In this document: positions 1 through 41,000 of the stretch, one piece after another
Position numbering within the stretch: position 1 is the first letter of the stretch
Layout: each line of letters starts with the position of its first letter
From: a virus
Length of the DNA stretch: 41,000 nt
Strand: one strand, 5' to 3'
IMG/VR virus record: IMGVR_UViG_3300009418_000034
Span: 1-41,000 of that record
Translations under genes and position numbers: made by a program
The notes under the pieces: model-generated
Database searches by the model: none
What the model was told of the DNA's origin: nothing
Seen by the model: only the letters and a program-made list of their open reading frames with translations

Positions 1-602
1 ACTACAACCAGACACTCCTTGGCTCGTCTCTGCTCTACAAAGTTTAACTCAATCTCCAAATCCTTGGCAGTGTGCCCTGCATCAAGAAAAGCAAAGTCTA
101 TTTCTATGAGGCCGTCCAGCTGATGATCCTGAAAAATATCTGGTATCTTGCCCACCACGGGAGTGACGTAATCAACGTGCTCTGGGGCTAAGGCTCCCGA
201 TGTTGATACCCCATGGTCGATCATATCAATAGTAGTCAAGTGGCCTGTGCCGTTTGCCACCAAGCCCTCTGCAATCGCACGGGTTGACCTACCTTTATTA
301 GTGCCAGTCTCAAAGCATGACAATGGCCTTATGGATCGAATCAGTCCAGTCAAGAACTGGGCAAAGCCCTCATCTATGCCCCACAAGGTTGCAGCCGCTG
401 AAAAATTCTGCGGGAATATAGGGTCCACTTCCCATGGTCCCTTATCCCTGCCAATGCGAGACATCTTCGCCGATGGAACAATGTTGAACAACCCGCCTTC
501 CTCCAGCGGATTGTCATGGTGTATAGACAGACTAATGGAGACCTTCGTACCCTCGGTCACCTCAGCAACCGATTCGTCCACGTAATTGCTAATAAGGCTC
601 AT
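1..602 (-). CDS. class I SAM-dependent methyltransferase (C-terminus cut by window edge)
   Basis: About 200 codons are visible from an ATG at 602 and the frame is still open at position 1. Residues about 98-108 read ETGTNKGRSTR, a glycine-rich SAM-binding motif I. TTIDMID follows, where the acidic residue that contacts the SAM ribose is expected. FAFLDAGHT at about 171-178 matches the D-x-G/A-H motif of the Methyltransf_24 type, which often modifies sugars or small molecules. The start overlaps the stop of the upstream zinc-ribbon gene as ATGA, so translation is probably coupled. It lies downstream of a glycosyltransferase, which suggests decoration of a glycan on the virion or the host surface; that role is inference. 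The methyltransferase fold is well supported, the substrate unknown. Confidence 0.8.
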   Translation of the reverse strand, partial: MSLISNYVDESVAEVTEGTKVSISLSIHHDNPLEEGGLFNIVPSAKMSRIGRDKGPWEVDPIFPQNFSAAATLWGIDEGFAQFLTGLIRSIRPLSCFETGTNKGRSTRAIAEGLVANGTGHLTTIDMIDHGVSTSGALAPEHVDYVTPVVGKIPDIFQDHQLDGLIEIDFAFLDAGHTAKDLEIELNFVEQRRAKECLVV

Positions 603-832
603 TTCTTCGGCAGAATAAGCCTGCCCAGTAGGCTTCTTGGGTTGAGAAATACTACTCCCGTTGCTCGATAAAGCCACCATACCTCCCTTAGGGACAGCTT
701 CCCCACTCTGTTTGTCCATCTTCTACCCTCGCAGTACTCACAAAGCTTGCCAGCAGAAAGAGATGTGTCTATTCCTCTGCGACACGAATCGCATCGCAAA
801 ACGATAATACCCTTCCCATCCGGCGCATTCAC
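599..832 (-). CDS. small zinc-ribbon protein
   Basis: This 77-residue protein has two CxxC pairs near the N-terminus (LRCDSCRRG and LCEYCEGRR), so it probably binds one zinc ion. The rest is basic and partly hydrophobic, with no recognised domain. The start is GTG, overlapping the TGA of the glycosyltransferase gene, and the stop overlaps the methyltransferase start as ATGA. The three genes therefore form a coupled cassette. Function is unknown; an accessory factor for the neighbouring enzymes is a guess. Confidence 0.7.
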   Translation of the reverse strand: MNAPDGKGIIVLRCDSCRRGIDTSLSAGKLCEYCEGRRWTNRVGKLSLREVWWLYRATGVVFLNPRSLLGRLILPKK

Positions 833-1950
833 ACCAGATTCCCCACTCTTCCTCTCTCCACCCCCGGCTTACGCACAGACAAGGAGCTTTCTTCTTCTCC
901 GCCTGTTTTTACCAGCTCCACTTTAGTTTTTTCACCAAACTGCTTGTCGCCCAAGTGGTGCTTTTGGGCTTCAATTTGATCCCGAAATGCCCTTGTAATA
1001 ACTGGGGCAAAGCCTACGTGCGGCGCAAACACATCGGTGTCACAGTAGATGCCAACGTCTTTCCTTTTCGCCCGATAGCACCAATACATATCCTCAGTGC
1101 CTCGTTTCGGCATCAAAAAGTAGGGCTTCCCAGCTTGATCTTCCTCATAAAAGGTAGAAGTTTCATCTGGTATATCCCCCAAGTAGTGGTCGTACTTCTC
1201 AATTTGTTCAGGGCCTAAATTCTTTTTGATTATATCCACAATTTCCTCAACTTCGGGGGGCAAGGCTGATGGCCCGCCTTTTTCACCCCTTTTGTTAAAG
1301 ACATCGCAATTAACGAGCATACAGTGAGTGCCCCCACCATCCACTTCCATGACCCCATTCTCAAGATTGTGGGCAGCGGAGAGGTTCTTGTAGCTTTTGT
1401 GGTTGTGAAAATCCCGCCATAAAGATTTGCTATTGCATTTCGGACATGATATTTCATCGTCATTGGGAGGACATCCTATCGGGCCATGCTCATCATGGCC
1501 AGTTTTCTCCAAGCCATCTAATACTATCACCTCTTGGGTCTCATAAGACCAGATCTGATACCCATACCAACTACACTCATTACACTTGTATGCAGTTGAC
1601 CTGAGAACTCCTATCTCATAATTCGGCCTCCGCATTGGATACGGGGCAATCATCACCTCTTTGTCATGTTCTAAAAATCGTGGCAACACTGACGGATCTA
1701 CTATCGCATCGTCATCGAGCCACAATATGTGGGTCCAGTCTCCCTTAAGGGCAAGGTCCACCATCTGAGATCGCGCAAAATGCACAAACGTCCTGCCAAC
1801 CACGGTCATATTGAACGTCAAGTCCAACTTAGTCCATTCTACAGCACATGTGACGTGACTTGTATACACCTCCGAAGAAAACTGGTTGGTGTAATTTGGC
1901 GTAGCTACCAGTATTCGTGCCTCTTTTGCTTTCTCTGAAACCTCGGCCAT
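829..1950 (-). CDS. GT-A type glycosyltransferase with zinc-ribbon insert
   Basis: This 373-residue protein begins with a Rossmann-like strand (ARILVATPNY). It has HILWLDDDAIVDP at about 74-86, the acidic metal- and nucleotide-sugar-binding (DxD-like) signature of GT-A glycosyltransferases. Residues 122-125 (CNEC) and 168-171 (CPKC) look like an inserted zinc ribbon inside the catalytic domain. VDGGGTHCMLVN further on resembles the acceptor-side segment of family-2-like enzymes. It is the first gene after the decoration genes and precedes a zinc protein and a methyltransferase, suggesting a glycan-modification cassette. The Shine-Dalgarno GAAGGGG lies within a possible hairpin (see 1959-2003). 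The fold is fairly certain; donor and acceptor are unknown. Confidence 0.75.
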   Translation of the reverse strand: MAEVSEKAKEARILVATPNYTNQFSSEVYTSHVTCAVEWTKLDLTFNMTVVGRTFVHFARSQMVDLALKGDWTHILWLDDDAIVDPSVLPRFLEHDKEVMIAPYPMRRPNYEIGVLRSTAYKCNECSWYGYQIWSYETQEVIVLDGLEKTGHDEHGPIGCPPNDDEISCPKCNSKSLWRDFHNHKSYKNLSAAHNLENGVMEVDGGGTHCMLVNCDVFNKRGEKGGPSALPPEVEEIVDIIKKNLGPEQIEKYDHYLGDIPDETSTFYEEDQAGKPYFLMPKRGTEDMYWCYRAKRKDVGIYCDTDVFAPHVGFAPVITRAFRDQIEAQKHHLGDKQFGEKTKVELVKTGGEEESSLSVRKPGVERGRVGNLV

Positions 1951-1958
1951 CTATAAGA

Positions 1959-2003
1959 CCCCTTCGTTAGTTAATGAAGGGGGAAGCCCTTAAGGGCCTC
2001 CCC
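1959..2003 (-). promoter_or_regulatory. two mutually exclusive hairpins before the glycosyltransferase gene
   Basis: On the leftward transcript, hairpin 1 (2003 to 1980) pairs GGGGAGGCCC with GGGCTTCCCC around a TTAA loop. Hairpin 2 (1982 to 1959) pairs CCCCTTC with GAAGGGG around a 10-nt loop. They share bases 1980-1982. The 3' arm of hairpin 2 is the ribosome binding site of the gene starting at 1950. There is no clear U-run, so a classical terminator is less likely than translational control or attenuation. Confidence 0.5.
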
Positions 2004-2010
2004 GTCCAAA

Positions 2011-2469
2011 TCATGTGCAATAGAGCTGTACTGTGGCATTTGTGGCATTTGGACCAGCTTCCAGCGTCCATCCCACTAAAGCAGCGGCAAGGCTAAGACT
2101 GTGATCGGCGTGACCCGCCACAGACGTAACATGCCCTAAATTAGTGGCATTGATCGACCCTGCACATACCATAGTTCCCGCATCTATTGATGCGCTCGCT
2201 CGTACGTTTGCAGGTCCAAAAATCTGCAAACGCCCGATATCGGCAGCGGCAATCGTGCTGTCCACAACTCCGGCAACCTTGTGTCCGCCGATTCCAGTAG
2301 TGGTGTGCAAGGCCGAATCGACCAGCTCCACCTTCTTACCTTGATCAGCGTCAGTCGCCGTAGCTGTCCATTCAACCACCTTACCGGCTTCCAGCTCAGC
2401 ACCCTGAGCATTCTCTACCACGATGAAAATCTTTTCAGCTTCTTCGCGGTTAGGACCCATAAAATCCAT
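2011..2469 (-). CDS. putative capsid decoration or head-associated protein
   Basis: This 152-residue protein is rich in Ala, Thr, Gly and Val, with alternating beta-type segments (VEWTATATDADQGKKVELVDSA, then SIDAGTMVCAGSINATNLGHV). It has no cysteine pairs, membrane segments or coiled coil. It lies shortly after the major capsid gene, where small head-decoration or stabilisation proteins are usually encoded. The composition resembles beta-rich surface proteins. I do not recognise a named family; the decoration role rests on position and composition. Confidence 0.5.
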   Translation of the reverse strand: MDFMGPNREEAEKIFIVVENAQGAELEAGKVVEWTATATDADQGKKVELVDSALHTTTGIGGHKVAGVVDSTIAAADIGRLQIFGPANVRASASIDAGTMVCAGSINATNLGHVTSVAGHADHSLSLAAALVGWTLEAGPNATNATVQLYCT

Positions 2470-2500
2470 GGGAATTTAACCTCCGTAATAAGGTGTGTAA

Positions 2501-2599
2501 CTACCGAAACACCGCAGTCCACGCAAGGGTGTCTGGCGCACCAGCACTCCCTTGAACGTGTACTGACCCGTTTGCGGCAGTAGCGGTCATAAACTGCAT
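2501..2599 (-). CDS. 32-residue protein, partial copy of the upstream 97-residue gene
   Basis: A short frame starts at ATG 2599, preceded by GAGGAG at a good distance, and ends at TAG 2503-2501. Its second half (NGSVHVQGSAGAPDTLAWTAVF) aligns with the end of the preceding gene (NGSIWIDTNVSGPETFDWTAVF), sharing the NGS start and the WTAVF ending. It therefore looks like a shortened tandem duplicate with its own ribosome binding site. It may be a small structural peptide or a decaying copy. Confidence 0.55.
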   Translation of the reverse strand: MQFMTATAANGSVHVQGSAGAPDTLAWTAVFR

Positions 2600-2625
2600 T
2601 ATAATTCTCCTCTTAATTCAAGCCG

Positions 2626-2919
2626 TCAAACAAAAACGGCAGTCCAGTCAAACGTCTCTGGCCCGGAGACATTGGTATCGATCCAAATCGACCCATTGTC
2701 TGCCGTTCCGTCAGACGCACTGGCATTGATAAGCACTGTCGGCACAGCGGTGGCCAAGCCGTCACGATTCCCATTAACCGAAAAGCTATGGATATAGCCA
2801 TTCGGGAAAATGTCGGCCTGCGCTCCCGTTGAACCCGCTTCAACGGTTCCAGAAATCATTGTCGCATTGCCCAATGACACCCGTGAACCACCGGTAATAG
2901 TAAAGTCTCCTACAGCCAT
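2626..2919 (-). CDS. small head-associated protein of unknown function
   Basis: This 97-residue protein (MAVGDFTITGGSRVSLGNATMISG at the start, FDWTAVFV at the end) is Gly/Ser/Thr/Ala-rich and probably beta-structured. It starts nine bases after a GGGAGA ribosome binding site. It follows the capsid gene directly, so a minor capsid or decoration protein is plausible. The C-terminal ~25 residues recur in the 32-residue gene at 2501-2599. No family recognised. Confidence 0.65.
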   Translation of the reverse strand: MAVGDFTITGGSRVSLGNATMISGTVEAGSTGAQADIFPNGYIHSFSVNGNRDGLATAVPTVLINASASDGTADNGSIWIDTNVSGPETFDWTAVFV

Positions 2920-2934
2920 TTGTGTATCTCCCTA

Positions 2935-3924
2935 TTAGGTGATACCTGCCAACTTGCCGCTCTTCCGGCGATTGTTGGTAGCCAAGTTGCCTTGGAATAA
3001 TACCTGAGTCACCAAAGCGTCTTGATTGATTGGCCTCTGGAAACCTTCTTCAGTCATCTTGAAGTTCGCGTCAGCATGCATAAAGAGCATGATATGATTG
3101 CTATTGACCAAGTGCAACTCACCAGAGGTGCAATAGTCATCCCAATCAATCTGCGTACCTTTAAACATAAGCTTTCCAATCCCTGCATCTGCGCTGCCTG
3201 TACCACTCTGCTGATAGCGCACCTGCGGAAAAAGGAGAGACTCAAGAGTCTCATGCACTGACTGCGTTGTTACTCCATAGTCTGGGCTGCTACCAGCACC
3301 GCCTTTACCCTGCTTACAGTCATTATACAATGTCCGCAGTTTAGGAAGGAGGTTAGTAGCTCCAGCACCAACAGAAGCCTGTACCTGATTCTGCCAGTTT
3401 GTATTGCCTGTGTCCACAGAAGCATACGCCGTAGTTCCGGGCGTAGTCTCATGCATCGCAGCCAATCCAGTCAACTGTTTGTTGGAGGTTCCAGTACCAT
3501 CTGAGAAGACACCCGTTGCCACGATATCTGACAACGACAATGCCGCTTGATTTATTTTCTCCTGTTGGAGATTCGTAATTCGTGACGGCCCTTTGTTACT
3601 CCTTAATTCGCGTCCATGAACACTTACACTTACTGACCCCTGCTTCCAGCTATAGAAAGCCGCAGTCATACCCGCTTGCGCGGTAGTATTCAAGGATTCG
3701 TAATCGGAATACCAACCGGCTGTCGAATTTTTCTCATGCACTAAACCTATTCGTATGCGCTCACCCCCATCGATCACCTTGAGGCGACCAGAACTGCGCA
3801 TCCATTGCAGAAACACATCGTTGTTAAAGACCTGATCATGCAAGGCTCCGCTGTCGATCACATTCATAAGCGTGGTCGTCAGGACCGGGGCATACGTTAG
3901 GGTTAGGCTCGTTTCGTTAGCCAT
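2935..3924 (-). CDS. major capsid protein
   Basis: This 329-residue protein has the length and layout of HK97-fold phage capsid proteins. The N-terminal region (FNNDVFLQWMRSSGR, then GGERIRIGLVHEKN) is followed by a long central domain with GRELRSNKG and TGLAAMHE, and a C-terminal TEEGFQRPINQDALVTQVLFQGNL. These segments resemble capsid proteins of uncultured phages in which a strand binding the neighbouring subunit follows a GTQIDWDDYC element. It sits between a scaffold-like gene upstream and small decoration-like genes downstream, the usual head-gene order. There is no N-terminal prohead-protease delta domain, which agrees with a separate scaffold gene. Confidence 0.85.
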   Translation of the reverse strand: MANETSLTLTYAPVLTTTLMNVIDSGALHDQVFNNDVFLQWMRSSGRLKVIDGGERIRIGLVHEKNSTAGWYSDYESLNTTAQAGMTAAFYSWKQGSVSVSVHGRELRSNKGPSRITNLQQEKINQAALSLSDIVATGVFSDGTGTSNKQLTGLAAMHETTPGTTAYASVDTGNTNWQNQVQASVGAGATNLLPKLRTLYNDCKQGKGGAGSSPDYGVTTQSVHETLESLLFPQVRYQQSGTGSADAGIGKLMFKGTQIDWDDYCTSGELHLVNSNHIMLFMHADANFKMTEEGFQRPINQDALVTQVLFQGNLATNNRRKSGKLAGIT

Positions 3925-3939
3925 GTTTCCTTTACCCTA

Positions 3940-4956
3940 TTATGTTGGGAGCGTAGGCATCTTGCGAAGTGCCGCAGCTGAAGCTCTGGCTATCACCTTA
4001 TCAAAGTCGATTGCTCCACTTTGAGTTTTGTCCCTTTCTGCGTCATAAACACGAGGGGCCATTTCCCCTCCTGACGCCGAATTGCGCTCTACAGTAGCTC
4101 GCATAGCATTTCGGGTTCGTGCACTCTGCCCATTTGTTGCTTCGCCAACCCCGGTATCGTAACCTTTTTGCTCGGCCTCCTTCAATAACTCATCTCGCCT
4201 TGCGAGAAAGAAGAGGTCCCGGGCAGTAGGCCCACGCTCTGGGTCGTACAGGCGGTCGAACTCTGCCTGCGTGGCATCTTGCACTTCTTCGGAATAAATG
4301 AATTTACCTTCTTCATTTATATGCCCGAAGTCGTCTCCGAATTGCTCGATCCCCTGAGAAATGTCGTCTTGTATAAACCCTCTTTGAGAGTCTACTGTCT
4401 GCTGTTGTGAGAGTTCATCCCTTGTGGGAATGCCCTGCGACTCCAGCATCCTGTTAAACAACGCCCATTGCTCTGGTGTTACTTGATTTATGGGATCATT
4501 AGGATCTGGCGCAGGTTGAGATCGTTCAGCTCGCTGAGTTTGCAGCTCATCGATGAGGTCATTGACCTCCTCAAGAGAGCTGTTTAGCTCAGATTGCTGA
4601 TTCTTCCACTCCGCCTGCGTTCGGTGAAAACCAGTCAACACGCCACGAATAACATCCGCATGGCCTGCTCCTATTTGAGATTCAACATCCGTTAAGACGG
4701 TATCTATGCCCGGTCGTTTCCCGGCACTCTCACCAGATGTATCCGGTACGGACAACTGGTTGGTGCTCTGAGACGTACCATTAGCGGAAGTCCGTCCTAT
4801 ACCTTCCGCATTATTCCCACTCAGAGTTTCAAGCTGACCGCGATTTGCCTCTGCTTCCATTTCCATTACCTCCCGAAAAGGGTCAGGGTCAGGTTCGTCC
4901 GCATGGCGATCATGGTCCAGATCGACTTCTGAGGTCGTGGGAGTAATTTCTGTCAT
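3940..4956 (-). CDS. putative scaffolding protein
   Basis: This 338-residue protein is highly charged, acidic and Gln/Glu-rich, with long predicted helices (for example FHRTQAEWKNQQSELNSSL and EEVNDLIDELQTQRAERS). It ends in a basic, helix-prone segment (DFDKVIARASAAALRKMP). There are no cysteines or membrane segments. It lies immediately before the capsid gene with 15 nt between them, the normal place for a scaffold. Length and composition suit an internal scaffold that leaves the prohead. The start has AGGAGA upstream. Family membership is inferred from position and composition. Confidence 0.65.
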   Translation of the reverse strand: MTEITPTTSEVDLDHDRHADEPDPDPFREVMEMEAEANRGQLETLSGNNAEGIGRTSANGTSQSTNQLSVPDTSGESAGKRPGIDTVLTDVESQIGAGHADVIRGVLTGFHRTQAEWKNQQSELNSSLEEVNDLIDELQTQRAERSQPAPDPNDPINQVTPEQWALFNRMLESQGIPTRDELSQQQTVDSQRGFIQDDISQGIEQFGDDFGHINEEGKFIYSEEVQDATQAEFDRLYDPERGPTARDLFFLARRDELLKEAEQKGYDTGVGEATNGQSARTRNAMRATVERNSASGGEMAPRVYDAERDKTQSGAIDFDKVIARASAAALRKMPTLPT

Positions 4957-4979
4957 AAAATTCTCCTACTTGCCGTATT

Positions 4980-5399
4980 TCAGGCGTTAGGTAGTTCGTT
5001 CGTATTAACAACATCTACAGTCTTACCATTCTTTTCAATTCCTACTTGCCAACCTTTAGGTGTCTCATCATTCCTTTTAAGCGTTGCTCCACGAGGAGGC
5101 AAGGGCTTAATGTGATGGGGCGCATGCTTGTCAAATTCTCGCGCCCCACCAACGGGATCACCAGCTTCTATTACCCCCATCGCCGCCATCTTATGCCGCT
5201 TGTCTTCGCGACCAGTTATATCAACGTCCAGTGCTTCGTCGTAATACGCCTCAAACGGCTGAAAATTCTTAGCCGCCTCGACAGGAAACTGCCTGTTCAT
5301 TTTTGCACCACAGTGACAGAATTGAGCCACTAACCTGTCTTTGACGCTACGCTCTTCTTGGACGTAGCACTTGGGACAGCTGTAATCGTAATTAGGCAC
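4980..5399 (-). CDS. FmdB-like zinc-ribbon protein
   Basis: This 139-residue protein opens MPNYDYSCPKCYVQEERSV and continues FCHCGAKMNRQFP. This matches the FmdB/CxxC_CxxC zinc ribbon, normally MPxYxYxCxxC followed by CxCG about 20 residues later. Phages often carry FmdB-like genes among head genes; the function is unknown. The remaining ~100 residues are polar and basic (HAPHHIKPLPPRGATLKRND). The start is GTG at 5399, overlapping the stop of the upstream gene. Confidence 0.7.
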   Translation of the reverse strand: MPNYDYSCPKCYVQEERSVKDRLVAQFCHCGAKMNRQFPVEAAKNFQPFEAYYDEALDVDITGREDKRHKMAAMGVIEAGDPVGGAREFDKHAPHHIKPLPPRGATLKRNDETPKGWQVGIEKNGKTVDVVNTNELPNA

Positions 5400-5638
5400 T
5401 ATATCCCTTGGCCGTAACGCCTGTGGCGGGGGCCATTTGTAAATTGATTACGAAGGCCCACATAGTCTTCTAAGGTTTCAGAGTCCGGCAAACCATTCTT
5501 CCCGTTTTTCCCGTTTTTCCCGTTCTTCTTTTTTAACTTAGCCAGTTCTTCCATTCGCTTTTTCTTTTTCCTCGCCTCTTCCTCCACTTGCTCAGCACCC
5601 CCCAGTGCTGCTCCCCGAGCAAAGTCTTTAAATCCCAT
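5399..5638 (-). CDS. small basic protein related to the N-terminus of its neighbour
   Basis: This 79-residue protein begins MGFKDFARGAALGGAEQVEEE, clearly related to the start of the next gene upstream (RFKQFAKGAALGAAEQSAEE). A lysine-rich coil follows, then a KNG repeat (KKNGKNGKNGKNG) and a short C-terminus. The gene ends without the S74-type domain that its relative carries, so it may derive from a duplication that lost that domain. The starts and stops of the three genes overlap. A minor virion component is plausible. Confidence 0.6.
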   Translation of the reverse strand: MGFKDFARGAALGGAEQVEEEARKKKKRMEELAKLKKKNGKNGKNGKNGLPDSETLEDYVGLRNQFTNGPRHRRYGQGI

Positions 5639-6048
5639 TAGTTTTCTTTTACCTTTTTAAATTCAACGTCGATTTTATTATAAAAAACTCTATCGAATTC
5701 ACCGGTAACCTTTAACACTGCCTCGGAGGGTATCTCATTGGACATTACGCCTTCATAGACTCCTTCGGGGCCAAGGCCGGGCTTGTATGTAAACTGATAC
5801 ACATTCAATCCAGAGGGAGACTCCCCAACAAGCTTAACATTTTCCTTCATCGCGGGGTCAGACCCGGCTAAAAATGGCAAAAATTGCGTGAGACTTCCCG
5901 GGTCTGCCAGTCCCCCACCCCCACCATTTTTCTTTTTCTTTCCCTTAAGTGCATTCATAAGCTGTTCAATCTCTTCAGCACTTTGCTCCGCCGCCCCAAG
6001 AGCGGCACCCTTGGCAAACTGCTTGAATCTACTCTTTTTTTTAGCCAT
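5638..6048 (-). CDS. short protein with an S74-type intramolecular chaperone domain
   Basis: This 136-residue protein has an N-terminal amphipathic segment (KQFAKGAALGAAEQ), a Lys/Gly linker, and from about residue 62 a sequence typical of the Peptidase_S74 (endosialidase chaperone) family: SDPAMKENVKLVG, then LNVYQFTYKPG, GVMSNEIP, EAV and YNKIDV. The Ser of SD and the Lys five residues later, the autocleavage dyad in the family, are S63 and K68. These domains usually sit at the C-terminus of trimeric fibres, help folding and then cut themselves off. Only about 60 residues precede the domain here. A related domain ends the protein at 38372. Confidence 0.7.
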   Translation of the reverse strand: MAKKKSRFKQFAKGAALGAAEQSAEEIEQLMNALKGKKKKNGGGGGLADPGSLTQFLPFLAGSDPAMKENVKLVGESPSGLNVYQFTYKPGLGPEGVYEGVMSNEIPSEAVLKVTGEFDRVFYNKIDVEFKKVKEN

Positions 6049-6049
6049 C

Positions 6050-6499
6050 TTACTTGCCCTTTTTCTTATGTATTCGCCACTGGCCTTTAGGGGATAATAG
6101 GCTTGTTGTGTCTATTAGCACAGAAGCCACACCATCGTCACTTCGATATGCTTCCCATGTATAGCCATTTTTTAATCTTGGCGAATGATGGCCCGTCCTC
6201 TTCAAACGCCTCTTCTGTCGCTTTCCTTCTTCCAATAGCTTCTTAGGATCATGTGGCCCTACTGGATGCTGCTTACTTCGAGACTTCCGAACCTGATCAA
6301 AAGCATCTTTCTCTGCTCTATCAACCGCACGTCCAACCTCATTTTGCCATTTACGGCTTTTCTTTTTCATCTCCTCAGAAGTTCTGGCCCAGTCTGCCAT
6401 CTTGGCTTTTCCAACAACAAAGCCCTTGGGAACCTTTCCCTTTGCCCAATCGGGAACTTCGCCACCTGAAGGATTGACGAACTTTTCGTAATCGGCCAT
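6050..6499 (-). CDS. basic protein of unknown function
   Basis: This 149-residue protein is rich in Lys and Arg, with a helical middle (SEEMKKKSRKWQNEVGRAVDRAEKDAF) and a more structured end (YTWEAYRSDDGVASVLIDTT, then QWRIHKKKGK). It has no cysteines or membrane segments. Its start lies a few bases past the stop of the 49-residue gene, and its stop abuts the S74-domain gene. The basic character suggests contact with DNA or packaging inside the virion, which is inference. No family recognised. Confidence 0.65.
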   Translation of the reverse strand: MADYEKFVNPSGGEVPDWAKGKVPKGFVVGKAKMADWARTSEEMKKKSRKWQNEVGRAVDRAEKDAFDQVRKSRSKQHPVGPHDPKKLLEEGKRQKRRLKRTGHHSPRLKNGYTWEAYRSDDGVASVLIDTTSLLSPKGQWRIHKKKGK

Positions 6500-6500
6500 T

Positions 6501-6650
6501 CTAATTACCCATCATTCTTTCGTAAGCCGCTTTTTTAGCAGGGCTTATTTTCTTTTTCTTCAGTGGCTTACCTGTTTTAGCGGCCTCTTTTTGGGCCGCT
6601 GCATACCCTGCTTTATCGTAAGAAAAACGCTTACCGCCTACCTGTGGCAT
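6501..6650 (-). CDS. 49-residue basic phage protein (MPQVGGKRF type)
   Basis: The frame from ATG 6650 to TAG 6501 encodes 49 residues beginning MPQVGGKRFSYDKAGYAAAQ, followed by a lysine run (KPLKKKKISPAKKAAYERM). Very small proteins with a similar MPQVGxKxFxY start are common among head genes of environmental phages, function unknown. The spacing is tight on both sides (the 605-residue gene ends at 6654, the 149-residue gene starts at 6499), which supports a real gene. Confidence 0.65.
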   Translation of the reverse strand: MPQVGGKRFSYDKAGYAAAQKEAAKTGKPLKKKKISPAKKAAYERMMGN

Positions 6651-6653
6651 GAC

Positions 6654-8471
6654 TTACCTCCCAAAATAACCCTTGGCTGCTTTTAATAGTGGATTAACTC
6701 CAAGGCCAGTCCGTCTTCCAATATTTGCAACAACATTCGGAGCGACTCTCCTTGCTCCGCTCTCTATTGCCCTACCTGCTGGTCCGGCAAGCCTTGCGGC
6801 TTGACCTGCGCCCACGAGGCTCGTTGCCCCCACTAACTGATCTCCCAGCATATCAACTCTCGCTTCTGGAGATCTATATTCAGCCGGAATGGCATAGCTC
6901 CCCGGCCAATTAGCCGGATCTGCTTGTTCCTCTCTAAACCTGTCCCAGAAAGAAGAATCCTCGCTGCGACCAGCATCAGTGCCCAATGCAATATTAAGCA
7001 GGCTTTCGGAGTCCTTACGCATCTGCTTTAATACATTCTTTTTTGCAATCCCGGTAGCCCTGACCTTGCCATCGCTGTCCACCTCAATGGTATAAGAAAT
7101 GGGTTTCCCATTTCTCATACCGTTAAATTCTCTGGCACCAGAGCGTCCGTCAAGGACTGCCGAAATTCTCTCGTCTGTAGTAAGGTCCTTTTGCTCTTCT
7201 ATTTCATCTATTCGATCTATTGTTCCCCGGGCATTATTTACATGATCTCCTAAGCCGTCGTCTACTGTCAGTGCTTCTCCTTCGCCAAACCGACGTGTGA
7301 TCTCATCAGGCCCCTCATCGGGAACGCTTCCGCCCCTTAGCCTTGTCATCTGGTCTGCAAGGTTAGGAGTCTCTGACACCCTTTGAGCAGACGCCCTGAC
7401 CATGTCAGAGGTAGGCTCAGTCCTACTGGCGACCGTGGAGTCGGGAGCTGGGTCTGCGCCTGCGACGGGAGCCGCACTCTCTGGAGATGTAGTAACTTGC
7501 CTTGGACTGGCTTCCATCTGGCCATTTACGACCTGACCTAAAGCTGGCGGCGATGTCGCCGGGCCTGATGGCCCCTCAAATACGCTTCGTTGTCTGTTGG
7601 GATCTTCAGCGGGAGGTCTGGCACCCGGGGGAAGTACATTTGGCGAACTCGATACTTGCGTCGCGTCGGCTCTCGCCGTAACAGGAGCCCCTCCCCCTCC
7701 GGTAATTGCCTGCTGTGTAGCAGGTGTTACCGTTGGATCACGCCGTGTAACGGGAGATGTAATGTCTGTTTCCATCAAGGCTTCAGGAGAATCATCATCA
7801 GGCAAGGGATCTCTGGCCGTTGTGTGAATATTTGAAGGTGGCCTTCTGGAGCCACTTTTCAGGTTAATCCCTTGCGCTTTCCTTCCCGCCTGTTCCTTGG
7901 CCCACCTTGCTTCTTCTTCAGCTGCAAGCTTTCCAACTCCTTCATCAAAGCCTGCCTCTTGTTCTTCTCGGTCAACTAAGACTGCGCTCAGACGTTCGAG
8001 TCGCCGCTGCTTGGCACGATGAGAAGATCGCTGACGGGATTTACGGCTTCCGGGCTTTCCTCCAAATCGCTCGGCCTTCTTCGGATCATATTCCTTTTCT
8101 AATCTTTCAATCTCCCTGCGGATTGCAGCCGTATTCATCTCCCCTGTAGGAGTTCCTCCCTCTTTCAGGTACTTACCCGCCCTCTTAGCCGTCTTAGAGA
8201 CCTTACCCTTTAGATGTTCAGCCGCCTCGCCAATTCTTGCGGTACCCGCTTGGAGCTTTTTTTCAACATCTGCCACCTTGCCTTCCACCCTCCGACCTGC
8301 CTCCTCTGCCCCACCTTTAAGCCTTCGGGCAACTGCCTTGGCCGTTTCTGTTGCGTCAATAGTCTCCTCAGTATACCTCCTTTTTGGCCCCTTCCTTGAA
8401 TCGTGCCTCAAGGAGCCCGGCCTAAAATCCTTATCGGTCCTTTGTCTTGTTTTAATCAGTCCGTTTGCCAT
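6654..8471 (-). CDS. large low-complexity virion-type protein
   Basis: About 605 residues from ATG 8471. A GTG nine bases upstream (8480) is in frame, but the AAGGG sits directly against it and is better spaced for the ATG. Three regions are visible. The first is a basic helical N-terminus with segments alternating between AKAVARRLKGG, EKKLQAGTARIGEAAEHLKGK and KRAGKYLKEGG. The second is a long Pro/Thr/Ser/Ala linker (about 200-370). The third is a C-terminal domain ending in an Ala/Gly-rich, membrane-compatible segment (GDQLVGATSLVGAGQAARLA). This layout suits an internal head or ejection protein. No family recognised. Confidence 0.65.
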   Translation of the reverse strand: MANGLIKTRQRTDKDFRPGSLRHDSRKGPKRRYTEETIDATETAKAVARRLKGGAEEAGRRVEGKVADVEKKLQAGTARIGEAAEHLKGKVSKTAKRAGKYLKEGGTPTGEMNTAAIRREIERLEKEYDPKKAERFGGKPGSRKSRQRSSHRAKQRRLERLSAVLVDREEQEAGFDEGVGKLAAEEEARWAKEQAGRKAQGINLKSGSRRPPSNIHTTARDPLPDDDSPEALMETDITSPVTRRDPTVTPATQQAITGGGGAPVTARADATQVSSSPNVLPPGARPPAEDPNRQRSVFEGPSGPATSPPALGQVVNGQMEASPRQVTTSPESAAPVAGADPAPDSTVASRTEPTSDMVRASAQRVSETPNLADQMTRLRGGSVPDEGPDEITRRFGEGEALTVDDGLGDHVNNARGTIDRIDEIEEQKDLTTDERISAVLDGRSGAREFNGMRNGKPISYTIEVDSDGKVRATGIAKKNVLKQMRKDSESLLNIALGTDAGRSEDSSFWDRFREEQADPANWPGSYAIPAEYRSPEARVDMLGDQLVGATSLVGAGQAARLAGPAGRAIESGARRVAPNVVANIGRRTGLGVNPLLKAAKGYFGR

Positions 8472-8619
8472 GCTTGTCACCCTTAGAGTGCTTTTTGTCT
8501 CCCAGCATAATAATCATCAGTGCCGGACTATCCGGCAGTTTCTTGCCTTTTTTCTTCTTTTTCCCCATGACCTTGTCACGAGTGGTCGTCTTACCGGGAC
8601 CAAACAGTTCTTCGATCAT
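8452..8619 (-). CDS. 55-residue lysine-rich protein coupled to the portal gene
   Basis: The frame from ATG 8619 overlaps the portal stop as ATGA. It encodes MIEELFGPGKTTTRDKVMGK, a run of lysines, then SPALMIIMLGDKKHSKGD. It ends 20 nt inside the next gene (ATG 8471). The overlaps at both ends favour a real translationally coupled gene. The short hydrophobic patch ALMIIML within a very basic peptide could bind a membrane or nucleic acid. Function unknown. Confidence 0.6.
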   Translation of the reverse strand: MIEELFGPGKTTTRDKVMGKKKKKGKKLPDSPALMIIMLGDKKHSKGDKHGKRTD

Positions 8620-10694
8620 GGTCCCTGAGCCTGACCCTCCTGTCGGGCACCTGACGGAGCAGGTTCTCTAAACTGACGCGGCATAGCCGCTCCCGCCCGT
8701 GCACCTGTTTCCGTTTCAGTAGGAGGGCCTCCTGCGGTTGGCCCTTCAGTCGGAGCCTCCCCGGGAGTCCCTGCCAGCATTTGCTGTATAGCAGCCTGCG
8801 TTTCTATTGTATTAGTATCCTGTCCTTGCACATTTGCCAAAGCAGGAAGAATCTCCTCAGGTGACATCTCATTGTACCCACGCACCAACAAGCGTTCTGC
8901 CAATTTCTGAAGATTGGGCATTGCTTCCGGTCCATATAGCTGCTGAAACAGTCCGGCCAAACCGCTGAATAGATTAAGAAGATCCTGCCATTGCTTCCTT
9001 TCCAGAGCAACCGACTGGGCCTGAGAGCCTATATCTATAGTAAACCGATACTCTCCCATGGCTATTTCAGGTGTGACCGTCGCCCATTCCTCCGCTTGCG
9101 GATGAATCATAAACATCCTCTCCGGGCGGAACTGCGTGGTCATCTGCCAGAACTTCCTTGCCGTTCTCGTCTGGAACTCAGCCATTAAATTTCCACGCCG
9201 CGCTTCTCGCGCCGAGGTTCTTTTTTCGTGGATAGAAGCTTCTGTTGCCGTATCCATTGACACCGCCACGGGTTGGGGAGTACCTGCGGCGCGATCAAAC
9301 AAGCCTTGAATCAGATTCAGCAAATTGCCCCTGTCACTCGGGACTCTTCCAAAGTTAACAACTTGAACTGCCGGATTGGCTGAATTAGAAAGTCCACGGA
9401 CCGGATGCACCGACATATCAGGGGACATAAGAATATTGTCTATCGTGTCCGACTCTACTACATCGGGATCGTATAAGATTACATTCTTCATTTTCCTGAC
9501 AACATACAAGACCGAGTCCAGTATTTCGTTGGTCAACGCCTGAATATTGTCTCCCCCTGCCATTGTCAGTACCGGCTTGGTGTACCACTCATTTGGCCCA
9601 GCAGTAAGAGAAATAACTTCGGCAGGGAAGTCTTCTATAGTAGTGTAAGGCCACTCATCGTCTTCACGCAGGGGCTTATCATGGCCTTCGGCAAACACAA
9701 AAAGGTGGTTACGTCTCCGGCCTCCCGACATGGGAAAGTCCCTTGCCCACACCTCGTATATGGTAACCAACCCAAAATCGTCTTCATCAACCCCGTCTCG
9801 TGCATTAAACGAAGGCGCATCCTCAGGACGGGTAGAAGCTTCTAAGCCATTAGTGTTTTTGTAATTGGGATTACTCTTTACGTCTTCTATGCGCCGCATA
9901 GACTTAAAGGCAATCCACTGTGCATCCTTAAGACCGTCTTGAGCAAGAGGGTCTAAGAAAAAGTGATCCGGTCTCCAGCGTTGTCCAAAAGGAGCTTCCC
10001 ACTGAATTCCCGTGTGCACATCTGGTTGCGGACGGTCCAACATCTTTTTGTGAGCGGCGAGGTTTTCTTCAATAATTACCACCACCTCTTCAAGCATCTC
10101 CGCATCACGATTCTGTAATAAATTTGACTTGGCTTCTATGTGGAGTTCGTGATTCTGATCTTTAGACACCCGGGTTTGTTGGCCCGTAAGAAGAGTAAGG
10201 ATGTCTTGCTCAAGATCATCTCCAAAATCAAACTGCGGCTCATTGATAATATCAAACACTCGCTGATCAACATCCGTAGTCCAGCCCAGCTTTTTAACTC
10301 CATAAGGACGCAGGAAAGCATCAAGCAATACTCGCTCGTCTTGACGAAGCTGCTCTGTCTCCCGGTACCAGTAATTGGAAATCGCACTGACTACACGAGA
10401 CCCTTCTACCGACTCTGGGTTCAGTGGAGCAGTTGTAAAATGTGGGTTGCGTTCGAGGAGGTTTGCTATGCTCTGATCAATCCATCCAAAGATCAGATTA
10501 GCCTTAATGCGAGAGGTGTGCGCTTCCCCGTCTAACGAATTTTCGTCTTCACGCTGGGTCGTTGACTCGTTATAGTATTGCTTAACAAGGACGTTAGACG
10601 CATCAAACACCGGCTTAAGTCGCTGTGCGACGTGATCGATGCGCCTCGTCCAATAAGCAACACGGTCTTTACCCGCCGTAGGATAAGCCGCCAT
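8616..10694 (-). CDS. portal protein
   Basis: This 692-residue protein has the length and organisation of podovirus-type portals: an N-terminal helical region (RIDHVAQRLKPVFDASNVLVKQYYN), a wing and clip region (IFGWIDQSIANLLERNPHF, then the LLDAFLRPYGVKKLGW strand), a central stem (IQALTNEILDSVLYVVRKMKN) and a long C-terminal helix. The last ~70 residues are a flexible Gly/Ala/Pro/Glu tail. It follows the large terminase on the same strand, the usual packaging order. A promoter with an inverted repeat precedes it (10730-10773). No strong ribosome binding site is visible before ATG 10694. Confidence 0.85.
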   Translation of the reverse strand: MAAYPTAGKDRVAYWTRRIDHVAQRLKPVFDASNVLVKQYYNESTTQREDENSLDGEAHTSRIKANLIFGWIDQSIANLLERNPHFTTAPLNPESVEGSRVVSAISNYWYRETEQLRQDERVLLDAFLRPYGVKKLGWTTDVDQRVFDIINEPQFDFGDDLEQDILTLLTGQQTRVSKDQNHELHIEAKSNLLQNRDAEMLEEVVVIIEENLAAHKKMLDRPQPDVHTGIQWEAPFGQRWRPDHFFLDPLAQDGLKDAQWIAFKSMRRIEDVKSNPNYKNTNGLEASTRPEDAPSFNARDGVDEDDFGLVTIYEVWARDFPMSGGRRRNHLFVFAEGHDKPLREDDEWPYTTIEDFPAEVISLTAGPNEWYTKPVLTMAGGDNIQALTNEILDSVLYVVRKMKNVILYDPDVVESDTIDNILMSPDMSVHPVRGLSNSANPAVQVVNFGRVPSDRGNLLNLIQGLFDRAAGTPQPVAVSMDTATEASIHEKRTSAREARRGNLMAEFQTRTARKFWQMTTQFRPERMFMIHPQAEEWATVTPEIAMGEYRFTIDIGSQAQSVALERKQWQDLLNLFSGLAGLFQQLYGPEAMPNLQKLAERLLVRGYNEMSPEEILPALANVQGQDTNTIETQAAIQQMLAGTPGEAPTEGPTAGGPPTETETGARAGAAMPRQFREPAPSGARQEGQAQGP

Positions 10695-10729
10695 ATGTAT
10701 ACAAAGGGAGTAAGGGGAGATCTAACAAG

Positions 10730-10759
10730 AAGATAGTGTGGAAAACCTCCATTTGTCAA
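10730..10759 (-). promoter_or_regulatory. sigma70-type promoter for the portal and head genes
   Basis: On the minus strand, TTGACA (10759 to 10754, a perfect -35 box) is separated by 18 nt from TATCTT (10735 to 10730, 4 of 6 with TATAAT). It would start transcription about 28 nt before the portal ATG. This is the best leftward promoter seen among the structural genes. Confidence 0.6.
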
Positions 10760-10773
10760 CAAAGTTTTCCACA
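10737..10773. promoter_or_regulatory. 10-bp inverted repeat around the -35 box (candidate operator)
   Basis: TGTGGAAAAC at 10737-10746 and GTTTTCCACA at 10764-10773 are perfect inverted copies, 17 nt apart. They flank the TTGACA element, and TTTGT/ACAAA (10752-10763) forms a second nested repeat. The placement suits a repressor or activator binding site that controls the head genes. An RNA hairpin is excluded for transcripts from this promoter, because the repeat lies upstream of the likely start site. Confidence 0.5.
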
Positions 10774-10783
10774 TGTGTAGTGC

Positions 10784-10821
10784 CCGTCAGATTTGACGGA
10801 AAGTCAGTCAGATTTGACTGA
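10784..10821. repeat. two tandem hairpins sharing the core GTCAGATTTGAC
   Basis: CCGTCA-gatt-TGACGG (10784-10799) and TCAGTCA-gatt-TGACTGA (10804-10821) share the 12-nt core. They differ in the outer arm bases in a compensated way, so both arms still pair. They lie between the large terminase stop and the portal promoter. They could be binding sites for a dimeric protein or an RNA processing or stability element. Confidence 0.55.
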
Positions 10822-10840
10822 TCCCCTTTGAAGGGCACTC

Positions 10841-12442
10841 TTAGTTTTCCGAGGGTATCATAGGGTCGATGATATCATACTTTCTTTCTTCGATAACAAT
10901 CCCCGTTCTTCGCCCTACTCCGCGTGGACGCCGCTTGTCCGTACGAACATTATACTTGAATATTTCCCCATACGTTGTAGGAACAAGATCTTCGGAAAGA
11001 GGGGTAACCGGGCTTTGCCCCGTGCTCATTTTATCAAGGATGCGACCAAGCAAAGATAAAGCATCCACTTGATCGTCGTGAGATCCAGCAGGAAACCGTG
11101 ATATCTCGTATAAAAATTGATCTATCCACGGCGCATCCTTTGGCAGGAAAACTTTTCCCATGCTCATTCGAGCCTGAATGGCCCGGGCGCGAGTCGGCTT
11201 GTCATTGGCAGATGAGTAAGGCTCCCTGCGGCAATACACTTTTTCCTCGCTCATGCGCTTTGTAAGGAAGGGTCCTACAGATTTCTCAATCTGCCCCGCC
11301 TCTTCAGCCCACTGCATGGGCTTCCACTTACGCATTAAATTAAGAACAGACTCCACCCAGACATCGGAATCTGCCTGTTGTCGCCATACATCAAGGATGT
11401 AGAGATCGTCATTGGGGTCAATCCCTCCGACAATGTGAACGGTGAAATCACCTCCATCCCCACTGACGGCATAGTCAGACGCCCCATATATATGTAAATA
11501 CTTACGTTTTCCAAGTGGATCTACCCTCGACATAAGGTCTCTATAGTCGTAGTAGCGCACCCAGTCTTTCTTAAAGTAGGCACCTTCATCGACAATGGGT
11601 CGTTGTTGATACAGGGCAGACCACTCTCGGGGTCCCCCTGAAGCCATAGTCACTCTTTTGGTCTGATTTAATATTTCCAATGGATACCATTCAGGCCACA
11701 ATGGTTCCCCTACTTCGCGTCCCAGTGCATCATCTTCCATCGCCAGTGCAGGTAAATCAATAACATCCCACGTATCACCCGTCCCTTGCTCCTGTTCGTG
11801 TAGTAATCGTCCGGTAAGATCGTCGTCATGCCAGCGGGTGGCGATTAAAACAACGGCAGCGTCGGGCATCCGACGAGTATAAAGATCAGACCTATACCAA
11901 TCCCACAATTGATCTCGCAATGACTTGGAGTCCGCATCTTGTCTCGTCCTTATCGGGTCATCAATTACCAGCAAGTGGGCACCGCGCCCTGCGATACCAC
12001 TGCCTACACCCGCTGAAAAATAAATGCCCCCTGAAGAGGTGTTCCAAAAATTAGCAGCCTTGGCGTCATGGGCCAGTTCCACATCGAATATGTTTCTATA
12101 TAGGTCAGTACGGATTAGATTACGCACCTGACGCCCGAAAACACGGGCTAAATCCGTGTTATGACAGGCAGTTATGACCTGTTTACCGGGGTTTTTACCC
12201 AAATACCAAGCAGGGAAATGGATGGTAGCAAGCTGGCTTTTGCCGTGACGAGGGGGTGCTTGGATAATCAAGCGCGTACATTCCCCCCGTATTATCTCTT
12301 CAAGCTTTTCTGCTATAAGCGTATGGTGCTTACCGGGCTGGTATCCCGGCATAGTGTATTGGACAAACGGCAGTAGGCGATCCTGTGCGTCTTGCCTTTG
12401 CAGAATCTCAGCCGCAGCTTCTTCAGGCGTAACCTTATTCAA
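10841..12442 (-). CDS. terL: terminase large subunit
   Basis: This 533-residue protein is the packaging motor ATPase and nuclease. Residues 61-70 (QAPPRHGKSQ) are the Walker A motif and HLLVIDDP at 156-163 is Walker B. VLIATRWHDDDL at 198-209 is the coupling motif. The C-terminal nuclease domain has IYGASDYAVSGDGGDFTV (Asp323 and Asp332) and HDDQVDALSL near residue 455, a typical acidic triad. Full length for the family. Its start overlaps the end of the small subunit gene by 8 nt, and the portal gene follows downstream. Confidence 0.95.
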   Translation of the reverse strand: MNKVTPEEAAAEILQRQDAQDRLLPFVQYTMPGYQPGKHHTLIAEKLEEIIRGECTRLIIQAPPRHGKSQLATIHFPAWYLGKNPGKQVITACHNTDLARVFGRQVRNLIRTDLYRNIFDVELAHDAKAANFWNTSSGGIYFSAGVGSGIAGRGAHLLVIDDPIRTRQDADSKSLRDQLWDWYRSDLYTRRMPDAAVVLIATRWHDDDLTGRLLHEQEQGTGDTWDVIDLPALAMEDDALGREVGEPLWPEWYPLEILNQTKRVTMASGGPREWSALYQQRPIVDEGAYFKKDWVRYYDYRDLMSRVDPLGKRKYLHIYGASDYAVSGDGGDFTVHIVGGIDPNDDLYILDVWRQQADSDVWVESVLNLMRKWKPMQWAEEAGQIEKSVGPFLTKRMSEEKVYCRREPYSSANDKPTRARAIQARMSMGKVFLPKDAPWIDQFLYEISRFPAGSHDDQVDALSLLGRILDKMSTGQSPVTPLSEDLVPTTYGEIFKYNVRTDKRRPRGVGRRTGIVIEERKYDIIDPMIPSEN

Positions 12443-12860
12443 TGCTATACTCAGCTTCCACTGCCCGTGATGCTATCCTTTGAAGGTCTTCAGTAGACAG
12501 CTCTTTGATGTTAACCGTGTGTTCTACCTCTACCTTGCCGCCCACGGTGTGTTTTTCGCTCCACTGACCCGGTCTGCGGCGGGACAGAACCCAGCGTCGA
12601 TCCTCTCGGTGTTCGAGGGCCGCTTGCCACTGGAGTGCTTCGAGCTGGTCGAGACGTGCGTCCTCTATTTCTTTCCACCGCTCGGCGAACTCCGGGTTTG
12701 CTTTCCTCTCCGCGTACAGGGCGCGAGCTGACTTCAGGCCGATCATCTTGGCTGTCGCTGTCACGTCCATCACTTCGCCCAGCTTCGACAGGAACGCCTC
12801 CGCCTTGGCCTTCGATAAGTGTGACTTTTTCGTTGTCGTTAAATTTCCGTTTCTCGCCAT
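12435..12860 (-). CDS. terS: terminase small subunit
   Basis: About 141 residues from ATG 12860 (MARNGNLTTTKK). ATG 12872 is also in frame, but its AAAGG sits directly against it. The protein has a helix-turn-helix-like segment (VTATAKMIGLKSARALYAERKANPEF), then a helical region (RWKEIEDARLDQLEALQWQ), REDRRWVLSRRRPGQW and an acidic C-terminus. This matches phage small terminases that bind pac DNA. It overlaps the large subunit by 8 nt. The central codons end mostly in G or C, unlike the neighbouring genes. Confidence 0.8.
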   Translation of the reverse strand: MARNGNLTTTKKSHLSKAKAEAFLSKLGEVMDVTATAKMIGLKSARALYAERKANPEFAERWKEIEDARLDQLEALQWQAALEHREDRRWVLSRRRPGQWSEKHTVGGKVEVEHTVNIKELSTEDLQRIASRAVEAEYSIE

Positions 12861-12914
12861 CGAATTTCCCATCCTTTACTGCTATCCACTCATTGTCAAC
12901 CGTTTCCAACCAGA

Positions 12915-13010
12915 TCATAGCGTTACTGGCGATATGAAAATGGGGCCATTTTCCACCCCCAGTCCAGCAATGTTGTATTCAAAGTACTCCACCGCATCAT
13001 CTGCTGGCAT
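12915..13010 (-). CDS. short YFEYN-motif phage protein
   Basis: From ATG 13010 the frame encodes 31 residues (MPADDAVEYFEYNIAGLGVE, then NGPIFI). Small proteins with an acidic stretch, a F/Y-E-Y-N core and a G-x(n)-P-I/V-F end occur next to terminase genes in many phages, function unknown; this comparison is from memory. The frame stays open for 13 more codons upstream (through GKILEILQKD), which looks like a family N-terminus. That stretch contains no ATG, GTG or TTG. Confidence 0.5.
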   Translation of the reverse strand: MPADDAVEYFEYNIAGLGVENGPIFISPVTL

Positions 13011-13044
13011 GTCTTTTTGCAGTATCTCAAGAATCTTGCCGAAG

Positions 13045-13317
13045 TTATACGGTGGCGGGCTCTACTACACCCTTCTGTAGCATCCAGGATTCAACCTCTT
13101 CGCCGCTGACATCGGCGAGCATTTCACCATTAACCATTACGCACGGGGATAACGGTTGTCCGCTTTTCTGGACCATCTCCGCATAGTTGTTGGGGTCGTT
13201 AATGATATCTTTGTCTTCGTAGGTCAAATTGTATTTGGCAAATACGTCGCGCACGCCAGCACTCCAGCCACACACAGGCTTCAAATAGGCGGTAATGTCA
13301 GGTGTGTCAGCCTTCAT
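13045..13317 (-). CDS. glutaredoxin-like protein
   Basis: This 90-residue protein has a thioredoxin-fold glutaredoxin layout. The active site is CGWS at about 16-19 (a monothiol-type variant of CPYC or CGFS), and the cis-proline segment is QPLSPCVMVNG, followed by DVSGEEVESWM. The first cysteine probably reduces disulfides or binds glutathione. Phage glutaredoxins often supply reductant to ribonucleotide reductase, but no such gene is in this window. The start ATG overlaps the stop of the DUF5675 gene as ATGA. Confidence 0.8.
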   Translation of the reverse strand: MKADTPDITAYLKPVCGWSAGVRDVFAKYNLTYEDKDIINDPNNYAEMVQKSGQPLSPCVMVNGEMLADVSGEEVESWMLQKGVVEPATV

Positions 13318-13745
13318 GGAAGCACCCAGCGTATGATTGCCTGCATGGGCTCGTATCCCATAGTCTCCCGAAAGTCACTTAAAGCATCCTTAGAACTCCA
13401 TACGGCTGCTGACTTTTCTTTCTCGTAATACTCGCTACTCTTTTTCCCCAGCGCAAGACACCCCTGTAACTGACGAGGCCAGTTGGCCGGATGAATCAGA
13501 CAGGCAAAGCGAGCACCATCGCCCTCAGTGAGACCTACACTGCCTCCTACAAATATATAAACTTCTCCGTATCGCGGGGAATTCCATGGCAAAAGAGTAT
13601 AAGTGCCCGTAGGGATACAGCTTTCATAGGGGAGATTATCCAGCCATGGACGCTCAATACCATGCCATAGACTATCCTCATAAGTAACCGTTGAACGGGT
13701 GCCATGCTCCGAACTTGCAAACCTATTTATGTATAGCGTCTTCAT
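13314..13745 (-). CDS. DUF5675 family protein
   Basis: This 143-residue protein has the DUF5675 pattern: a polar N-terminus (RFASSEHGTRSTVTYEDSLW), then ERPWLDNLPYESCIPTGTYTL (corresponding to family ELPW...SCIPEGTY), SPRYGEVYIF, and LIHPANWPRQLQGCLALG (the conserved LIH-x(n)-GC-x(n)-G segment). The family is common in phages and its function is unknown; I cannot exclude a link with lysis or cell-wall processing. It overlaps the zinc-ribbon gene by 23 nt and has GAGGTGAG before the ATG. Confidence 0.75.
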   Translation of the reverse strand: MKTLYINRFASSEHGTRSTVTYEDSLWHGIERPWLDNLPYESCIPTGTYTLLPWNSPRYGEVYIFVGGSVGLTEGDGARFACLIHPANWPRQLQGCLALGKKSSEYYEKEKSAAVWSSKDALSDFRETMGYEPMQAIIRWVLP

Positions 13746-13899
13746 CTCTCACCTCTATAGTTTTGAATTCATGCTGACAGGAAGGGCACCGCCTTCGACG
13801 CACCCTTTCGTCGCCGTCCTTACGCATCCAAGCAGATGTAACTATCGCATCGTTCCCTCTACAGGACGGACAGCGCACCCGCCCCCATGTTTTAACCAT
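13723..13899 (-). CDS. NrdR-like zinc-ribbon protein
   Basis: The frame from ATG 13899 encodes 58 residues: VRCPSCRGND, then MRKDGDERVRRRRCPSCQHEFKT. The CPxC-x(n)-RRRRCxxC-x-F-T pattern is that of the N-terminal zinc ribbon of NrdR, the ribonucleotide-reductase repressor. The ATP-cone regulatory domain is missing, so only the DNA-binding part remains. It has AAGGA before the ATG. It directly follows the structured segment 13930-14243 on the transcript. It could be a small transcription regulator; target unknown. Confidence 0.65.
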   Translation of the reverse strand: MVKTWGRVRCPSCRGNDAIVTSAWMRKDGDERVRRRRCPSCQHEFKTIEVRDEDAIHK

Positions 13900-13929
13900 T
13901 TTTCCTTGACTTTCTTTAGTGATTTTGCC

Positions 13930-14243
13930 ACCTTTGAACTCCCGATTAGTGGGAGCCAGAGGCCAATAGCGTTAATCGGAGATGTGCTGGTACTATGGGG
14001 CTTATCCAAACCAGCGAGGCGGGAAGTGGATCGCAAGATCTGAGGAGGTCGCCGGATAATCCACTGATCAGAGTGGGTTACAGTTGCTCCTCGACCGGAC
14101 AGGGCTGATACCCCGATGTTCGGGCCTGTGATGGGATCGGCTCCATCGGCATACGGGCGACTTCGACTCCTGTGATTCTCAGGGACACAGGGCTTAGTCG
14201 AAGTACGCCTATTCCAGAATCTCACCTTCGGCATACAAAACAA
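13930..14243 (-). ncRNA. structured intercistronic RNA element
   Basis: About 310 nt between the thermonuclease and zinc-ribbon genes have no convincing coding frame; a 133-codon minus frame crosses it, but its product is Arg/Pro/Ser-rich. Several helices can be drawn. ACTTCGACT pairs with AGTCGAAGT (14160-14204) and encloses CCTGTG/CACAGG. CCGATG pairs with CATCGG. GGTCG pairs with CGACC around a CCACT/AGTGG hairpin. CTCCGATTA pairs with TAATCGGGAG (13939-13981). The leftward strand is chosen because both neighbours are transcribed that way. The element could regulate the downstream small operon or act as a separate RNA. Confidence 0.45.
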
Positions 14244-14675
14244 CTACCTTGTACCCCCATAGTACTCTACAGCGTGACCCTCCTTAACCAGTACCTCATT
14301 CAAACTCGTATACTCACCGTCTGAAAACCTCCTCAGCTCATCCAGCCCCAAGCGCACCTCCTGACTCAGGGCATCAACCATATTTTCGTCCGGCAACCAT
14401 ATAGTCCCCAGAGCCCTACCGTATTTCCCGAATTCGTGGCTCTCAATAACACACTCCGAATCCGAATACTGCAACAGCTCTTTGGCTCGTGCCGTAGCGG
14501 CTTTACCGCGTTTCTTCTCATCAAGATCCCGTGTCCTCGACTCTGGAGCATTAATCCCATACAGCCTGATCCGCTGTTTGGTAAAGACCTTAAACCCCAG
14601 ATCCAGATCAGCATCCACCGTATCCCCGTCCACCACCCTGCTCACTTTCGCGTTATAACAAAACAGTCTGGGCAT
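14244..14675 (-). CDS. thermonuclease (SNase) family endonuclease
   Basis: About 143 residues from ATG 14675 (MPRLFCYNAKVSRV), which has GGAGG at good spacing; an in-frame ATG four codons earlier has none. VSRVVDGDTVDADLDLG, RIRLYGINAPE and EFGKYGRALG are the three signature segments of staphylococcal-nuclease-like enzymes, with catalytic Arg37, Glu45 and Arg87 and calcium-binding Asp residues in DGDT. No signal peptide is visible, so it is probably cytoplasmic. It may degrade host DNA or process phage DNA. The fold assignment is firm, the role inferred. Confidence 0.85.
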   Translation of the reverse strand: MPRLFCYNAKVSRVVDGDTVDADLDLGFKVFTKQRIRLYGINAPESRTRDLDEKKRGKAATARAKELLQYSDSECVIESHEFGKYGRALGTIWLPDENMVDALSQEVRLGLDELRRFSDGEYTSLNEVLVKEGHAVEYYGGTR

Positions 14676-14988
14676 ATCCACCTCCATCCTTTACGCTCTC
14701 ACGCCATATCGTGGCTGATCGTCCACTGCGGGTAGGTCTCCGCTTACCGGTGTCCCTGACATGCCCCGACAGCACAAGCTCCCGCCGTCTGGCACTGGCT
14801 GTCTGGTGGCGCATATCAAGCGCAACCTCTACCTCGTCGTCCGTAACTCCATAAGGACCTGCCTGCCTTATAAGCCCCAGCACCTTCTGGCGCATAGACT
14901 CCGTAGTAGGCTCCACTGAATCAGCTGCTTCTTCGCTCGTATCAGACCCTGCCACAAAAGGCGGTCTTCCTCCATACGGATCATTCAT
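14653..14988 (-). CDS. winged-helix DNA-binding protein
   Basis: This 111-residue protein has an acidic N-terminus and a winged-helix core: MRQKVLGLIRQAGPYGVTDDEVEVAL, DMRHQTASARRRELVLSGHV, then RDTGKRRPTRSGRSATIW. It resembles the small phage wHTH regulators in which a long helix, a recognition helix (TASARRRELV) and a basic wing are visible. Its start overlaps the upstream stop as ATGA, and its end overlaps the thermonuclease start. It could regulate the leftward operon it lies in. Confidence 0.65.
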   Translation of the reverse strand: MNDPYGGRPPFVAGSDTSEEAADSVEPTTESMRQKVLGLIRQAGPYGVTDDEVEVALDMRHQTASARRRELVLSGHVRDTGKRRPTRSGRSATIWRESVKDGGGYAQTVLL

Positions 14989-15223
14989 TCTTCGACGTAT
15001 CTCCTGTCCATACAGCCGGAACCTTAGCCAGCTTATCCGATATCTCTATAATACGCTCATCCAACCGATCTATCCTGCTCCGATAATACTCATCCATATC
15101 TATAAACGCCGACAGCACCTCCTCAACTGCTACCGCCTTTGCCCTATCCTCATTAACAGTACCCCATTTCCTCTGGATCTTTTCCAGAGGAGCAGGTAGT
15201 GACACCGTACTCTTCTTAGCCAT
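14981..15223 (-). CDS. small helical protein at the head of the leftward operon
   Basis: About 80 residues from ATG 15223 (MAKKSTVSLPAPLEKIQRKW), chosen because AGGAGG lies seven bases upstream. The rest is a charged helix and coiled coil (EVLSAFIDMDEYYRSRIDRLD, then ERIIEISDKLAKV). It is the first gene after the strand switch and a promoter lies just upstream (15249-15277). Function unknown. Confidence 0.65.
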   Translation of the reverse strand: MAKKSTVSLPAPLEKIQRKWGTVNEDRAKAVAVEEVLSAFIDMDEYYRSRIDRLDERIIEISDKLAKVPAVWTGDTSKNE

Positions 15224-15248
15224 AGGCCATCCTCCTGTTAATTCATCA

Positions 15249-15277
15249 ATACTAACGAATATTACCTCGTGAGGCAA
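15249..15277 (-). promoter_or_regulatory. putative promoter of the leftward operon
   Basis: Minus-strand TTGCCT (15277 to 15272) and TAGTAT (15254 to 15249) are separated by 17 nt. Each matches four of six consensus bases. It lies about 30 nt before the first leftward gene, at the strand switch. The motif is weak, but its position is right. Confidence 0.4.
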
Positions 15278-15651
15278 ATTAAGGGGCGAAAATTAGGTAC
15301 CAATTTGAGGGGGGCCAATCTAATGGAAATGGGGGGACCCGCTTCCGGGGGTTCCGCCCCAACCCCTTGCACCCCAACGACTTAGGGCTTCTGAGGCCAC
15401 GGAGAGGGATTTTCGTGAGGGAACGCAAGAGAAACGCATGGATACTAACCATAATACCTATTATAGGGAGTATCCCTTTCGCAAATGATTCCGTAACCTA
15501 TTGTATCCCTTGGGCTTACGAGGATTCCCCCAAGGATCGCCGCGTAATTCCTTAGAAACCATGCCCTCTCCTTCTACCGCTCCAGCACCCTCCAGTTTTT
15601 CCTCCCTTAATCTCTGTGACATGTAGCTGGGGTATGCTCAGTTACCTTAGA
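15278..15651. other. strand-switch spacer with one possible micro-ORF
   Basis: The first ~90 nt are rich in G and C runs, with GGGGTT/AACCCC as an inverted pair near 15350. A short hydrophobic + strand frame (15415-15555) is listed separately. No other gene or recognised RNA is seen here. Confidence 0.4.
15415..15555 (+). CDS. possible 46-residue signal-peptide-like micro-ORF
   Basis: From GTG 15415 the frame encodes a basic start (RERKRN), a hydrophobic core (AWILTIIPIIGSIPFA), a possible cleavage site before NDS, and a short tail with one cysteine. GGAGAGGG lies upstream. A + strand terminator lies 97 nt downstream, which would fit a short transcript. No family match; it may be chance. Confidence 0.25.
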   Translation: MRERKRNAWILTIIPIIGSIPFANDSVTYCIPWAYEDSPKDRRVIP

Positions 15652-15678
15652 GTCCCTATTCATTATAGGGACATTTTT
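15652..15678 (+). terminator. rho-independent terminator
   Basis: GTCCCTAT (15652-15659) pairs perfectly with ATAGGGAC (15665-15672) around a 5-nt loop, followed by ATTTTT. It would stop rightward transcription entering from 15300-15650, before the structured region begins. Confidence 0.65.
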
Positions 15679-15679
15679 A

Positions 15680-16079
15680 AGGGCTCCTTGTGATTGGGCA
15701 AGGCGGCGACATCGACGGCCAGTGAAACCGGCTGACTGCGAGGGACATTTGGTGAGGTCGTTTCGTTGACGAGCCGGACGTCCAGAACGCGCCATAAACC
15801 ACCTCATATTTGCCGGTCGTTTTGCTCGTCTCAATGCCCCGTCTAAAACGGCGCGAGACCTATTTACAACCAATTTGCAAGCAAAAAAGGGGTTGGAGGA
15901 AAAATTATTTCTCTCTGTAAATGGGCCTCAAGACAGCTTTTCTCAAAAAAACATGCAGTTTTCCCTTGCGGATACTGAAGAAGTATACTATTCTATAACT
16001 CCCAGCAGGAAAACAAAACGAAACGAACACAGGGGGCCCGATATTACCTCCTACTGCTGACCCAGAACCTTACGATGGC
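15680..16079. other. non-coding segment upstream of the repeated-hairpin RNA
   Basis: There is no convincing gene. The first half contains long-range inverted pairs: GACGAGC with GCTCGTC (about 15769 and 15823), CCGGCT with AGCCGG, and GTCTC with GAGAC around CGTTTT/AAAACG. The second half is AT-richer and contains a possible + strand promoter, TTGCGG (15966-15971) 17 nt from TATTCT (15989-15994), with TATACT and TATAAC nearby. This could be the start of the large RNA at 16080-16880. Confidence 0.4.
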
Positions 16080-16880
16080 CTACAGCACGAGTAGGGTCGT
16101 TTAAGTGACACCGCAGGATCTGGAGCTACTACATCAGGCTTAGCATTCTCGAGCAGAAACAACCAAGACGTCACACGGTCGGTTTCGGTCCCGACCTGCT
16201 CACCCTCGAACAGCCAAGACACGGTCGAATTAACGGACGCACACGCGGAAGCTTCAGGCCTTCCGAGACCGTGGGACAGACGATGTCCAATTGGAGTTTC
16301 GGTCCTCCAGAGGGAACAGGGAAAACAAGGTCGTATACGCAGGAGCTACAGACCTCCTGTCACCTACGAGAGCGGACAGCCCAAAGGCAAGCATCACTGA
16401 CAAAAGTCTTGCAGAGTTAACCCCCTGCTGGAAGCTGAACCAAACTCAGTTCGTTACGATGACGGGTACGGTCCCCGTCAAGCTTCCTGCAAAGAAATTG
16501 CAGGGTAAAGAGCGAATCCCAAGACGTAGGCTATCAGCGGAGTATCGGACCTCCGCGCTCTACTTTGTGAATGAGTAGTCAGTGTTTGCGGATAGGTCGG
16601 GAGGTTGTGACGCATGCCTCGCGGTAGCCTATGAGAACACCCCAAAAGCCAGTCCTACATTCACACGTAGCCACAACCACACCATGACACATTGCGGAGT
16701 TTCGGACCTTCGCGTGGTGATGTCGTATGTAGGCAGGTCTTCCACATGGGACACGCGGAGAACATCCTGCATTGTGTGTTGCCGAGTTGACAGTGTGGAA
16801 GGCCGATGGTTCTGTGGCCTGAGGGCCGGGGGCATACGCGGTAGCAAAGAACGGAAGGCCCCATACGCTACCGCACAAAT
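16080..16880 (+). ncRNA. large structured non-coding RNA with repeated hairpins
   Basis: About 800 nt without a convincing gene folds on paper into many local domains. Seven hairpins of one type (listed separately) sit mostly on closing helices: GAGCAG/CTGCTC (16151/16196), CACGGTC/GACCGTG (16220/16267), TCGTA/TACGA (16331/16365), TTAC/GTAA around two hairpins (16455/16505), GTAG/CTAC (16526/16559) and CCTACAT/ATGTAGG (16654/16727). Further helices are CTTCCACA/TGTGGAAG (16739/16794) and GCGGTAGC/GCTACCGC (16838/16867). G-U pairs favour the + strand. Size, location in a phage and ornate layout recall the GOLLD and ROOL giant RNAs; I cannot assign it to either. A long structured leader of the 16899 operon is the alternative. 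Confidence 0.55.
16177..16713 (+). repeat. seven copies of a hairpin with a conserved 7-8 nt loop
   Basis: Copies are at 16177-16196, 16246-16265, 16292-16309, 16340-16359, 16460-16480, 16537-16556 and 16694-16713. Each has a 5-7 bp stem, usually closed by G-C, and a loop close to tttcGGaC or tttcGGtC. Examples are GGTCGG-tttcggtc-CCGACC, TGGAG-tttcggtc-CTCCA, GCGGAG-tatcggac-CTCCGC and GCGGAG-tttcggac-CTTCGC. One copy (16460) has a 7-nt loop. Stems differ in sequence but always pair, so the loop is the conserved part. Spacing is about 31 to 157 nt. Confidence 0.75.
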
Positions 16881-16898
16881 TCCATAGGAGAAGTTACA

Positions 16899-17231
16899 AT
16901 GGCAAAGATGAACGTGTTACGTCCGACATTCAAAGAGCGCATTGAGGTAGAGATACAGAGCCGGTGGGTGGTCGAAAATCACCACGCAGAATTCAAGTTG
17001 GGATACGCAATGGTTGACGTCATTGCACACGCTGACGATGGCCGCTGGCACCTTGAATATGTCAGCGACAAACGATTCCGCAAACTCACCGAACGGAAAC
17101 CCTACAAGACCTACCGAATACTGGGGGAAGCAATCGACGCGGCAAAAGAAATTCTCGCAGAAGCACACTCCCAAAATTTGGCAAGGATAGCACAACGTGT
17201 CAGTCGTGAGATTGCAAAAATAGCTGAGTGA
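16899..17231 (+). CDS. hypothetical protein, first gene of the rightward region
   Basis: This 110-residue protein (MAKMNVLRPTFKERIEVEIQ) has a beta-rich first half (FKLGYAMVDVIAHADDGRWHLEYVSD) and a helical second half (YRILGEAIDAAKEILAEAHS). AGGAG precedes the ATG. No family recognised. It directly follows the structured region, so its expression may depend on that RNA or on its promoter. Confidence 0.65.
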   Translation: MAKMNVLRPTFKERIEVEIQSRWVVENHHAEFKLGYAMVDVIAHADDGRWHLEYVSDKRFRKLTERKPYKTYRILGEAIDAAKEILAEAHSQNLARIAQRVSREIAKIAE

Positions 17232-17238
17232 TTCATGC

Positions 17239-17340
17239 GCGTAGACGGGGGGGACATTGAGTCCCTCCCTACGCACTATCTACAGCCCCCGTAAGAGGGG
17301 GAACAACACAATCCCGTGTTGTTGGTGTCCGCTCAGGACA
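17239..17340 (+). ncRNA. string of four hairpins between two small genes
   Basis: Four perfect or near-perfect hairpins follow one another in 102 nt. They are GCGTAG/CTACGC (17239-17274) enclosing GGGAC-attga-GTCCC, CCCCC-gtaaga-GGGGG (17286-17301), CAACAC-aatccc-GTGTTG (17304-17321) and TGTCC-gctca-GGACA (17326-17340). They occupy the gap between the genes at 16899 and 17359. The absence of a U-run argues against a simple terminator. Confidence 0.55.
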
Positions 17341-17353
17341 ATCTACAGGAGAT
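17338..17353 (+). repeat. 16-nt ribosome-binding leader repeat, copy 1
   Basis: ACAATCTACAGGAGAT ends 5 nt before the ATG at 17359. The same 16 bases recur at 19622-19637 before the MoxR gene. It contains the Shine-Dalgarno AGGAG, so it may be a shared translation-initiation cassette. Confidence 0.6.
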
Positions 17354-17358
17354 CCACA

Positions 17359-17565
17359 ATGGCAAGCTTCAGACGCAGTATGCACGACCAAGAAGGTTTA
17401 CGTTTCAACTCTTCCCTACGCCATGCAGAGTTGGTCTTGATAGAGCAAGACCTCATTGACGATTGGTTCAACTCTCTCGACATAGTGCATCTCAATGAGG
17501 TAGACGAGATCGACGATGAAGATCTTGAAGCCGCAAGCGAATTTTTCGACTCGCTAATTTCGTAG
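17359..17565 (+). CDS. small acidic protein of unknown function
   Basis: About 68 residues from ATG 17359, preceded by AGGAGA. The sequence starts MASFRRSMHDQEGLRFNSSL and has a strongly acidic C-terminal half (DIVHLNEVDEIDDEDLEAAS). No cysteines or membrane segments. No family recognised. A small acidic phage protein could mimic DNA or bind a host factor, but nothing specific shows this. Confidence 0.6.
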   Translation: MASFRRSMHDQEGLRFNSSLRHAELVLIEQDLIDDWFNSLDIVHLNEVDEIDDEDLEAASEFFDSLIS

Positions 17566-17580
17566 GAGACGACTTTGTGA

Positions 17581-17600
17581 CTATGGGCAACCGCCCATAG
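17581..17600 (+). other. 8-bp perfect hairpin in an intergenic gap
   Basis: CTATGGGC pairs with GCCCATAG around the loop AACC, in the 112-nt gap between the genes at 17359 and 17678. A second weaker element (CGGG/CCCG, about 17614-17638) follows. There is no U-run, so the function is unclear. Confidence 0.5.
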
Positions 17601-17677
17601 TTGGGGACAATTGCATCGGGAAAAAGTGGAAGGTCCCGTTGACCGGTGCGAACTCAATATCCGCAGGAGGATATGCT

Positions 17678-18916
17678 ATGGTACAGTTTCAGATTCCAGA
17701 GGAAAACATTCCGCTGTTGCAACAGCACGTTGACAGGATCAACAGACGACATCAACGGCATGGATTCCCAGAGATAAAATTGATCGATCACCAGAGAGAC
17801 GCAAAGCAACAAATGCTTGCACTGCTTCAGGAGCAGGCGGTGATCGTACACAACGTCGAGATAGTGGGTGATATCATCTCTCTCGACGGCCAAGAATTTG
17901 TTGCCCGTCTGGATATTCTCGTAGGTGAAGACGGCGCAGAGAACGTGGTCATAGAGCATGCTGAGACCACCGACAGTGACATAGAGCGCAGGTATCGTGA
18001 CCCTGTTGTTGCTCGTGCTTGTGATCATTGCGGTCACAATCGCAAACGCAAGAGTGTTTTCTTACTGCGCGACAAAGACGGGCGAGAGACTCGCGTAGGT
18101 AGCACCTGCATGCAGGACTACAACGTCAAAGGTGACCAGTTTGCAAGGTTCACGAACGAGATTGTCAAACTGAAAAAGGTTGCTAAAGAAGCTTCTGAGG
18201 GACAGCACCTTGACCCTCGCAATATGGCGCAAAGCATCGTGCTGGAAAAGCTTATAGATCTGGTGATCGACAAGCGCGAGAATCAATATTGGGCAGAGCA
18301 ACCGATACGCGAAGTTGTCAATCAGGTTTACTACAAGGCGTACAACACCGGCTCTGACCCTTCGTTTAGTTCGGAGAGAGCAAAAGCAGTTATCCGGTGG
18401 GTAAGAGAGTCTGTGGCCCATCGTTCAGACCTGAGCGACGAACAGCACAATATGGTTGTCGCTACCAAGTATGACCTCATACCTCAACGTCTGGTAGCAG
18501 AGGCCGCAAGGGCCGTGGTGTATCATCACAAAGCGGTCAACCCTCAACGTCAGTCGTGGGAGCTTCCACCGCGTAGTGTCGAGTTTGCCGGTGCCGTGGG
18601 CGATGTTATCAACGACTCCGTTGTCCTGCGAGAGATACGGCGCATGCGCTCCAAGTTTGGCCACTCTTGGTACTGGCTGGTCAAGTTCAAAGACGACCAG
18701 AACAGAGACCTCGTATGGTTCGCAAAAGATGCTGACCCAGTGGTTGCCAATTGGGCCGCTAATCAACCCGATCTTAGGCCGTTGCAAGAAAAAAACGTAA
18801 ACGGTGCTCATATGCAGGGTGGCCTGTTGCGATTAAAAATTACCGCCGTTGTCCAGAAGCAAAGCTTTTATAAGGGACAAAAAAGTACTCAAATAACTCA
18901 GGTGAAGGAGGTGTAA
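17678..18916 (+). CDS. conserved phage/plasmid zinc-binding protein
   Basis: About 412 residues from ATG 17678, with AGGAGG upstream. A helical N-terminus is followed by CDHCGHNRKRKSVFLLRDKDG and RVGSTCMQDY (Cys115, Cys118 and Cys144). I recognise this CxxC-x(n)-vGxxCl-D layout from proteins of unknown function in many phages and plasmids. A long helical region follows, and the end is a beta-rich FGHSWYWLVKFKDDQNRDLV. It precedes the bL12-domain gene by one base, so the two are probably co-translated. Nucleic-acid binding is inferred. Confidence 0.65.
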   Translation: MVQFQIPEENIPLLQQHVDRINRRHQRHGFPEIKLIDHQRDAKQQMLALLQEQAVIVHNVEIVGDIISLDGQEFVARLDILVGEDGAENVVIEHAETTDSDIERRYRDPVVARACDHCGHNRKRKSVFLLRDKDGRETRVGSTCMQDYNVKGDQFARFTNEIVKLKKVAKEASEGQHLDPRNMAQSIVLEKLIDLVIDKRENQYWAEQPIREVVNQVYYKAYNTGSDPSFSSERAKAVIRWVRESVAHRSDLSDEQHNMVVATKYDLIPQRLVAEAARAVVYHHKAVNPQRQSWELPPRSVEFAGAVGDVINDSVVLREIRRMRSKFGHSWYWLVKFKDDQNRDLVWFAKDADPVVANWAANQPDLRPLQEKNVNGAHMQGGLLRLKITAVVQKQSFYKGQKSTQITQVKEV

Positions 18917-18917
18917 C

Positions 18918-19559
18918 TTGCCTATCAAAAGGGCAGGAATTCAGTTCCACAAAATTTCTGAGGGACAATACATTGCAGTTCACTTCTCAAGTGCGACCTC
19001 ATACGTTGTGCACAAAACCGCAAAGAGGAGGTGGGAAATTTTCCCCCTTCTCGTTGACGGGGCAAAGTATAGAGGAGATCACTCCAGACTACACACCGGA
19101 GAGGAGGATAGGTTCGATAGCTGGGGTGACTACCAGCGGAACACAGGGTTCATGTCTGGTCGAAAAGTTGAATACCGACCGCATGCATCAGACGAGGACG
19201 GAAAGCCCAAGGTGAAAAAACACGCCAAGCACAGTGGCTTTCGGTCTGCCGTATCTGTGGGAGGTCTGGAAGAAGCACGAGACTGGATCTCAGAACAACA
19301 CGCCCTTCAGGCCCTGCAAATTTTGGGCGGCTTTGGGGCACGATGCACCGTGTCGTTGATTCATTCAAGCGACAGAAAAATACAACTGATCAAAGTCATT
19401 CGCAGGATTACCGGCTTAGGTCTTAGAGAGGCCAAGAATTTTGTTGATGACGCAAGCCCAAGTAACCCTCAGGTGATTAAGGAGAACATCACACAAGGTG
19501 AAGCGGAAGATATACAGGTCAAAGTTTCGGAAGCTCACGGCGTTGCCAAGTATGAATGA
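18918..19559 (+). CDS. phage protein with ribosomal bL12 C-terminal domain
   Basis: About 213 residues from TTG 18918, chosen because AGGAGG lies 8 nt upstream and no ATG occurs before codon 79. Residues 143-213 (CTVSLIHSSDRKIQLIKVI, RRITGLGLREAKNFVDDA) match the bL12 C-terminal domain, with the K-V-I-R-x-x-T-G-L-G-L-x-E-A-K core. In the ribosome this domain recruits translational GTPases. The ~140-residue N-terminal part is not the usual bL12 dimerisation domain and looks like a separate folded domain. Phage-encoded bL12 CTDs have been described, and translation takeover is a plausible role. It follows the zinc protein and precedes the MoxR promoter. Confidence 0.85.
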   Translation: MPIKRAGIQFHKISEGQYIAVHFSSATSYVVHKTAKRRWEIFPLLVDGAKYRGDHSRLHTGEEDRFDSWGDYQRNTGFMSGRKVEYRPHASDEDGKPKVKKHAKHSGFRSAVSVGGLEEARDWISEQHALQALQILGGFGARCTVSLIHSSDRKIQLIKVIRRITGLGLREAKNFVDDASPSNPQVIKENITQGEAEDIQVKVSEAHGVAKYE

Positions 19560-19571
19560 AGATGCAATCTG

Positions 19572-19600
19572 TTGACGTGAAGTAAGAACAACCCTATCAT
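19572..19600 (+). promoter_or_regulatory. sigma70-type promoter for the MoxR-VWA operon
   Basis: TTGACG (19572-19577, 5 of 6) and TATCAT (19595-19600, 5 of 6) are 17 nt apart, 42 nt before the MoxR ATG. This is the best-matching rightward promoter in the window, so the ATPase operon can be expressed independently of the genes before it. Confidence 0.7.
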
Positions 19601-19621
19601 TGCAGTCTCACTTTATGTAGC

Positions 19622-19637
19622 ACAATCTACAGGAGAT
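19622..19637 (+). repeat. 16-nt ribosome-binding leader repeat, copy 2
   Basis: ACAATCTACAGGAGAT, identical to 17338-17353, ends 5 nt before the MoxR ATG at 19643. Identity beyond the Shine-Dalgarno core suggests copying or shared regulation. Confidence 0.6.
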
Positions 19638-19642
19638 TTAAC

Positions 19643-20845
19643 ATGGCAAAAGAACACTTTCTAACTCAGGCACCTATCATCGCGATGCAGTCTGGATGGC
19701 CGTCACTATGGTTGGCAGATCCCGGTACTGGCAAGACGCAAAGCTTCTACAGCGTAGCTCGCTTCTTCCACGCTGAAGCAATCGAGGCAGGACGTATACC
19801 TGCTGACACCCCGTTGCACCACTACGCACCGGACCTTGTGCTCTCACACTATGACCCAAGCGACATTGGCGGCATACCTTGGATGGCCAAGGACGAGAGC
19901 GGCAACACCATTCAGCACCGTGCGCTACCAAATTACGCAAAGATCCTTGCCGAATTGGGCGAAGGGTTTGTCTTCTGCGATGAACTGTTGACGGCTACTC
20001 CCAGTACTCAGGGTGCCGCCTTAAAGCTTATCAACGAGCGCAAGGTAGGAGACATTCAGTTGCCCGATGACGTGCGGATTGTAGCCGCCGCCAACAACAC
20101 CAACGTGGCTGGCAACTTTGACCTCACCGCCGCCGCAAGCAACCGCTTTTGGCATTACGACTTTGAGATCGACTTTGACTCTTGGTCGTCTGGATTCATG
20201 TCTGGATTCCCCGATCCAGAGGTTAAGCTCCTTCCAGATAGCTGGAAGTCATACGTTCCAGAGGTCAGGGCGTTGCTCGTTGGTTTTCTGAAGAGCAAGC
20301 CGGAACTTCTGCACGACATGCCCGAAGAGGACTCAGAACAAGGTAAGCCGTGGCCCTCACGTAGGACGTGGGACATGGCCGCTGACCTACTCGCCGCCGC
20401 CAAAGCTTACGGTGTTGGTGAGAACGTCAGGGGTGAATTGCTGGCTGGAGCGGTAGGTAAGGGGGCTGGCTATGAAGCTCTCAGCTACATCGAGAACTCT
20501 GACCTCCAAGATCCGGACGAGATTCTGGACAGCCCGATAGAGGACCTCAAGTTGCCTGAGAGAGGCGACCAAAGGTTCGCCTTGCTGGGTGGCGTAACCG
20601 CCGCCGCCCTTCGGAACTTGACCGATGAACGCTGGATTAAGGCGTGGGATGTTATGGTCGAGGCAACCAAGCAGGAAGCGACTGATGTTGCAGTGGTGCA
20701 AGCGAGGACATTAGCTCAGGCATTCCTCGACACGGAAAAAAACGAAGGACGTGTTCTTCCTTTGCCCCAAACGCAGTTGCCTACATTCATCGAGATTCTG
20801 GAAGTTGCTGGAATTTACGGCAGTAAAAAACAAGGGAGGGGATAA
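19643..20845 (+). CDS. MoxR-type AAA+ ATPase
   Basis: This 400-residue protein has Walker A at about 25-32 (ADPGTGKT), Walker B FVFCDELLTA at about 109-118, sensor 1 in VAAANNTNVAG and arginine-finger-like AAASNRFWHYDF. This is the MoxR group of AAA+ chaperone-like ATPases, which remodel protein complexes together with VWA-domain partners. The next gene is such a partner. A promoter and the 16-nt leader precede it. A role in activating or assembling a metal-dependent complex, or in remodelling a host target, is inference; the enzyme class is well supported. Confidence 0.85.
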   Translation: MAKEHFLTQAPIIAMQSGWPSLWLADPGTGKTQSFYSVARFFHAEAIEAGRIPADTPLHHYAPDLVLSHYDPSDIGGIPWMAKDESGNTIQHRALPNYAKILAELGEGFVFCDELLTATPSTQGAALKLINERKVGDIQLPDDVRIVAAANNTNVAGNFDLTAAASNRFWHYDFEIDFDSWSSGFMSGFPDPEVKLLPDSWKSYVPEVRALLVGFLKSKPELLHDMPEEDSEQGKPWPSRRTWDMAADLLAAAKAYGVGENVRGELLAGAVGKGAGYEALSYIENSDLQDPDEILDSPIEDLKLPERGDQRFALLGGVTAAALRNLTDERWIKAWDVMVEATKQEATDVAVVQARTLAQAFLDTEKNEGRVLPLPQTQLPTFIEILEVAGIYGSKKQGRG

Positions 20846-20846
20846 C

Positions 20847-22223
20847 ATGAACGGACAATTCAGTATCAAGTTTGCCGCCGCAAAGGTTATTCTAACTAAC
20901 CCAGATAATGGCCTCTGCCCCTACTTCAGCAAGGGAATCTTTTCCCTGATCCCCATCAGCAGTACGGAAGTTCCGATAGCTGGCGTTGATTATAGCTGGA
21001 GGATGTATGTCAACGAAGAAGGCGTAAAGAACTGGAGCGTTGAATCACTGGCCATGCTGACGGTGCACGAGCTAAGGCATCTCATCAGCAAGCACGGCGA
21101 TAGGGCCAAGGCGATAGGCATATCTGCGGAGAACAGAAAGACATGGAACATCGCCGCAGATATCGAGATCAATCAACAACTAAAGAAAGAAGGATACGCA
21201 CCACCACCGCAGGGCTGGAAGACGTCTTGCCTACCAGAGCATTACACTATGGCCGATGGGAGCATAATGCCCGAAGGCAAATCGGCAGAGTGGTACTACA
21301 ACGAACTGCTCAAGTCACCACCAGATCCCGAAGAAGAAGAAGATGAAGGTGAGGGTAAAGGTGACGACGAGGGTGAAGACGAGGGTGAAAGCGAGGGTGG
21401 AGACGAAGGTGAAAGTAACGACGAGTCACCCGATGGGAATTCTAAGGGCACCGAGGGTTCCTCTGAGGGGTCAGGCGTTACCGGAATCGAGGAAGACTAC
21501 GAACTGCCAAAGGACGATGCAAGAGAAGGCATCGACAAAGAAAGAGAGGAAAGATTAATAAACGAGATCGCGCACGATGTCGCAGAATCCCCTGCCGGTA
21601 CTGAGCATGGGCACCTTGGTGACTGGGCGCACAACACCCTCAACCCCAAAATAGATTGGCGCAAAGAACTTGCCGCCCAGATACGCAGGGCGGTGCAAGC
21701 CAAGAGGGGCAAGAGTGACTACACCTACAACAAGCCATCCCGAAGGCAGGACGGGCGCAACTACGTAGTCCCTGCCATGATCGAATACGATCCTGAGATC
21801 GTGGTAGCAGTAGACACCAGCGCAAGCATGGGGTCGCGCACATCATCCGGTGATCGCATACTGGATGTAGCAGTGAGCGAGATCGACGGCATCCTCAAGG
21901 GTTCCGGTAAGTCTCAGGTGCCAGTGTTCGCCGTTGATACTGTGGCCGCTGACGTCCAGAAGATCAAGAGCGCAAAGGACGTGGTCACAAGTGGCGGTGG
22001 TGGTACCGACATGAGCGCAGGCATACATGCCGCTGAGACGATGAAGCCACGGCCTGACGTAGTGATCGTAGTAACAGACGGCTTTACCCCATGGCCTGAG
22101 AGAAAGCCTAAGGGAGGCATGGCGGTGCTGATTGCGCGGATTGGCATGTCAGCAAACCAGAGGGAAAGCTGGGAGGTTCCATCATGGGCGCGAGTAGTTG
22201 ACATCGACAGAGACGATCTATGA
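20847..22223 (+). CDS. VWA/metallopeptidase-like partner of MoxR (DUF2201 type)
   Basis: About 458 residues from ATG 20847, with GGGAGGGG upstream. The N-terminal part has HELRHLISKHGDRAKA (H74-E-L-R-H78, an HExxH zinc motif) and WNIAADIEIN, as in the DUF2201 metallopeptidase-like domain. Residues about 160-225 are a Glu/Asp/Gly/Ser linker. The C-terminal VWA domain has the metal-site motif DTSASMGS (323-330), GTD (386-388) and VVTDG (409-412). In cellular genomes MoxR and DUF2201-VWA genes are adjacent and act together, which matches this pair. Confidence 0.8.
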   Translation: MNGQFSIKFAAAKVILTNPDNGLCPYFSKGIFSLIPISSTEVPIAGVDYSWRMYVNEEGVKNWSVESLAMLTVHELRHLISKHGDRAKAIGISAENRKTWNIAADIEINQQLKKEGYAPPPQGWKTSCLPEHYTMADGSIMPEGKSAEWYYNELLKSPPDPEEEEDEGEGKGDDEGEDEGESEGGDEGESNDESPDGNSKGTEGSSEGSGVTGIEEDYELPKDDAREGIDKEREERLINEIAHDVAESPAGTEHGHLGDWAHNTLNPKIDWRKELAAQIRRAVQAKRGKSDYTYNKPSRRQDGRNYVVPAMIEYDPEIVVAVDTSASMGSRTSSGDRILDVAVSEIDGILKGSGKSQVPVFAVDTVAADVQKIKSAKDVVTSGGGGTDMSAGIHAAETMKPRPDVVIVVTDGFTPWPERKPKGGMAVLIARIGMSANQRESWEVPSWARVVDIDRDDL

Positions 22224-22597
22224 TCTGTCGAATATGCAACGAGGCAATGCTGAGGGAAGAGGTCATGGCCTTGCGCCTGACCTTCCCTCGCACCTTCTAC
22301 TGTATCGGTGCTCACTATCGATGTGACTGTGGGTATCACCTGTACTGGGACCGATATGATTCTCGCCGAACACAAACCATTTCCAATCCACTTTATGACG
22401 AGTGGATGTCATACCAACATGAAGAGGAGGAGATTGAAAGACGCCTTGCCATTGAAAGCGATAGAGGATACAACGCAAAGCTGGCGGCAGAAGACGAGAT
22501 CAATCGTCGTTCTGGCAGGGCAAGTAAGAAGGTGGTCAAAGTCCTCAACGATATACGGAAGCGACAACATACACCAAAGGGAGGTGTGCCGCTGTGA
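22220..22597 (+). CDS. zinc-ribbon protein with charged helical tail
   Basis: This 125-residue protein starts at ATG 22220, overlapping the VWA stop as ATGA. The first part has MICRICNEAM and HYRCDCGYHLYW, two cysteine pairs that can bind zinc, as in a rubredoxin-like or zinc-ribbon fold. The C-terminal half is a charged helix (EEEEIERRLAIESDRGYNAK, then KKVVKVLNDIRKRQH). The coupling to the VWA gene suggests a related process. Confidence 0.65.
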   Translation: MICRICNEAMLREEVMALRLTFPRTFYCIGAHYRCDCGYHLYWDRYDSRRTQTISNPLYDEWMSYQHEEEEIERRLAIESDRGYNAKLAAEDEINRRSGRASKKVVKVLNDIRKRQHTPKGGVPL

Positions 22598-22782
22598 AAA
22601 AAGGAGACACGGTATCGTACGTTGTGCAAATTGCAGAAGACGATGACCTCAATACGGTTGCAGAGATTCTACGTGGGTGCATGAGAGACACAAGGTTTTG
22701 TCCTGACTCTGGCCTATGGAAAATAACCTTTGAACCCTGCGATCCTGTCGGCCCCCTGACAGATGGCATCAATCCAAATTAA
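22594..22782 (+). CDS. small hypothetical protein
   Basis: This 62-residue protein starts at GTG 22594, overlapping the previous stop, with GGAGG upstream. It contains VSYVVQIAEDDDLNTVAEIL and two cysteine-containing segments (RGCMRDTRFCPDSG and FEPCDPVG). No family recognised. The short basic start and acidic middle give no functional clue. Confidence 0.55.
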   Translation: MKKGDTVSYVVQIAEDDDLNTVAEILRGCMRDTRFCPDSGLWKITFEPCDPVGPLTDGINPN

Positions 22783-22799
22783 AGAAAGGAGGATAGCCT

Positions 22800-23279
22800 A
22801 TGGGAAAAGAATCTGCTCACCCTCCTGCCTACATAGAAGAGTGGAAGAGACTCAATGTTATGCGCGTCATGGGAGGGAGGGAACAACTGTATGCATTTAC
22901 AACAATGCATGGCACCGGGTTTCAATTGACGTTTCCCAGTGGGATTATTTTATCGGTTCAGTTTGGACCAGAGAACTACTGTGAAAACAAAGACGATAAA
23001 TGGATGAGAGTTGGGATCACCGACAAGCTAAAGGCATCACGATTCACCTGTCTGAGTGACACAGCCGAGGTGGCTATCATCGATGGCAATGGAGGTAAGG
23101 AGTATTTCATAACTGCATCCATATGGAAGAAGCTGTTTCCTGATGCAACCATGCTCAAGGAAGGGAGCAATGAAGTGCAAGGGTGGGTACACCTTGGTGA
23201 AGTTGTGGCTATCATCAATGCGCTGTGGAATATGAACCGAGAGGAGGTAGGCAAATGTATCCAAGATTTTCCAAGATAG
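22800..23279 (+). CDS. hypothetical protein with beta-rich core
   Basis: This 159-residue protein starts at ATG 22800 with GGAGGATAGCCT upstream. The middle is beta-rich (TGFQLTFPSGIILSVQFGPE, NYCENK) and the C-terminus helical (GWVHLGEVVAIINALWNMN). No membrane segment or nucleotide-binding motif. Its end overlaps the next gene by 25 nt. Small phage proteins with an I-L-S-V-Q-F-G-P-x-N-Y segment occur in environmental phages; function unknown. Confidence 0.6.
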   Translation: MGKESAHPPAYIEEWKRLNVMRVMGGREQLYAFTTMHGTGFQLTFPSGIILSVQFGPENYCENKDDKWMRVGITDKLKASRFTCLSDTAEVAIIDGNGGKEYFITASIWKKLFPDATMLKEGSNEVQGWVHLGEVVAIINALWNMNREEVGKCIQDFPR

Positions 23280-23638
23280 GACCTAAGGAAGTTAGGCAAA
23301 TCAGAATGGCTTACGATGGACTTGTACCCATCAAGGAACTGGACGATCCACCAATGATGAAAGACTTAGCAAAGCACTTTGACCTACACGTAGCAACAAT
23401 AGGGAACATATGCCGTGGGCGTCTGTGGCCCAATGTGAACCCACCTAAGTGCAATCGTGTCCATGTCCCAACGGGCCGCAAGAAAGGACCACTACCAACC
23501 CTGAGAAAACTTACACCAGAAGCAGAAGAGGAGGTGAAACAGCGTAAGAGTAAGGGCGAGAAGTGTAAGCATCTGGCAACAGAGTATGGAGTTTCCGAAA
23601 GAACAGTCTATCACATAGTTAGGAGGCAAAGCCTATGA
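23255..23638 (+). CDS. protein with two helix-turn-helix motifs
   Basis: About 127 residues from ATG 23255, with GAGGAGGT upstream. The N-terminal HTH is KDLAKHFDLHVATIGNICRG and the C-terminal HTH is KHLATEYGVSERTVYHIVRR, each with a typical turn between helices, separated by a basic Lys/Arg segment. Such proteins bind DNA at two half-sites. It may regulate the surrounding genes or act in recombination. Confidence 0.65.
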   Translation: MYPRFSKIGPKEVRQIRMAYDGLVPIKELDDPPMMKDLAKHFDLHVATIGNICRGRLWPNVNPPKCNRVHVPTGRKKGPLPTLRKLTPEAEEEVKQRKSKGEKCKHLATEYGVSERTVYHIVRRQSL

Positions 23639-23886
23639 ATAAACCAAGTCACATCACCGTCACGGGAGTCCAAGTAGATCTCGCCACACACATGCTGGAC
23701 GGCCCGATTGATTCGTTGCCGATGTTGCTATCGGTAACGTCCATCGATCAAGTGATCACCAGTGGAGTAAACGACAATCTGCCTACTACGATTTACCTCA
23801 AGAAGGACACGCGGAAGGTTCAGCCTGTGTATGTGGAGGAAAGCGTAATGGAAATCATGCACAGGATTCACCCAGCCAATGCCTGA
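23635..23886 (+). CDS. small hypothetical protein
   Basis: This 83-residue protein starts at ATG 23635, overlapping the HTH stop as ATGA. The sequence SHITVTGVQVDLATHMLDGP, with SVTSIDQVITSG and PTTIYLKKDTRKV, is beta-rich. No family recognised. Confidence 0.55.
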   Translation: MNKPSHITVTGVQVDLATHMLDGPIDSLPMLLSVTSIDQVITSGVNDNLPTTIYLKKDTRKVQPVYVEESVMEIMHRIHPANA

Positions 23887-24241
23887 TAAGGACCTGTCAG
23901 ACAACTTAGAGATCCTTCGGCAGACGCGGTCAATTGCCGAAGGGTTTTACCTTCGCGGTGCAGACACAGCTATCACTTCGGCTGATGAAGTAGAGGTTCT
24001 TGTGGACAGTCAGGTTGAACCGGAAGGTAAAGACAAGCGAACACTAAGGGCCATGATTGCCATGGCAGAGATAGCTAACAATCCCGATGGAACCGAAGAA
24101 GAGTTTTCAGCCGCATGGAGAACGGTGCTGGAAGCAGGGTTCCAAGCTCACTGGGATGACTTCATGCAACAGGTAGCCCTGCCAATGACGCGGCGAATTC
24201 AAAAAGAAGGAGGTGCCGATGGAGAAGGAACAGGTAAGTAG
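23879..24241 (+). CDS. small hypothetical protein
   Basis: This 120-residue protein starts at ATG 23879, 8 nt before the end of the previous gene. It is acidic and mostly helical (LEILRQTRSIAEGFYLRG, then KRTLRAMIAMAEIANN and WDDFMQQVALPMTRRI). No family recognised. The overlaps on both sides suggest a coupled group. Confidence 0.55.
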   Translation: MPDKDLSDNLEILRQTRSIAEGFYLRGADTAITSADEVEVLVDSQVEPEGKDKRTLRAMIAMAEIANNPDGTEEEFSAAWRTVLEAGFQAHWDDFMQQVALPMTRRIQKEGGADGEGTGK

Positions 24242-24446
24242 CATACTATCCGCAGATCAACCTACGGTGGATAGATGGATGATGATTGTTGACTTGATGA
24301 AGAATGAAGAGCCGTGGTTGATAGATGTAGGGGACGAAGACAACAATGAGATCCACGTCATCTACAGGCATTTTGCCGAGGGTCGGAAGGTCGAAACAAC
24401 CCTCGTCGTAACCGATGTGATGAGGGAGATCCTACATGATTATTGA
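24219..24446 (+). CDS. small acidic hypothetical protein
   Basis: About 75 residues from ATG 24219, chosen because AGGAGG is 5 nt upstream; an in-frame GTG lies within that ribosome binding site. The sequence (MEKEQVSSILSADQPTVDRW) is helical and acidic, with an ending HDY. It ends head-to-tail over the end of the convergent regulator gene, overlapping by 7 nt. Function unknown. Confidence 0.55.
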   Translation: MEKEQVSSILSADQPTVDRWMMIVDLMKNEEPWLIDVGDEDNNEIHVIYRHFAEGRKVETTLVVTDVMREILHDY

Positions 24447-25111
24447 TCTGCTTCTTGTGGCGGTGATCCTGCTACTTGCCCGTCGAGTACTTCGGCAGGA
24501 AGCTCGACCGCAGAATACTGATCCTCAAAGCGCACCGTTACCGCGCATCGCACCCATCGATCTGACCGCAGGACGGTCACGGAGTTTGACCACTCCGCTA
24601 CGTCCACGTCATCGAGGGTAGTTTCAAATAGCTTGGCGGCTTCCTGAGATGCGGCCTTTAGCATCTGGGCCACATCCTCAGGGAGTCGGTTGTTACCCTT
24701 CGACAGCAGTTGTCTACGCAAGGCACGGAGAGCATGCACCGACAGGTGCTCCCTCTCTGCATGATCCAATAGCACAATCCTCTTTGGCCTTGGTAGATCT
24801 ACAACCTCCCGATGATGACCCCATGTTAGTGCCGCACGTCGATCCTCCACCGGATACACCTGAGCTATACGCTTGGCCCTCGTCAGTGTGTCGATGTCAT
24901 AGTCAGTGGCATCTATTAGCTGAGTATAGCGATCAGAGAAATGAAGCTCACCGTAGTTTAGCAGATCTCCCAATGCCCACATAGCCACCTTGTTTATCTC
25001 ACGGAATGCAGTAAAAGCTCGTTCGTAGCTATCCCACTCCATGCCCTCGTCGGGGACAAACGAAGTTTCCGACACGGCCCCCCCAAAAACTGTCATATAT
25101 GTTTCGGACAT
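24440..25111 (-). CDS. leftward phage DNA-binding regulator-like protein
   Basis: About 223 residues from ATG 25111 (MSETYMTVFGG); an in-frame ATG at 25159 lies inside an 18-bp palindrome, so I take the later one. The middle (LGDLLNYGELHFSDRYTQLI, then TLTRAKRIAQVYPVEDRRAAL and GHHREVVDLPR) resembles a group of phage and plasmid proteins with a helical region of this type, and HLSVHALRALRRQ resembles an HTH. A DNA-binding function is therefore likely. It is the only leftward gene in the rightward half, and it faces the TnpB gene across two palindromes, so it may regulate it. No clear Shine-Dalgarno is visible. Confidence 0.55.
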   Translation of the reverse strand: MSETYMTVFGGAVSETSFVPDEGMEWDSYERAFTAFREINKVAMWALGDLLNYGELHFSDRYTQLIDATDYDIDTLTRAKRIAQVYPVEDRRAALTWGHHREVVDLPRPKRIVLLDHAEREHLSVHALRALRRQLLSKGNNRLPEDVAQMLKAASQEAAKLFETTLDDVDVAEWSNSVTVLRSDRWVRCAVTVRFEDQYSAVELPAEVLDGQVAGSPPQEADQ

Positions 25112-25141
25112 GACAACAAAAATGCAAATAACTTTGCGCCT

Positions 25142-25197
25142 ATGCAAGAATTCTTGCATCAAGGTCAGCTAAGTAAACTTACCGTACAGAATCTGTA
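25142..25197. promoter_or_regulatory. two palindromes between regulator and TnpB genes
   Basis: ATGCAAGAATTCTTGCAT (25142-25159) is a perfect 18-bp palindrome. TACAGA-a-TCTGTA (25185-25197) is a perfect 6-bp inverted repeat. Both lie between the divergent genes at 25111 and 25262. Perfect palindromes at a divergent regulator and target pair are typical operators for a dimeric repressor. Confidence 0.6.
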
Positions 25198-25261
25198 TTT
25201 ACCCCCTTGCTATTGGTGCTCGCATGATTACTTTTAATGACAGCAATCACAGGAGGTGCGA

Positions 25262-26863
25262 ATGGCAAACGTCTTAAACTATAAGTATGGTATCTTCCCA
25301 ACGGCCCCACAGCGCAAGCATCTAACGCGCCGTATGAGGGAGTGTCGGTTGCAATACAACCGCGCCGTCTCTACGCGCAAGCGGCTGAAGGGGTCTCTTA
25401 TGTGTTATAAGACTTTGCCTGTGTTGCATGAGGTCATGGGCCTCGAAAAAGACAACACCAATCCAAACAGACGCACCGCCATCGAGAAGGTGGGTGCCGC
25501 CTATCCAAACATACCAAAGGATAAGTGGAGCAGGATCTACGATCTCAAAACTATCTTTGGAAAAACATTTGATATTAAGAAGAGGCACTGCGACCTTAAG
25601 GTGTTGGCCGCAGAGTGTGACGCACTGCTCCGTGCGGAGCTAACTGAGTTCCGCGCACACTTCAGACAGCCTGAGTCTACCCGACCAGCACGGCCTCCAA
25701 AACGTCCTGTCTATTTCAAGCTATTGCAAGCGGCCTCTCGCCATGCAGGATACGAAGCCAAGATACACATGGACAGAGCCTTCGGATCTCGCCTTGGGAT
25801 ATCTCGCATCCGATTCTCTGTGTCGGGATGTTCTGGTGGAACGGTGGCCAATTTTGAACGGGCGTGTGATCCATCGCCAGATCAACGCCGCATAGGAGCA
25901 TCCGGAGAACCCAATTACAAGCGGAGAGTGGATGCCTATGGATATCAGGTCTTCCGTAACGAGGACATCCTTACTGGCAATAAAATAAAGATACGGGGAC
26001 TCCCTACAGGCATGGATGAAGTCGAAATAAATTTGCATCGTCCATTGCCAGACGGCCATAAGCTAAAACGGGTCGCAGTTATGGAGCGCGGCGGTCAATG
26101 GCAGGTCGTAATGACGTTAGAGGTGACTGACGAGACCTATCAGTTGGTCCCATCATGCCCACGCAAAGCGATTGGTCTCGATCCCGGTACTGCCACGGCA
26201 CTAACCTCAGCAGTATTAGATCGGGACACTGGATCGATAGAGTATGGTGCATGGGATTGGAGTCCACTCGATGCCGCCGAAGATAAGATGGAAGCCATCT
26301 CCCAGAAGCTCTCTGGTATGCAGGGACCGGATCGCAGGACCGGCCAACGGGCCAGCAATCGATGGAAGAAATTGAACGCTCGTCGTCGTCGCCTGCATGC
26401 AACAATCGCACGGAGACGACTGGACATGCACCATAAGATCAGTCGGGAGTTGGTGAACCATGGCCTCGTGGCCATTGGCAACTGGGAGCCACCAAAAGTG
26501 GTGAAGGGCCGCAAAGAATTCCGCAAAGGCAAAACCAAGGCGGTAGAGGCTGGCCCCAAGGGTATCAAGGCAAAGCGGCGAGGCGGTCGTGACCGTGGCA
26601 TCGCCACACTGCGCTCCCTTGCCGCACAGAAAGGCGTCCGAGCCGGTGTTGAAGTCATCGCCTCTGCGGATGAGCGGTATACAACACAACAATGCTCCAA
26701 GTGCAAGGAATTAACCGGACCGAAACAAGACTTATCGACACGCAAATGGACCTGTTCCAAGTGCGGTTCTGAACATGACAGAGATCAAAATGCGGCACTT
26801 AACATCTTGAATCTGGCGTTGGAGGCGTCAGCAAAAATGGGGACACAGTCGCTTGAAAAATAG
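25262..26863 (+). CDS. TnpB-like RNA-guided nuclease
   Basis: About 533 residues from ATG 25262, with AGGAGG upstream. The start (KYGIFPTAPQRKHLTRRMRE, then CRLQYNRAV) is typical of TnpB. An insert of about 150 residues makes it longer than the usual ~400. RuvC motifs are GLDPGTA (Asp307), VAIGNWEPP (401-410), ASADERYTTQQCSKC (Asp470, Glu471, Cys478, Cys481), a second CSKC (498-501) and DRDQNAALNI (Asp506, Asp508). The Glu usually found at RuvC-II is Gly406 here, while Glu471 lies just before the zinc finger. Some TnpB lineages have such a rearranged Glu, so activity is possible. No neighbouring TnpA or IS ends were found. It is followed by structured DNA, as expected for a guide RNA. Confidence 0.85.
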   Translation: MANVLNYKYGIFPTAPQRKHLTRRMRECRLQYNRAVSTRKRLKGSLMCYKTLPVLHEVMGLEKDNTNPNRRTAIEKVGAAYPNIPKDKWSRIYDLKTIFGKTFDIKKRHCDLKVLAAECDALLRAELTEFRAHFRQPESTRPARPPKRPVYFKLLQAASRHAGYEAKIHMDRAFGSRLGISRIRFSVSGCSGGTVANFERACDPSPDQRRIGASGEPNYKRRVDAYGYQVFRNEDILTGNKIKIRGLPTGMDEVEINLHRPLPDGHKLKRVAVMERGGQWQVVMTLEVTDETYQLVPSCPRKAIGLDPGTATALTSAVLDRDTGSIEYGAWDWSPLDAAEDKMEAISQKLSGMQGPDRRTGQRASNRWKKLNARRRRLHATIARRRLDMHHKISRELVNHGLVAIGNWEPPKVVKGRKEFRKGKTKAVEAGPKGIKAKRRGGRDRGIATLRSLAAQKGVRAGVEVIASADERYTTQQCSKCKELTGPKQDLSTRKWTCSKCGSEHDRDQNAALNILNLALEASAKMGTQSLEK

Positions 26864-26867
26864 TTAT

Positions 26868-27346
26868 GAGTCCAGCCCATGGACTCGCGTTGCCTGCAAG
26901 GCGGCGCAAAATACGTGGTTAGGTCGAGAGTGCCAATCGTGGACTGTATCTGGACTGATGTTAGATCCATGAGCACCCAACGATATAGCCTCTCGCCGAC
27001 ACCAATACCCATTGTCCCATGGGACACCTGCATCGAGCGGTTAAAGATGGGACTACGAACTCGATCCAATGACGGTGCCGATGATGTATCTGCCGATGGG
27101 ACGCCGAGATTGTCGATAACTTGGGACAAACCTGCGGAACCAACGGGACTATGAGTTGGACTCGATGTGGCGTAGTCGGATGGGACACGGCCAACATCGG
27201 TGGGACACTCGCATGTTCATTCCCAGCAAGGTTACGGGACACATAAAGGATCTTGTCATGGGACCACGTTTCGTTAGGGACGAAATCACAAGTAGTAGGC
27301 GATGGGACCAAAAAGTATTCTGAGACAGACCACAACAAAAGGAAAC
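26868..27346 (+). ncRNA. structured region after tnpB with repeated GGGAC motif
   Basis: About 480 nt follow the TnpB stop without a convincing gene. GAGTCCA-gccca-TGGACTC (26868-26886) starts five bases after the stop. TGTCCCATGGGACA (27013-27026) is a perfect palindrome. Helices include CGAGAG/CTCTCG (26925/26990), ATCGAG/CTCGAT (about 27032/27059), CCAAC/GTTGG (27140-27160) and CGATGT/ACATCG. GGGAC occurs 11 times in 27021-27308, several times in loops. TnpB guide RNAs begin near or inside the 3' end of the gene, so this is the natural place for one, although it is longer than the usual 100-300 nt. Confidence 0.5.
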
Positions 27347-27350
27347 AACT

Positions 27351-28145
27351 ATGAACGAATACGTAAATCTTAAATTGGCAACCAACATCCCAGTCACGAT
27401 AGAGTTTATCTGGGATGATGTTAAGCGGTGGGAGCATGCTGAATATGGCGTATCATACACCGCTAACGTCCACGCTACATGGACAGATAGACAGGGCGAT
27501 CACGACGAGGACAAGGCGTCCATCAGGATGACACCGTTCCTCATGGATAAATTGATTGGCCTTGGAGCAGGTAAAGGATCGGTCGTAGAGATCTGCAAAG
27601 TAACCAATGATGCTAACCGCACAGAGTATGAGTTGGCCCACAAGGTTGCCTCGTCGGAGGCTGGATTCTGGGTGAAGGACCGCGAAAGGCGTACCGTAAA
27701 TCTCGATGGCGTGGAGACGGGCGCGAAGACTGTTTCCAAGGCGGCGATCCCTGCCGCAACTCCCGCAGCGACGGAGGCAAGTCAACCTAAGGAGACTAAG
27801 AGTGCCCCTGCGCCAACGTCTGCGTCGTCGCCCAGCGTTGAGGTCAGCCCGAAGTGGGAGGATATCCTCGAACAACAGCAATCTCTATACGAGAGATGCT
27901 TGACGCGAGCCCAATCGATCTGGACAAACTTCTATGGCGGTGAGGATAAGGTGTCTGACGATGTGTTGCATGCTACTGCTACCACGCTGGTCATAGCATT
28001 AGATCGAAAGGGCGTGAGAGTACCGCTAACAGACAACGCCAAGCAGATCGATTTCCCACTACCAGAGGGCATCGAAGAACAACCGAAAGATGATGCACCG
28101 GACTGGGCGACTGAAGATGTCCCGATCTCGTCTGAGCCTCAGTAG
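27351..28145 (+). CDS. hypothetical protein, possible OB-fold/SSB-like
   Basis: This 264-residue protein starts at ATG 27351 with AAGGA upstream. The N-terminal ~120 residues are beta-rich (VTIEFIWDDVKRWEHAEYGV, YTANVHATWTDR, VVEICKVTNDANRTEYEL). A Pro/Ala/Ser/Thr linker (about 125-165) follows, then a helical region and an acidic C-terminal tail (DDAPDWATEDVPISSEP). An N-terminal beta-fold with a flexible linker and acidic tail resembles single-stranded DNA-binding proteins, and it lies upstream of DnaB and the resolvase. No conserved motif proves it, so the identification is weak. Confidence 0.4.
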   Translation: MNEYVNLKLATNIPVTIEFIWDDVKRWEHAEYGVSYTANVHATWTDRQGDHDEDKASIRMTPFLMDKLIGLGAGKGSVVEICKVTNDANRTEYELAHKVASSEAGFWVKDRERRTVNLDGVETGAKTVSKAAIPAATPAATEASQPKETKSAPAPTSASSPSVEVSPKWEDILEQQQSLYERCLTRAQSIWTNFYGGEDKVSDDVLHATATTLVIALDRKGVRVPLTDNAKQIDFPLPEGIEEQPKDDAPDWATEDVPISSEPQ

Positions 28146-28161
28146 GAGGCGGCAGTGGACA

Positions 28162-28395
28162 GTGCTATCATCAGATGGCATCACTGAGTATATTGTGAGA
28201 CGGTATCCATACGCCACACAGGGAGATGACATCTGGACATGCACATGCCAAGGGTATCGATATCAATCCCTGCGACAATTACATTACCAATGCAAGCACA
28301 TCTCCAAGATGATCGACGGCATGGTCGCAGAGTACCGAGAGGTCGCCGCAAACGGACCCCATTGGACTTTGCGCTCACTGGAAAGTTGCAATTGA
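28162..28395 (+). CDS. SWIM zinc-finger protein
   Basis: About 77 residues from GTG 28162, with AGGAGG 12 nt upstream. The core is WTCTCQGYRYQSLRQLHYQC followed by KH, which fits the C-x-C-x(n)-C-x-H pattern of the SWIM zinc finger, a DNA- or protein-binding domain. The rest is short. It is coupled to the LexA-like gene, whose TTG start overlaps the TGA stop. Small SWIM proteins are found in phages and archaea; function unknown. Confidence 0.65.
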   Translation: MLSSDGITEYIVRRYPYATQGDDIWTCTCQGYRYQSLRQLHYQCKHISKMIDGMVAEYREVAANGPHWTLRSLESCN

Positions 28396-28568
28396 CCTAT
28401 CAGATTGTCGAGCACAGGCTATCGGGGGGACGATGTCCATCCCTCCGAGAACTCGCCAAAGAGTTAGGTATTACAGCAGGGGCGGTCAGGAGACGCCTTA
28501 TGCGCCTTGAAGAGCTTGGTTACATTACAAGAGAGCGTGGTAAGACACGCAACATCAGATTGACATGA
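28392..28568 (+). CDS. LexA-type winged-helix protein without protease domain
   Basis: About 58 residues from TTG 28392 (LTYQIVEHRLSGGRCPSLRE, then LAKELGITAGAVRRRLMRLE, ELGYITRE). This is the LexA DNA-binding fold: the PSLRELAKELGIT region is the first HTH helix pair, and AGAVRRRLMRLEELGYI the recognition helix and wing. The self-cleaving domain of LexA is absent, so it would not respond to RecA by cleavage. The TTG start overlaps the SWIM stop; GGAAAG lies upstream. Function as a small repressor is inferred. Confidence 0.65.
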   Translation: MTYQIVEHRLSGGRCPSLRELAKELGITAGAVRRRLMRLEELGYITRERGKTRNIRLT

Positions 28569-28571
28569 CAA

Positions 28572-28657
28572 GGGGGAGGGAGGCTTACTCAGCCGCTATT
28601 CCCGGACGCCATCCGTGCGGTTGACTCCTGTGGACCTTCCTCCCCCTACTCCCTCCC
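28572..28657 (+). promoter_or_regulatory. long purine/pyrimidine stem before the 28659 gene
   Basis: GGGGGAGGGAGG (28572-28583) pairs with CCTTCCTCCCCC (28635-28646) in 12 bp with one G-U pair and a 51-nt loop. GGGAGGG (28574-28580) can alternatively pair with CCCTCCC (28651-28657). The gene at 28659 has an all-pyrimidine upstream region and no Shine-Dalgarno, so one of these pairings may bring the purine tract near its ATG. Confidence 0.45.
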
Positions 28658-28658
28658 T

Positions 28659-28934
28659 ATGAGAGCATCACAAGCATTAGATTTTATCTTACGAGAAGAG
28701 CTACCAGACAGGTCACAATGGGATAGAGTATACTCCCACATCAGTGACTTCTATGCGCTCACGGCACGGCGGCGTGAGATACAAGATGAGATGATTGCAT
28801 ACGGAGACTACGAGAGTGGGACGTTAGAACCATGCAGGATGTGCCATAAAGAAATAGACACCAGTCATCATTCCGGTGAGCGCATGCGTTGCCAGCACTG
28901 CGGTCACGTTTTACACGTTAGACACCACTCGTGA
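28659..28934 (+). CDS. zinc-finger protein of unknown function
   Basis: This 91-residue protein (MRASQALDFILREELPDRSQ) ends in EPCRMCHKEIDTSHHSGE and MRCQHCGHVLHVRHHS, a CxxC...CxxC zinc-binding end with adjacent histidines. The N-terminal half is helical. No Shine-Dalgarno is visible before ATG 28659 (see 28572-28657). The end overlaps the next gene as GTGA. Confidence 0.55.
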   Translation: MRASQALDFILREELPDRSQWDRVYSHISDFYALTARRREIQDEMIAYGDYESGTLEPCRMCHKEIDTSHHSGERMRCQHCGHVLHVRHHS

Positions 28935-29218
28935 ATCAACTCCCCCTGTTCACGAGGCCAATAGCAGAAGAGATCACCATACACCTACAACAAAATTACA
29001 TATCACTAATGTCCCTCTGGACAAAGGACTTTCGGGAAGGGACCACGCCTCCCTTTAAGTTCTTCCAGAAATTGGCAAACACATACGGCTACGAGATACC
29101 ACTGCGCGTAGCCGAAAATATATACTGGCATAAGCCTGAGATTAACTCCTCTTTCGAGGCGTTCCTTACAGGTGCATGCAAACGGGAGAGCGAAAATGGC
29201 GAGGAGAGCACCGAGTAA
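28931..29218 (+). CDS. small hypothetical protein upstream of DnaB
   Basis: This 95-residue protein starts at GTG 28931, overlapping the previous stop. It is mostly helical (LPLFTRPIAEEITIHLQQNY, then FFQKLANTYGYEIPL and EAFLTGACKRESENG). It ends inside the first codons of the DnaB gene. A helicase loader is possible from position only; no AAA+ motif is present. Confidence 0.5.
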   Translation: MNQLPLFTRPIAEEITIHLQQNYISLMSLWTKDFREGTTPPFKFFQKLANTYGYEIPLRVAENIYWHKPEINSSFEAFLTGACKRESENGEESTE

Positions 29219-30527
29219 TGGATCACCCAGTGACATAGTATCACTGGAAAAAGGGCTATTGGGAGCCGCGTTTGCACAAACCGGGAGACTTGATGAATGG
29301 CAAGCTCAGGTAACCGAGCGTGACTTCTATGACTCGCGGCACGCTGCTATCTGGTCCGCCATGCGGGAGATGAAGCGACCTTTCGATCAGCCTTTGTTCG
29401 TAGATTATATAATCGCGGAAGGCAAGGCTGAGGAAACAGGAGGCATCTTATACTTGGCTGAGATCGCCAGTAACTATGCACCCCCTGCGGCTGTCCCCCA
29501 ATATATAGATCGCATCCTTGAAGAATCTGATCGACGTTCGCTAAGGGACATGGGCGCAGACCTCGTCAAGAAGTGCGATGATGCCACTGCTTCAGCGACA
29601 GACCTCAACGAACACCTCACATCCAGCTTACAAGAACTCGCACGACAGCGTCAACCGGATGGGTTCACCTCGATTGCGTCCATTACTGACGATTTTCGCA
29701 AGGAGTTAAGCACCGCACAATCACTTACTCGTCCTTACGCAGGTCTTGATACAGGGTTTGACGCTCTCAATGCCACCTTAAATGGTCTTTGTGGCTCCGA
29801 ACTAACTGTATTAGGAGCACGGCCAAGCATCGGCAAGACCACACTGGCCCTCCAGATAGCCAAGACGTGCGTTGATTATGAGAAGCAACCGTGTGCATTC
29901 TTCTCGTTGGAAATGAGCGCACAACAATTGCTCCAGAGATTGGTGTGTATACAGGCAGGGATTAGCGTCACTCGTCTGCGTCGAGGCATGCTGACAGTGG
30001 ACGAACTTGCCTTGGTAGACGGTGCCCTTGCCACAGTAGAAGATTGGCCATTCTATATTGACGATTCATCTGGGCTAACTATCCCCCAGATGAGAGCGCG
30101 GATGATGAAGATGGAACGAGCACACGGCATCAAGCTGTGGATCGTAGACTACCTGCAATTGATGAATGGCGCAGGTGTCAATGAGAATGAACAGGTTAAC
30201 AGCATAAGCAAAGGTCTTAAGGGGTTTACAAAACTCTTCGACCAGCCGTTGATTGTACTGTCACAACTTAACCGCACCGTTGAGAGCCGCAATGACAAGA
30301 AGCCTCAGCTGGCTGACTGCCGTGGATCGGGAGGCATTGAACAGGATGCTGACTCTGTTATGCTCCTATACAGACCCGGGTTTTATACTCATCTAAAGAA
30401 AAACTGGAAGGGGCAAAACGATATTGAAACTCACGTAGAACTGATCGTAGAGAAATGCAGGTTCGGTCCGACTAACGACGTGCCATTACGCTGGGTCCCC
30501 GAACGAGCTGAATTTGCTAACAGGTAG
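29196..30527 (+). CDS. dnaB: replicative DNA helicase DnaB
   Basis: About 443 residues from ATG 29196, chosen because GGGAGAG precedes it; an in-frame ATG 24 nt earlier overlaps the previous gene. The N-terminal domain (DIVSLEKGLLGAAFAQTGRL) is that of DnaB. The C-terminal RecA-like domain has Walker A GARPSIGKT at about 207-215, FFSLEMSAQQLLQRL, Walker B IVDYLQL at about 316-322, SQLNRTVESR and GSGGIEQDADSV. The arginine finger lies in the last part. It unwinds DNA at the fork. No primase or polymerase is visible in the window, so host enzymes probably complete the replisome. Confidence 0.92.
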   Translation: MARRAPSNGSPSDIVSLEKGLLGAAFAQTGRLDEWQAQVTERDFYDSRHAAIWSAMREMKRPFDQPLFVDYIIAEGKAEETGGILYLAEIASNYAPPAAVPQYIDRILEESDRRSLRDMGADLVKKCDDATASATDLNEHLTSSLQELARQRQPDGFTSIASITDDFRKELSTAQSLTRPYAGLDTGFDALNATLNGLCGSELTVLGARPSIGKTTLALQIAKTCVDYEKQPCAFFSLEMSAQQLLQRLVCIQAGISVTRLRRGMLTVDELALVDGALATVEDWPFYIDDSSGLTIPQMRARMMKMERAHGIKLWIVDYLQLMNGAGVNENEQVNSISKGLKGFTKLFDQPLIVLSQLNRTVESRNDKKPQLADCRGSGGIEQDADSVMLLYRPGFYTHLKKNWKGQNDIETHVELIVEKCRFGPTNDVPLRWVPERAEFANR

Positions 30528-30529
30528 AA

Positions 30530-30654
30530 GAGGGGCGTCAGGGACGGAAATACCGTCATACCCTGTTAACTGACCACAACGGGAGATTGTGGTATGCTGA
30601 GTGTCACGGGGAGGCATTCGGCTTGTGGGAGCAGGACTGATGCCCCTCCTTTTT
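30530..30654 (+). ncRNA. ~125 nt structured RNA with terminator-like end
   Basis: GAGGGGCGTCAG (30530-30541) pairs with CTGATGCCCCTC (30637-30648) in a 12-bp outer stem. Inside it are three hairpins: GACGG-aaata-CCGTC (30543-30557), ACCACAA-cgggaga-TTGTGGT (30573-30593) and GCTGAGTG/CATTCGGC with two G-U pairs (30596-30622). A T-run (30650-30654) follows the outer stem. The result is a four-way-junction-like fold. G-U pairs favour the + strand. It lies between the DnaB stop (30527) and the resolvase ribosome binding site. It could be an independent RNA, an attenuator or a protein-binding site. Confidence 0.65.
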
Positions 30655-30667
30655 ATAAGGAGATACA

Positions 30668-31003
30668 ATGGCTGGAGGTAGATCATCAAAAACAAAAGGC
30701 ACACGAGTCGAGCGAGAGTTAGTAAAGAAGCTGGAGAAGGATGGCATCCCTGCATGGCGAGTGCCAATGAGCGGAGCCATTGGAGGTAGCCTGAACTCTG
30801 ATATTAAAATTGGTCCCGATAGAGAATGGGACTGTGAAGTTAAAGCGCGAAAAGGTGGTGGTGGGTTTGTGCAGATTGAGAAGTGGTTAAGCGGCAACCA
30901 ATGCCTGTTCCTCAAACGAGACTTTCAAGACCCCCTTGTAGTAATGGAGTGGGACGTGTTCGTTGATCTCTTTAAGAGTCACCTTGAGTGTAAAAAAAGG
31001 TGA
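30668..31003 (+). CDS. Holliday-junction resolvase (Hjc-like, PD-(D/E)XK)
   Basis: This 111-residue protein starts at ATG 30668 with AAGGAG upstream. The layout is that of the small archaeal-type resolvases: RVERELVKKLEKDGIPAWRV, MSGAIGGSLNSDIKIG, CEVKARKGG and FVQIEKWLSGNQCLFLKRD. Catalytic residues of the PD-(D/E)XK site are Glu15 or Glu17, Asp45, Glu57 and Lys59. It resolves branched DNA before packaging. The stop codon lies in the 5' arm of the terminator stem that follows. Confidence 0.85.
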   Translation: MAGGRSSKTKGTRVERELVKKLEKDGIPAWRVPMSGAIGGSLNSDIKIGPDREWDCEVKARKGGGGFVQIEKWLSGNQCLFLKRDFQDPLVVMEWDVFVDLFKSHLECKKR

Positions 31004-31044
31004 TTTATTAGGCGCGAACTTTTCTCGCGCACCATATCACCTTT
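30992..31044 (-). terminator. leftward rho-independent terminator
   Basis: AAAGGTGAT (30996-31004) pairs with ATCACCTTT (31036-31044), enclosing GCGCGA/TCGCGC (31012-31017/31025-31030). Read on the minus strand, the stem is followed by a run of seven T (30998 to 30992). It would terminate the leftward transcript of the giant gene at 31111. On the + strand there is no U-run after the stem. Confidence 0.75.
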
Positions 31045-31090
31045 GGCCATAAGTCCCCGTAAGTTAACTTAGGGTGACCCATAGCAGGAA

Positions 31091-31108
31091 TATCAAATAT
31101 TTTTGATA
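31091..31108. other. AT-rich hairpin after the giant leftward gene
   Basis: TATCAAA (31091-31097) and TTTGATA (31102-31108) form a perfect 7-bp inverted repeat with a 4-nt loop, two bases after the stop of the leftward gene. It may protect the transcript end or add to the nearby terminator. Confidence 0.45.
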
Positions 31109-31110
31109 AC

Positions 31111-34100
31111 CTACCCCCCGACTAATCGTTGCTGTACCTCACTGACCCCCCCACGTTGCCTTCTTCGACGCCCTCGTCTCTGTCTTCGGCGTCGTCGAGT
31201 AGGCTTAATATCACCCTCGGCCTCCAGCTTCTTGACCAAACCCCTAAGGGCTTCCCTTGCGGCATAGGTGTTAGACATCAACACGCGCTGTGGGTCAGCG
31301 TTCATCAGCTTAAGACCGGCTATCTCCGACAGCATCTGCGTGGACAGCTCGTCTCGTTTCCCTGCCTTGATCATCCTCTGAATCTTACCAAGGGTTGGGA
31401 CCATGGTCATCAAGACATTCTCGTCTTTCTTCCGTAAGCCCGGTACAACCTCGCTCTCCTCACCTGCGTATCTCTCAATAGGACGATCCATGAAGGTCGA
31501 ATAGCCGCGCTCAGGCATCCACTCTCCAAGGATTTTCGCAAACGGTGTCATCGAACTGACGATATCGTCAAAGTTCATCCTGTTGAGATCTTGGAATGGC
31601 AAGTTCGGATTCAAATACACAGGCTTGCTATTCATAATTATTGGCAACCTGACCGCATGCAATTCTTTAAAGTAGTCGGGAGTCGGGGTGTCTCTCCACT
31701 CCGAGGTTATGCCTTCAATGTTCTGGATTAGCTTGGGGATCTTGGCATACCGAGCAGGATCTTCCAACATAGCCGTGATCTGAAGAGGCGTGTTAAAACG
31801 CATCCAGCTGTAGAAGGGGATCACCGTTCTCATAACATTACGCTCGAAATCGGTTAGCCCATGCTCGTAGTCGAATAAGTATTTATTAACCGACGCGGTT
31901 GCAACGTCCTCGTCGCCCGTCTTTAAAAGCTTATCTATGAAGTGCGCTCCTCGCGCATTGTTTTCAAACAGTCTCCCAAATGCACGGTTGTATCTTAGTA
32001 ATGGAGATTGCTGGCCAAAGTACCTCGACAGGAATCCACCTACGTCCTGTATCCTGTCTGCAATATCAGCCGGTTCTCCTGTAAGCTCTTGCGCCCTCTT
32101 AGCCGCTCCGGCTGCTTCAGATCCTAAGGCACCAGTTGGTTGTGGCTCAAGCGTTCCCTTGCCAAGGAGGCGATCAAAGACACCTCGGATGTCATCGTTC
32201 ATTCTGACAGGCACCTTCCCTGTCGAAGGATTGAACATTTGATAGAGGTTGGTCATCCAGTCTTTGACCTTTGCAAAGACTCCCCTTAAGCCTTCTATGG
32301 GTGCCCTGCCTTCGAGTAGATACTGCTCGAATGCCTTAGCAAACCTTTCTTCTTGGCGCACACCCCACTTTCCATCCTTGATATTAGCCCACTTCTCCAC
32401 AACGCCCATGTCGTCAGCATTAATTAGCCGCCGTCGAAAAATATGCGCTGACTCATGGACAATAGTACTGAAGTCACCTGCCTCAAAAATGTTAATGATG
32501 TCTTTTGCTTCATCGTTAAACTCTACGGCACCCTTAGTAACCACACCGTGCTTTTGTAGGAGTGTGCCCGGCGGAGCAACGGGGTCTACCAATCCTTTCT
32601 GGAGGGCAGCACTTACTCCTTGGGAAAGTTCGTCTGCGTAGATTTGCCGTCCTGTGCTTCCTCCGAAGTGACTGCGGAGCGTTTCGACATATTCTTTGTG
32701 AAGTGTATCGTAGATCCCTCGCGCCATATCGGGTGTTCCGGTTGATCCACGAGCGACACCACCCCGTATTCCTCCAATAAATCCTGCATAGTCTTCTTTT
32801 TCAAAATAGGCTCCTACGTGAGTGAAATGTTCTGTGACGTGCCCTTCTTTTTTCAACAGCTTAACCACAGGTTCAAAATAAACTGCATCATCTACGTCCG
32901 AATAGTTCAATATCCTTGCCGCACCCAATCCCGGCTCCGCAGAGAATTGAATTCCATACGGGTCCTTATCGGGATTTAGCTTCGCTCCTAAATCAGCAAG
33001 CTCCTGCTCAGTAAACAACCCTCCGTCCGACCTCCTAAATCGGATAGCCTGTGCTGAACTCACTTCTTCCCCAGCCTGTTCCAACATCCGCGCTGCTTCA
33101 TTTGCGGTAAATCTCTGAGGGCGATACCAGACTACTGCGTCTTGCTTTAATCCATCAGCTACCAAGGCAGCAACCCCACTGGCCGTAGCATCATCACGGG
33201 CCTGTACCGTTATCGCATAGTCTGGCTCCAAGCCGTTCCACGTTCCTACGGCATCACGATTAATGTGATGCTTGAACCCAAGCAACGGTTCAAGTTCTTC
33301 CAAGGCTTTTATCTTAGTCCCATCATGGTTCGTAACCTTGTTGAAAAAATCATTATGGAACTGCTTGAGCTTACTCCACGGAGCATCCTCTACTTCGGAT
33401 AAGGAGAATCCGCCGTGACGAACTATCGCTTCATCCTGTAAGGTTACTAAGCCTGCCTTACTCGAAGTAAAAATAACCCGCTCACCTCTTTTTTGAGCTG
33501 CCTCCGCACTAAGGGGTATGATTTCATCTACCTTCCGCGCCTGTTTGGAGTAGGCAACATCCATTTCTTCAAATCCCGGAAGACCTCTGTATAGACCTCC
33601 AGTGCTATCACCCAACTGTTCCTGCACTGCTCGCAATTTCATCAGTTCAGCCTTGGCATAGGTAGCCGCTGACGCATAACTACCGGCTTCCCCAACCTGC
33701 TCTCTCCACGCCTTCTCGCCACCCACCATACTATAGGCCCGATCTTTGGCTGGGCTGAGGTATTTTTTAGCATACCACCACAATGCCGCTTGAACTTCAT
33801 CGGGAGAAATAAGGCTGTTATGTTCTTTTGACAGTTGGGCTAACTGATACTGAACCCAGCGATATGTGTCCTGTCCCGGCTTACTGCCGACATCGAACAT
33901 GAATTCCCCACGACTCTCATTGAAAATTCCGAACAGTCTTGCTATGTGCCTGTCGTTAACCGTAAACGGAAAGAACCCTGCACCCTTAGCTTGCTGGTAG
34001 TTATTCAAAACAAAGCTTATGGTTTTCATGTCGCCGTCAAAGTGGGCATTCTTATAGAGTTCTATGATCTTCTTCTCCATATCTTTCGTGATGCCCAAGG

Positions 34101-37100
34101 CGCGATCTGTCGTTGTGCCGTCCAGTAAATTGTTTCCTTTTCTCGCGTCTAAAATTTCCCTGTCAAGGGTAAGAGGTCTGCCCCCTTCTATCTCCACTAC
34201 TTCACCCTTCTGAAGACCGGGCAGACCTTCGGCCCTCCTTGCTTCGTTGTACTTCTCAACATCGGTATAACGAGAAAGCCTCGTCTGAAATTCCTTTACA
34301 TTGAACTCGCCAAACTCTTGGTACATCTCACGCGCTATTCGCATGATACCAATGGTATGTAGAAAGTTTGACTCAAGGTCACTTCTGGCAGAAGTAATTG
34401 AGTAGACCCCCGAAAATTCTGCCATGTTCTTTTCGCCAACAGCCTCGCTTACATTCTTCCCAAAGTTCTTATACCACTGATACTCATTCCCACCATGCTT
34501 TAGGGCATAGCTTAGAATCTCCCGTAGGTCTCGGAAGTCCCACGACCACGGCTCGTGTCTGATTCCAGTCTCGCTGTAGGCACCTTCAATAGCTTCGCCA
34601 AGCTCTTCCTTAGCCTCTCGGGATTTCGTCCGACGCAAATCAAAGGTTCTGCGTGGAGCACCCAAAGCTTTACGCAGCATATCAGCAGTGGGAGATGGAT
34701 TATTCTGGAAGATTTCATATAGCCCATCTTCCACGCTGCCATGTGGCAGATCGGGCGCATCAAGGGGAGCTGTCCTGAAAACTTCAGGCGGCTCCTTACC
34801 TACCTTTGAGTATAAAGTGTACCCACTTGGATGGAAGTCGTCGGCGTTGCTATACCGGACCTCAGGACCATACTGCCTCCAGAAATCATCAACAGACTTC
34901 TCATTCTGGATTGCCCACGTTTTAGCTGCAACGTCCCATATCCTTGTTGTTGCTTCGGCTTGGTCTTCATCAATGCCTGTTGCCAGTAGCTTTCTCTTAA
35001 AGGCTTCGGTTCCCTTGGCCACATGATCAAAGCTGGCTTTCTTAATCCCACGCTCCATGCTCGTAAGCATGTGGGTTTCAATGTCTGTAACCAGATCCTT
35101 GGTGAATGCCCCTGAGTTAAATATCCCCTTGCCGTTGATGGTTGCACTAAGATCGTTGCCTGTCCAGTTTTTACCTGCGACAGTAATCCAAGTGTCATCC
35201 ATCCCCAAGCGACCACCCAATAGAGTTTCCACTCCCTCCCTGACAACAAGAGGAAGGTTCGCCGTGCCCTTTGCCTGTAAGGCCATAGACATAGCATACC
35301 GTCTGGGGTTGGTAACTCCAGCCAGCCAGTTCTGAAAGACGTTACTGTACTGATTTCGCAGGTGGTACCCGGGGCTAAGAAGAGCATACCCCTTCCATAT
35401 ACCCTGTACCGCCGCAAAGCCCTTGAAGAAGCCCTGCATCATATCGTCTTCGTCTTTCATAAACCTGTTCATCTTGACAAGATCTTCATAAATAGGCTTG
35501 GGCATTATAACTGCCCCGGGATTATCAGCAAGTAAATCAGCCCAGATCCCATTCTCTCCTATTTCATCAAGCTCTTTCTTCTGATACTGCTTAAGCGTCC
35601 GAGGGTGCATTATGGCATACCCCCTGCGCTCCAATTCGGCAACCTTCCCTGCGTCCTTGAACAGCGCACCGCCCTCTGCCTTGTCAAACTTCCTGACTAT
35701 AGTGGGGTCATCCAAAGTGGACTTAACAAATCCACGAGTAGCAACAGCACGAACAGATTCCATCCCACGCTTTGTTGTGGCTTTTACTACATCCAGTTCG
35801 ACGGGATGACCTGCCACAACGCGCTCAATAATATTATTGTACACCTTAGAACGAGCGAAGGTCGGCACATCTGTGCCAAGCAAGCCTGTGTTTTCCGCAA
35901 ACTTATTGGCGGCATCGGGGTCTATTCTTCTTATATCATCGAGATTCATGTAATCGTCTGAATTCTTCCCTGATATAAACTCCTTCCATGCTCGAACAGA
36001 CCCTTTGGTAAGAGGGTCACGCGCCGGTGCATACTTATCCCATTCACGTACCACGCTCTGCGAAAGAGCCCCTGCCCCTACTTCATCGTCCGCAAATTTT
36101 GCCCATGCATCACGAAATTCATCAGCCTTTTCTATGACTTCGTCGTACCGATCACTGACACCCTTTTCCATCAAGTGACTCTTAATGATCGCCTTGAACT
36201 TTTCATCGCCTTGATCAAGGAAGAGTGTGAACATTATTCGCTGGTCAGTAGTCATGTTGGCGGCAAGGCTCGCCGCAACTTCTTGGACCTGCACGTAACC
36301 TTGATCGACCTCAGCAAAGAATCCTGCTTTTTTGTTAAGATAGGACTGAACTATTTCCGGGCCTTCTTTGCCAAGTAACTCTTGGGCTTCTTTCCCTGCC
36401 CTTACCCCATACTGCTTAACTAAAAAATGGGGAATAAACTTTTCACCAAATCCTTGTGAAAGAGGCACTCCTCTACGTGCAAGGGAGTCTATTAATGCAG
36501 GAGCCCCCCCTGCCTTTCGGGCGGCGTTGAGAAGCTTGACGGTTCCAAATCCGGTGTATGTCGTAGGATCAAGCATAACGTCCATAAGAAAACCGAGTCC
36601 TGCCGCTGTGTATCGCCCTGTGGTACTCCCCCCAAACACCTCTGTCTGCTTTAAGACATCTGACCATCCCGGCCTTCTCGCTCCCTCCAGTTCAATCCCC
36701 GGAAGAGCATTAATAAATTCAGTGCCCCCCTGCTCAATGGCCTTACCCCAATCTTCTGTCTTTATGTATTCATCAACAATGCCTACAGTGGTAAACTGTC
36801 CGATCTGTAGCACGTCCGAAATACCTTGGAAGGCAGTTTGGAACACCGAAGGCTTGGTTTCTCCCACGGCCTGTGCTGCCTCAGCAAGTCTTCCCTCTTG
36901 CGTAAGCTTATGAAGAAGGCGATCTGTTTCAGTCTGCGCCCCCTTAAAAGCTCTTCTTTGACTCGGAGAAATATCTGATTGCGTGAACCCGGGATTGGGC
37001 TGACTGATGAGTTCGCTGGTAGGGAAAAACGGCATAGCAGCGGCAGGGTCCTCAAAGTCCTCACCCCAAGAAGATTTTAACCCGGGCAATTGACCCGCAG

Positions 37101-37197
37101 GCTTAAAGCCCGGCAGGGGCTCCATACCCATTGAACCAGCAAGCTCGTTTAAATATTCAAGCTCTGTACTTGTAAAATCCCTACCTGTTAATGGCAT
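31111..37197 (-). CDS. giant internal-virion or polyvalent-type protein
   Basis: This 2,028-residue protein is large enough to be a polyvalent protein ejected with DNA. Several regions are distinct. An N-terminal segment ends with hydrophobic GLGFLMDVMLDP. Around residue 610 lies FKGFAAVQGIWKGYALLSPG. A middle region has FSGVYSITSARSDLESNFLH and FTVNDRHIARLFG. Near residue 1580 FSTIVHESAHIFRRR has a zinc-protease-like HExxH. Later comes FERNVMRTVIPFYSWMRF. The C-terminus is a dense Arg tract (TRRRRRQRRGRRRRQRGG). Such proteins are known as large polyvalent phage proteins, ejected to protect phage DNA. It is followed by a terminator and a hairpin. The exact role is not shown. Confidence 0.65.
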   Translation of the reverse strand: MPLTGRDFTSTELEYLNELAGSMGMEPLPGFKPAGQLPGLKSSWGEDFEDPAAAMPFFPTSELISQPNPGFTQSDISPSQRRAFKGAQTETDRLLHKLTQEGRLAEAAQAVGETKPSVFQTAFQGISDVLQIGQFTTVGIVDEYIKTEDWGKAIEQGGTEFINALPGIELEGARRPGWSDVLKQTEVFGGSTTGRYTAAGLGFLMDVMLDPTTYTGFGTVKLLNAARKAGGAPALIDSLARRGVPLSQGFGEKFIPHFLVKQYGVRAGKEAQELLGKEGPEIVQSYLNKKAGFFAEVDQGYVQVQEVAASLAANMTTDQRIMFTLFLDQGDEKFKAIIKSHLMEKGVSDRYDEVIEKADEFRDAWAKFADDEVGAGALSQSVVREWDKYAPARDPLTKGSVRAWKEFISGKNSDDYMNLDDIRRIDPDAANKFAENTGLLGTDVPTFARSKVYNNIIERVVAGHPVELDVVKATTKRGMESVRAVATRGFVKSTLDDPTIVRKFDKAEGGALFKDAGKVAELERRGYAIMHPRTLKQYQKKELDEIGENGIWADLLADNPGAVIMPKPIYEDLVKMNRFMKDEDDMMQGFFKGFAAVQGIWKGYALLSPGYHLRNQYSNVFQNWLAGVTNPRRYAMSMALQAKGTANLPLVVREGVETLLGGRLGMDDTWITVAGKNWTGNDLSATINGKGIFNSGAFTKDLVTDIETHMLTSMERGIKKASFDHVAKGTEAFKRKLLATGIDEDQAEATTRIWDVAAKTWAIQNEKSVDDFWRQYGPEVRYSNADDFHPSGYTLYSKVGKEPPEVFRTAPLDAPDLPHGSVEDGLYEIFQNNPSPTADMLRKALGAPRRTFDLRRTKSREAKEELGEAIEGAYSETGIRHEPWSWDFRDLREILSYALKHGGNEYQWYKNFGKNVSEAVGEKNMAEFSGVYSITSARSDLESNFLHTIGIMRIAREMYQEFGEFNVKEFQTRLSRYTDVEKYNEARRAEGLPGLQKGEVVEIEGGRPLTLDREILDARKGNNLLDGTTTDRALGITKDMEKKIIELYKNAHFDGDMKTISFVLNNYQQAKGAGFFPFTVNDRHIARLFGIFNESRGEFMFDVGSKPGQDTYRWVQYQLAQLSKEHNSLISPDEVQAALWWYAKKYLSPAKDRAYSMVGGEKAWREQVGEAGSYASAATYAKAELMKLRAVQEQLGDSTGGLYRGLPGFEEMDVAYSKQARKVDEIIPLSAEAAQKRGERVIFTSSKAGLVTLQDEAIVRHGGFSLSEVEDAPWSKLKQFHNDFFNKVTNHDGTKIKALEELEPLLGFKHHINRDAVGTWNGLEPDYAITVQARDDATASGVAALVADGLKQDAVVWYRPQRFTANEAARMLEQAGEEVSSAQAIRFRRSDGGLFTEQELADLGAKLNPDKDPYGIQFSAEPGLGAARILNYSDVDDAVYFEPVVKLLKKEGHVTEHFTHVGAYFEKEDYAGFIGGIRGGVARGSTGTPDMARGIYDTLHKEYVETLRSHFGGSTGRQIYADELSQGVSAALQKGLVDPVAPPGTLLQKHGVVTKGAVEFNDEAKDIINIFEAGDFSTIVHESAHIFRRRLINADDMGVVEKWANIKDGKWGVRQEERFAKAFEQYLLEGRAPIEGLRGVFAKVKDWMTNLYQMFNPSTGKVPVRMNDDIRGVFDRLLGKGTLEPQPTGALGSEAAGAAKRAQELTGEPADIADRIQDVGGFLSRYFGQQSPLLRYNRAFGRLFENNARGAHFIDKLLKTGDEDVATASVNKYLFDYEHGLTDFERNVMRTVIPFYSWMRFNTPLQITAMLEDPARYAKIPKLIQNIEGITSEWRDTPTPDYFKELHAVRLPIIMNSKPVYLNPNLPFQDLNRMNFDDIVSSMTPFAKILGEWMPERGYSTFMDRPIERYAGEESEVVPGLRKKDENVLMTMVPTLGKIQRMIKAGKRDELSTQMLSEIAGLKLMNADPQRVLMSNTYAAREALRGLVKKLEAEGDIKPTRRRRRQRRGRRRRQRGGVSEVQQRLVGG

Positions 37198-37205
37198 GGT
37201 CTACC

Positions 37206-38372
37206 TTACGGGAATGAGTAACCCATTTGTTCTTGAGCTTGTTCCATCGCTTTTATTTTTGGATCGTCCGGGCCAGTAGGCATAAATGGGGCTAAGAGAG
37301 GTTGACCCATTATACCTCCACCCAGTGGATGTTCTTCCCTAAATCGTTCAGGATCATAGTATTGAGATCCCTGCTGTTTTAGGGTCCATGCATTTATTTC
37401 GTCTTCAGTAATGTTGTACGTCTCTTGAATGATCCGTGCAAGCTCGGCATTCTCAGGGCCTTTCGCTTTCGCATGAACAACCGCTTGTATCTGACCATCC
37501 CGACCCTTGTCTTTAAGGGACGTGATTACTGTGCTTGCTTGCACATTAATATCTGGTGGAGCCACAATATTCGCCTCTTGTAGGCGGCGCATCACATCCG
37601 CACGAATCTTCGCGTATTGTTCCGGGAAATCATCAGCGTCGGCTGAAACATCCATAAAGTCCAGCATGTTCAAGGTTTGTTCTTCTACCAGCTTAAATAG
37701 CTGTAAGGGATCTACTTGTTGTACATGCCCTATGTTCGCATCCCATAGATCTATCATAGCAGCCTGTCCACCTCTTCCCGAAGCGTGAAGCATTTTCTTC
37801 AGTGCGTTCAACTTTTCACCACGAGTTTTCGGGTTGTTATCTGCCAGCATATTTGAAATCAAAGGACCCCCCACTTGAGCCCAAAAAGTATCTTCAGATT
37901 TTTTGTTCCTGTCGGAGTTTATTTGTCCCTCATAGGCAACTGAGCGGCTTTCTGCATCACTGGGAGCTGCACCAAACCCCGGCTCTGTTGCTTCAATCCT
38001 ATCAGCCTCACCCATAAAATATTCTGCGATGATGGTCTTGCCAGCCGAAAGATTCGCATTTGCCTGTGACCGGTAGTCATCTGCCAGAGTCCGATTTCTG
38101 ACATTCCAAAGCCCTTTTTGTCTGGACAATGCCCGTGACCCAATGTCAGAATCTGCACCATACTCCTCTATCATAGAATCCAACTGAGAAGGGTCAACGG
38201 CGGTCTTTATATAATCGTGAGCTTGTGCTATGTCAGTTTGTTCTGTCTGCCAATTTCGCTTTTCTTCTGCTGCCTGTCGTTCGGCACGACGTTGCATAGT
38301 GGGATCTATTTGCTCTGCCGCACCCTCGAAAAACCCAGTTCCAAAATCCTGCATTGCCCGTAAAATGGCCAT
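37206..38372 (-). CDS. virion-type hypothetical protein
   Basis: This 388-residue protein starts at ATG 38372, overlapping the upstream stop as TAATG. The start (MAILRAMQDFGTGFFEGAAE) is reminiscent of the G-x(n)-G-A-A-E-Q motif in the two small genes at 5399 and 5638. The rest is helical (RRAERQAAEEKRNWQTEQTD) and mixed, with EEQTLNMLDFMDVSADADDF. It lies between two giant or coiled-coil proteins, so a virion component is likely. No family recognised. Confidence 0.6.
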   Translation of the reverse strand: MAILRAMQDFGTGFFEGAAEQIDPTMQRRAERQAAEEKRNWQTEQTDIAQAHDYIKTAVDPSQLDSMIEEYGADSDIGSRALSRQKGLWNVRNRTLADDYRSQANANLSAGKTIIAEYFMGEADRIEATEPGFGAAPSDAESRSVAYEGQINSDRNKKSEDTFWAQVGGPLISNMLADNNPKTRGEKLNALKKMLHASGRGGQAAMIDLWDANIGHVQQVDPLQLFKLVEEQTLNMLDFMDVSADADDFPEQYAKIRADVMRRLQEANIVAPPDINVQASTVITSLKDKGRDGQIQAVVHAKAKGPENAELARIIQETYNITEDEINAWTLKQQGSQYYDPERFREEHPLGGGIMGQPLLAPFMPTGPDDPKIKAMEQAQEQMGYSFP

Positions 38373-41000
38373 TATTTAACCCTCGTCATGTCCACGTCAA
38401 TCTTATTGTAGTCTACCATATCACGTCCGCGCATCGCGCCCGGCATAACGGCATGACGCGGTATCTCATCTGAGATCACGCCGCGATACGTACCGGGAGG
38501 ACCCCAGCCGTCACGGAAGTTGAATTGATATATCGTCAGACTAGAAGGCGAAGCTCCTACTCTTACGATGTTCTCCTTGATGTCCCTGTCGCTACCAGCA
38601 ATGGCAACAGCAGCCTTCCCGGCAAAGTTACCCATTTGACCCCAGAAGCCCGGACCCTTTGCCGGAGGATTGTAGCTGACCCCCGCAAGGAAAGAGCTTA
38701 TTTCTTTTCTTTCATCAGCTTTAAAATCGTCGAACCAATTCGCTGGACCGGGCGCAAATTCAACGGCATAGCCGCCAAGAACTCTGTCAACCTGACTGTC
38801 TGAAATCGTTGGATACTTATTAATCAGATGCCGCCTTATCTTCTCATTATCAGGGGCTCCGTAGCTCTCCTCTATCTGCGCGTCATAGAGGTCTTGATTA
38901 GAAGGGGGGATTGTTATCGTCCTTGTTTTTCTTTCAAAACGAGTTTCCTCCCGATCCTCCCGCTCATATCTTGAATCGCCCGGGTCCCCTGATCCCCGGA
39001 TAATCTTGTGGGTTCTATCGTCATAGTCTACCTGCACCTGTATAGATTTACCGGCTTGCAAAGCCTTTATTTGACTAAGGTCGAGACTCTTTTTACCGCC
39101 GGTAAATGTCAAGCCCTGTGCTACATTCCCTGCATCATCCGTGTCCCCTTCGGAAAATGAATCCCGAGGTATCCTCTGGTCGTTCATCCCTGTGAGGCCA
39201 GCACCTAAAGCGTCAAGGATGTTTTGACTGCCGCTATCCACTAACGTCTGAGGATCTCCGGCGGGATCAACAAATCCTTCTGGAGGCATATACGTGGTGT
39301 GATTTGTTCTAAGGTTTTCTTTGGTTTCGTTAAGTCCCATATCCTCTATAATAGATGCGGCCCTGATTGTTTTTTGAACCCCTCCCTTGGACATAAACCC
39401 AGTCCAATAAGAGTCTATCTGCGCCTCGCGACGCTCGTTGGTTCTCTTTGTTATCTTCCAAGCTTCCTGACGAACGCCCCACTCTTTGGCCATCTGTTCT
39501 TCTTGATCATTGTAGGACGACTGCCACTGCCTACGGGCCTCTTTGAACTTGTCGTAGTCAAGGTTGTGCCTTTTCGCTGCATCAAGGATTGGCGCCTCTT
39601 GCGACTTGCCTTTCAGTAGCATGTCGTTTTCTATTTCGTCTTCAGCCAGTGCCGTCTTTCTTTCGTTGAGCCCATACTCACGAGCCGCCTCGGCAACGGA
39701 AAATGCATGTGCTTCGTCGCTCTGCCTTACGGCTTGCTCAAACTTCTGTGCGTCAAGGCCAAGCTCTGCTCCCAAGTGTCCGTATCGAGAGAGACGCTCT
39801 TCATCTTGTAGCCTGACATTCTCTGCCATTTGCGTGGCGTCAAGGCCCATCTGCCTCATCTGTGCGCCAAAGTTCTGCTCAAACTCATAAGACTTTTGCT
39901 CAAATGCCTTGTCTGAAATGGCCATCGCATGCTCTACTTGCTCCCTCTCCAGCCCCATCTTTTCAGACTGTAGACCCAGCTCAGAGTTAAACTGCTCATT
40001 GGTCTGATCCATCCGATCCCGCTCAAGGGTAAGACCCTTTTCTTCAAGGTCCATACGGCGTTTGTCACTGCGCTCCGCAATTGTCTGACCTCTGCCCTGT
40101 AGCCTAAGCTCTTCCTGTGCTTGCGATCCCTGCTGCTGCAACTGCTGCTTCGCCATCGTCTGACGACCACCAGCGTCACCGCCGGACATTAATGAATTTA
40201 TCTCAGTATCGGATGGGTCCCTGCCAAACTGCTCATTGAAAGCCTGTCTCAACTGACCAGCAGCCTGCTGTCTCTCCATTTCTGCATCCGGTGACCCGGG
40301 AGCAGCATCTTGGATACCTGAGACATCAACGCCAAGAGCTGCGGCAGTAGCACCGCCCTCTCCACCAAACATCTCAGCTTCAGCAAGGCCAGCCTGTTGC
40401 CTGCCCATCTCTTCAGTGAACTCTTGTCGCTGTTCCTCAAGGCCCGTCTGCGACTCCAGTCGCTGCTCTTCAAGCCTCTGCTGTTGACCGCCAAGAGTCT
40501 CCATCCCACGGTAACGCCCGGTTAAACCAGCCGCTTCCATTTCCTGTCCTGCTCGTTGAGCTTGCCCGGCCAACTCAGCCTGTCCCCGGCCCAATTCAGC
40601 ACCAAGGGTCTGCCTACCGCCCTCGCCTTCACCAAATATCGTGGCCTCTTCTAATCCAACGCCACGCTCTTTAAGGCCCAACTCTTCTTCGGCGGTCACG
40701 AACTGCTGTGCTTGTTGCGCGGCCTGTAAGCCTAACTCTGTACCAGCTAAGGCGGCACGTTCACGAGATTCCTGTAGCCCAGTCAACGATGCAAGGTTTG
40801 CCCGAGCTTCATCCCGAGCCGCTGCACGAACACTGGCATCAACTTGATTAAGAGCGCGAGCTTCTTCACCGGCAAGCTGCTCAAATCGCCGTTGCATCTG
40901 CCCTTCAGCTCCGGGGTTGAGTGCGAACATACGTCCCAATTGTTCACGCTGTTGCTGGAACTGATCTTTTACAACTTGTGACTGTCTGCCTACCTCTGCA
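38372..41000 (-). CDS. coiled-coil virion protein with C-terminal S74-type domain (start beyond the window)
   Basis: The frame is open across the window edge: codons upstream of the TTG at 40939 read QVVKDQFQQQREQLGRMFAL, so the real start is outside and at least 875 residues are visible. Long Glu/Gln/Arg/Ala-rich heptad-like repeats (LGLQAAQQAQQFVTAEEE, LGLEREQVEHAMAIS) form a coiled coil. The last ~75 residues (SDRDIKENIVRVG, LTIYQFNFRDG, GVISDEIP, YNKIDVDM) match the S74 intramolecular chaperone domain, with Ser and Lys of the cleavage dyad kept. A related domain is on the small gene at 5638. A trimeric fibre or internal coiled-coil protein is likely. Confidence 0.75.
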   Translation of the reverse strand, partial: AEVGRQSQVVKDQFQQQREQLGRMFALNPGAEGQMQRRFEQLAGEEARALNQVDASVRAAARDEARANLASLTGLQESRERAALAGTELGLQAAQQAQQFVTAEEELGLKERGVGLEEATIFGEGEGGRQTLGAELGRGQAELAGQAQRAGQEMEAAGLTGRYRGMETLGGQQQRLEEQRLESQTGLEEQRQEFTEEMGRQQAGLAEAEMFGGEGGATAAALGVDVSGIQDAAPGSPDAEMERQQAAGQLRQAFNEQFGRDPSDTEINSLMSGGDAGGRQTMAKQQLQQQGSQAQEELRLQGRGQTIAERSDKRRMDLEEKGLTLERDRMDQTNEQFNSELGLQSEKMGLEREQVEHAMAISDKAFEQKSYEFEQNFGAQMRQMGLDATQMAENVRLQDEERLSRYGHLGAELGLDAQKFEQAVRQSDEAHAFSVAEAAREYGLNERKTALAEDEIENDMLLKGKSQEAPILDAAKRHNLDYDKFKEARRQWQSSYNDQEEQMAKEWGVRQEAWKITKRTNERREAQIDSYWTGFMSKGGVQKTIRAASIIEDMGLNETKENLRTNHTTYMPPEGFVDPAGDPQTLVDSGSQNILDALGAGLTGMNDQRIPRDSFSEGDTDDAGNVAQGLTFTGGKKSLDLSQIKALQAGKSIQVQVDYDDRTHKIIRGSGDPGDSRYEREDREETRFERKTRTITIPPSNQDLYDAQIEESYGAPDNEKIRRHLINKYPTISDSQVDRVLGGYAVEFAPGPANWFDDFKADERKEISSFLAGVSYNPPAKGPGFWGQMGNFAGKAAVAIAGSDRDIKENIVRVGASPSSLTIYQFNFRDGWGPPGTYRGVISDEIPRHAVMPGAMRGRDMVDYNKIDVDMTRVK

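Follow-up and report, generated by a model that had tools for sequence, protein, structure and literature searches.

In an uncultured phage whose genes run in two opposing blocks, ~880 nt at the junction are non-coding; does this stretch act as an RNA and, if so, as what kind of RNA? The DNA in question, here called the window, is the 41 kb from position 1 to 41,000 of IMG/VR virus record IMGVR_UViG_3300009418_000034. Its leftward gene block, which extends up to 15,277, contains the terminase, the portal region and the major head protein, and its rightward block, from 16,899, contains a DnaB-type helicase, an ATPase/VWA pair and an IS605-type TnpB. The best reading frames there span 95-101 aa and begin with TTG or GTG, and all five candidate ORFs are disrupted by stops or frameshifts in a close homologue, L004; from ~16,000 to 16,898 no coding frame is maintained between the window and L004. 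These observations confirm the region as real and show it to be non-coding. The initial annotation had placed a non-coding element at this strand switch and had named coding frames kept open in homologous phages as grounds for abandoning it; L004 has these frames broken, and the proposal stands.

Extent and leader position of the element

The block of identity between the window and L004 begins abruptly at ~16,003, just 3' of promoter-like hexamers (Table 1), and ends at the Shine-Dalgarno sequence of the first rightward gene. The promoter-like site is too weak to have been detected in the window by a generic promoter scan; the aligned hexamers in L004 are TTGACT-18-TATACT. Over 16003-16819 the two sequences are 98% identical, and upstream of the promoter their likeness is far lower, at ~70% over 15,212-15,718. 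Judging from the sequence, we infer that transcription of the leader starts near 16,000. The gene directly behind the leader differs in L004, with the Shine-Dalgarno sequence and start codon staying in place; since the leader is kept while the downstream gene differs, it seems to be independent of one particular gene. A terminator scan found no intrinsic terminator between the element and the first rightward gene, whose product matches neither Pfam nor PHROG families. Because it spans the distance from a sigma-70-like promoter to the Shine-Dalgarno sequence of that gene, the element is a 5' leader by position, and it appears to occupy ~16,000-16,880 on the + strand as the 5' leader of the rightward operon. 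The interval first assigned to it, 16,080-16,880, was right at its 3' end; the promoter and the L004 block move its 5' end out to ~16,000.

Table 1. Positions of the leader, its hairpins and its flanking signals in the window
Feature	Position	Strand	Basis or remark
Weak sigma-70-like promoter, TTGCGG-17 nt-TATTCT	15966..15994	+	Sequence, alignment
Predicted non-coding structured leader RNA	15998..16890	+	L004 identity block, broken ORFs, no terminator
5' hairpin, AGGGGG/CCUCCU	16031..16052	+	Outer pair A-U in window, G-C in L004
H1, GGUCGG-UUUCGGUC-CCGACC	16177..16196	+	GC>GU in L004
Element GCCAAGACAC(C)GGTCGAA	16211..16232	+	Common to L007 leader; suggestive
H2, CGGAAG-CUUCAGGC-CUUCCG	16246..16265	+	Within helix 16220-16226/16267-16273
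H3, UUGGAG-UUUCGGUC-CUCCAG	16291..16310	+	UA>UG in L004
H4, GCAGGAG-CUACAGAC-CUCCUGU	16339..16360	+	
Word ACGAGAGCGGAC	16366-16377	+	Also common to L007 leader; suggestive
H5, UGACGGG-UACGGUC-CCCGUCA	16460..16480	+	7-nt loop
H6, GCGGAG-UAUCGGAC-CUCCGC	16537..16556	+	
H7, UGCGGAG-UUUCGGAC-CUUCGCG	16693..16714	+	
3' hairpin, GCGGUAGC/GCUACCGC	16838..16874	+	Just 5' of Shine-Dalgarno; GUGACAGC/GCUGUCAC in L004
Shine-Dalgarno of first rightward gene	16885..16893	+	Sequence
First rightward gene, 110 aa	16899..17231	+	ORF list, profile searches

Comparison with L004 shows 2.0% of sites differing in the leader (817 nt, indels excluded), and at four-fold sites 3.4% differing in neighbouring small genes and 19% in the terminase. 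We set aside identity to L004 as a sign of constraint, nearby genes being likewise ~97% identical: the genome is mosaic and this stretch recent, so that identity of the leader alone is weak evidence.

Several other features lie near the switch or further into the gene blocks. Upstream of the leftward genes, a non-coding block at 15281-15366 (GGGGGGACCCGCTTCCGGGGGTTCCGCCCC and flank) is ~72% conserved with L007-L009, relatives described below; a similar GACCCGC/GGGGG stretch was seen by eye in L023, and the block may serve as a packaging site or as the leader of the leftward genes. Between the divergent blocks, operator-like palindromes at 15440-15475 and 15652-15672 have a common CCTAT..ATAGGG core, and L004 has palindromes at both places. 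A block of ~30 nt at 15684-15714 (CTCCTTGTGATTGGGCAAGGCGGCGACATCG) is identical in L004, in surroundings that are ~70% alike. Behind the first rightward gene, the gap at 17230-17350 contains a strong hairpin run without a T run, and folding gave z -4.5 in a 150-nt window starting at 17200. The TnpB (IS605 OrfB / Cas12f1-like TNB domain) lies at 25256-26863, inside the rightward operon. A 213-aa protein encoded at 18918-19559 ends in a ribosomal L7/L12 C-terminal domain and adjoins a MoxR-type ATPase and a VWA (DUF2201) protein, and the 2028-aa ORF at 31111-37197 has no Pfam match.

A family of hairpins with a common loop

The initial annotation had based its RNA on nested helices along the whole length of the element. 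Many 6-8 bp helices are indeed present; this abundance is not itself evidence, since the folding energy lies within the range of shuffled sequences and the number of hairpins within chance. Relative to dinucleotide shuffles, the z score of the leader's folding energy was -0.78 (+ strand) and -1.36 (- strand), and in a second folding set -1.22/-1.65, with control stretches elsewhere in the window varying as widely. The leader contains 19 hairpins, the shuffles 13.7 +/- 4.2, and 36 of 300 shuffles had as many. With z near -1, folding energy was dropped as a sign of structure.

The loops are another matter. Seven hairpins between 16,177 and 16,714 combine a common loop, Y-H-(H)-C-R-R-N-C, closed by G-C, with stems that differ. 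The leader holds 11 pairs of hairpins with similar loops, as against 0.32 in shuffles, and none of 300 shuffles reaches this number. When the loop motif was counted regardless of any stem, all instances within the leader, seven in number, lay on its + strand, and a further 46 were spread over both strands of the remaining window, a density that is not independent because the motif was defined after the hairpins had been seen. Apart from the closing pair, the motif does not presuppose a stem, and a stem of at least 6 bp (6-7 bp) flanked all seven instances in the leader and none of the 46 elsewhere, both strands included (Fisher p 6e-9). When six of the hairpins were aligned, five of the six stem positions had two-sided changes, with 100% pairing against 69% in shuffles, a figure that is partly selected since the six had been chosen as hairpins. 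An additional Y1-R6 pair inside the loop (U-G or C-G) fits all aligned hairpins. The array is thus supported mainly by the comparison of its own members. As one loop is carried on many stems, the loop would be the part that is recognised, with several copies of the partner on each RNA.

Changes between the window and L004 bear on the same structure. In a joint model of 152 pairs built from both sequences, seven pairs differ, none of them has lost its pairing, and in four both bases have changed, namely 16031/16052 and, in the last hairpin, 16839/16873, 16841/16871 and 16842/16870. A model built from the window only predicted 14 changed pairs, half of which (7/14) still pair, with the same four two-sided changes. 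On this two-sequence comparison, covariation between homologues is real and limited to two helices, a limit set by there being one independent close homologue in the collections searched. A lack of covariation had been named at the outset as telling against the RNA: four two-sided changes answer this in part, for two helices. The proposal that G-U pairs favour the + strand was borne out by a G-U pair in H7 and by the L004 changes GC>GU at 16177/16196 and UA>UG at 16292/16309; the + strand is favoured because these changes to G-U would give mismatches on the - strand.

Leaders at the strand switch of related phages

Relatives of the terminase were gathered from viral and bacterial genome collections. 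Beyond near-copies, we found three comparable arrangements, in L007 (with L008 and L009), in L031 (with L032) and in L035, each with a rightward TTGACA-17-TATNNT promoter at the switch (TTGACA-17-TATACT in L007, TTGACA-17-TATCAT in L031 and TTGACA-17-TATGTT in L035) followed by a gene-free leader of 350-450 nt. The terminase-relative search itself added a comparable leader through L031 and L035 only. Promoter-plus-gap matches beside L026, L028 and L031 (+ strand) were rejected, as the apparent gaps hold portal-like genes whose starts had been missed by the ORF filter. The nearest cultured terminase is that of Pseudanabaena phage Pam1 (50%); the annotation of this phage shows a CI/Cro switch, and where its genes change strand there is no gap of the kind described here.

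A word of 18 nt and a hairpin loop occur in the same order in the leaders of both L007 and L035, a likeness above that of all 300 shuffles. Two further matches link the window to the L007 leader (Table 1); two of 300 shuffles score as high, and this sharing of sequence is suggestive. The L031 leader has no detectable sequence in common. Hairpins of the loop family were not found in L007, L031 or L035, and the family is restricted to the window's lineage. Scanning the viral collection for three motifs of the leader returned no new family member, the window's lineage, L007 with its near-copies and L035's own record being counted as already known; the new loci hit by the scans (L014, L018, L099, L100 and L168-L171) proved on reading to be coding sequence and were judged chance. 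A pattern drawn from the G-rich stretch at 15,281-15,366 hit L007-type contigs and no others in the viral collection, and phage and plasmid collections gave no DNA match to the leader.

In L035, the leader starts (6702-6660, - strand) with TTGATCTTTGAAAATCGAATAAAGGCAG, which has the look of an rRNA-type boxA, and the L007 leader retains the second half of this element (GAAAATCGAATAAAGGCA), not its boxA part.

Proposed function of the leader and comparison with known RNAs

At the level of sequence, our comparisons demonstrate a non-coding + strand element in leader position, with a family of hairpins on covarying stems and with similar leaders in related phages. The best explanation, which we put forward tentatively and with a good deal of reserve, is that it is the leader of the rightward operon and that its loops are docking sites for a partner controlling expression of the operon. 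Host sigma-70 polymerase would make a long 5' leader of the rightward operon, presumably an early one to judge from its replication genes, and the RNA would fold during its own transcription. A single kind of partner, most probably an RNA-binding protein from either phage or host, could then dock at each of the seven loops, and the complex would remain on the nascent early transcript, where it would control elongation, protection and expression of ~0.9 kb of untranslated RNA and of the operon behind it. The succession of promoter-like sequence, RNA, Shine-Dalgarno sequence and start codon, uninterrupted by a terminator, supports this order of events; we infer that the leader is transcribed, early, and acts with its partner in cis. 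No RNA-binding domain was recognised in the scanned genes of the rightward operon. The element is most likely a structured leader RNA that is new and of narrow distribution, with repeated hairpins that dock one partner.

A broader claim, possible and still more speculative, is that of a new phage RNA class: leaders of early operons at the strand switch in a group of uncultured phages, changing so quickly that sequence searches miss them, and taking here the form of a multivalent array of identical loops that assembles many copies of a partner on the nascent transcript. Few large structured RNAs are known from phages, and for most of them no function has been established; one loop displayed seven times on covarying stems would allow the partner to be fished out directly. 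Should the leaders of L007, L031 and L035 be of the same kind, a promoter followed by a leader at the switch would serve to find fast-evolving RNAs that covariance models miss.

The likeness to GOLLD and ROOL noted initially suggests a different reading, unlikely on balance and still of some weight, namely that the leader is processed or terminated to give a stable, free-standing RNA of ~0.9 kb, perhaps self-assembling, which acts in trans rather than on the operon. The large phage RNAs GOLLD and ROOL assemble into cages made of RNA only and often, if not universally, lie near tRNA islands (PMC12286853). The element resembles them as a giant (>600 nt) structured RNA in a phage setting, it is kept in L004 while the downstream gene is exchanged, and its repeated identical loops could be contacts of a homo-oligomer. 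It differs in having no covariance-model match and in being continuous with the start of an mRNA, with no terminator at its 3' end; ARAGORN found no tRNA, and so no tRNA island, in the 41 kb window, and the folding energy is ordinary. A search of the whole window against Rfam 15 at the gathering score gave no match, and one of 15300-17300 against all families at E<=10 gave nothing credible, GOLLD, ROOL and OLE included; the best weak matches (microRNA, sar, snoRNA) were put down to chance. The leaders of L007 and L035 likewise had no match to GOLLD, ROOL or OLE at E<=5. The long structured + strand RNA of the initial annotation finds support in the loop-sharing hairpins with their covarying stems and in the compensatory changes seen in L004; its GOLLD/ROOL reading does not, given the lack of an Rfam match and of tRNAs and the continuity with Shine-Dalgarno sequence and start codon. 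The element may be a distant member beyond Rfam's reach.

We consider it improbable that the region works as DNA, either as an origin or as a single-strand initiation region, with hairpins that are recognised in single-stranded form. The site does coincide with the switch of strand and GC skew, and it has repeated hairpins near divergent promoters, but the loop motif is restricted to one strand, only the + strand keeps G-U pairs and changes to G-U, and placement from promoter to start codon suits a transcript.

A relation to tRNA, the array mimicking or binding tRNA elbows or tRNA-handling enzymes, is quite improbable. The loops (UU-C-R-R-N-C-C) look like a T-loop, consensus GUUCRANYC, plus one base: they have the invariant closing G-C, the invariant C followed by a purine, and the NYC 3' part with its final pyrimidine before the closing C, and the H5 loop has the T-loop size of 7 nt. 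Structured RNAs that recognise the elbow do use T-loops, a five-nucleotide motif closed by a reverse-Hoogsteen pair of U at position 1 with A at position 5 (PMC4810234). This U1-A5 pair is not kept in the array, however, where the equivalent of position 5 is G in 7/7 window hairpins and A only in H3 of L004; six of the seven loops are one base too long, and the resemblance was judged by eye. Finally, an ordinary non-coding phage spacer with chance pairing would fit the ordinary folding energy and hairpin count but is very improbable, being contradicted by the loop family with its covarying stems and by the compensatory changes in L004.

The leader with docking sites, our preferred reading, has its nearest analogues by position in the antitermination RNAs of phage early leaders. 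Lambda nut consists of boxA next to boxB, a hairpin loop in an early leader that is read by protein; the window leader likewise presents hairpin loops, as an array in place of one hairpin, and on reading it has no boxA-boxB arrangement. We rejected a boxA/NusB reading, since a boxA-like sequence (GATCTTTGAAAA) occurs in the L035 leader only and the L007 copy has no boxA part. HK022 put is ~70 nt long with two stem-loops and is present in both the leftward and rightward operons (PMC9378689). Like the cis-acting putL and putR, the window element would be a structured leader RNA of an early phage operon, untranslated and directly behind a sigma-70 promoter. It differs from them in being ~880 nt long, in having seven loop-sharing hairpins in place of two stem-loops and in lying on one side only. 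No strong + strand intrinsic terminators, against which antitermination could work, were found within the 14 kb rightward operon, so that Rho, pausing or stability would be the concern of any put-like role. In position and logic the window leader is thus similar to lambda nut and HK022 put, at about ten times the length and with an array of hairpins.
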